From a virus, in IMG/VR virus record IMGVR_UViG_3300026519_000006, positions 1 through 35,881 of that record: DNA of 35,881 nt; one strand, 5' to 3'. A program made the position numbers and the translations under genes. Below the pieces are notes generated by a model. That model saw only the letters and a program-made list of their open reading frames with translations, was not told the origin of the DNA and did not search any database. Positions 1 to 35,881 of the stretch are shown here, one piece after another (positions within the stretch are counted from its first letter, which is position 1; each line of letters begins with the position of its first letter).

Positions 1-120
1 CACCGGAGCTGCAGGAGCCACCGGAGCTGCAGGAGCCGCCGGAGCTGCAGGAGCCACCGGAGCTGCAGGAGCCGCCGGAGCTGCAGGAGCCACCGGAGCT
101 GCAGGAGCCACCGGAGCTGC
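1..120. repeat. 18-bp tandem repeat array, left part
   Basis: Six full 18-bp units (1-108) plus a partial seventh. Each unit is CACC or CGCC followed by GGAGCTGCAGGAGC. Unit types in order are A,A,G,A,G,A,A, where A has CACC and G has CGCC. The unit is a multiple of three, so copy-number change keeps the reading frame of the minus-strand gene that contains it. The first 54 bp are identical to the last 54 bp of the window. Confidence 0.95.
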
Positions 121-735
121 TGCAACGCCCTCGTACTGTGAGAGGTCCATAGCGGCCATCGGAGTCGTGTTGAAATCCAGTGCCTCTGTGACGGTCTTCT
201 TTATCCACGGCGACAGGGTTTTCCAGACTTCCATATCAGGAGCCTTGGGTGTGAAGGTGTACGTCGGCAGGGTGGCTGGGCCCGGGTCATACCCCGGCAT
301 AGGTGCCGAGATGGAATCAAAGGAGCAGCCCTGTCCATCGGTGCGTGGCTTAAGAACCAGAGTGACCAGACGGCCTAAGCACTGGGAGAAGTCGCCACTT
401 ACATTCGCAGCCTCAAGGGCAACAAAGACTTTGTAGACATTTGATTTATCCCCCATGGCTTTGCCTGCTTCCGGCAGAGTGACGGCCTTGGAGAAGATTC
501 GGTTTTTCACAACGCCGTTGAGAGTCACTGTATCATCGAGCAGCTCGAAGATGAAGACCAGCTCCTGTCGTGGGGGCTTCGCTTCCCCTTTCCACTCTTG
601 TGGGTGAATACCGGTGTCTATAACAGCCGTCAGCCGTGCGGGGTGAGGGCCGGGTTTCGGGAATCCCAAGTCAGAATCACCACCAGTAGAGACCGCAGTA
701 CCAACTCCAAACGGTGAGTTGTTAAGTTCTGTCAT
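1..735 (-). CDS. Possible ssDNA-binding/replication accessory protein with Ala-Pro repeat tail (N-terminal part; continues across window ends)
   Basis: The reading frame opens at the ATG at 735 (a second ATG at 741 is too close to the GAGG ribosome site) and runs off the left edge. It encodes a 205-residue globular-looking part, then a tail of six-residue units reading APAAP followed by V or A. The frame continues at the right edge (35881 to 35684), giving 310 residues if the ends abut or 292 if the shared 54 bp is a redundancy. I do not recognise the family with certainty. Its place directly after DNA polymerase and before the exonuclease, its size and its beta-rich core (for example QELVFIFEL and NVYKVFVAL) suggest a single-strand DNA-binding or annealing role like T7 gp2.5. 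The tail is Pro/Ala-rich rather than acidic, unlike most phage SSBs. The role is an inference from context. Confidence 0.55.
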   Translation of the reverse strand, partial: MTELNNSPFGVGTAVSTGGDSDLGFPKPGPHPARLTAVIDTGIHPQEWKGEAKPPRQELVFIFELLDDTVTLNGVVKNRIFSKAVTLPEAGKAMGDKSNVYKVFVALEAANVSGDFSQCLGRLVTLVLKPRTDGQGCSFDSISAPMPGYDPGPATLPTYTFTPKAPDMEVWKTLSPWIKKTVTEALDFNTTPMAAMDLSQYEGVAAAPVAPAAPVAPAAPAAPAAPVAPAAPAAPAAPVAPAAPV

Positions 736-754
736 TTTCATTTCCTCTTCTCAG

Positions 755-2614
755 TTAATGTTCGGCCCAAGTGTGGCCAACCTTTGCTTCCGCCCCCATC
801 TCAGGGAGCAAACCAATTTCTTGTGATGCTATCTTTACAGCCTCTTCCATCCAACCACGGACAGTCTCCGCCTGCGTCTCCTCTACTTCAAAGCTATGCT
901 CGTCATGGTTCATGCTCAAGAGCCTTGCATCAACCCCCATTTGTTTGATCCAGCCGTACATAATGACCGTCGCCCTCTTCTGAATACTGGCTTCTGTTGC
1001 CAGCAGGAGGTAGCTTAGGGCTTCATTTTTCTTGTGTGGGCAGAGTCTTCTCCCTGTCATTGTTTCCACATAACCACGTTCCTTAAGCATTGACACCGCG
1101 TAGTCTGTCATCTTCCTGAAAGATGGGAGGTTCTTATCCAGTTTGCGTAGTATATTTGCTGCCTCATTCTCTTGAATGTTGAGCAAGGTTGATAGCCGCT
1201 TTGCACGTGCACCATTCACGAACGAGTAAATGATACCCTTAGCTTGGTCTCGTGTCGTGCCCGTTGCCTTCGCAAGTAGACTGTGGTTGTCTGTCCCTTT
1301 GCTCTTGTCCCCCTCCAGCATTGCCTTAATGTACTCCCCGTCATCCCAAGCCTTTATCCAGCACCCTATCAAGTGAAGGTGGCATCCATCCAAGTCAGCA
1401 GTAACGAACCGATACCCCGGTCTCACCTTAAAGAGTGACCGGCATTCCTTCCCAAGGAATCCCTTTGATGGAATATTGACCACCACGCGGTGGGTTACCC
1501 TATGGGCCGCGGTGCCAAGAGTGTCAATGTCATACTTAACCACCCAGTTCCCATCGACATCCTGTTCCGCTCTCTCTAGTAAGCCTGAGACGAGCCGCCA
1601 CCTGTGGGTATATTGCAGGTAGCTCGCGATATCCTGACCAACCCCACTTGGGATTGTGTGGTAACTATCCTCGGTCAACTTCGGGGAAGTTACCTTTCCT
1701 GTTTTCTTACTGAAGTTCCATTCCTTTGGTTGCCACCCAAGTTTTAACAGAGCTTCCTTGACCTTTTTGTTACTGTCCAAGTCAAGTGTTTCAAACTCCA
1801 CCCTACAAAACGGCCCCGCCACCTTGGTTGCGTCCTCCCCCATATAACGGGTGCAATGGGTTGTTGGTGTTCCATCTCGCTTCAAAGGGTTCATCCACTT
1901 TCTGAATCCTGTATCCTTACAAACCTGCTCCTTAATTATGATGGAGGGCGGGAAGTGTTTGACAATTCTGTTCCTGAATACTTCCCGGCTTTCATCCAAC
2001 CACCCCACCAAAGTCACCGCGTAGCCTTTATCGAATGGGTGTCCGTACTTCTGAAAATCATTACATGCCACCCGGAAGGCGTGCTCAGTTGCAAGCTGCT
2101 GGTACGCCACTGGTGAGTATGTAGCAAACTTGGATGCCAACTCCCGTAAGACCCTCTCCCCTATCCGGGTATCTTCGATACACCGAAACACCATGTCTCT
2201 ATTGAGTATACTCCAATCTTCGTGCACCGGCTTCTGTATCCCGAACCGAACACCGTAGGCCTCAATCGAGTGAGAAGACTTGCACCCCGGTGGTGGAGTT
2301 GCTTCCGGGGATATAAACTTCGACATGAGAAGTGTATCTATAAAGTCCGGGAACTCCTTTTCAACCTTGACCCCGCAGACCTTCTCAATAACGGGGAGGT
2401 CAAACGCCAGTCCATTGTGGAACGCTGTCTTGTTATCCTTAATAAACTGGATGCCGTCATCAATGGTTCCGTGGTATGGGATATCAAGGTGCTCATTTAA
2501 GAATACCCGAACGTCATCCCCCTTCCTGAAAACCATCACATGAATTTTGGTGGCTTCGTTATACAGTCCGTCAGATTCCAAGTCCCCTGTCCAATACTCT
2601 TCAGGATTAATCAT
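755..2614 (-). CDS. Family A DNA polymerase (T7-like) with 3'-5' exonuclease domain and unusual active-site substitutions
   Basis: Replicative DNA polymerase, 619 residues (T7 gp5 is 704). The N-terminal exonuclease domain shows ExoI (D11-L-E13) and ExoII (HNGLAFD, D72). ExoIII reads RCIED with D148, so the usual Tyr is Arg144. In the polymerase domain motif A is DLDGCHLH (catalytic D407), motif B is RDQAKGIIYSFVNG (R455, K459, Y463) and motif C is NHDE (D571, E572). The motif A Glu (E480 in T7, E710 in E. coli Pol I) is H412, and the O-helix Tyr (Y530 in T7, Y766 in Pol I) is N467. The flanks align with T7, for example WDDGEYIKAMLEGD against FDNGEYAHEILNGD. Tyr at the Pol I 762 position is the state reported for virulent phages. 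It starts 12 bp after the helicase gene and is probably co-transcribed with it. Confidence 0.95.
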   Translation of the reverse strand: MINPEEYWTGDLESDGLYNEATKIHVMVFRKGDDVRVFLNEHLDIPYHGTIDDGIQFIKDNKTAFHNGLAFDLPVIEKVCGVKVEKEFPDFIDTLLMSKFISPEATPPPGCKSSHSIEAYGVRFGIQKPVHEDWSILNRDMVFRCIEDTRIGERVLRELASKFATYSPVAYQQLATEHAFRVACNDFQKYGHPFDKGYAVTLVGWLDESREVFRNRIVKHFPPSIIIKEQVCKDTGFRKWMNPLKRDGTPTTHCTRYMGEDATKVAGPFCRVEFETLDLDSNKKVKEALLKLGWQPKEWNFSKKTGKVTSPKLTEDSYHTIPSGVGQDIASYLQYTHRWRLVSGLLERAEQDVDGNWVVKYDIDTLGTAAHRVTHRVVVNIPSKGFLGKECRSLFKVRPGYRFVTADLDGCHLHLIGCWIKAWDDGEYIKAMLEGDKSKGTDNHSLLAKATGTTRDQAKGIIYSFVNGARAKRLSTLLNIQENEAANILRKLDKNLPSFRKMTDYAVSMLKERGYVETMTGRRLCPHKKNEALSYLLLATEASIQKRATVIMYGWIKQMGVDARLLSMNHDEHSFEVEETQAETVRGWMEEAVKIASQEIGLLPEMGAEAKVGHTWAEH

Positions 2615-2626
2615 CTTGTTATCCTC

Positions 2627-4237
2627 TCACCATGGAACATCTATATTATCCACAACAAAGGCCTTCTCCTTCTTTGCACCCCACTCTTCAGGTGTCTTAA
2701 TCTGGTCACCGTCCTCTTGCGACCCGGCCAACCCACCCGGGGGTGACGCGGTTTCAAGCATCCGTCCTGTTGTCGTGCAGAACTTCGTAAATATTTCCTT
2801 ATCGGCGATCGGATTGCAACCCCGCATTTTAATAGCCCGAATTCTGTTATAAAATTCTAACCCATTTTCGCCTTTAACGTTCCTCTCAATCCCCAATGCA
2901 ACGGATACCTTTCTCGCTAACGCACGGCTGCCAGTATACTGGATTAGGGAAACCTCCCCGCCCTCTTCGTGGGGCTTTCCATACTTTGGTGGATTGAGGT
3001 GTGAGGTTGCTATGACCGTGAAGTCCAAGGCGACTACCAAATTCTCCAGCTCCTTGAACATCCAGTTCAGTTTCTCATTCGCGTCACTCGCTGACACACC
3101 GTCAACAAGCGCACTAACCGGGTCGATACAAACGACCTTGGCACCCCGAAGCAGCACCATGTGTCGGGTAAGTTCGACGGCCTGTTCCACGGTTTCTATC
3201 TCCCCATCCGCGCCTAATGTTAATAGCTCTTCCAGAGAACCCGCTGTAGACTTTAACTGTTCGGGGTCATAGTCTACATCGGGGCGGTTATAGAACGTCC
3301 CGTCATGGATTCCTGCTACAGCCCTAACCAAATCCGCAGCCTCCTCTTCAAGCATAATAGCGCCAACTGGAATCCCCTGCTTAATTAACTCCACGATAGT
3401 CATGTGAATGAATTCCGTTTTCGAGCAAGAGATTCCTGCACCTATCCCATAAATCTTCCTAGGCCGTATTCCATACGTAAGTTCTGTCAGCTTTTTCCAA
3501 GGCCAGTTATACCCGTATTCCGGGACACTGTTTATCTCTTCGAGTACATCACCAATAGAAACCATGGTGGCGGGCTTGTACTCCTTCCCCCGGAAAAGCG
3601 CACACTCCGCCAACTCCTTGCTCTTTCCAGCGACTAACATTTCACTCGGGTCTTTCGCTGGTAGAGTTACAACCTTGACCTTCTCCCCGGGGAGTATCTT
3701 TGTCAGCCTCCGTAACCCTTCAGCTCCCGGTTCATCATTGTCCAAGACAAGAATAATCTCTTTTGCCTTGTCTATAAGAGCCTTGTCATGCTCCGTCATG
3801 GCTGGAACATCATTACCATATGGAAGAGATACCACTGCTGGGCACTGGCCCTCGAACTCTGTTCCTGTTTGATACTGCCAGATAGCCCACCATAGCGACA
3901 TGGCATCCTCTTCACCCTCTGTTATCCAGAGGCGTGCCCCGCCGGTTGCTGCTTGTTGGGCACCAAAGAAGCTGACATTGGAGAAGTCGCCTACTGTCAT
4001 GAACTGCTTATCACCAAAACGCTTCTTGTACCCCGTCACCTTTCCATCCTTAAAGCCGGGATAGAACGTTTCTGTTATGTTCCCGGCAGTGTCAACAGTG
4101 TGTCGGACTCCAAAGAATGCCGCTACATCTTTAGGTATTCCTCTGACAGGGTTATCAACCGTAACCCCGAAGAGGCTCACTTGATCCGCCTCTTGCTGCA
4201 ATACTGCTGCATCCTTTTTCGGCTTTGACTTTCTCAT
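2627..4237 (-). CDS. TOPRIM-domain DNA primase/helicase (T7 gp4-like)
   Basis: Replicative helicase with a TOPRIM domain, 536 residues from the ATG at 4237. That ATG has a GAGGAGG ribosome site 8 nt upstream; a GTG at 4264 would add nine residues with no such site. TOPRIM motifs are ITEGEED (E107) and LDNDEPG (D166, D168). The C-terminal half is a RecA/DnaB-type helicase with a Walker B-like VVCIDPVSAL and a sensor-like IATSH. The P-loop is GAGISCSKTE (K273, T274), with Ser272 where the consensus has Gly. No N-terminal zinc-binding primase domain is visible, so priming may be lost or need another factor. It lies immediately upstream of DNA polymerase, the usual replisome pairing. Confidence 0.9.
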   Translation of the reverse strand: MRKSKPKKDAAVLQQEADQVSLFGVTVDNPVRGIPKDVAAFFGVRHTVDTAGNITETFYPGFKDGKVTGYKKRFGDKQFMTVGDFSNVSFFGAQQAATGGARLWITEGEEDAMSLWWAIWQYQTGTEFEGQCPAVVSLPYGNDVPAMTEHDKALIDKAKEIILVLDNDEPGAEGLRRLTKILPGEKVKVVTLPAKDPSEMLVAGKSKELAECALFRGKEYKPATMVSIGDVLEEINSVPEYGYNWPWKKLTELTYGIRPRKIYGIGAGISCSKTEFIHMTIVELIKQGIPVGAIMLEEEAADLVRAVAGIHDGTFYNRPDVDYDPEQLKSTAGSLEELLTLGADGEIETVEQAVELTRHMVLLRGAKVVCIDPVSALVDGVSASDANEKLNWMFKELENLVVALDFTVIATSHLNPPKYGKPHEEGGEVSLIQYTGSRALARKVSVALGIERNVKGENGLEFYNRIRAIKMRGCNPIADKEIFTKFCTTTGRMLETASPPGGLAGSQEDGDQIKTPEEWGAKKEKAFVVDNIDVPW

Positions 4238-4250
4238 TTCCCGAGCCTCC

Positions 4251-4415
4251 TCATACCCCTGCACGGGTGCGCCCCTTACGTTTCTTAAAGTGGCCTCCTG
4301 TCATGATTACCCTTCCGTTCGGAATGTTATCATTCCCGTATTGAAGGGCGTCCGCGTGTTTGCTGAATGGGCCGACTAGTGTAGTTTTGTTTCGGACAAA
4401 GTATTGCTTCTTCAT
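4251..4415 (-). CDS. Small basic protein of unknown function (54 aa)
   Basis: ATG at 4415 follows a strong AAAGGAG ribosome site. The 54-residue product starts MKKQYFVRNKTTLVGPF and ends in a basic Lys/Arg-rich tail (KKRKGRTR). No family recognised. Its start overlaps the stop of the upstream gene (ATGA), and its stop lies inside the leader of the helicase gene, so translation is probably coupled. The basic tail is compatible with nucleic acid binding, but that is only a suggestion. Confidence 0.7.
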   Translation of the reverse strand: MKKQYFVRNKTTLVGPFSKHADALQYGNDNIPNGRVIMTGGHFKKRKGRTRAGV

Positions 4416-4750
4416 TTTGAAATCTCCTTTCGGACTCTTGACAAGGTCAGGTCTGTAATGCGGTGTGTGAATTCCGGGATAGGCTCTATGCGCTGTGGAT
4501 CTGCTTCTCCGAGAGCGTGCTTTATATCCAGAAGAACCGCCTCAGTTGTGGGTGGCAGTACCCCATTCACGGAGAGACTCGCAAATATCTCCGATAGGGA
4601 CGAGAACGCTGTGGCTACCACCGAGTCTGTGTGGCTGTTACAAGAGTTGCCTAAGACCTCAACAAGTTCGTCACCGACAAGGTGGAAGGTTCTGTCATCT
4701 ACTCGGCAGCCCCCCTTACTTTTCGTATATTGCAATCTTGTTTCTGACAT
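4412..4750 (-). CDS. Hypothetical early protein (112 aa)
   Basis: The 112-residue protein begins MSETRLQYTKSKGG. It has no recognised domain, signal peptide or membrane segment. The C-terminal half looks helical and moderately charged. The start overlaps the stop of the preceding membrane-peptide gene (TAATG), with a GGAG about 11 nt upstream. It belongs to a tightly packed leftward operon leading into the helicase and polymerase genes. Confidence 0.7.
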   Translation of the reverse strand: MSETRLQYTKSKGGCRVDDRTFHLVGDELVEVLGNSCNSHTDSVVATAFSSLSEIFASLSVNGVLPPTTEAVLLDIKHALGEADPQRIEPIPEFTHRITDLTLSRVRKEISK

Positions 4751-4884
4751 TACAGCTTCTCCAGTAAGTTTACGATGAACCCAACGGACTTATAGCCAAG
4801 AATTAATGAGAAGTAAATCAAGAGCGAGTTGAGGGTCAGTTTACAGATTTCTGCCTTTGTATTTTGTTCACGGTGATATCTCAT
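4750..4884 (-). CDS. Small membrane-associated peptide (44 aa)
   Basis: ATG at 4884 is preceded by a GGGGAG ribosome site. The 44-residue product has a polar basic N-terminus (MRYHREQNTK), then a hydrophobic stretch LLIYFSLILG that could span or sit on the membrane. Stop and next start overlap as TAATG. Homology unknown; the coupling on both sides argues that it is real. Confidence 0.55.
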   Translation of the reverse strand: MRYHREQNTKAEICKLTLNSLLIYFSLILGYKSVGFIVNLLEKL

Positions 4885-5216
4885 AGTTCTTCACTCCCCT
4901 TTATAACAAACCATTCTAGGTTGTAATTAGCCATCAAGGTGTTCACAGCTCCCGCAAGGTTCCTTTCAACCACAGAGACACCCAACAAAACCTCCTCCCT
5001 GTAGATTAAGAAATTATACTTCCTGTATTCCAGCAGTTCCTCCCATAACGCGTCAATCTCTTTCTGAGTGAGCAATACACTCTCCCAATCATGAACGGAC
5101 TTAAAGAACTCCAGCTCTGCACATAACTCTTCTGCTCGCTGAACGACACCCGTTCCACTCTCCCACGTTGAGTCCGATATCGACCTTGCCAGATTAAGCA
5201 AATCTTCACTGTACAT
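4881..5216 (-). CDS. Hypothetical early protein, acidic and helical (111 aa)
   Basis: A 111-residue acidic protein with predicted amphipathic helices (for example RAEELCAELEFFKSV and EIDALWEELLEYRKY), possibly coiled-coil. No known family recognised. Its start lies within the end of the upstream TM-protein gene and its stop overlaps the next ATG, fitting a compact early operon. Confidence 0.7.
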   Translation of the reverse strand: MYSEDLLNLARSISDSTWESGTGVVQRAEELCAELEFFKSVHDWESVLLTQKEIDALWEELLEYRKYNFLIYREEVLLGVSVVERNLAGAVNTLMANYNLEWFVIKGSEEL

Positions 5217-5418
5217 TTTGGATCCCCTTGATGGCTTCTTGAAAATCTCTGTCCGTCATAAACCCCGCGGTCCTCTCCTCGTTCTGAACACTCCATGGTG
5301 TTGGGGTTGCAGCCGGTGTTACCCGGAAGACAAGGAATGAAACCACGAGCCATACAAGTAGAATAGCTATGACAGTTTCAATTCGGTCTTCTATCCAGTC
5401 AAATACTCTATACAGCAT
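5206..5418 (-). CDS. Small single-TM protein (70 aa)
   Basis: The start is taken at ATG 5418 because a GAGGGGG ribosome site precedes it; an in-frame upstream extension lacks one. The 70-residue product has one strong membrane segment (TVIAILLVWLVVSFLVF, about residues 15-31) followed by a polar tail. It overlaps the end of the upstream gene by 11 nt. Function unknown; small inner-membrane proteins are common in phage early regions. Confidence 0.65.
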   Translation of the reverse strand: MLYRVFDWIEDRIETVIAILLVWLVVSFLVFRVTPAATPTPWSVQNEERTAGFMTDRDFQEAIKGIQNVQ

Positions 5419-5704
5419 TGCAGCGTACCCCCTCAAAGCGAATATTACCGAACTGCCACACCCAAGTGGATTGGTTGATAACATCCTCACCCTTGCAAAA
5501 CAGGTAAACCCTCACCCCACCTTTATCAATATAAGAAAGGTGTGCCCTGTCCATAAGGTACTCAAGCTCTTCTGAAGCTGCGATGTAATCCTCGAGGTTA
5601 CTGTGTGGGAGCTCCTCCGATATAGAGATTGGGAACAACCCTGAGTTAATCGCCACAAATGTGATTGCCAGTATTGAAAATATAAACCCTTTAACTTTAT
5701 TCAT
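5408..5704 (-). CDS. Exported or membrane-anchored hypothetical protein (98 aa)
   Basis: The 98-residue protein starts MNKVKGFIFSILAITFVAI, a basic then hydrophobic stretch typical of a signal peptide or N-terminal anchor. The following 75 residues are soluble and include two Cys (LFCKG and VRCNA) that could form a periplasmic disulfide. No family recognised. A GGGAG site precedes the ATG. Confidence 0.65.
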   Translation of the reverse strand: MNKVKGFIFSILAITFVAINSGLFPISISEELPHSNLEDYIAASEELEYLMDRAHLSYIDKGGVRVYLFCKGEDVINQSTWVWQFGNIRFEGVRCNAV

Positions 5705-5724
5705 GAGACTCCCACCCTTAATAC

Positions 5725-5919
5725 TTAACCGAAGTTTTCTTTACACGGAGGTATGAAGCGTCCGACGCAGCCCCTTACCTGTTCCGCCATCACTTGGCTG
5801 TTCATCTCCTTATAGTGCTTAAGTGTATACCACTTCCGGAGCATGTGAAGCTGGTCTCTGGTTATCATTCCGAGAAGGTATGCGTTTCCTGCTTGGCGTT
5901 GTTTCTTTAGTGTATTCAT
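5725..5919 (-). CDS. Hypothetical early protein (64 aa)
   Basis: The start is at ATG 5919, with GAGGG about 5 nt upstream. The basic 64-residue product begins MNTLKKQRQAGNAYLLGMI and contains RDQLHMLRKWYTLKHYKEM, possibly a helical nucleic-acid-binding segment. No family recognised. It is the first gene after the structured noncoding stretch at 5.94-6.19 kb. Confidence 0.6.
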   Translation of the reverse strand: MNTLKKQRQAGNAYLLGMITRDQLHMLRKWYTLKHYKEMNSQVMAEQVRGCVGRFIPPCKENFG

Positions 5920-5939
5920 TTTCAACCCTCTTTGTTGTA

Positions 5940-6185
5940 GTAAAGGAAAGCCCACTGACCGGCACCACTCTTTTCCAACCTTGGCGTTGTCCCCCTGACA
6001 ATGGGCTTACCCTTAATACATCTTTTATCGAAGCGGCTTTATCGTCCGCTCGGCTATCCAGTTGCTGGCCGTCAAGGTCCGGTGTGGGTTAGTGCCTTCG
6101 CTCCCCTATGGAGTCAGCGCGCCCGGTGTTACCCTTGTCAGGCGGGGATTCTACACTCCCATCCGCCTTTCGTTAATTATCTTAT
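5940..6185 (-). ncRNA. Candidate structured noncoding RNA
   Basis: The 318 nt between the stop at 6238 and the start at 5919 hold no convincing gene but are GC-rich and dense in hairpins on the minus strand. Seen directly: GGCG/CGCC with GGGA/TCCC inside (6141-6167); CGCT-CTCC paired to GGGG-AGCG with an ATA loop; CCAG-CAA-CTGG; GAGCGG paired to CCGCTT; TTGTC-AGGGG-GACAA; CCAA-GG-TTGG. A sigma70-like promoter (6192-6220) points into it. It could be a stand-alone RNA or a structured leader for the 5919 gene. I could not match it to a known RNA family. Confidence 0.4.
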
Positions 6186-6191
6186 CGGCAA

Positions 6192-6220
6192 GTTAGACCG
6201 AAGACTTTAATAAAGTTCAA
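6192..6220 (-). promoter_or_regulatory. Candidate sigma70 promoter for the structured RNA
   Basis: On the minus strand TTGAAC (6220-6215), a 17-nt spacer, then TCTAAC (6197-6192). The predicted start, about 6185, is just upstream of the first strong hairpin. The match is moderate (5/6 and 4/6). Confidence 0.35.
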
Positions 6221-6237
6221 ACTAATTTACAATCTGT

Positions 6238-6414
6238 TTACGAAACACCCCGCTCAGGACCAGCCCCCTTATCCGGGGAGAACCGCTGGATAGTGAACCC
6301 TGAGAAGCCCACTCCATGCGCTATAGCATAAGCCCTCGCATTCAATCTTGCACTCTCCCGGGAATCCCTTACCGCGATAACAACCCCATTGTACATGACT
6401 CTCCAAACTTTCAT
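6238..6414 (-). CDS. Hypothetical early protein (58 aa)
   Basis: The 58-residue protein starts MKVWRVMYNGVVIAVRDSRE at ATG 6414 after a GAGGG site. It ends in a basic/polar region (FSPDKGAGPERGVS). The pattern of alternating beta residues then an Ala-rich helix suggests a small folded domain; no family recognised. Start and stop overlap the upstream TM peptide (ATGA). Confidence 0.6.
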   Translation of the reverse strand: MKVWRVMYNGVVIAVRDSRESARLNARAYAIAHGVGFSGFTIQRFSPDKGAGPERGVS

Positions 6415-6500
6415 ATTACTGCCCTCAGTAGGTAAACGATCCCATGGCCCATAAAGTATGCACCAACCCATACAGATATTGCGAATAAGAAGAACTTCAT
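6411..6500 (-). CDS. Single-TM micropeptide (29 aa)
   Basis: ATG 6500 opens a 29-codon frame, MKFFLFAISVWVGAYFMGHG and nine more residues, that is almost entirely hydrophobic with a basic C-terminus. Its TGA overlaps the next ATG (ATGA), which supports translation. A purine-rich GTGGGGA precedes the start. Function unknown. Confidence 0.5.
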   Translation of the reverse strand: MKFFLFAISVWVGAYFMGHGIVYLLRAVI

Positions 6501-6512
6501 TTGATTCCCCAC

Positions 6513-6854
6513 CTAGTCTTGAAAGAAGTATCCATTGATTTCAGTATAATTCATCATGATATCCCTTGTAACCTTCTCACTGTCGAGATACGGGATAAGG
6601 TCATCAATGCCGCGGGTGGTGTTACACTCTATAAACGTTTCCATCGCGAAGTCTTCCGGGCTCTCAAAGGAGCCCATGTAACTGTCCAGTATCTTATCCA
6701 AAGATTCGTTTTCCTTATACTCCACAATCACGTGTGGGGGAAAAGTCTCCTCAAGATCCAAAGAATCAACCATATCAAGTTCATCATAAGTAAAACCGGC
6801 GTCGATGTAGTCGCGGAAGCCATCAAGGTAATCAAAAACGTTAATATTGCTCAT
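6513..6854 (-). CDS. ardA-like: ArdA-like antirestriction protein (DNA mimic)
   Basis: A strongly acidic 113-residue protein. Its C-terminal half follows the ArdA pattern: YMGSFESPEDFAMET, then an IPYLDSEKVTRDI segment and a closing GYFF. ArdA proteins mimic bent B-form DNA and block type I restriction enzymes. This copy is shorter than the usual 165-170 residues and lacks most of the N-terminal domain, so it is a truncated or minimal form. It is the second gene from the origin-proximal end of the leftward operon and has its own strong promoter (6915-6942), as expected for a protein needed at DNA entry. The family call is by eye. Confidence 0.7.
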   Translation of the reverse strand: MSNINVFDYLDGFRDYIDAGFTYDELDMVDSLDLEETFPPHVIVEYKENESLDKILDSYMGSFESPEDFAMETFIECNTTRGIDDLIPYLDSEKVTRDIMMNYTEINGYFFQD

Positions 6855-6914
6855 TGTTCTATTCTCCAGTGTTTAGTTGAAATTGCGTTGCTGTCACTTA
6901 TATTATCGGAACAC

Positions 6915-6942
6915 AGTATAACAAACTTTAGCCGAATCTCAA
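6915..6942 (-). promoter_or_regulatory. Strong sigma70-type early promoter upstream of the antirestriction gene
   Basis: Minus strand TTGAGA (6942-6937), 16-nt spacer, TATACT (6920-6915), with a TG one base before the -10 (extended -10). It lies in the 112-nt gap between the first leftward gene and the ardA-like gene, in AT-rich sequence. Confidence 0.6.
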
Positions 6943-6966
6943 AATAAATTCAAGGAATGTTGCCCA

Positions 6967-7146
6967 CTACTTGCCCACAACCTCAAATATATACCACCCA
7001 GCCACCACCCAGTGTACAGCCGTACACCTCCGGAAGAGGAGTGTATCAACAACATAAAAGAAGATACCGTCCACCACCCTACTAGCAGCCCTATCAATAG
7101 CCTTCTCAATAGAGGTCTCTCGTCTCAGTCTATATCTTGCCATCAT
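6967..7146 (-). CDS. First gene of leftward arm, hypothetical (59 aa)
   Basis: I start this at ATG 7146, preceded by GAGG at 5 nt. A GTG at 7197 would give 76 residues but has no ribosome site and lies almost on the predicted transcription start. The product has a basic N-terminus (MMARYRLRRETS) and two hydrophobic stretches (VVDGIFFYVVDTLLF and AVHWVVAGWYIFEVV) that may be membrane segments. Function unknown. Confidence 0.5.
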   Translation of the reverse strand: MMARYRLRRETSIEKAIDRAASRVVDGIFFYVVDTLLFRRCTAVHWVVAGWYIFEVVGK

Positions 7147-7209
7147 GAATGCCTCAATATATCTCGTGTCAATAACATTATCGACCACCACCCCCACAAA
7201 CTGAAGAGA

Positions 7210-7238
7210 ACTATGTCACAAGATTGTTAAAGAGTCAA
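7210..7238 (-). promoter_or_regulatory. Candidate leftward sigma70 promoter at head of early operon
   Basis: Minus strand TTGACT (7238-7233), 17-nt spacer, CATAGT (7215-7210); the expected start is near 7203. It is at the edge of the gene-free region and faces the leftward genes, so it is a natural first early promoter for host RNA polymerase. Confidence 0.5.
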
Positions 7239-7661
7239 GAGGAATCTCAAGGGGTGTAACTGGGATTCAAAGGAGTCAGGAGGAAAGTGTCAGGATTCTT
7301 TACAGTGGGAATCAATGGGATTCAAGAGGAGTTAATGGTAGTGGGTTTCAATAGGAATTAAGAGGAGTCAAGAGGAATTAAGAGTGGTGTGCGATCTAAG
7401 GGGAGTTCATGGGAATTGTACTGCAGTGGGATTCAAGAGGGTTTAGTTAGATTCAGTTGGATCCAATGGGATTCAGATTCAATTAGTGTTCAATTCGATT
7501 CTGGTGGTCAATTCAATTCAAGAGGATTCTATTCGATTCCAATTCTATTCCAATTCTGTTGGGTGTTCAATTCGATTCAAGAGGATTCAATTCCGTTGGT
7601 CAGTTCAATTCTATTCTGGTGGTGTTGTCCCTCCCGAGCCCCATCAATCATTCCTTCCATC

Positions 7662-7717
7662 GAATCATCTCGAATCCCATCAATCCATCGAATAAATTGA
7701 ATCATCTCGAATCCCAT
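7662..7717. repeat. 19-bp direct repeat pair (GAATCATCTCGAATCCCAT)
   Basis: Two identical 19-bp copies at 7662-7680 and 7699-7717, offset by 37 bp, followed by further CGAATCCCATC copies to about 7740. The core GAATCC is the reverse complement of the GGATTC core that fills 7240-7620, giving the region a loose inverted symmetry. Confidence 0.85.
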
Positions 7718-7802
7718 AAATCCCATCGAATCCCATCGAAACCCTTCAATGGCCGGGGGATAGAAGAAATTCAGGGGTGGGAAATTTTCAGGGGGGGTTG
7801 GT

Positions 7803-7877
7803 CCTTAAAACATAAAAATGGTATTTAATCCCTTTTGCCCCTTAAAACATAAAAATGGTATTTTAATCCCTTTGGCC
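7803..7877. repeat. 37/38-bp tandem repeat
   Basis: Two adjacent near-identical units, 7803-7839 and 7840-7877, each starting CCTTAAAACATAAAAATGG and ending in CCCTTT-GCC. They differ by one T insertion and one base change. AT-rich, so easily melted. Confidence 0.9.
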
Positions 7878-7881
7878 ATTG

Positions 7882-7936
7882 GAAATCCTTAGGAATCGAT
7901 TAGGGATTAATTAGAAATCCTTAGGAATCGATTAGG
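7882..7936. repeat. Iteron-like 23-bp direct repeats
   Basis: Two identical 23-bp copies at 7882-7904 and 7914-7936 containing CCTTAGGAATCGATTAGG, offset by 32 bp (about three helical turns), followed by a partial third (AATCCTTAAG). The AATCGATT centre is palindromic. Spacing and AT-richness resemble initiator-binding iterons. Confidence 0.8.
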
Positions 7937-8485
7937 AATCCTTAAGATTTGAAATAATAAATTTGTCCCCTTTTCATCCATAATAAAATATTGGGTTTTG
8001 GAAAGGTTGGGATTACTGAGAGAGTGTCAGGATTCTTTACACTTTTCAAAGGGGTATAGATGGGATTGGAAGTAATTCCTAGGAAATTTATATTGGGTTG
8101 TAAGGAGTGGCTGGAATGGTCTAAATCCTTAAGGATATGACGCCAGAGAAGACTTCTCTTTCTAGGAATGGCATAGGGTCAGTTGTGGTTAGGAGGGGCT
8201 TAGAATGGAGCTGAGGGCGTTTAAGAATTCCCACACCCAAATTAAGGTTGGTTATCTGTTGGGTATGGATTCCTCGGAAGGCCATAGATTCCCACACAGG
8301 GTTGGTTATCCCACAGATTAGTGTTCAAGGGGAAGTAGTGAGTTAGGAGTGGTGTTGAACCTTGGGTATGGACCAAGTACCTAGGGCATGGGAAGTGCCT
8401 TAGGAGCACCCTGAGGCCTTGGGGAATGGGTGTGGCCAGGTGTCTTGGGTATTCCTGAGTGGGCTATGGATTCCTGAGAATCCCA

Positions 8486-8515
8486 AAAGACACACTATGT
8501 TATAGGGTACAGAAA
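8486..8515 (+). promoter_or_regulatory. 30-bp conserved element, copy 1 (promoter-like)
   Basis: Identical over 30 bp to 9311-9340. It contains ACACTATGTTATAGGGTACAG, in which TG-T-TATAGG resembles an extended -10 box and TATAGGG resembles the initiation core of single-subunit phage promoters. This copy sits directly upstream of the hairpin-rich stretch 8506-8830. Confidence 0.5.
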
Positions 8516-8830
8516 TTATCCTTGATACGGAGATGGTGAACACCCAAGGTAGAGGATTGGGGCGATGGTCAAACCAAGCTGGTCGGGGCCAATCATGGAA
8601 GAGTAGTGATGATACTTCAGTGACTACCATGCTGAAGAGGAGCAAAGAGTGACGAAGTCTAACCAGCGGGCGAAAAGAGTCTTGGCGACAGTCAAGGGGC
8701 ATCTATATTCGGATTAGTAGATGAATTAGGTGTGGGGCATGGTGCTGGAGCCCGGTTAAGAGCCGATGAAGCACTGAACAAGGAAGTAGATTAGGTCCAA
8801 CTAACCCTGATAACGGATTCGGGGGAAACT
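8506..8830 (+). ncRNA. Candidate structured RNA downstream of promoter-like element
   Basis: No gene on either strand. The plus-strand sequence folds locally into several hairpins: CCTTG/CAAGG with GGTG/CACC inside (8520-8549); CATG and GTAGT paired to ACTAC and CATG (8594-8631); CATCTA/TAGATG (8700-8723); CCCTGA/TCGGGG (8805-8824). It is more GC-rich than its flanks. The upstream 30-bp element could drive it. The boundaries are guesses and no known RNA family was recognised. Confidence 0.3.
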
Positions 8831-8940
8831 AAGGAACATTTCTTTATACCACCCACACACAGGGGATAAGAGATATAGGGCTTCCTGCGTCTTGAAGCGA
8901 CTTGAAGCGAATCCCTAGGCTCAAGTCAAGGGTATGTGAA

Positions 8941-9086
8941 TCTAAGTGATTCTTAGGATTCCTAGGAATTATAGGGTATATACATATATAGTTATAGGGT
9001 ATGTATAGGATTCTAAGTGATTCTTAGGAATTATAGGGTATATACATATATAGTTATAGGGTATGTATAGGATTCTAAGTGATTCC
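8941..9086. repeat. 62/71-bp tandem duplication carrying four TTATAGGGTA motifs
   Basis: Units 8941-9011 (71 bp) and 9012-9073 (62 bp) are the same apart from a 9-bp insertion, and a third partial unit follows (9074-9086). Each unit carries two TTATAGGGTA motifs (8969-8978, 8992-9001, 9031-9040, 9054-9063) flanking an alternating ATATACATATATA tract. Confidence 0.9.
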
Positions 9087-9310
9087 TTATGCTTGTAGCG
9101 AAGCTAGGGTGAAGTAGCGTAGCGTACTGAACCCACTAGGGTAGGCATTCGCCTAGGGAACGTAGTGACCGGTGAGATAGACATATGTTATTATAATATA
9201 TCTTGTTATGTATTGTGTGGGGATATGTCTTGTGTATGTGACTCTTGGGAATTCTTGTGGGTGACTCACTTGTGTGGGACCCCTTCTTGTGTGGGTGACT
9301 CTTGATTTCC

Positions 9311-9340
9311 AAAGACACACTATGTTATAGGGTACAGAAA
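9311..9340 (+). promoter_or_regulatory. 30-bp conserved element, copy 2, just upstream of the rightward arm
   Basis: Same 30 bp as 8486-8515, placed 20 bp before the first rightward gene (9360). TTATAGGGTA occurs at 9325-9334. The position strongly suggests a promoter for the structural arm, read by host RNA polymerase (extended -10 type) or a polymerase not encoded in this window. Confidence 0.55.
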
Positions 9341-9359
9341 AATTAACAGAGGTCATCAC

Positions 9360-9560
9360 ATGCGAAAGAAATTCAAGACATACAGGCGGTCAATGCAGAT
9401 TCCACAATACCACAGCCGGGATGACGTTCAGGTTGTCATTGAGGGTCAGGAGACTTCAGAGGAAGCAATTACCGGTGGTGTCAAGGTGACTGTGATTCCC
9501 CCTGAGAGAACTCCCCGCCACACGACAAGCACAAGATGCTATTTACCAAGAGGTAGGTAA
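9360..9560 (+). CDS. First gene of rightward arm, hypothetical (66 aa)
   Basis: The 66-residue basic protein starts MRKKFKTYRRSMQIPQYHSR; GAGG precedes the ATG by about 8 nt. The middle (DDVQVVIEGQETSEEAITGG) is beta-like. No family recognised. It lies 20 bp after the promoter-like element and is followed at once by a second small gene and the terminase genes. Confidence 0.6.
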   Translation: MRKKFKTYRRSMQIPQYHSRDDVQVVIEGQETSEEAITGGVKVTVIPPERTPRHTTSTRCYLPRGR

Positions 9561-9561
9561 G

Positions 9562-9684
9562 ATGGATTACAGTATTATTCAAGACGGAATCTACTGGGTC
9601 ATCACACTGGATTGTATTGTGATATCGGAGAGGTTCCCAAGCCGTGAGGAGGCAACCTTAAACTTGCCTTATGTGTGTGGGTGA
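9562..9684 (+). CDS. Hypothetical small protein (40 aa)
   Basis: ATG 9562 follows an AAGAGGTAGGTAAG ribosome site. The 40 residues begin MDYSIIQDGIYWVITLDCIV and end VCG. It overlaps the small terminase gene by 14 nt in another frame. No family recognised; the good ribosome site and position support translation. Confidence 0.5.
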   Translation: MDYSIIQDGIYWVITLDCIVISERFPSREEATLNLPYVCG

Positions 9685-10018
9685 GGTTGCGAAAGGCAAG
9701 GGTGGCCGCAAGCCGGGGAGCCTCAACAAGAAGACCCTTGCAGCTCTTGCTCTGACAGAGGGACTCACACCTCTCCTCCAGAGGGAAATCCCGAAGGTTA
9801 TCGACGCTTTGATATTTCAGGCCAAGGGAGGCGACGTACCAGCCGCTAGGTTACTTCTTGAGCAGTTCACTCTTAAGGCCAAGGAGCACGCCGCTCTCGT
9901 GGAGGGGCATAACCCCACGGGTGTTGCCACAGGTGGCAAGGGTGCCCTGAATATCAGTATTCAAGTCGTCGGCAGCGACACCGCAAAGGATGTGGATGGG
10001 GAAGTGATTGATGGCTGA
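9671..10018 (+). CDS. Putative terminase small subunit
   Basis: The 115-residue protein carries the pattern GGRKPGSLNKKTLAAL, then IDALIFQAKGGDVPAARLLLE, seen in small packaging/DNA-binding proteins located just before large terminases. It would recognise packaging sites and load the large subunit. ATG 9671 lacks a close ribosome site (the nearest GGAGG is about 20 nt away), and GTG 9677 is an alternative. It overlaps the large subunit gene by 8 nt. The assignment rests on motif and position. Confidence 0.65.
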   Translation: MCVGEVAKGKGGRKPGSLNKKTLAALALTEGLTPLLQREIPKVIDALIFQAKGGDVPAARLLLEQFTLKAKEHAALVEGHNPTGVATGGKGALNISIQVVGSDTAKDVDGEVIDG

Positions 10019-11339
10019 CTTCAAACTCCACGAGAAGCAGGCGGAAGTTCTGCGATTAACCTCCGAACTCAAGAAGAGGTATGTGGTGTTCGCCGCCGGT
10101 AGGCGTAGTGGGAAAAGCTACTTGGCTGCAATATGGCTTCTCCTTCAGGCTCTTGAAGAACCGAAGCCGGGGGTGACGTATGGCCCTACCGCGAGAGTGT
10201 TATACGTCGCACCAACTATCGGGATGGCGATTGACATCATGCAAGACCTGTTCATGGAGATAGCAGGAGACTACATCCAAAACTTTTCAGCACGTCGCCT
10301 TGAATTCACTTTGGTCAATGGCCGGAAGGTTAAGCTCGCCGGGTGTGACAAAACAAGGTCACTCCGTGGCGGGAGTCTTATCGCACTTGCGCTAGACGAA
10401 GTCCAAGATGTCAACATCCCCGAGGTGTGGGATAGGGTTCTCCGACCAGCAACAGGTGATTTGAAGGCAAACTGCTTGTTCATCGGAACACCATTGCCGG
10501 GGACAGCCGAGGAGTGGCACGCCCTTTACCGGCGCGGCCTCGATGAGGAAAACCCGAACTGGGCCTCTGTGCATTGTAACAGCACAGATAACCCGTTTAT
10601 CGATATGCAGTCGGAGGTTGACCAAGCGAGGCTGGACGGTGTCTCTGAGACCATTATCAACCAAGAATACTTTGCCAGCTTTGAGCTTACATCTGCATCC
10701 CAATTCGACACACAGAACGTCCCCACCTACACGGAGCTCCCACAGGGTACCCGGACGTATATCTCAGTTGACTTGATGGGTTTCAAGGATATATCGGGGC
10801 TCACCATCAAAGAGATAGGCAGTCTGGACGAAACCGTGATATCTGTTGTTTCAGTAGACACCCGTAACCACTGGTATGTACGGAACATGATAACAGGAAG
10901 GTGGGGTGTGGAGGAAACAGCGAGGCGGATTGCGAGAGCGGCAGCACAGTATCAGCCACACAAGTTGGGTCTTGAGGCTGGGGTGTTAAAGAACGCCGTG
11001 CTACCCTTCTTACAGCAAGAGCTTAACACTGCGGGTGCTTTCATTTCCGTGAATGACCTTAAGCATGGGAACGTAAACAAGGTTGACCGGGTATTCTGGG
11101 CATTACAAGGAAGGTTTGAGCGTGGAATGATTCACTACCCCGATGGTGCAGTCTGGTGTGAGAAGCTGAACAAACAGCTTAACGCCTTCCCCAACAGGTA
11201 CGTTCACGATGACATGCCGGACTCCCTAGCGTATATTCAACAACTAGCGGACGCGGCAGTTGATGTGGACGCATACTTAGCGCTGGAGGAGGAATCGGTT
11301 ACCTACGATGAACCCATTGACGAGACAACAGGTTACTAA
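10011..11339 (+). CDS. terL: Terminase large subunit
   Basis: Packaging ATPase/nuclease of 442 residues. Walker A is GRRSGKSY (about residues 29-36), Walker B is LALDEVQD and a motif III-like FIGTPLPG follows. The C-terminal RNase H-like nuclease shows YISVDLMGFKD with a metal-binding Asp and ends in HDDMPDSLAYI. It would cut concatemers and pump DNA into the prohead through the portal encoded by the next gene. The start is ATG 10011, not the TTG three bases upstream. The stop overlaps the portal ATG (TAATG). Confidence 0.93.
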   Translation: MADFKLHEKQAEVLRLTSELKKRYVVFAAGRRSGKSYLAAIWLLLQALEEPKPGVTYGPTARVLYVAPTIGMAIDIMQDLFMEIAGDYIQNFSARRLEFTLVNGRKVKLAGCDKTRSLRGGSLIALALDEVQDVNIPEVWDRVLRPATGDLKANCLFIGTPLPGTAEEWHALYRRGLDEENPNWASVHCNSTDNPFIDMQSEVDQARLDGVSETIINQEYFASFELTSASQFDTQNVPTYTELPQGTRTYISVDLMGFKDISGLTIKEIGSLDETVISVVSVDTRNHWYVRNMITGRWGVEETARRIARAAAQYQPHKLGLEAGVLKNAVLPFLQQELNTAGAFISVNDLKHGNVNKVDRVFWALQGRFERGMIHYPDGAVWCEKLNKQLNAFPNRYVHDDMPDSLAYIQQLADAAVDVDAYLALEEESVTYDEPIDETTGY

Positions 11340-13345
11340 TGGCTAAAATTAAATTAGAAGATTTGACCTACAAAAACCATGTGGGTGACACATCCTTGAT
11401 GTCTGAGGTAGCCCATAAGGTGGAGAGGGCAGCTTCTTGGATGAAGCAGACTTATCACTCCCGGTGGGAAAAGTACCGCCTCCTCTGGGCGACAGAGTTC
11501 AAGGAGACTTTGAGAACTCGAAACAGCGAACGGTGCAAGCTGATAACACCCACCACACAAATCGGCGTGGATACCGGGACAGCCCAGTTAGACTCCTCCC
11601 TTGGTTATTTGTCGTTTATCGAAGTTGACCCGGATGTCCCCGAGGAGGGTATCGAGGCGTGGCGTGAGACTTACGCCGAGCTGTGGGACAACATGGTATC
11701 AGCCTTCCGCAACGACCTTGCGAATAACGGGAACCGTGAGGAAATATCAGACGCTATATTCAACGCGGGGCTCCTTGGCCTTGGGGTTTTGAAAGTGGTC
11801 GAGGAAGAGGAGGAGTATCAAGAGCTGTCCCCCGGCCCTCAGGGTGGTGGCGCTGTCTCTATAACGAAGAGACGTACAAACATCACACTGCGGTCAGTTG
11901 ACCCAAGGAACTTCCACTTCCCTAAGGGGGCCGTAGGTGTTGAGGACAGCCCTTACGTTGTTGAGGAGATGAAAGTCCCGGCGCACACTATTGAGGAGAG
12001 AATCCGACTGGGTGTGTACTCCCCCGTCGAGTACACGGCTGACGAAGACTCAATGGTCACACTGTACGAATACCACGGGGTACTGAGTAAAGCCATCTTG
12101 GATTCCACAATGTACACATCAATGCCGGATGAACTGGTAGTCAGAGAGCTGAATGAAGACAAGATGGTAGAAGCTATCGTTGTGTGGGCCAAGGGCGCGA
12201 AAGCACCTTTCTTCGCAGACGAGACACCATTTCTCGATAAGAAGAGGTCATACCTGACTTTTGTGTGGGACAGGGAACAAGGTTCTCCCGTGGGTCGTGG
12301 AATTGCGGCCAAGGTGTTCAGCGTACAGAAAGCGCAAGATGCAAACCTACGGGCACGGACAGACGCCATGGCCTACGCAGTCCACCCGATGGTGGGTGTT
12401 GATAACCTGAAGCTGGTTTCCCGGCGAAGGATGAAGGTGTCTCCCGGCGCTCAGATTCTAACTCAAGGTGACCCCAACCGTGCGATAGTTCCATTCCGGT
12501 TCGGTGACATACCACAATCTGCGTTCCTTCAGGCACAGGAGTTGGCATCCCTCGCCGCACAGTCCACAGGGTTGGACGCATTCGGTGGCACCGATGTCAA
12601 GTACCAGTCCGGAGAGGGCATGCAAACCCTTCAACAGGGAACCGTTGCAAGGTCAAGGAAGGTACAGGAAAACATGGTGGCGTTCTTGAAGGAGGCTATA
12701 AATCTGTTCCTGTGGAGAAGCACACAGGCAGACCCGGAAAGATACCCTCCAGTTGCACCGGGGTTCAAGGTGACTATCAATGTTGGAAGCCTGACGAGGG
12801 CGCATGAGATGTCCCAAATATCAGGGATGCTCAAGACAATTCCAGAACAGTCACCGGCGTATTGGAGACTCCTAATCAAATACTTTGAGCTTTCAGACCT
12901 GCCAGACAAGGAGCAAGTCATCTCAGACATGAGGAAGCTCGCGGAAGCTTCCCTTAACCCACCGCCTCCCCAACCAACGTATCAAGAGCAGTTGTTGGAA
13001 AGGAAGATGGCCTTGGAGGAAATGCGTGAGAAAGCGAGTATTCAACTTCAAGCGGCTCGTGTCCGGGCTGAGCTTGTTAGGGCAGCAGCTTCAATCGAGA
13101 AGATTGACGTTGATGAAATGAAAGCGAAGGCGGACGCAATACTAAGCTTGGCGAAGGCTGAGGCTGCAGAGGTTGGTTCGCAGTTGGATAAGTACAAGGC
13201 TCTCGTGGAGGGTATGTCAAATGAAGCAAGCCTCACAACAGGAGACAGACTTACAGGATTGGGAACAGGAGGAGGAGCGCCGGGAGATGGACTTACGGTC
13301 TCTATGCCAGTACCCGGAGTGGGAGACACTCCAGAGGAAGCTTGA
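11339..13345 (+). CDS. Portal (head-tail connector) protein
   Basis: The 668-residue protein is placed directly after terminase and before the scaffold. The N-terminus (VERAASWMKQTYHSRWEKYRL) and the middle (EEISDAIFNAGLLGLGVLKV) are typical of podovirus portal proteins of the large type. The C-terminal 130 residues are Ala/Glu/Lys-rich and probably helical, like the portal barrel. It forms the dodecameric ring for DNA entry and exit. The last 125 nt overlap the next gene in another frame. Confidence 0.85.
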   Translation: MAKIKLEDLTYKNHVGDTSLMSEVAHKVERAASWMKQTYHSRWEKYRLLWATEFKETLRTRNSERCKLITPTTQIGVDTGTAQLDSSLGYLSFIEVDPDVPEEGIEAWRETYAELWDNMVSAFRNDLANNGNREEISDAIFNAGLLGLGVLKVVEEEEEYQELSPGPQGGGAVSITKRRTNITLRSVDPRNFHFPKGAVGVEDSPYVVEEMKVPAHTIEERIRLGVYSPVEYTADEDSMVTLYEYHGVLSKAILDSTMYTSMPDELVVRELNEDKMVEAIVVWAKGAKAPFFADETPFLDKKRSYLTFVWDREQGSPVGRGIAAKVFSVQKAQDANLRARTDAMAYAVHPMVGVDNLKLVSRRRMKVSPGAQILTQGDPNRAIVPFRFGDIPQSAFLQAQELASLAAQSTGLDAFGGTDVKYQSGEGMQTLQQGTVARSRKVQENMVAFLKEAINLFLWRSTQADPERYPPVAPGFKVTINVGSLTRAHEMSQISGMLKTIPEQSPAYWRLLIKYFELSDLPDKEQVISDMRKLAEASLNPPPPQPTYQEQLLERKMALEEMREKASIQLQAARVRAELVRAAASIEKIDVDEMKAKADAILSLAKAEAAEVGSQLDKYKALVEGMSNEASLTTGDRLTGLGTGGGAPGDGLTVSMPVPGVGDTPEEA

Positions 13346-13508
13346 GGGGATAAGGGATGAAATCAACAAGGTAGTTGATTGCACAACGGTGGAAGATTTA
13401 CACTTCCGCCGGGGGTGTATCGAGATGCTAAACTCAGTGATAACACTTCCTGAGCAAGTTTCAGAAATCATTGCAGGTAACTTTGAAGATAACATATTGG
13501 AGGATTGA
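13221..13508 (+). CDS. Hypothetical virion-cluster protein between portal and scaffold (95 aa)
   Basis: The start is ATG 13221, preceded by GGAGGG, so the first 125 nt overlap the portal gene. The N-terminal part is Glu/Gln-rich and helical; the C-terminal part reads RDEINKVVDCTTVEDLHFRR and then a VITLPEQVSEI helix. Small proteins of this pattern often sit between portal and scaffold in podoviruses. No precise role can be given. Confidence 0.7.
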   Translation: MKQASQQETDLQDWEQEEERREMDLRSLCQYPEWETLQRKLEGIRDEINKVVDCTTVEDLHFRRGCIEMLNSVITLPEQVSEIIAGNFEDNILED

Positions 13509-13510
13509 AC

Positions 13511-13681
13511 ATGGGTGATGATAAGGAGACAGAAGTGAAAGCCACCTCGGCGAAGAAGAGCCGCCGGAAAAAGCCACCGACGTTGCAGGAAATCCTGAGG
13601 AAGGAACAAGAAGAGCGCCGGAGAGCTTTTGAGGCCAGCCACAAACCAACCCGACTTAAAAGGAACGAGGTGAAAGAATGA
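13511..13681 (+). CDS. Small basic protein before scaffold (56 aa)
   Basis: ATG 13511 gives a 56-residue highly charged protein rich in Lys, Arg and Glu (SAKKSRRKKPPTLQEILRK), probably an extended helix. Its TGA overlaps the scaffold ATG (ATGA). It could assist assembly or bind DNA, but nothing specific can be shown. Confidence 0.65.
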   Translation: MGDDKETEVKATSAKKSRRKKPPTLQEILRKEQEERRRAFEASHKPTRLKRNEVKE

Positions 13682-14427
13682 GTCTTGACTCTTTGTATCT
13701 GGAGGGGGACAACATAGCCCCTGCTAACGTTGGCGGACAAGTGGGGCAACTGGTTGCGGATAAAGTGCCGGGCAATATCAGCCCCAAGGAGGCAAGCGCA
13801 GACCTTACCATGGTTCAGCAACAGCTTGCTATTGCACAGCAACAGGTAGACCAGTACAAAACACTCTCTGACCAACTCCTGAACTTCACGGTGGCGGGGG
13901 CTGAAGCTACGCAGCCGCAAGACCCTGAAGCCATCCTCGACGAGTTCGAGAAAGACCCACAGGCCGTTATTCGGAGGGAAGCGGAGCGGTTACTGGCGGA
14001 AAGGGAGAAGACAAGCGACCCCGCGACGGACGAGGTTAAGCAGAGGCTTGATGAACTTATGGCCAAGGACGCGAGGGAGTCCTTATCGAAAGAGGTGGAG
14101 GACTACACTGAAGTCTTCAAGAATCCTGAGTTTCAAACCTTTCTGGAGGAGAACCCAACCTACAAGCAGGTTCTCGCTATCGCCAACCAAGAGTATGACG
14201 TAAATACAATCGCTGGCGTGTTGAACCACTTCAAAACGACTCAAGGTGGTGGAAATGCCAGCAGTAAAAGAATTCCAACAAACTCCCCAAGCAAGGGTGG
14301 GGGCGGAGGAAGTGGTCGGGTGTTTAGCCGGGAGGCTATAAAGAAACTCTCCATCGAGAACCCGACGGAGTTCGCCAAGTTGAGTGGCGAAATCGCACAG
14401 GCCTACAAAGAAGGCCGCGTTAAGTAA
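13678..14427 (+). CDS. Putative scaffolding protein
   Basis: A 249-residue acidic, helix-rich protein with a Gln-rich coiled segment (MVQQQLAIAQQQVDQYKTL) and a C-terminal Gly/Ser linker leading to a small charged domain (IKKLSIENPTEFAKLSG). Size, composition and position immediately upstream of the major capsid gene fit a prohead scaffold that binds the coat by its C-terminus. Sequence identity to known scaffolds is not evident by eye. Confidence 0.75.
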   Translation: MSLDSLYLEGDNIAPANVGGQVGQLVADKVPGNISPKEASADLTMVQQQLAIAQQQVDQYKTLSDQLLNFTVAGAEATQPQDPEAILDEFEKDPQAVIRREAERLLAEREKTSDPATDEVKQRLDELMAKDARESLSKEVEDYTEVFKNPEFQTFLEENPTYKQVLAIANQEYDVNTIAGVLNHFKTTQGGGNASSKRIPTNSPSKGGGGGSGRVFSREAIKKLSIENPTEFAKLSGEIAQAYKEGRVK

Positions 14428-14441
14428 AGTAAGGAGCAGAC

Positions 14442-14731
14442 ATGCCTTTAGGTACAAACCATCAATCTCCCGGTAACCCCGGTATCGAGGACTTTATTCC
14501 AGAACAGTGGGGTGACCTCGTTGTAGCTGCCTATGACGCCAAGACCGCGATGAAGGAAATCGTGACCATTGTGCCTCACAGTGCAAACCGAGGTGACACT
14601 ATAGTTATCCCGGTTGAGGGTCCGAACGTCAGCCCAGCTGCCAAGCAGTTCCAGACTGAGGTCACCCTCCAGCAGCACGATTCAAGCAACGTTCGGCTGG
14701 TTGTTAACAAGCAGTTTGAATTTTCGCGGCT
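14442..14731 (+). CDS. Major capsid protein, exon 1
   Basis: First coding part of the capsid gene, beginning MPLGTNHQSPGNPGIEDFIP after an AAGGAG site. It ends at CT of a Leu codon at 14731, in VNKQFEFSRL. If unspliced the frame stops at TGA 14736-14738 after 98 residues. Joined to exon 2 at 15628 it restores RLIEDKESSQ, a continuation typical of this capsid family, and gives a 325-residue protein. Exons total 978 nt, a multiple of three. It forms the icosahedral shell on the scaffold made by the preceding gene. Confidence 0.85.
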
Positions 14732-15627
14732 TAATTGATAGGCCAGTAACCCTTGATAAATAACTGGGAACCCATCGTGGGGCAACCAGAGGCAACGTGA
14801 ATCCACTCTAGGAGTGTTGAAAATGAAAATGAATGAAACTGATATCAAATACTTTGCAGGACTTTTGGACGCGGACGGGTGTGTGTCCCTCAGGTTTATC
14901 ACCTCGAAGGGAGTGCGCCGGGTAAGCGTTGGACTGTCTCTGTCCCAGAGGGAGTCCCATGCAGCACCTGTTCTACAACTATGTGAACTCTTCAACGTAA
15001 CCCCCCACTACCGGGATGGCAAGGTTGAGTTCAGCGCGGCGAGGAAAACAAAGCTCCTTGCCTTCGCAGATAGGGTATGCAAGTATATGGTGGTGAAGGG
15101 TAGTCTCTTGCGGTTCGCGGTCGATTCCGCGTACCAAAGAGAGTCCTCAACAGTTTCACCGGAGGAAGAACAGTCACTCCGGAAAGAGTTCACCGAGCGG
15201 AGACGAATCGGTGGGCCAGTAAAATCAATCAAGCATGTATCGAGCTCTTGGGCAGCGGGTTTCCTAGATGGTGATGGGAACTACTCAATGCGGCTCAGAA
15301 AGACAAAGAATGGAAGAAGCGATGACTTGTGTGTAAGGGTGGGTCTTACTAAGACCGAGAAGGTTCTAGCGCTCCAAAAGCTTGCAGACAGGTTCGGAGG
15401 GGTACTCCATAAAGAGCGAGATAAACGGGGATACTTCAACTGGAGGTTATCCTTGGGCAAAGGCAACAAGAAGCTTGCCGTCTCCTTCCTTAAAGACATG
15501 CGAAAGCGCTCCAAGGTGAAGCGCGAGAAGATTGAGAAGTTACTTCATTATCATACACGGGCCGCACAGACTGAACTCGAGGGGCCGCATTGCGGTAAGC
15601 TACAGTCGAGCACCCAAAAGGGTGTTG
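14732..15627 (+). other. Group I self-splicing intron in the major capsid gene (896 nt)
   Basis: The capsid frame is interrupted by sequence with a group I core. The internal guide TTGATAGGCC (14735-14744) pairs with joined exons GGCT|TATCGA: P1 with the U-G wobble at the 5' site and P10 with the 3' exon. P3 is CCCTTGA (14750-14756)/TCGAGGG (15577-15583). P4 is CTGG (14764-14767)/CCAG (14786-14789), and P5 is CCCA/TGGG (14771-14781). P7 is GACTG (15569-15573)/CAGTC (15603-15607). P8 is CCGC/GCGG (15585-15595), and P9 is CACCC-AAAA-GGGTG (15611-15624). The last base is G15627. The endonuclease gene is inserted in the P6 region. Confidence 0.88.
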
Positions 15628-15680
15628 TATCGAAGACAAAGAAAGTTCACAATCTCTGTCCAGCCTCATGCCCCTGCTGA
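14823..15680 (+). CDS. LAGLIDADG homing endonuclease, intron-encoded
   Basis: Two-motif LAGLIDADG enzyme, 285 residues from ATG 14823, with AGGAG 8 nt upstream (GTG 14814 is less likely). Motif 1 is FAGLLDADG near residue 15; motif 2 is AAGFLDGDG near residue 145. Each carries the acidic catalytic residue at its end. Such enzymes cut intronless alleles of the host gene and spread the intron; some also act as maturases. The frame continues through P7, P8 and P9 and 53 nt into capsid exon 2, so its C-terminal 17 codons exist only in unspliced RNA. Confidence 0.92.
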   Translation: MKMNETDIKYFAGLLDADGCVSLRFITSKGVRRVSVGLSLSQRESHAAPVLQLCELFNVTPHYRDGKVEFSAARKTKLLAFADRVCKYMVVKGSLLRFAVDSAYQRESSTVSPEEEQSLRKEFTERRRIGGPVKSIKHVSSSWAAGFLDGDGNYSMRLRKTKNGRSDDLCVRVGLTKTEKVLALQKLADRFGGVLHKERDKRGYFNWRLSLGKGNKKLAVSFLKDMRKRSKVKREKIEKLLHYHTRAAQTELEGPHCGKLQSSTQKGVVSKTKKVHNLCPASCPC

Positions 15681-16315
15681 CCAAGGCAGCGGGCCGCAGC
15701 ATGGCACGCCATACCGATGCTCAAATTATGGCACTGGCAGCAAGCTCCTTCAACGGAGGCACTGCCTTCGCTGGTACGGTTGACCCGTATGGCTCGGACT
15801 GGGGAACCGCCTTTAAGACCTCCATCTCCAACCAGCGTGTTGTAATCGGATCTGATGGTGCGACCATCTATAACGGCACGAACGCCGCGTCTCTCACGGA
15901 CGCAGCAATTCTGTCCGTTGTTCTCCAACTGGAGAACTCGGACGTGGACACCAGCGACTTGGTGTGGGTGCTGCCGCCTTCTGCGAAGCGCGACATCCTG
16001 AACATCGACAAGTTCACTCTGGTTAACATGAGCGGTGACATTGGCCGGATGAAGGGCCAGTTCGGAGAGCTGTACGGTATCCCAGTGGTAATCACCAACG
16101 CCTGTCCTAAGGTCGTTGACGGTGCCTCTGGCCACGACCGTGTTGGCTTCTTGCTCTCTAAGGAGGCCTTGTATATGGCCTACCAGTGGGACGTTCGTGC
16201 ACAGGAGTCCTACCTACAGCAGTACCTTGGTACTCTATATACCATGGACAACCTCTACGGTCTGGCCGTGGCTCGTGACTACGCAGGCATCGCAATCGCG
16301 ATCCCCAACCAGTAA
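15628..16315 (+). CDS. Major capsid protein, exon 2
   Basis: Second part of the capsid gene. It opens with TATCGAAGAC, which completes RLIED with exon 1, then SLMPLLTKAAGRSMARHTDA and the rest of the coat fold to SQ-free C-terminus AIAIPNQ. It is 228 complete codons plus the split one. An ATG at 15668 lies in frame, but starting there would lose half the fold, so splicing is needed for a normal coat protein. It is followed by a hairpin terminator. Confidence 0.88.
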
Positions 16316-16337
16316 ACACCTGCAATGGGTGGTGGGA

Positions 16338-16363
16338 GGCTCCCTTCGGGGGGCCTTTCATTT
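16338..16363 (+). terminator. Rho-independent terminator/attenuator after the capsid gene
   Basis: GGCTCCC-TTCG-GGGGGCC, a 7-bp stem with one G-U pair and a stable UUCG loop, then TTTCATTT. It sits 22 bp after the capsid stop and would lower expression of downstream genes relative to capsid, a common arrangement in phages. Confidence 0.75.
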
Positions 16364-16378
16364 ATCAGGAGAATCTCA

Positions 16379-16606
16379 ATGTCAATACTTACATCTGAAA
16401 ACGTTGCAGCTGTAATGAACGCAATGTCCCCACAGGAGCGAGCAGTTCTACGAATGAACCTGCAAGAAGACCCTGCAACTGCCGAAAGAACAGTACAGGA
16501 GGCGCTGACTAGGTTGAATTCAAACCCGGCCAAATCTGCTGTGTCCGCCGCAAACAGAGGAGAAGGTGCATTCTCGGAACTCTGGAATGTCCTGTTCGGA
16601 AAATGA
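16379..16606 (+). CDS. Hypothetical protein after capsid (75 aa)
   Basis: The start is ATG 16379, preceded by AGGAG. The 75-residue product begins MSILTSENVAAVMNAMSPQE and looks helical and mostly soluble, with a hydrophobic end (FSELWNVLFGK). Its stop overlaps the next ATG (ATGA). No family recognised. Confidence 0.65.
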   Translation: MSILTSENVAAVMNAMSPQERAVLRMNLQEDPATAERTVQEALTRLNSNPAKSAVSAANRGEGAFSELWNVLFGK

Positions 16607-16989
16607 GCACATACAGAGATGGCCCTGACCAAGACTTAGGTTACGCGGTTCAAGGCTGGAGCAGGAAGTGCGTACTCCCAGACCCTCCAAGCAATGGTGG
16701 TAACGGCGGTAACGGGGGAGGCAACCAAGAACTAGGGTGGTTCTCAATAGGGTCTTGGGGCGACACGCAAGCGCCGATGCCTCCACCACCCGGAGTTTCC
16801 TCCACGTCAACTGCGGAGTTTAGGTATCAAGGAACTTCCTCTTTCAACCGGCTTGCGGAGCTGACCAACGGAGTTTGGGATAACAACCCGGCGTTTGATG
16901 CAGGCATCCCTTGGCCTCCCCCGGGGTTTACCGCTGACTCTTTAACTGGTACGACAGAATTCTCCCTATGGTGGTGGGACGCGTCATGA
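16603..16989 (+). CDS. Putative virion protein with Gly/Asn linker (128 aa)
   Basis: The 128-residue protein begins MSTYRDGPDQDLGYAV. It has a Gly/Asn-rich linker (SNGGNGGNGGGN, about residues 30-41), then a beta-rich Trp- and Pro-containing part ending SLWWWDAS. The composition suggests an extended, surface-exposed virion protein such as a head decoration or fibre component. No family recognised; the role is inferred from position between capsid and fibre genes. Confidence 0.6.
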   Translation: MSTYRDGPDQDLGYAVQGWSRKCVLPDPPSNGGNGGNGGGNQELGWFSIGSWGDTQAPMPPPPGVSSTSTAEFRYQGTSSFNRLAELTNGVWDNNPAFDAGIPWPPPGFTADSLTGTTEFSLWWWDAS

Positions 16990-17378
16990 GAGATAACGAA
17001 CTTTATTTCAGGCACAAAACCCCCGGGACTGACGAATGGTTCAGGATTGAACAGACCCACTCAGGATTTTTCGGGAAAGGTTCGAGGGTCATATTGTGCA
17101 ACAGTCAACCTACAGAGTTCACCGGAGACCCGGTAACGAAGGTCGAGGTAAATGCCGGGGTTACCTTCTCAGGTTCGGGGGAATTTGCTATCCGGGTTAT
17201 GGACGCGTCAGGCATATGGGTTTTGTATCGTAACGTCTTTCCCGGTACCCCAACGGAAGACCCCTCCGGCGTGGATGACTGGAACCTCCCGAGAACAGAG
17301 CTACCCCCGGGCACTCAAGGCTTTAAACTGTGGGTGAGAAACGGTACGGGGTGGTTAGATTTTAGAGCGATTCCATAG
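16986..17378 (+). CDS. Putative beta-sandwich virion protein (130 aa)
   Basis: ATG 16986 overlaps the previous stop (ATGA). The 130 residues alternate short beta strands and Gly/Pro turns (VTKVEVNAGVTFSGSGEFAI and WVLYRNVFPGTP), like an Ig-like or jelly-roll domain. No catalytic motif. It is probably made with the preceding protein, as decoration or fibre partners; that is inference. Confidence 0.6.
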   Translation: MRDNELYFRHKTPGTDEWFRIEQTHSGFFGKGSRVILCNSQPTEFTGDPVTKVEVNAGVTFSGSGEFAIRVMDASGIWVLYRNVFPGTPTEDPSGVDDWNLPRTELPPGTQGFKLWVRNGTGWLDFRAIP

Positions 17379-17387
17379 GAGAACGCA

Positions 17388-19049
17388 ATGGCAATATTCA
17401 GTGCACAGTCATTCACGCAGATGGCTCGCAGAGTTCTTGATGTTTACGCGTACCACAAGAACAGGAAGGGGGAGATTCAGTCAACAGACGAGAAGACTAC
17501 CCTATCAGGGGATGACGTTCTTGTTCTCGAAGACAGCGCGGACGGCTTTGCCAAGAAAAGAATCAAGGCATCCAACCTTGCAGTGGGGAGTTCAGGCTCC
17601 GACACAACTGCAGTCCACGTTGATGTGGCCAATGAGTTCAACGCAATCCCCAACACTACACCCGTATCTTCAGACAAGCTTCTTGTTGAGAAAGGTGTGG
17701 ACGGTTCAAAGGCAGTTGTTACAGTTTCATCTCTACCGGTTACACCTCACAGCCATTCAATCAATGACGTAACGGGGTTGCAACCAGCCTTGGATGGGAA
17801 GGAGAATAGCTTCCCAAAGAACTCCGCATTTAATAAAGACTTCGGAGTTGGTGTTGGGACTGTTGCGGAAGGGAACCATACCCACTCAGGACTTTATGCG
17901 CCTCTCGCGCACACCCACACAGTGTCCAATACCACCGGGTTACAGGCGGCGCTGGACAGCAAAACAGAGACCTCAAGCAACTCAGGAGCTGGGGAAGGTC
18001 TTGCACTCCCTAAGGTCGGGAACAACCTGCCATTCAAGAGCATTGTTGCGGGTAACAATGTCACTATCTCCAGCCAAGCTGACACTATCACCATTGAGGC
18101 CACCGGCGGCGGGGGCGGCGGTGGGACAGACCATGGGGTACTGGCGGGACTGGGCGATGACGACCACCTCCAATACCACAATGACGCGAGAGGGGATGCC
18201 CGATACTCACAACTGAACCACACCCATGCAGGGGTGTATGAGCCAGTCTTCTCCAAGAACACCGGTTTCAACCTGAACTTGGGAACAGCTGCTGGGGAGG
18301 TGGCGGAAGGGAACCATAACCACGGCACGGTTTACTCTCCTATTGGCCACGACCACAATGGAGTATACGCACCAGTCACCCACACTCATAGCATTTCAGA
18401 GGTAACAGGGCTACAGCCTGCCCTCGATTCCAAGGTGGAATCTTCCAGCAGCTCTGGGGCAGGCGTTGGCCTTGTCCTACCGAAGGTTGGGGTTGACCTT
18501 CCCTTCAAGTCTTTGGTGGCCGGGCCGAACGTAACCCTTACTGACAACGGTAATGATATCACGATTGGTGCAACTGCTGGTGGTGGTGGTGGTGTTTATC
18601 TCCATGATACAGGAACCAATCTATTTCCGGTGTTCGTGGACACTCACAGAGGGAACAAGGTACTTTCCGCAGAAACCATTGAAACAGTGTTCGGGAGGAA
18701 TGGAACCGCAGGAGCAAACTCAGTCCTGTACCACGTTTATACCCAAGATTTAAACCAAGGGTGGATGCCTCATATTAACACTACTATCGTGGCGGCTACC
18801 ATCGCGTTTGAGTCTGCGAGTTCAACAGGAAATTTGGTTGATGTTCTGTTCATTGATGCCGTGACCGGGGTGACATTGACAACAATCACAGGGCTTGCAA
18901 CGACCAACGGCACTTCCCGTGTTATCTCCAGTGTCATAACGACAGATGTTGACCTGAACCAAGAGAACGTCACAGTGCGGATTGTGACACAAGGCGGTGG
19001 GACGACGACTGACCCCAAAGTTACAATCTATACAAGGTGGAGGTTCTAA
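17388..19049 (+). CDS. Fibre protein with duplicated His-rich modules
   Basis: A 553-residue fibre-like protein. An N-terminal module around DDVLVLEDSADGFAKKRIKA is followed by two copies of a segment of about 110 residues. Each has AEGNHTHSGLYAP or AEGNHNHGTVYSP, a TGLQPALDSK spacer, a GAGxGLxLPKVG and LPFKS block, and a Gly-rich linker. HxH motifs recur (HSH, HTH, HNH, HDH); in T4 gp37 and similar fibres such pairs bind metal along a trimer. The last 150 residues are beta-rich, perhaps a receptor-binding head. A clear AGGAG precedes the ATG. Confidence 0.8.
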   Translation: MAIFSAQSFTQMARRVLDVYAYHKNRKGEIQSTDEKTTLSGDDVLVLEDSADGFAKKRIKASNLAVGSSGSDTTAVHVDVANEFNAIPNTTPVSSDKLLVEKGVDGSKAVVTVSSLPVTPHSHSINDVTGLQPALDGKENSFPKNSAFNKDFGVGVGTVAEGNHTHSGLYAPLAHTHTVSNTTGLQAALDSKTETSSNSGAGEGLALPKVGNNLPFKSIVAGNNVTISSQADTITIEATGGGGGGGTDHGVLAGLGDDDHLQYHNDARGDARYSQLNHTHAGVYEPVFSKNTGFNLNLGTAAGEVAEGNHNHGTVYSPIGHDHNGVYAPVTHTHSISEVTGLQPALDSKVESSSSSGAGVGLVLPKVGVDLPFKSLVAGPNVTLTDNGNDITIGATAGGGGGVYLHDTGTNLFPVFVDTHRGNKVLSAETIETVFGRNGTAGANSVLYHVYTQDLNQGWMPHINTTIVAATIAFESASSTGNLVDVLFIDAVTGVTLTTITGLATTNGTSRVISSVITTDVDLNQENVTVRIVTQGGGTTTDPKVTIYTRWRF

Positions 19050-19630
19050 TGGGTATATATAGAAATGATGATTCCCTCGTTGACGGGAATGTTATCCACA
19101 CGGACATTCAGGACGAGATAAATCAAATCCCGGAGAAGACAACCCCGGTGGGGTCAGATGTAATCGTCATTGAGAGTGAGGCTGACAGCTTCCACAAGAG
19201 AAAGGTTGCAATATCTAATCTCCCCGATGGTGGTGCCAAGAAGATTGGCGCATACACCATGTCGGGTGATTTGTCTGTGGACGGTGCTATATTCATCAAC
19301 TGGGGGGGTGTCTCAAATAACCACCCAGACATCACAGTGTCAGGAGGAACGGACTTTGTAATCAACGCGGCAGGTGCGTATGAGTTTCACCTCGCCCTTG
19401 GCGGCACCGGCAGCTCTCACACAATTCAGGTTGAGCTCTACAACAATGGAGGAAACGTCACCCCGGCACGGAGGTCACTGGCGTTCTCCCAAACCCAATA
19501 TAGTGGTGGAGGAATATCCTTCGCGCTTAATCTCTCCCAAAATGACGTTGTCAGTGTCAGGGTGTCCCCCCACTCGGGGCTCGGGAGGGTTATCACTTCC
19601 ACACAAACCATGCTTACAATCATATCATGA
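19049..19630 (+). CDS. Fibre-like protein with C-terminal jelly-roll-type domain
   Basis: The 193-residue protein starts at ATG 19049, overlapping the previous stop (TAATG), with GGAGG 5 nt upstream. Its N-terminus (SDVIVIESEADSFHKRKVAI) matches the module in the preceding gene (DDVLVLEDSADGFAKKRIKA), suggesting paralogy or a shared virion docking site. The C-terminal part resembles C1q/TNF-like jelly rolls (GAYEFHLAL, then ALNLSQNDVVSVRV). A receptor-binding or decoration role is likely. Confidence 0.7.
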   Translation: MGIYRNDDSLVDGNVIHTDIQDEINQIPEKTTPVGSDVIVIESEADSFHKRKVAISNLPDGGAKKIGAYTMSGDLSVDGAIFINWGGVSNNHPDITVSGGTDFVINAAGAYEFHLALGGTGSSHTIQVELYNNGGNVTPARRSLAFSQTQYSGGGISFALNLSQNDVVSVRVSPHSGLGRVITSTQTMLTIIS

Positions 19631-20286
19631 AGTACATTGACGTAGTGAACGCGGTTCTCCGGCGGCTCAGGGAGGAGACCGTCACTTCTTCTGACGACAC
19701 CGAATACTCTCAGCTAATTCGCCAGTTCATTGAGGAGACGAAGTCTGATATAGAGAACCGGTGGGACTGGAACAGGCTCCGCCACTCTATTGTAATCCAG
19801 ACCACAAAGGGGGATGACAAGTATGTCGCCATGTGTGTGGATGGGCGTGCAAGGGTTCTTGAGGCTATCCTGTATGACAATGACATGTGCCGTGAAATCC
19901 GTTATGGTTTTTGGGAACGGCAGAACAGGAAGGGGTGTGACACCCTTGAGGGGACACCTAAATACATTGACAGGAACGGGTTTGATACTGCGGGGAACAC
20001 AATCTTCCAAGTCCACCCGGTGCCAGACAAGGAATACAAGATTGTCTTGAATGGAATCATTCCTCAGGACGAGTACCTGACAGCTGACTATGACGAGTCT
20101 ATGATTGAAATCCCAACTGCCCCATTGATTCTCGGGGCATATCTCCGGGCGATAATCGAAAGGGGTGAGGATGGGACAAGTGGCTATCAGTTCACCCTCG
20201 GAATGTATGAAGATGCACTAAGGCAGGCTATCGCCGCAGATGAATCTCAGCAGGCTGAGGCAAACATCTGGGGTGTTGATTATTAG
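19627..20286 (+). CDS. Tail adaptor (tail tubular protein A-like)
   Basis: The 219-residue protein begins MKYIDVVNAVLRRLREETVT and continues to a DIENRWDWNRLR motif, the characteristic start of podovirus adaptors (T7 gp11 type). It would form the ring joining portal to nozzle. ATG overlaps the previous stop (ATGA). Confidence 0.85.
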   Translation: MKYIDVVNAVLRRLREETVTSSDDTEYSQLIRQFIEETKSDIENRWDWNRLRHSIVIQTTKGDDKYVAMCVDGRARVLEAILYDNDMCREIRYGFWERQNRKGCDTLEGTPKYIDRNGFDTAGNTIFQVHPVPDKEYKIVLNGIIPQDEYLTADYDESMIEIPTAPLILGAYLRAIIERGEDGTSGYQFTLGMYEDALRQAIAADESQQAEANIWGVDY

Positions 20287-20295
20287 GAGGTCTAT

Positions 20296-21840
20296 ATGCC
20301 GGGTCAGTTAATACCAGTAACAATACCCGCCCCGGCTGTCTACGGAATCAATAGACAGTCTTCCGCGGCAGTCTTGCCCCTTGAATGGGCAGTGGAGGCA
20401 GAGAACATTGTAATAAATGAGGTGGGGAAGCCTCAGACGAGAAAGGGATTCCGGGAGGCTGGGAGCATTCCGGGAACCCCATTCACCTTCCATGAGTACA
20501 TAGATGGACAGGGAGGCAACTATCTGGTGGTGGCAACCACTTCCGGGATATACCTAGTGAATGAAGGTGGTTTTATCTCGGAAGTGACAGGAGCTGCCTC
20601 CCCCGGCAATTGGAGTTTTGCAAACTCAGGAACGGGGGTTGTTGGGATTCGTACGGGGGAACCACAGATTATCCTTACGTCCCCAACCTCCACATTCACC
20701 ACGCAAACTCCTCAGGGACCGTACCCACCAACATTGTCTGCCAAGTCACCACTTACAGCCCTAGGACGTCTCTGGTGTCTTGACGGACTTCTCCTCCGGT
20801 ATACAAGTATTCTCACGACAGACAAATGGGAGGGGTTCTTTGACCTCTCTACTATCTGGAATACAGGGAGCGATACACCAACAGCAATCTCGTTCTTCAA
20901 CGGGAACATTGTTGTATTTGGAGAAGAGTCGATAATCGTCTACCGCCCAACCAATGACAGTACGGTACTCTCCCTTGTTGAAACTCTGGGTGGTATCGGG
21001 TGCCCTTTCCCGAGAACGATAGAGCCTGTGGGGAATGACTTGATGTTCCTCTCCCGGTATGGAGTCCGGAGCTTGGGGCGAACTCTGCAAGAGGGGAAGA
21101 TGCCAATCGGGGATGTTACCGCAACCATTCAGGACTTCCTTGCGAACGCAACATCCGCCTCGGGCAGTGAGGATGTTTCAGCAACATTCGACCAGAGGAC
21201 AGGGTACTACCTCCTAGTTCTCCGGGACTATGAGAAAGTCCTTTGCCTTCACACCCGACTATCAACCCCCGCGAACACCCCACCAATTACAGAGTGGCTT
21301 GCAAAGTTTGACGCGGTAGCCTCTGTCTGGGGCAGGATATTCTTCGGTGTGACAGAAAAGCTTGTCGAGTACAAACTGACAGGGGACAATTACAAAGGAG
21401 GAGCAACCGAGGTTGTGAAGTTCAAAATACGACTCCCTTGGTGGGGGGTTGACGAGAACCGCCTCCAGTTTTCCCAGAAGGTGAAGTTCCTGAAGAAGGC
21501 GCACATCATCGCTCAGGGGTACACTGCAACACCCTTCAAACTTTGCTGGGACGTAGACTACAATGGGAGCGGGGTCTGCCGGGAGTCAAAGTTAAAGGTT
21601 CAGAGCTTCGCCGGGTATAACGACCCTCAAGTCTCACAGATTCCAGAGGAGGATTGGGACGACTATATCTGGTTCGGGGAGTCTGAGTTCTCCGGAAGTT
21701 CTGACCTGCGGGAGATTCGGTTCCAACTGGCACGGTCTGGTGTAGTTCTCCAGCTCTCTGTATCCGGTGGGGCATTGTCTGAGGATGTAGTGATACAGTC
21801 TATCGGATTCCAAGTTAAAACCGGGAGGTTAAGAACGTGA
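20296..21840 (+). CDS. Tail nozzle / beta-propeller tail protein
   Basis: The 514-residue protein is placed after the adaptor. The N-terminus (LEWAVEAENIVINEVGKPQT, then RKGF) and repeated beta blocks match podovirus nozzle or DNA-stabilisation proteins (T7 gp12 or P22 gp10 type), which close the tail tip. AGGAGG precedes the ATG. Which of the two families is closer cannot be settled by eye. Confidence 0.75.
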   Translation: MPGQLIPVTIPAPAVYGINRQSSAAVLPLEWAVEAENIVINEVGKPQTRKGFREAGSIPGTPFTFHEYIDGQGGNYLVVATTSGIYLVNEGGFISEVTGAASPGNWSFANSGTGVVGIRTGEPQIILTSPTSTFTTQTPQGPYPPTLSAKSPLTALGRLWCLDGLLLRYTSILTTDKWEGFFDLSTIWNTGSDTPTAISFFNGNIVVFGEESIIVYRPTNDSTVLSLVETLGGIGCPFPRTIEPVGNDLMFLSRYGVRSLGRTLQEGKMPIGDVTATIQDFLANATSASGSEDVSATFDQRTGYYLLVLRDYEKVLCLHTRLSTPANTPPITEWLAKFDAVASVWGRIFFGVTEKLVEYKLTGDNYKGGATEVVKFKIRLPWWGVDENRLQFSQKVKFLKKAHIIAQGYTATPFKLCWDVDYNGSGVCRESKLKVQSFAGYNDPQVSQIPEEDWDDYIWFGESEFSGSSDLREIRFQLARSGVVLQLSVSGGALSEDVVIQSIGFQVKTGRLRT

Positions 21841-22682
21841 GTGACTATTCAGTAATAACGAACTTTGCAGCAAAGGATTCCTTGCCGAAGGGGGATGCGG
21901 GGAAGGTTCTCCGGGGTGCAGAGATTGGTGGGGAGTTCAATGCAATTGAGGTATCCCTTCAAACCAAGCAGGACAGACCATCCTCAGGTAACGGCAACCT
22001 CGTAGAGGTAGGAGCGAACCCCGGAGGTGGGCTGGAGTTCAAGGCGTCCACGATTCCAACGCTTAGCGTTGTAACCCTCGGTGGGTCTCAAACACTAACC
22101 GGCAAGACCCTTGACAATCCTGTAATAAATGGGGGGACAATAGACGGGGCAACCCTGAACAGTCCTGTAATGAACAATGTGTCCCTCCAATCCCCACAAA
22201 TCACTGACCCCGTTCTTAACGGGACACCGGTGTTCACCACCCAGTCCAAGATGGCCTTCGCGAGAGAATTAGGCCTTATGGGGACTATTGGTGCCAAGTC
22301 CACCTTGAACGCGAACTGGAATATTACGTCTTCAGCATGGGTGGATATACCGTTCAGTACAACGACATCCTTTGGTGTGTCACGCTTTAACGAAGTAGCC
22401 GCACCGGGAGGGGTTATCACCGTACCGGAGGGCTGCAGATGGGTTGAGATAACGGGCAAAGTGGTGGTGGCGAATGGGGCAACTAACTACAGAGTCCTTC
22501 TAGGCTCGACCCCGTTATTATGGGGGTTCGTCGGCTCATCGAACACAGAACAGGAGGACATCGAGATTCATACAACACTCTCCCCAACAGTACAGGGTGA
22601 CGTGATTAAATTGCAGGTTGATGAAACACAGGGCAACACTATTATATCCACTAAAACGTCGTTGCGGGTTATATTCCACTAA
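21837..22682 (+). CDS. Tail fibre/tailspike-adaptor-like protein
   Basis: The 281-residue protein starts with GTG 21837 overlapping the previous stop (GTGA). The N-terminus FAAKDSLPKGDAGKVLRGAE, then FNAIEVSLQTKQD, is the common docking motif of podovirus fibres. Next is a repeat-rich shaft (TLDNPVINGGTIDGATLNSP) and a C-terminal beta domain of about 110 residues without a visible enzyme motif. It is likely a tail fibre contacting the host surface. Confidence 0.8.
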   Translation: MSDYSVITNFAAKDSLPKGDAGKVLRGAEIGGEFNAIEVSLQTKQDRPSSGNGNLVEVGANPGGGLEFKASTIPTLSVVTLGGSQTLTGKTLDNPVINGGTIDGATLNSPVMNNVSLQSPQITDPVLNGTPVFTTQSKMAFARELGLMGTIGAKSTLNANWNITSSAWVDIPFSTTTSFGVSRFNEVAAPGGVITVPEGCRWVEITGKVVVANGATNYRVLLGSTPLLWGFVGSSNTEQEDIEIHTTLSPTVQGDVIKLQVDETQGNTIISTKTSLRVIFH

Positions 22683-22691
22683 GGAGGAAGT

Positions 22692-23270
22692 ATGGCACAA
22701 AATTCATTGATTGACCCAGAACTCCTTGAGAAGGCACTGGGTGCGGGAGCTTCCGGAATTGATGCTGCTACGGGTGCAGCTGGACTCGACCTCCAAGACC
22801 TCGCCAGCCAGAAGTCTGGCCTCCTCAAAGATTTACTAAAGCCTCAGGAGGAACAGGCGAGGAGCAACCTACAGGCCAAGCTGCTTGCGCAGGGTAGGCT
22901 TGGCTCAACAGGAGGTGGTGTCGAGCAGACAGCGGTGGAGCAGGCAATTCTCCGGAACCAGATGGAAGCTGAACTTGCAGGCCTTGACCTCGCCCGGCAG
23001 GAAAGGCAAGACCAGTTCGGGATGGGCCTTGGTCTGGCAGAGCTTGGTATCGGAACGAACGTGAAGGATATTGGCTTCGGTCTTGAGAGAGAAGGTCTTG
23101 ACCTCGCTCGTGACAAGTTCGAGTTTGAGAAGAGAGCGGCAAAGCGTAAACGTGGTGGCTTCCTCTCAGGGCTGCTGGGTGGACTCGCTCCCGCGGTCGG
23201 GACAGCCCTAGGCGGCCCCATTGGAGGGATGATTGGGGGTCTCTTCGGCGCGAAAGGAAAAGGAGAATAA
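22692..23270 (+). CDS. Internal virion / ejection protein, small
   Basis: The 192-residue protein has a helical Leu/Gln/Arg-rich body and a Gly/Ala-rich hydrophobic C-terminus (GGLAPAVGTALGGPIGGMIG) that could insert in a membrane. Such proteins precede two larger ejection proteins in podoviruses and are released with the DNA. AAGGAGG precedes the ATG. The role is by position and composition. Confidence 0.65.
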   Translation: MAQNSLIDPELLEKALGAGASGIDAATGAAGLDLQDLASQKSGLLKDLLKPQEEQARSNLQAKLLAQGRLGSTGGGVEQTAVEQAILRNQMEAELAGLDLARQERQDQFGMGLGLAELGIGTNVKDIGFGLEREGLDLARDKFEFEKRAAKRKRGGFLSGLLGGLAPAVGTALGGPIGGMIGGLFGAKGKGE

Positions 23271-23271
23271 C

Positions 23272-24288
23272 ATGGCTATCTTTAATGACCTGTTTGTTGA
23301 CACCGGGGCGAGGAGAAGGCAATCCCTCCTTGATTCCGTCAACCAATCTCTGAAGAGCCTCTCCCCGGACGCGGGGGCTGAAACAGTGTTCGGTCGGTCT
23401 CTTGGTGCATCTATTGGTGAGTCGCTGCTCCAGAAAACAATGCCTGACCCCGAACTGGCCACTGCGGAGAAGAGGAACTCAATTATCTCCCAGATTGACC
23501 CCAACGACCCTGATAGCCTCCGGGCAGGGATTAACGCAGCACAGGAGGCCAGAGACCCTGTGGTGGTTGGTCGTCTCGCCAAGCGGCTTCTAGAGCTTGA
23601 GAAGCAGGCTCAGGAACAGGCGTTTAAAGAGGAGAGCCTTGGTCTTCAGAAGAGGCGGGTGGCCCAAGGCGACAGGGCACAGAAACGAGAGGATGAGAAG
23701 TTCAAGTACCGCAAGAGGAGAGATGCTGCGGACAGGGCATTGAAGGCAGAGCTTGCGAGGCAGAGTGTAGAACTGGAAAGGGTTAAACAGGAGGAAGACG
23801 CTGCGAATGCGGCTGAGGTTGAAAGGGAGAAGGCCCGGAAGAAAGCACTTGAACGGAACAAGGCGCTCCCCGGGGAGGTAAGGCTGGGTATACAGGCCTT
23901 GTTCGGGAAAGCCCCGGATGAAGAATATACGGACGAGGAAGTTGCACAGGTCAGGAAAGTGATGAAGGATGAAGACACCAAGAAGGCAATTGCCGCTGCT
24001 GGACGGGAGCCGGACATTGACACTCTTGCGGAAGTGTCCAAGGTGTTGGAGAGTGAGGCTGGGTGGTTCGGCGGCCCTATAGTATCCCCCCTTGAGGCGA
24101 CCCTGTTTGTGCAGAAGTTGGGTGTGATAAACCCGGCGCTATCAGTGGGTGAAAGACTGGACAAAGCCAAGTCTATCCTTCTCGGAGAAACCCCCAACCC
24201 GCTGGATGACTTGTCAGCAAGTAAGCCTAAGGATTCTTCAATGTCTTTTGAGGAGTTCAAGAAACGCAAGAGAGAGGGTAAGGTATGA
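23272..24288 (+). CDS. Internal virion / ejection protein, medium
   Basis: The 338-residue protein starts at ATG 23272 after AAGGAG. It has a long charged coiled-coil-like centre rich in Lys, Glu, Arg and Ala (residues 100-220) and begins MAIFNDLFVDTGARRRQSLL. Gene order and composition fit the middle of three ejection proteins (T7 gp15-like position). Its stop overlaps the next ATG. Confidence 0.65.
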   Translation: MAIFNDLFVDTGARRRQSLLDSVNQSLKSLSPDAGAETVFGRSLGASIGESLLQKTMPDPELATAEKRNSIISQIDPNDPDSLRAGINAAQEARDPVVVGRLAKRLLELEKQAQEQAFKEESLGLQKRRVAQGDRAQKREDEKFKYRKRRDAADRALKAELARQSVELERVKQEEDAANAAEVEREKARKKALERNKALPGEVRLGIQALFGKAPDEEYTDEEVAQVRKVMKDEDTKKAIAAAGREPDIDTLAEVSKVLESEAGWFGGPIVSPLEATLFVQKLGVINPALSVGERLDKAKSILLGETPNPLDDLSASKPKDSSMSFEEFKKRKREGKV

Positions 24289-27200
24289 GTGGGGATAAGG
24301 AGTATCAAGAGTACCTTGAGTACCTTGAATATCAGGAGTACCTCGCCACCCTAGGAGCAGGTGAGTCGGATGACCCTGTGGAGAAGACTGTTGCAATGCA
24401 GAAGAGGGTGGCGGCGGAGAAGAGGCAATTGGAGCTGGTCGCAGCTCAGGCGGAGGCTGATAGAGAACTCCGCAAGGCCGAAACCCTTGACCGGATGACT
24501 GTGTATGAGCAGCTAAAGGATACCGCAGTGGTGGCCCTGTCGGGGGACAACATGATATCCAACGGGCTCCAGACTATCTATAACGCTATTCTCCCCACAC
24601 CACAAGGGATGACTGACGAGGAGTTTAAGGAAGACCTGAGCAAGCGAAGGGAGTCGCGTCTTGACAGGTTGAAGGAGTCTCCACAGTATGGTGTTGGGAA
24701 TATCGTCTCAGACCTCGCCACGGGCCTTGTGGCTCCCTCTTACGCGGGGGCAAGGATAGGGGTGGCTGCTGCGGAGGGAGCGGCGTGGATGGCGGCGGAT
24801 AACATTCTGAGGGCGAATGCAGAACAGGAGGATATTAATCCTTGGGACTTGGCAAAGGATACCGCTATTGGGGCCGCGGGTGGTGCCGCAGTTGGTCAGG
24901 TGTCGAGTTGGCTGGTTGGAAGGGCAAGCAAGGAAATTGCCAAAGAGCTGGTTGACTCGGGTGTCCCTGTGTCACAGGTCGCTAAGGGCGAGGCCGCAAC
25001 CTCTGTCTTTGACCAGATGGAGAGGGAAGCCGTTGATACTGCAACCACCATAAGGGCCGGGGGCAAGTCCCCCAAAACGTCCCGGCAGGTTCTAAGGGAG
25101 CTTGAGGAGTTCGTTCAGTCCCGGCCCGAGTTGGTAGAGGAAGTGAGGGGGATAGACCTCCGTCAGGAGTACCTTGATAAGGTGAAGGCCATTGTTGATA
25201 TGGACGAGGACGAGTTCTTGGACTTGTCTGTCCGGGCATCAAAGGTATCTGGTGACCCTGTAGACACCCCGAAGGCAAGGAGAGTACTGGGCAAGGCTGG
25301 GGAGAAGGTTGCCAAGAAAGCGGAGGATGCAACCAAGGAGGCGGATGTTCTGGTGCAGAAGGGGATGAACCCGGACGAGGCTGTTAAGGTGGCATCCGTA
25401 AGGGCCGGTCTTGGGGAGAAACAACCCGCTACCCCACGAATTGCCCAAAGGCTCGCGAGGAGGATGGCGGAGCGTGGTGGGATAGTGAAGGCACTTGACA
25501 AGGGTGTTGGAACATATCTGACTCGACTGAAGTCCCTGTCGTACAGTGCGGGGAGTGCATTGGCGAGAATGGAATCAAAGGTCCATGTCCAGCTTGGGGA
25601 GGTAAAACCCCTCCTTGACGAGGTGGAGTCAGCTTTTAAAGGCCTCCCCCGGAGTGTGAGGAAAGACCTTGAATCCTCAGCGTTGACAGGGGGCCCTAGG
25701 ATGGTGCTGGAGAGGGCGAGCGCGAAAGGCACCCTGACCCCTGAACTCAAGGCGGCAATGGAGAAGCTTGACCCGGTGCTTAGTTCCCTCGGCAAGCGGA
25801 TACTGAAAGGTACAGAGGTGAAGACACTCGGAGAGGGCCGTTGGTGGCCCCGCAGGAGGAAGGCGGATACGGACAGGGGAGTGTTGGGGAAGGAGACTAC
25901 CCCCTTTGAAACCACCCGAAGTGTTGCGGGACGCTCCACCAAAGAGAGAACTGTTGAGGCAGTTCGGGTTGACGACCTTAAGAATTATGAATCCCCAATC
26001 CGGTCACTTCAGGAAACATTGGAGACAGAGATTCGTAAACAGTCAGCAAGGGAATTCTTTGGTTCTTATTGGGGTGGTTCTGCTGACTATGGTGAAACAG
26101 TATTACAGTCAATCGGGAAGTTTGTAAAAGGAGAGATTGAGGCTGGACGCCTTCTACCTGAGAATGCAAAGGAAGTTCACGGTCTGCTTAAGTCACGGTT
26201 CCTGACTGCGGAAGAGGTGAAGACCTCGTCTCTGTCAATCGCAGAGTCAATGACGCAACTCCTCCTGTTGGGGCAGGTTAAGACTGTCCTGTTGAACATC
26301 ACAGACGTGGCGAACACAGTGGCCAAGAATGGCCTTAGGTCTACAGTGGATGCGATAGCTGGGAGAGTGCCTAAGGGGATTAACCCGGACACTGTAGGTC
26401 TCGGTGACAGATTTGTAATGGAGGTGGAGGATAATGTTGGGAAGTCCGCCTCTGCTGCCAGATTCATGCAAGGTGCAGTTCAGTGGGTCTTCGAGAAGGT
26501 CGGGTTTGTCAAGCTCGAACGGGCAACATCCAACCTTGCGCTAAAGGCATCTTACTCCCGTCTCCGCAGACAGGTCTCCACCAACAAGGGCGCTCAGGAG
26601 TTTCGTACCAAGTACTCCTCCTTTGCAGAGTCCCCCCAAGAGTTGGAGGAGGTAATTGGTGCTTTGAAGAGTGGAGAGGACAAGGGCAAAGTCCTTGAGT
26701 ATATGTTCGCGGAGCTGTTAGAGGTCAAGCCGGTATCCAAGTCCTCGAAGAGTCAGCTATTCTCTGAGGGGGCCGGGCGCTACCTCGGGATACTGAAGAG
26801 CTTCGTGGTTCAGCAGATGGACATTGGTCGGAGGGAAATCATTCAGGAGCTGGCCCATGGAAGTAAAAGGAAGGGTGCAGAGAATGCTGTGAAGTACCTG
26901 ACAGCATGGACACTGATTGGTGGGTCTGTTGCCACAGGGATAGACGCCCTGAGGGGAGAGCCCATTGACGAGGAGACCATTGAGGACAACATCATAGACA
27001 ACCTCCTTATACTCTCCGGACTCTCTTCGATGAACCTTAGAGACCTAGAGGAGAAGGGGCCTGTTGCTGCATTTACGAACTGGATGGCCCCTGCACCTAT
27101 CGCAGCTGCAGAGAGACTCTACAGAGATGTGGAGAATGCGGTGGTAACGAAAGACCCAAGGGTGGTGAGGAACATTCCGATAATCGGGGAGCCTCTATAT

Positions 27201-27347
27201 GACTTTGCCTTTGGGGGAAAGGAGCTCAGAAGGGCTCGGACTCTTCAGAGAAGGAGGAGAGAGGCCAGAACCCGGAACCGGTCATGGAGGGAAAGAGAGG
27301 CAGCACGACTGCGTAGAGAAGAATCATTAAAGACGAGGTATCAATGA
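24285..27347 (+). CDS. Large internal virion / ejection protein
   Basis: The largest gene in the window, 1020 residues. The N-terminus has a Tyr/Glu/Leu-periodic stretch (KEYQEYLEYLEYQEYLATL). Next come Ala/Gly-rich hydrophobic patches, long helical regions, and a conserved-looking LLLLGQVKTVLLNITDVANT block around residue 660. The C-terminus is Arg-rich. I see no lytic transglycosylase or peptidase motif. By position (after two other internal proteins, before the fibre and lysis genes) it is the large core protein that helps channel DNA into the cell. Confidence 0.7.
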   Translation: MSGDKEYQEYLEYLEYQEYLATLGAGESDDPVEKTVAMQKRVAAEKRQLELVAAQAEADRELRKAETLDRMTVYEQLKDTAVVALSGDNMISNGLQTIYNAILPTPQGMTDEEFKEDLSKRRESRLDRLKESPQYGVGNIVSDLATGLVAPSYAGARIGVAAAEGAAWMAADNILRANAEQEDINPWDLAKDTAIGAAGGAAVGQVSSWLVGRASKEIAKELVDSGVPVSQVAKGEAATSVFDQMEREAVDTATTIRAGGKSPKTSRQVLRELEEFVQSRPELVEEVRGIDLRQEYLDKVKAIVDMDEDEFLDLSVRASKVSGDPVDTPKARRVLGKAGEKVAKKAEDATKEADVLVQKGMNPDEAVKVASVRAGLGEKQPATPRIAQRLARRMAERGGIVKALDKGVGTYLTRLKSLSYSAGSALARMESKVHVQLGEVKPLLDEVESAFKGLPRSVRKDLESSALTGGPRMVLERASAKGTLTPELKAAMEKLDPVLSSLGKRILKGTEVKTLGEGRWWPRRRKADTDRGVLGKETTPFETTRSVAGRSTKERTVEAVRVDDLKNYESPIRSLQETLETEIRKQSAREFFGSYWGGSADYGETVLQSIGKFVKGEIEAGRLLPENAKEVHGLLKSRFLTAEEVKTSSLSIAESMTQLLLLGQVKTVLLNITDVANTVAKNGLRSTVDAIAGRVPKGINPDTVGLGDRFVMEVEDNVGKSASAARFMQGAVQWVFEKVGFVKLERATSNLALKASYSRLRRQVSTNKGAQEFRTKYSSFAESPQELEEVIGALKSGEDKGKVLEYMFAELLEVKPVSKSSKSQLFSEGAGRYLGILKSFVVQQMDIGRREIIQELAHGSKRKGAENAVKYLTAWTLIGGSVATGIDALRGEPIDEETIEDNIIDNLLILSGLSSMNLRDLEEKGPVAAFTNWMAPAPIAAAERLYRDVENAVVTKDPRVVRNIPIIGEPLYDFAFGGKELRRARTLQRRRREARTRNRSWREREAARLRREESLKTRYQ

Positions 27348-28483
27348 TTATAACCAACAGGACTCTCTACAGGGTCAATGAGGATGGGACGAAGTCATTT
27401 CTGGTGGAAGGGAGCTGGGTATCCTTGGCGGCCTCCCCTGACTTCCTCTTGGACACAGAAGGTCTCGTCCCCTTTCAGTGGGAGTTTGATGATACGATAA
27501 ACAAGTACCGCAAGTTTTTGGGAGAGGATACTTGGGGAGCTTGGACGGATGTTCCCGCCGGTGGCTCCGGGGGTACCTCCGGAGCCCAAGGACCTCCGGG
27601 GCCCCAAGGACCTCCGGGGCCTCAAGGACCTCAGGGGCCTCAAGGACCGCAAGGACCTCAGGGGCCTTCGGGGGGAGGGTTACCCGCCAATGGGAATTCA
27701 GATGTCCACATCATTGACGAGAACGGGACTGTAGTAAGGTACGACACAGCTATTAATGGATTAAGGACTTCCTTCGCCCCCAACAGTGACCTAATCAACA
27801 CGTACTCCAACGGGATTGGTTTCTACACAGAGAACGGAATCAATGGCCGCAACAGCAATATGACTAGCAACGGGTTCCAAGCGAACGGGACGAATGAGCA
27901 GGCAACCTTGTTCCCCGGGTACTTGGATATCACGAACAGCAACTCCCCGTATATAAATCTGGGCAATGCTGGGGGACAGTCAGGTAACCTCAGACTCCAA
28001 TACCGGTATGATGGTGGGGGGCACCTTATCGGGTTCGGGCTCCCCAACGGTGCCCATATCTTCTATGCACAGTCGAACACAGGTGGGGCGCATAGCTACA
28101 AGTTTACAGGTACCGGGGTTACTGAATACTCTGGTCCTGTCCACGTTGATGGGCTTGTTAAGAGCAGGGTTCAAGTGTCGGCTTTGGTCACTGATACAAT
28201 CCTCAGTGCATCTGAATCCGGGAGTGTCTATACCAACAAAGGGGCAACCGGCCCCGTAACCTTGACCCTTCCCGCAACAGACACGGGAGTAGTCTTCGAG
28301 ATTGTAAACCTTGAGGCCCAGACCTTGAGCATTATAGTCACGGCGGGGAGTTCAATCCAAGCGGGCGCGGTAACAGGCAACACCCTCTCAACTAACGTGG
28401 TGGGGTCTGTGGTGAAACTGGTATCAATCTCGTCAACGGAGTGGGTTGTGTTGAACAGCCTGAACGGACCATGGGCGTTGTAA
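27344..28483 (+). CDS. Fibre protein with collagen-like segment
   Basis: The 379-residue protein has an N-terminal head of about 75 residues, then ten Gly-X-Y triplets (from GAQ to GPS, encoded at 27581-27670), then a beta-rich region of about 260 residues. Collagen-like stretches in phage fibres form trimeric stalks. The C-terminal part (about residues 280-379) is a smooth beta domain, possibly the receptor-binding tip. ATG overlaps the stop of the large ejection gene, and the 3' end overlaps the lysozyme gene by 13 nt. Confidence 0.8.
   Translation: MIITNRTLYRVNEDGTKSFLVEGSWVSLAASPDFLLDTEGLVPFQWEFDDTINKYRKFLGEDTWGAWTDVPAGGSGGTSGAQGPPGPQGPPGPQGPQGPQGPQGPQGPSGGGLPANGNSDVHIIDENGTVVRYDTAINGLRTSFAPNSDLINTYSNGIGFYTENGINGRNSNMTSNGFQANGTNEQATLFPGYLDITNSNSPYINLGNAGGQSGNLRLQYRYDGGGHLIGFGLPNGAHIFYAQSNTGGAHSYKFTGTGVTEYSGPVHVDGLVKSRVQVSALVTDTILSASESGSVYTNKGATGPVTLTLPATDTGVVFEIVNLEAQTLSIIVTAGSSIQAGAVTGNTLSTNVVGSVVKLVSISSTEWVVLNSLNGPWAL
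27581..27670 (+). repeat. Collagen-like 9-bp codon repeats (10 Gly-X-Y triplets)
   Basis: Ten 9-bp units of GGN-CCN-CAA/CAG or CCG type. Third positions vary, so protein-level selection as well as repeat expansion maintains it. Confidence 0.9.
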
Positions 28484-29022
28484 TCACCAACAGACTGATA
28501 TTCTTCCTGATGGAACAGGAGGGGTTCAGCCCCACTCCCTATGATGACTTGGGGCATCCGGCCATTGGGTACGGCCACAGGATAACCCCAGAGGACGGGG
28601 ACTTGTCCATCATCACCGAGGAAGAGGCAAGACGCTTGCTTATAAAGGACTGTCAGGCTGCCGCAGCTACGGCTGGGGTAGACTTTAAGCGAATGGTAGG
28701 CCAAGGTATGGGTAAGCTCCCCCAGCGCCACAGAAGCGCTCTCATTGAGATGGTGTTCAATATGGGGAGTCTAAGAGGTTGGCCGAAGTTTATCGCGGCT
28801 ATTGCGAGGCAGGATATTCAGGGTGCAATAAGGGAGTCAAAGAGGTATGCCATTGTGAATGGAGAGAAGGTATATATGAAGAGGAGGCATGAGGCGTTCG
28901 TGAAGACTTTCTTGGAAACCCCGGCCAAGGTGACGGGTGTGTATCTTGGTGTGGTTACATGGCCGCTATGGGTGTGCTGGGCAAAGGAGAGATTGATTAG
29001 GAGGAAGAGTTGCAATGAGTGA
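28471..29022 (+). CDS. Endolysin, GH24 lysozyme (muramidase)
   Basis: The 183-residue cell wall hydrolase is taken from ATG 28471; a start 30 nt upstream lacks support. The active site region reads EGFSPTPYDDLGHPAIGYGH, with the general acid Glu and following Asp of T4-type lysozymes. The usual Thr before IGYGH is Ala here. FNMG and RR-HEAF match the C-terminal lobe. The last 30 residues include a hydrophobic VYLGVVTWPLWVCW followed by basic residues, which may tether it to the membrane. The gene overlaps the holin-like gene by 8 nt. Confidence 0.88.
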   Translation: MGVVITNRLIFFLMEQEGFSPTPYDDLGHPAIGYGHRITPEDGDLSIITEEEARRLLIKDCQAAAATAGVDFKRMVGQGMGKLPQRHRSALIEMVFNMGSLRGWPKFIAAIARQDIQGAIRESKRYAIVNGEKVYMKRRHEAFVKTFLETPAKVTGVYLGVVTWPLWVCWAKERLIRRKSCNE

Positions 29023-29233
29023 AGCAGAGATTGAGTTGTTACTGGAGTTGGTCAGGTTAACCAAGGACGAGCAAGAGCAAATTATGAAGAGTGTCCGGGA
29101 AATCCGGGAGAGCCAACAGGAGTGTGCGGAGATACTCAACCAGTACCGGGGTGCTTTCCGGGTTGCAGGTTGGATTGTAGGGTTCATCGTATCCGTGGGT
29201 GGAGTTGTTGCAGCATTGCGTTTCAAAGGGTAA
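29015..29233 (+). CDS. Holin-like small membrane protein
   Basis: The 72-residue protein has a charged N-terminal helix (EAEIELLLELVRLTKDEQEQ, continuing to about residue 45) and one C-terminal membrane segment (GWIVGFIVSVGGVVAAL), ending in RFKG. The arrangement resembles XhlA-type lysis proteins and other small holin partners. It is the last gene of the rightward arm, directly after lysozyme, so a role in lysis is likely. Confidence 0.65.
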   Translation: MSEAEIELLLELVRLTKDEQEQIMKSVREIRESQQECAEILNQYRGAFRVAGWIVGFIVSVGGVVAALRFKG

Positions 29234-29237
29234 GCAT

Positions 29238-29277
29238 AAGGGTGGGCCGGTTGATTCCGGTATCCACCCTTTCTTTT
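29238..29277 (+). terminator. Rho-independent terminator at the convergent end of the rightward arm
   Basis: AAGGGTGG/CCACCCTT, an 8-bp stem with an inner CCGG/CCGG stem, then TCTTTT. It lies between the holin-like stop (29233) and the stop of the converging minus-strand gene (29280). The opposite direction has only a weak T-run, so leftward-arm transcription may not stop as well here. Confidence 0.8.
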
Positions 29278-29279
29278 GC

Positions 29280-29501
29280 CTAGAGTTCTTCGGTATTGTC
29301 AGCGCATACGAATCTCCCGTTCTTCAGCCTTACCCTATGGCAGTGGGCCATGCGGTAGTCTTCCTGCCTCTCCTGCAATTCGTCGCCACCCCTATAGTAG
29401 ATTGAAACCATCCGGCTTGCCGTGTATATCACAAGGAAGACAGCAATAGCGGTTGAGACAATCCAACCCCCAAAGACAAGAATCACCGTCTCATACGTCA
29501 T
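29280..29501 (-). CDS. Small single-TM protein, last gene of leftward arm (73 aa)
   Basis: The start is ATG 29501 with AGAGGAG about 7 nt upstream; it overlaps the previous stop (ATGA). An N-terminal membrane helix (VILVFGGWIVSTAIAVFLVI) is followed by a charged tail of about 45 residues with two Cys/His (MAHCHRVRLKNGRFVC). Could be a spanin- or lysis-associated protein, but nothing specific is seen. Confidence 0.6.
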   Translation of the reverse strand: MTYETVILVFGGWIVSTAIAVFLVIYTASRMVSIYYRGGDELQERQEDYRMAHCHRVRLKNGRFVCADNTEEL

Positions 29502-29662
29502 AGCTCGTCTCCTCTGTCCCAATGAACCCCAACCCAGAACCCCAGCCACCCCATACAATAGTGGGTGCCATAGGGCACGTCATACCAAAAGACCCACGGG
29601 ACCAGAAACCTCCAAGTGAAGCCATCGTCCCAGTAGCTACCCCTCACCAAATAGTCGTTCAT
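29498..29662 (-). CDS. Trp/aromatic-rich small protein (54 aa)
   Basis: The start is ATG 29662, placed 7 nt after AGGAGG; the upstream ATG at 29668 is too close to it. The 54 residues are unusually aromatic (10 Trp or more among FTWRFLVPWVFWYDVPYG and GWLGFWVGVHW), suggesting membrane-interface association. It overlaps the end of the upstream gene. No family recognised. Confidence 0.55.
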   Translation of the reverse strand: MNDYLVRGSYWDDGFTWRFLVPWVFWYDVPYGTHYCMGWLGFWVGVHWDRGDEL

Positions 29663-30209
29663 TTTCATTCCTCCTGTCTGCGTCAACCATCTCCACAAGG
29701 TCCATCTCGTACCACCCCTCAAACTCTTGTTCCTCCTCTTCCAACTTCTGGGGGTACACACCATTTATCCGACCTCCATTTCCTACCCGCTTCCACTTCT
29801 GAATGTACCTCCCGATTGCTCTGTCCATTGCCTTGAATATCTTTAGGTGAATCTCTTCACCCGTTGGCTGGTAATCCCGGGGCCAGTCCTGCCAGAATAA
29901 GAGGGAGCCCATAACCGCCTCATGCCGCAGCTCGTCTATACAGATTGCCGGGACTTTCCTTCGGGTGTTATGTGCCCTTCTCACGGCGTCGAAGCAAAGG
30001 GAATAGAGGGCATCCCACATCCCCGGTGGGAACGCTTGCATCTCCTGAGACTCGGTAACGAGTTGGTGGAGGTCAAACTCTTCCATGTCCTCCCCCCATT
30101 CCAGCTCAAACCCCGCCCACTTCCCTTTGAGGAGTCTCCTCTCCGCCGCATTGCGTTCATCCCTCCGTTCCTGCAACCTACGTTCTTTCTCAATCTCATA
30201 CTTCGTCAT
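29637..30209 (-). CDS. Unknown protein with faint sigma-factor region 2 resemblance (190 aa)
   Basis: The 190-residue protein is taken from ATG 30209, with GAGG 6 nt upstream. The N-terminus is a highly charged Arg/Glu helix. The middle reads IDELRHEAVMGSLLFWQDW, then IHLKIFKAMDRAIGRYIQKW, then KR. This recalls sigma70 region 2.2-2.4 (D-L-x-Q-E-A then helices with aromatic and basic residues). No region 4 is evident. It could be a divergent late sigma-like factor or an unrelated helical protein. No other transcription protein is visible in the window, which makes the question matter. Confidence 0.6.
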   Translation of the reverse strand: MTKYEIEKERRLQERRDERNAAERRLLKGKWAGFELEWGEDMEEFDLHQLVTESQEMQAFPPGMWDALYSLCFDAVRRAHNTRRKVPAICIDELRHEAVMGSLLFWQDWPRDYQPTGEEIHLKIFKAMDRAIGRYIQKWKRVGNGGRINGVYPQKLEEEEQEFEGWYEMDLVEMVDADRRNENERLFGEG

Positions 30210-30211
30210 AT

Positions 30212-30640
30212 TCACCTCTTCGAGCCAAAGTAAAGACCTGCAACCGCAGCAACCAGATGGGTGTGGAAGGGTTGGATAACAACCCCCTCAAACGCCCTGC
30301 AAGAGAGGTTGGTTGTCTCCTTGCTGAACAATCCGAAGAGCAACTGAGTTGTCCCCCCAGTGTCGTGGCAATAGGCTACAGGTATTCCGATAGTAATTAG
30401 TGGGGTAAGGATTGGAACCACCACCACCATAATGACGATTGTAATCGCTATCAGGCGACGAGTGACCCCGAACCATCCTGCTATCTCCCGGATGCTCGTG
30501 CGCTCATTGGTGGCCATCTCCTGCCGTTGTAAGGCCTGCTTGAAGAGAGCTGCCTGCCCTTCCTGACGGGCCTTGATAAGCTTGAAGATGGCGGGGATTA
30601 TAAAACCCCCAGCCATTGATAAGAGTTCTGCCGGTATCAT
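30212..30640 (-). CDS. 3-TM holin-like membrane protein
   Basis: The 142-residue protein has an N-terminal hydrophobic segment (SMAGGFIIPAIFKLI), a charged coiled stretch, then TRRLIAITIVIMVVVVPILT and a final helix VAAVAGLYFGS. The pattern (amphipathic first helix, R-R before TM2, closing FYFGS-like end) matches the holin family first described in gene transfer agents (GTA holin, 3 TM). The TAGGAG ribosome site is strong. It may be the pore-forming holin, with the 29015 protein as partner. Confidence 0.65.
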   Translation of the reverse strand: MIPAELLSMAGGFIIPAIFKLIKARQEGQAALFKQALQRQEMATNERTSIREIAGWFGVTRRLIAITIVIMVVVVPILTPLITIGIPVAYCHDTGGTTQLLFGLFSKETTNLSCRAFEGVVIQPFHTHLVAAVAGLYFGSKR

Positions 30641-30649
30641 AATGTTCTC

Positions 30650-30979
30650 CTAGTGGATTGTCGCGGTTTGCTTCTCTGCCTCCGCAATCTTGGTAAGTAC
30701 TGCCCGACGTATTTCAGGGGGCACACAGTCGAAGTGTGCGGCCATCACCCAACACACCGTGGAGAAGGTGTGTCCCTCGTGTTGAAGCTCCGTCCTTACT
30801 GGTTCCGGCATGCCCCATAGTAATTCCTTAAACTCTCTACGGAATTTCTTATGGTCATTCTTCACGTCCCGGCTGAAGCCTAGGGAAGCCAATGTCAATA
30901 CAAACCCCGCCGAATCCATGTCTCCAAGGTAATCCTCCAACTCTCTGGACACCTTTACCCAAGTATCTTCAGCCTTCAT
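30650..30979 (-). CDS. Hypothetical protein (109 aa)
   Basis: A mostly helical, soluble 109-residue protein beginning MKAEDTWVKVSRELEDYLGD. It contains one Cys pair region (STVCWVMAAHFDCVPPEIRR). It overlaps the end of the phosphoesterase gene by 11 nt. No family recognised. Confidence 0.65.
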   Translation of the reverse strand: MKAEDTWVKVSRELEDYLGDMDSAGFVLTLASLGFSRDVKNDHKKFRREFKELLWGMPEPVRTELQHEGHTFSTVCWVMAAHFDCVPPEIRRAVLTKIAEAEKQTATIH

Positions 30980-32519
30980 TTAAACACCACTTGTGTGTGG
31001 GGGAGAGGGTGACAATCTGCCGCTTCCCCCCGGGATGTTGGACAACATGAGAGTGAGACCAACTTGAAAGCCCTCGGGTATACCCCATCTTGAGTTTCCC
31101 GGTGACTCCTGCAACATAGCATCCATCAAAGATTCCCGCACTGTGGATGTGACCTATGGTGCTCTTCATCCCGAGACGTGCAAATGCAAGTGGATTTCCT
31201 CTCGCCCCATTGGCGCCAAGGTGGCCGTGTTGTCCAAGCTCCACCCCCTCAACTATGAACCCCTCATCCGGGGACAGCACCTTGACGCTGTTACGGAGGC
31301 CATTAGCTTTCAACCACCAACGGAATAGGTCAACGTCCTCCTCTCTTCTCATTAGTTCCAGCTTGAGAATCAGCTTGGCGTTCTCAGGGTCATCCCGAAA
31401 GTCTGCCTTGTCCAGCCATGTGGTGAGCATCTCATGGTGGTTGGAATATGGGAGAACAACCTCACCATTGGTCAACTCGGAGAGACTGTTCAGGAGCTTC
31501 AGGGTTCCTTCAAGTTCCCTCTCCACATTGGAGGTGCCGTCCCTGAATGTTTTCCAACTTGAGAAGCTCTTCCCAACCTCGTGTGGGTTCTGGGATAGCA
31601 TGTCGAATACGTCATGGACTGCCACAGTCTTTGGGTTGAGTATAGCTATCATCTCCTCCACAGTGACATAGGATTTATTGCACAGCTGCGCCTCGTGGAT
31701 ATCTCCCAGAACAAGAGAAGTTGCACCAACGAACTCCTCACTCCCCTCACGGTAAGCCCTGCCCAAATCGTGAATAACCCCATCTCTTGCTGACCAATGG
31801 AGCTGACGAACCCACCACTCCCCAGTGCTTGAGACTTCCGCCACCAAGGCACAGATTGTATGGTGAAACTCCGCACGTCTCCCGGCCTTTGATGCACTGT
31901 AATTGGAAACTGTGAGAGACCCCGTGGTATACGCGAACTTGGGGGGAAGTCCCTGAGGCGTGGCGATTGACTCCATCGCAACCTTCTGGTGGCCTATTAT
32001 GAAGCTGTCACCACCACCAAAGTTCCCCAAGCTGCTAAGGGGTCTGACCGCTGTCGGTATAACAGGCATCGTAGGGTATACAACCAAGTCAGGGGATAGC
32101 CTAAGCTCCTCGTTCAGCAGATAAGGGGCAAGGTCTGGGTGCCACATGATATCCCCCGTTACAGCCTTTCCATGTGGGTGGTGCTCAATAGGGATGACAT
32201 GCAACTTCGCACCGCGAGACTTACAGTACCCTTCCAGAGTGGAGAAGAACTTCGTATGGAGTGGGGTATTATTCTGTGCACTCGTGAAAACGTGGATACC
32301 CGGAGTCCAATGTATGGGAGGCTTCGTTGATACCGGCTCCAGCTCTTTGTATTCCGGTTCCTTGTCTTCTTTCTCTACCACCTCTTTAACCTTCCTCACG
32401 ACTCTTGGCAAGGCCACATCCTCTAGCGTCCCCTGCCGCCTGTGCTTGCCGTAACACCCACTACAAAGTCCCCTGCTAAGCTGGTTGTTCTCACAACCCG
32501 TTATGATACAAGTCTGCAT
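30969..32519 (-). CDS. Calcineurin-like metallophosphoesterase with N-terminal zinc knuckle
   Basis: The 516-residue protein is taken from ATG 32519 with GGAGG 6 nt upstream. Residues 3-28 form a zinc knuckle, CIITGC then LCSGCYGKHRRQG, like the DNA-binding knuckles of phage HNH enzymes. The C-terminal two thirds carry metallophosphoesterase motifs in order: LGDIHE, SNHHE (for GNHD/E), GQHGHLG and GHIHSAG, supplying the metal-binding Asp, Asn and His. Substrate unknown; related phage enzymes act on nucleic acids or nucleotides (T5 A1 has such a domain). It overlaps the upstream gene by 29 nt. Confidence 0.8.
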   Translation of the reverse strand: MQTCIITGCENNQLSRGLCSGCYGKHRRQGTLEDVALPRVVRKVKEVVEKEDKEPEYKELEPVSTKPPIHWTPGIHVFTSAQNNTPLHTKFFSTLEGYCKSRGAKLHVIPIEHHPHGKAVTGDIMWHPDLAPYLLNEELRLSPDLVVYPTMPVIPTAVRPLSSLGNFGGGDSFIIGHQKVAMESIATPQGLPPKFAYTTGSLTVSNYSASKAGRRAEFHHTICALVAEVSSTGEWWVRQLHWSARDGVIHDLGRAYREGSEEFVGATSLVLGDIHEAQLCNKSYVTVEEMIAILNPKTVAVHDVFDMLSQNPHEVGKSFSSWKTFRDGTSNVERELEGTLKLLNSLSELTNGEVVLPYSNHHEMLTTWLDKADFRDDPENAKLILKLELMRREEDVDLFRWWLKANGLRNSVKVLSPDEGFIVEGVELGQHGHLGANGARGNPLAFARLGMKSTIGHIHSAGIFDGCYVAGVTGKLKMGYTRGLSSWSHSHVVQHPGGKRQIVTLSPTHKWCLNEG

Positions 32520-32964
32520 GCGGTACCTCCGTTGAAGCATCTGGTTGTTCCTCACTCAAGTAGGAGAGGAACACAAGGTTAGTTAGGATATGGGAGACAT
32601 GGGGAAGACCGCTCTCCGTATCGAGACCCTCTTCGGCACACTTTATAATGTGTCGTGACAGTGCGGCCCGAAACCTCTCGTACCCGTTGGGGACGGACTT
32701 CCACGTATGCCTGCCTCTCCCACTGTCCAATCCCTTTTGCAGGGCGGCTTGAATGTAGTTGATAGCCACCTTGCGCCCTAGCAAGTCAAACAGAATCCGG
32801 GTTGCTTTCTGCCAGTCCTCATTAAAGACTGCTCTTAGAAAATCCTCCCCCTCTTTGTGGTACCCTAAGAAGAGACCGGAAGGAGGTTGGGGAACTGTCC
32901 ACATGGGAATTATGCTGTAGTCCAGTTTGCCCTTGTCATTCTTGCCGTTATCTTGATTGGCCAC
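32491..32964 (-). CDS. dATP/dGTP diphosphohydrolase-like protein (DUF5664 type)
   Basis: The 157-residue protein starts with GTG 32964 after AGGAGG. It has KLDYSIIP near the N-terminus and FRAALSRHIIKCAEEGLDTE leading into SGLPHVSHILTNLVFL. These match the two conserved blocks of the dATP/dGTP diphosphohydrolase N-terminal family, including the RH, D-ESGL-H-H and N positions. An insertion of about 50 residues separates the blocks. Such proteins are thought to adjust deoxynucleotide pools. Family call by eye. Confidence 0.6.
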   Translation of the reverse strand: MANQDNGKNDKGKLDYSIIPMWTVPQPPSGLFLGYHKEGEDFLRAVFNEDWQKATRILFDLLGRKVAINYIQAALQKGLDSGRGRHTWKSVPNGYERFRAALSRHIIKCAEEGLDTESGLPHVSHILTNLVFLSYLSEEQPDASTEVPHADLYHNGL

Positions 32965-33112
32965 AATGTCCTCCTGCCTGTCGTAAGATGTTATAGCAGA
33001 CCTGCTCTATTTCTTTAAGGAGCACCTCCACTGCGTCTTCGTTGTGGTGGTAGGAGCTAAGGGAGTTCACGAGGAGTGCGAGGTCACTCGCGTACTCTTC
33101 CAAATTGTTCAC
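32948..33112 (-). CDS. Small acidic protein (54 aa, GTG start)
   Basis: GTG 33112 overlaps the ligase stop (GTGA) and the frame ends 17 nt inside the next gene. The product begins MNNLEEYASDLALLVNSLSS and is helical and acidic (EDAVEVLLKEIEQVCYNIL). Its overlaps on both sides argue for a coupled real gene. No family recognised. Confidence 0.5.
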   Translation of the reverse strand: MNNLEEYASDLALLVNSLSSYHHNEDAVEVLLKEIEQVCYNILRQAGGHCGQSR

Positions 33113-33990
33113 TTGCTTGCCTCCTCTAATGTGTCAAAGCGAATCTCAACAACTTTGGCCAGCCTCAGGTTTGTCCCGGTGCTTGATACCCGCAAGCACT
33201 TTACAGTGGCGACCTGCCCGATATAGGTGTTTTTGTGGTAGAGCATAACGCGACGGGCCTTGTCATCGAACCCGGCACCAAGGTCAGCATTGATTCTGTT
33301 ACCTTTAAAGTCCAACACCAGCCGTCCTGTCATGCCCTCCCTCTTCCCCTTGCCCTCCTCGACATCCAGAATCTTGAGGTCGAACCGTGGCTCCACTACC
33401 TTCTTCAGCAGGTGGCGAACCCGCTTACCCCTTAACCAAGGGGAGGATTTCCTTGCGAACACGATTCCCTCGGCATCCCTTTCCTTTACTGACTGCCACA
33501 ACATCTCCGCCATGTTACCCCGTGACTGGAGGACACGAACACTCTCCGGGATATTGGATTGCCTCTGCTCCCAAGGGGTACAGGATTCGCCCTTAACGTA
33601 CTCGTCAACGGTCACTGTATCAAAGACCCGGAAGTCCATTGGGGGTGCTGTGGAAACCTCTTTGGCGTTGGGATTCAGAGTTCCGGAGAGCTGTTCCAGA
33701 GACCTAAGTCCTGTCGCGTCAACTATCTCCCCGAAGTAGACTCGTCCCTCTTCAAGTGGGACATTATCCCGGGTACCACTAAGCAGTGCCGCCGTGTTTG
33801 ATAGAGGCTTGCCTGACAGAGAGAACATCCTCAACTCTCCCTTGTTATACACTAGTATTCCCGACACCCCATCCTCTTTGATACTCACACAGAAGTCATC
33901 CCCGAAGGTCTCTCCATCCTTTACCTTGTGGAGCTTCTGCCCCGCGGCACAGCCAATCTTGAAGCACCCCAAGTCTTCGTAAATGTCCAC
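33109..33990 (-). CDS. ATP-dependent DNA ligase
   Basis: The 293-residue ligase starts with GTG 33990 (GGAGG upstream). Motif I is SIKEDGVSG with nucleophile Lys38; the usual KxDGxR Arg is Ser43. Motif III is YFGEIVD, IIIa is DFRVFD, IV is EGIVFA and V is LLKKVV. A small OB domain closes the protein. It seals nicks at replication and recombination. It is smaller than T7 ligase (359). Its place after the exonuclease and resolvase fits the replication cluster. Confidence 0.88.
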   Translation of the reverse strand: MDIYEDLGCFKIGCAAGQKLHKVKDGETFGDDFCVSIKEDGVSGILVYNKGELRMFSLSGKPLSNTAALLSGTRDNVPLEEGRVYFGEIVDATGLRSLEQLSGTLNPNAKEVSTAPPMDFRVFDTVTVDEYVKGESCTPWEQRQSNIPESVRVLQSRGNMAEMLWQSVKERDAEGIVFARKSSPWLRGKRVRHLLKKVVEPRFDLKILDVEEGKGKREGMTGRLVLDFKGNRINADLGAGFDDKARRVMLYHKNTYIGQVATVKCLRVSSTGTNLRLAKVVEIRFDTLEEASK

Positions 33991-33992
33991 TG

Positions 33993-34160
33993 TTAGTCCT
34001 CCTCAAACTCTATAGGAAAATAGTACCGACTGTCACACAAAGGGCACTGGCAAAACTCCTCGGACACCATTAACAGGGTGTTGTCGCACTCACACTGTAG
34101 AAGTTTTGGTTGAGACCCGGCGGCTTTTGCCTTCTTGAAATCGATAATGTTATCACTCAT
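33993..34160 (-). CDS. Small zinc-ribbon protein (55 aa)
   Basis: ATG 34160 overlaps the resolvase stop (ATGA). The 55 residues contain CECDN, then after 8 residues CQCPLC, a CxC...CxCxxC cluster for one zinc ion. Between resolvase and ligase it may bind DNA or a replication protein, but function is unknown. Confidence 0.65.
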   Translation of the reverse strand: MSDNIIDFKKAKAAGSQPKLLQCECDNTLLMVSEEFCQCPLCDSRYYFPIEFEED

Positions 34161-34648
34161 GTTTCACCTGTAGTAAGAAGGTGGTAATACGCAATAAGGA
34201 GGGCGTCACACCTTCCGTCATGCTTAGCCAAGTGAATCCCTTCAACCCAAGGCCACCACGCGCGTGCAGCCTCAAGGGATATCTGTTTCTTTTGGGTGGG
34301 TGAAGACCCCTTTGGTGCAATGAGTCCGAGTCGTTTCTTCCAAGTTATTGGGGCTACTGTGGAGTACAGTCCCCAGCCTTCCCGCACCACAAACAAGGCT
34401 TGGGAATACATGCACGCTTGGGCCCACGTTGTCTTTGCTGATTGTCCGGGGAAGGCGTGAACCTTCTCGACAATGACAAGAGCCTCAGGTGCTGTCTCTC
34501 GAAGTGTCTGTATTTCATCTACGACTCCGGGTGTTAATATTGAATCACCATCCTTCGCCATATCCACGAACCGGCAATCCTGCTTGTCAAAGTCAACGAG
34601 TGCCAGTGCACCCTTCGCCCCCGTATCTACACCGAGTATCCACCCCAT
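34157..34648 (-). CDS. RuvC-like Holliday junction resolvase/endonuclease
   Basis: The 163-residue RNase H-fold enzyme is taken from ATG 34648, two bases after the exonuclease stop; a GTG at 34675 would add nine residues. Motifs: ILGVDTGAKGALALVD (first Asp), LVIVEKVHAF (Glu) and KHDGRCDALLIAYY (His/Asp). SAKTTW matches the RuvC substrate loop. It resolves branched replication intermediates before packaging. Confidence 0.85.
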   Translation of the reverse strand: MGWILGVDTGAKGALALVDFDKQDCRFVDMAKDGDSILTPGVVDEIQTLRETAPEALVIVEKVHAFPGQSAKTTWAQACMYSQALFVVREGWGLYSTVAPITWKKRLGLIAPKGSSPTQKKQISLEAARAWWPWVEGIHLAKHDGRCDALLIAYYHLLTTGET

Positions 34649-34649
34649 C

Positions 34650-35642
34650 TCAGTGGGAGAGCCTGCTGGTGGCACGGAAACCTGTCACTGGCACGTTGAC
34701 CTCACTCTTTTCAGAAGTCGGCACAGGGAGTCGCTCCTTTGGCTCCGAGGGTATCTCCCTCTCTTGGTTGTGGTCAAAGTCTTTCATGTCAGATGATACC
34801 TCCACAAGGTCTGTGTTCAGCATTGTATCTTTACCTGTCAGGATATATGCAAGGTTTGCTTGCTCCCAAAGGTAATCCTCCCACTCCTCAATCTTCCCAT
34901 CCTCCCCGAATTGCTTGTAAGCATCCACCACGATACGGCGCATTTCTTCTACGTCACCCGCAGAGTAGACCTCCTTAACAAACTTTGACTTCTCCCCTAC
35001 TCTGGGGAGACCTCCATAGTTGTCTGTGGGGTCACCGATAAGGATTTGCTTGAATAGAAGACGTTGGCCGTCCAAGTAGTCCACCCTATCCCACACCTCT
35101 TTGATGAAGTCAAAGTGCCATCCCGGTATCTGCTTAAGGTCTTTATCATAGGACACGATACAGGTTGTATCACCCTTTCCAAGGGCTTCTATCTGGCAGA
35201 TTGCCATCGCGTCATCGGCCTCCCCATCATCGACGACCTCGGCACCATACTCCTGAAGCAAGAACCTCTTTGCCTCTAGGTAGTGAATAGGCTTACTGCT
35301 CCGGCCACCCTTGTATGGCTTGGTTGTGGCGATGTCATGCCGGTGGCAACGAGAGTCCGACAGGAACAGTGTCCAGCTGTCTGCTCCTGTCTTCTCGACA
35401 ATTCTGGAAAGGATTCCTCTGATTACTTGGTGGACAACCTCAACAGGCTTTAGGTCTATCTCCTTCTCCAGCTCCATCTCGTCAGGGTTTCCTCCTGCCT
35501 TCTTTATCAAGGCCAGTAATTCTCTGTGGCTGTCCGCTTCAAACAGAACCACCCCCTTCGCGGAGGCCTTCCACCTCGCCTTCTGGCAAGCGAACGCGGC
35601 TCTATATTGAATAAGGTCAGCGTCGATTAATAAGTGCATCAT
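34650..35642 (-). CDS. 5'-3' exonuclease / flap endonuclease (T7 gp6 / FEN type)
   Basis: The 330-residue nuclease shows LLIDADLIQYRAAFA at the N-terminus, YKGGR near residue 110, EADDAMAI and SYDKDLKQI (metal-binding Asp/Glu), then GDPTDNYGGLPRVGEKSKF, the helix-hairpin-helix region. The last 60 residues are a charged low-complexity tail. It would remove RNA primers and resect ends. Two adjacent ATGs (35642 and 35639) follow TAGGAG; the second is better spaced. Confidence 0.9.
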   Translation of the reverse strand: MMHLLIDADLIQYRAAFACQKARWKASAKGVVLFEADSHRELLALIKKAGGNPDEMELEKEIDLKPVEVVHQVIRGILSRIVEKTGADSWTLFLSDSRCHRHDIATTKPYKGGRSSKPIHYLEAKRFLLQEYGAEVVDDGEADDAMAICQIEALGKGDTTCIVSYDKDLKQIPGWHFDFIKEVWDRVDYLDGQRLLFKQILIGDPTDNYGGLPRVGEKSKFVKEVYSAGDVEEMRRIVVDAYKQFGEDGKIEEWEDYLWEQANLAYILTGKDTMLNTDLVEVSSDMKDFDHNQEREIPSEPKERLPVPTSEKSEVNVPVTGFRATSRLSH

Positions 35643-35683
35643 TTTCTCCTAAGGAAGAGGCATCCTTGCCTTATATCGCTAAC

Positions 35684-35881
35684 CTACTGTGCTGTTGGAA
35701 CGCCCGGAACCGGAGGGACGGCTGGGGCAGCAGGAGCCGCCGGAGCAGCAGGAGCCGCCGGAGCTGCAGGAGCCGCCGGAGCTGCAGGAGCCACCGGAGC
35801 TGCAGGAGCCGCCGGAGCTGCAGGAGCCACCGGAGCTGCAGGAGCCACCGGAGCTGCAGGAGCCGCCGGAGCTGCAGGAGC
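35684..35881 (-). CDS. C-terminal part of the Ala-Pro repeat protein (continues from position 1)
   Basis: This reads on from the left-edge gene in the same frame if position 35881 adjoins position 1: eight further APAAP-V/A units (35881-35738) then a tail ending AVPPVPGVPTAQ and TAG at 35684-35686. It adds 65 residues. The exonuclease ribosome site follows 33 nt later, so the two genes are in one operon. Confidence 0.6.
   Translation of the reverse strand, partial: APAAPAAPAAPVAPAAPVAPAAPAAPAAPVAPAAPAAPAAPAAPAAPAAPAAPAVPPVPGVPTAQ
35738..35881. repeat. 18-bp tandem repeat array, right part
   Basis: Eight full 18-bp units ending exactly at the window edge. The unit types in order are G (with one internal AGCAG variant), G, G, A, G, A, A, G. 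The last three units equal the first three at the left edge (54 bp). The joined array has 14 full units, or 11 if the 54 bp is a terminal redundancy. Confidence 0.95.

Follow-up and report, generated by a model that had tools for sequence, protein, structure and literature searches.

The stretch of DNA analysed here (the window) is a 35.9-kb virus contig of 35,881 nucleotides, recovered in one metagenome assembly. Its genes for the terminase (10008-11339) and the portal protein (11339-13345) precede the gene for the major capsid protein (MCP), and the open reading frame at 13678-14427 resembles a scaffold gene by position only. The MCP gene is interrupted at 14732-15627 by a group I intron of 896 nt. 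The features of the locus are as follows (vertical bars mark splice junctions):

14442-14731, + strand: MCP exon 1, codons 1-96 plus CU of codon 97; matches PHROG 267
14732-15627, + strand: group I intron, 896 nt, phase 2, in codon L97 of the conserved motif SRL|IED
14735-14744, + strand: internal guide, with P10 UUGAUA at 14735-14740, the P1 3' strand GGCC at 14741-14744 and the wobble U14731.G14741
14736-14738, + strand: in-frame TGA that terminates unspliced exon 1 a few nt inside the intron (ORF 14442-14738)
14750-14756, + strand: P3 5' strand CCCUUGA, pairing with UCGAGGG at 15577-15583
14757-14763, + strand: J3/4 UAAAUAA, near-invariant among related introns
14764-14789, + strand: P4 (CUGG 14764-14767, CCAG 14786-14789) and, inside it, P5 (CCC 14771-14773 with GGG)
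14791-14793, + strand: P6 5' strand GGC, pairing with GCC at 15561-15563; the endonuclease gene lies in loop 6
14804-14816, + strand: hairpin CACUC-UAG-GAGUG covering the Shine-Dalgarno sequence of the endonuclease gene
14823-15680, + strand: LAGLIDADG_1 homing endonuclease ORF, 285 aa, conserved part ending near 15572
15569-15607, + strand: P7 region, GACUG at 15569-15573 with CAGUC at 15603-15607, from covariation
15577-15583, + strand: P3 3' strand, from covariation
15584-15596, + strand: P8, GCCGC at 15584-15588 with GCGGU at 15592-15596, from covariation
15611-15624, + strand: P9 hairpin CACCC-aaaa-GGGUG, from sequence; terminal G at 15627
15628-16315, + strand: MCP exon 2, from the U of codon 97 to the stop

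Both exons match PHROG 267 (major head protein), which bears out the identification of the gene as that of the major capsid protein. The known phages related to the window by their MCP are freshwater cyanophages with about 28-32% identity, namely Saffermanviridae such as A-4L and LPP-2, and also PP and Pf-WMP3, and their capsid genes match as one piece. Elsewhere in the window, an identical GC-rich 18-nt tandem repeat (an APA-type coding repeat) occupies positions 1-120 and 35730-35881, and the break of the contig probably falls within a single gene that bears the repeat, in a genome that is circularly permuted or was circularised. Tandem and diverged repeats with periods of 10-62 fill the region 7400-9350 between oppositely directed gene blocks, where convincing genes are absent. 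Collagen-like GPQ repeats (27575-27673) occur in the product predicted for 27344-28483, which may be a tail or fibre protein.

The unspliced MCP frame, 14442-14738, stops early at the TGA, and the frame resumes at 15628. Joining 14442-14731 to 15628-16315 gives a protein of 325 aa that contains the peptide RLIEDK. Across this join, about 95 homologues without an interruption have the continuous sequence (K)HFEFSRLIED..Q, and the spliced window has KQFEFSRLIED..Q. At the same position, KHFEFSRLIEDITEVQA or a close variant is present in 84 uninterrupted IMG/VR loci in one search and in 16 more in another, where the spliced window has KQFEFSRLIEDKESSQS; the comparison of the two places the insertion within codon 97, directly 5' of the invariant IED. 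Of the 44 in-frame U..G junction pairs close to the ends, two allow ten pairs with the guide, and FEFSRLIED is restored by 14731/15627 alone. The earlier note had set the intron at 14732-15627, had derived RLIED and a 325-residue protein from the join, and had named homologues with an insertion at this place as contrary evidence. The junction and the protein are upheld, the former as the only one of the 44 that restores a homologous protein, and the homologues found read uninterrupted across the join. No allele of the window phage lacking the intron was found, the nearest MCP (56% identity) being interrupted at other places.

All 10 nt of the internal guide UUGAUAGGCC (14735-14744) form base pairs with GGCU|UAUCGA, in 4+6 bp; P10 pairs with exon 2 and the U14731.G14741 wobble sits at the 5' splice site. 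This gap-free guide with its U.G pair had already been pointed out, and the chance of such a guide in a composition-matched random stretch of 40 nt is 0.0009. Upstream, GCUGGUU at 14696-14702 pairs over 7 bp with the guide region (GGCCAGU), and its end at 14702 may be a cryptic 5' splice site, as judged from pairing. As the true 5' site, 14702 was ranked first by a P1/P10 scoring tied to P3 and was rejected: it lies outside the MCP frame, and splicing from it would drop conserved residues and not restore the MCP.

The group I assignment is based on covariation and on a manual assignment of the helices. All of P3, P4, P5, P7, P8, P9 and the terminal G, as listed in the earlier note, are present, and so is P6. 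The core comprises the P3-P8 and P4-P6 domains with P7 crossing P3, which is a hallmark of group I introns. In an alignment of 27 different related introns, from which the endonuclease gene was cut out, 96.7% of the cells of the named structure pair, 21 of the 26 pairs show changes on both sides, and compensatory changes occur in all tested core helices. P6 is paired throughout (100%), with three pairs that changed on both sides. The covariation score is 0.734 versus 0.188 after shuffling (0/500); since the structure was drawn from these same, related sequences, the shuffle count is not a probability and the effect size carries the weight. Sliding the structure by one column lowers the pairing to 37-39%. 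RNAalifold finds P3, P4 and P8 in the 27 cores unaided, and the strong covariation confirms P3, P4, P6, P7 and P8.

It could be argued that the ribozyme is degenerate and does not splice, so that the capsid protein would be made as two chains, one of 98 aa from exon 1 and one of 215 aa from ATG 15668 onward. Both frames indeed exist as ORFs. However, the second chain would be without the invariant IED motif, no clear ribosome site was seen before ATG 15668, and the core helices are all intact and show compensatory pairs. We therefore regard two separate chains as very improbable.

A covariance-model search for group I introns had been proposed as a check in the earlier note, and with Rfam this search did not support the call: no match to the window reached gathering scores, none fell within 14400-16000 at E 10, and the group I model RF00028 had no match at that threshold; what Rfam returned under permissive settings was put down to chance. 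The related intron of Pseudomonas phage HHBS10_2, described below, likewise goes undetected by Rfam. The Rfam seed is without the subgroups ID and IE (PMC11878797). The missing RF00028 match is thus a matter of the library and not a defining biological feature. P7.1 and P7.2 are absent in the window, where 3 nt separate the P7 5' strand from the P3 3' strand, and no clear P2 is seen; it follows that the intron does not have the IA2 layout of the T4, SPO1 and Twort introns. Its subgroup is best given as not IA2-like.

Most of the insert is taken up by the endonuclease ORF, which matches PF00961 (LAGLIDADG_1) with E 2.6e-10 and has two LAGLIDADG motifs, GLLDADG and GFLDGDG. Its tail overlaps P7-P9 and, in another frame, 53 nt of exon 2. 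LAGLIDADG_1 was found in 27 of 28 family members. In many relatives the stop codon of the enzyme directly follows the P7 3' strand, so that the coding sequence shares bases with the ribozyme core. Hairpins resembling that of the window, but with other stem sequences, precede the start codon in about half of 26 relatives, eight of them at a shuffle p < 0.05, and by analogy with T4 introns we infer that such a hairpin might damp translation of the enzyme from unspliced RNA. The tested points of the earlier note held, and the endonuclease and its run into exon 2 were unnamed there.

A natural control is provided by Pseudomonas phage HHBS10_2 (PQ287653), whose enzyme is 33.7% identical to that of the window and whose interrupted capsid gene carries the same core signature in an unannotated MCP intron (3911-4795). 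In this case, the splice-site rules alone predicted an intron of 885 nt between AFIES and EQYSKF. Fourteen other matching records of closely related Pseudomonas phages (O4, TC6, PA11 and others) are without the intron, and for most of these the aligned length is 516 nt of the 1401-nt query, exactly 885 nt less. When HHBS10_2 is aligned to O4 and TC6, both filed under Zobellviridae, GAGAGT|GAACAATATAGC stands where its intron begins and ends. The prediction matched this empty site to the base. The HHBS10_2 record has no annotated MCP, and some of exon 2 is taken up there by a hypothetical CDS on the reverse strand.

Disruption of the MCP gene by a free-standing homing endonuclease gene, with no ribozyme involved, would agree with the 285-aa LAGLIDADG ORF filling most of the insert. 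We nevertheless give this explanation hardly any credit, for a covarying group I core flanks the ORF on both sides, a guide is present and the empty site in the HHBS10_2 case is exact. Inteins and some group II introns can carry LAGLIDADG enzymes too, but either kind of element can practically be dismissed here, as exon 1 runs into a TGA within 7 nt, the frame of the insert is not continuous with exon 2, and the last exon base U, the terminal G, the P1/P10 guide and the P3-P7 core are group I features.

The exact insertion into a conserved motif, the covarying core, the LAGLIDADG gene, the empty site in a relative and a wide family linked to insertion sites, described below, were all observed. 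They point to the locus being, very probably, a mobile, self-splicing group I intron of the capsid pre-mRNA that carries a LAGLIDADG gene and belongs to a phage lineage settling in MCP genes. Splicing, cleavage and homing of the window intron are what we infer from this material. P1 (GGCU/GGCC) would fix the 5' splice site at the U.G pair, where guanosine bound at P7 would attack. The freed exon 1, aligned to exon 2 by P10, would then attack after the terminal G15627 and so give the mRNA for the 325-aa MCP. In unspliced RNA, translation of exon 1 would end at the TGA (14736-14738), and the endonuclease could be made from loop 6, its ribosome site lying within the hairpin. The enzyme would cut intron-free MCP alleles near SRL|IED, and repair would copy the intron in. 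The window element itself would stem from a phage lineage of introns that repeatedly settled in MCP genes.

The nearest relative of the window, with the 56% identical MCP mentioned above, is L088 (IMGVR_UViG_3300037538_000017). Its MCP gene holds two introns of the family, at 2905-3783 and about 4389-5285, each with its own LAGLIDADG gene. The first is inserted 9 nt 5' of the position used in the window (FEF|SWLLED), with a P1 of 6 bp and a P10 of 4 bp. The second is near the end of the MCP (QE|YLGNLF), with a P1 of 6 bp and a P10 of only 1 bp, and its junction is less sure; its enzyme is 37% identical to the first enzyme of L088 and to that of the window. Since the introns of the window and of L088 sit at different sites, each gene represents an empty site for the other.

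The extent of the family was assessed by an IMG/VR search with a profile built from three endonuclease sequences, two of them from MCP introns, which returned 80 loci. Queries with single MCP or endonuclease sequences gave no matches against viral contigs; alignment queries succeeded. The endonuclease clade occurs together with the core at some 60 or more loci of IMG/VR, almost all of which are MCP genes, and the host MCPs span three or more PHROG families with roughly a dozen positions. The loci share one layout: J3/4 UAAAUAA or UGAAUAA, P4-GA-P5-AA-P4', P6, the endonuclease gene, P6', P7, P3', P8, P7' and P9. Exon-2 proteins from 67 loci, the window included, match PHROG 267 (48), 3437 (17) and 9953 (5), overlapping families that are all annotated as major head protein; the non-capsid hosts among the 67 are terminase (4), DNA polymerase (1) and UvsX (1). 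As several of these loci are near-duplicates, the numbers count contigs and not independent events. The preference for MCP genes may also be overstated, since the search started from endonucleases, two of three of which lie in MCP introns.

A protein-independent scan for the core by DNA pattern found, besides known loci, introns in five further genes judged by eye to be MCP-like (L168, L172, L183, L187 and L188) and one terminase case, Pseudoalteromonas phage J2-1. The pattern matches L182 and L191, both in coding sequence, were discarded as chance. Among 50,697 phage records, the endonuclease clade was found only in HHBS10_2 and J2-1. A search for the endonuclease in a collection of bacterial and archaeal genomes gave one weak match of 35 residues and no evidence for bacterial copies. 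In J2-1 (L178/L007), the core signature and a related endonuclease stand beside the gene for the terminase large subunit, and what is annotated as terminase is likely just the 3' exon. Endonucleases of more remote kinship lie beside terminase, UvsX-like and DNA polymerase genes (L152, L156, L166, L143 and L160), through which the shift of host gene could be traced.

The junctions occupy about a dozen different positions in the MCP, such as IES|EQY, EQ|Y, FYR|NV, YKG|DAW, PEIW|, FEF|S and SRL|IED; they were read by eye and rule, and those of the PEIW and FQT groups, L089/L090 and L120 are approximate. The endonuclease tree groups by insertion site, with support of 100/98 for FYR|N, 100/99 for PEIW and 100/99 for the window plus L088, the depth of the window and L088 in the tree being unsure because of their long branches.

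By mechanism, the window element is an ordinary group I intron; its lineage and the attachment of this lineage to capsid genes are unusual. The introns in the T4 genes td, nrdB and nrdD, which are of group IA2 with P7.1/P7.2, encode GIY-YIG or HNH-type enzymes. They likewise carry the endonuclease gene in a ribozyme loop (in td, loop 6), and share with the window the early intron stop codon and the ribosome site in a hairpin. The window intron differs from them in the 3-nt spacing of P7 and P3, the lack of a clear P2 and its LAGLIDADG enzyme. A closer parallel by host gene is the MCP intron of mycobacteriophage LittleE, whose splicing was demonstrated by RT-PCR and N-terminal sequencing (PMC3706429). 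It resembles the window intron in having a U before it, a G at its end and a LAGLIDADG-type gene inside. However, LittleE has P7-like strands in its first 200 nt, followed by the endonuclease gene on the opposite strand, whereas that of the window lies in loop 6 on the coding strand and in a different MCP; the J3/4 signature of the family was not found in the LittleE intron. The lactococcal phage Tuc2009 is cited in the same paper for an intron in a capsid gene, a likeness by description only. Cyanophage Pf-WMP3, with a distantly homologous MCP, also has a mobile group I intron, in its case of group IA2, in another gene (DNA polymerase) and with an HNH enzyme (PMC3428280). For phage PhiPA3, PMC11620839 reports that an intron-encoded endonuclease hinders a co-infecting phage; its target and intron differ from those of the window.

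That introns in capsid genes are uncommon, as the earlier note had stated, remains true of known phages, with few published cases, but not within the lineage of the window, where the capsid gene is the usual host. As a kind, capsid-gene introns are known from LittleE and Tuc2009, and it seems to be the MCP-focused lineage that is new; no description of it was found in the open-access literature, which is not proof of novelty. It is possible, though rather doubtful, that these elements form an undescribed lineage of LAGLIDADG introns with no clear P2 that is specialised in capsid genes, enters various conserved MCP motifs, shifts to nearby sites, doubles up within a single gene and acts as a competition weapon. 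If this were true, cutting the capsid gene of intron-free rivals would be such a weapon in mixed infections.

A widespread family of mobile introns is thus missed by the standard RNA library, and the capsid genes concerned look broken or absent, so that virus surveys based on MCP as a marker will lose or split the intron-bearing genomes. The repeated choice of one host gene in several MCP families, together with clades tied to insertion sites, offers a natural series for studying how a homing endonuclease changes its target. The same series also bears on the question of how an intron is tolerated in a gene with very high expression.
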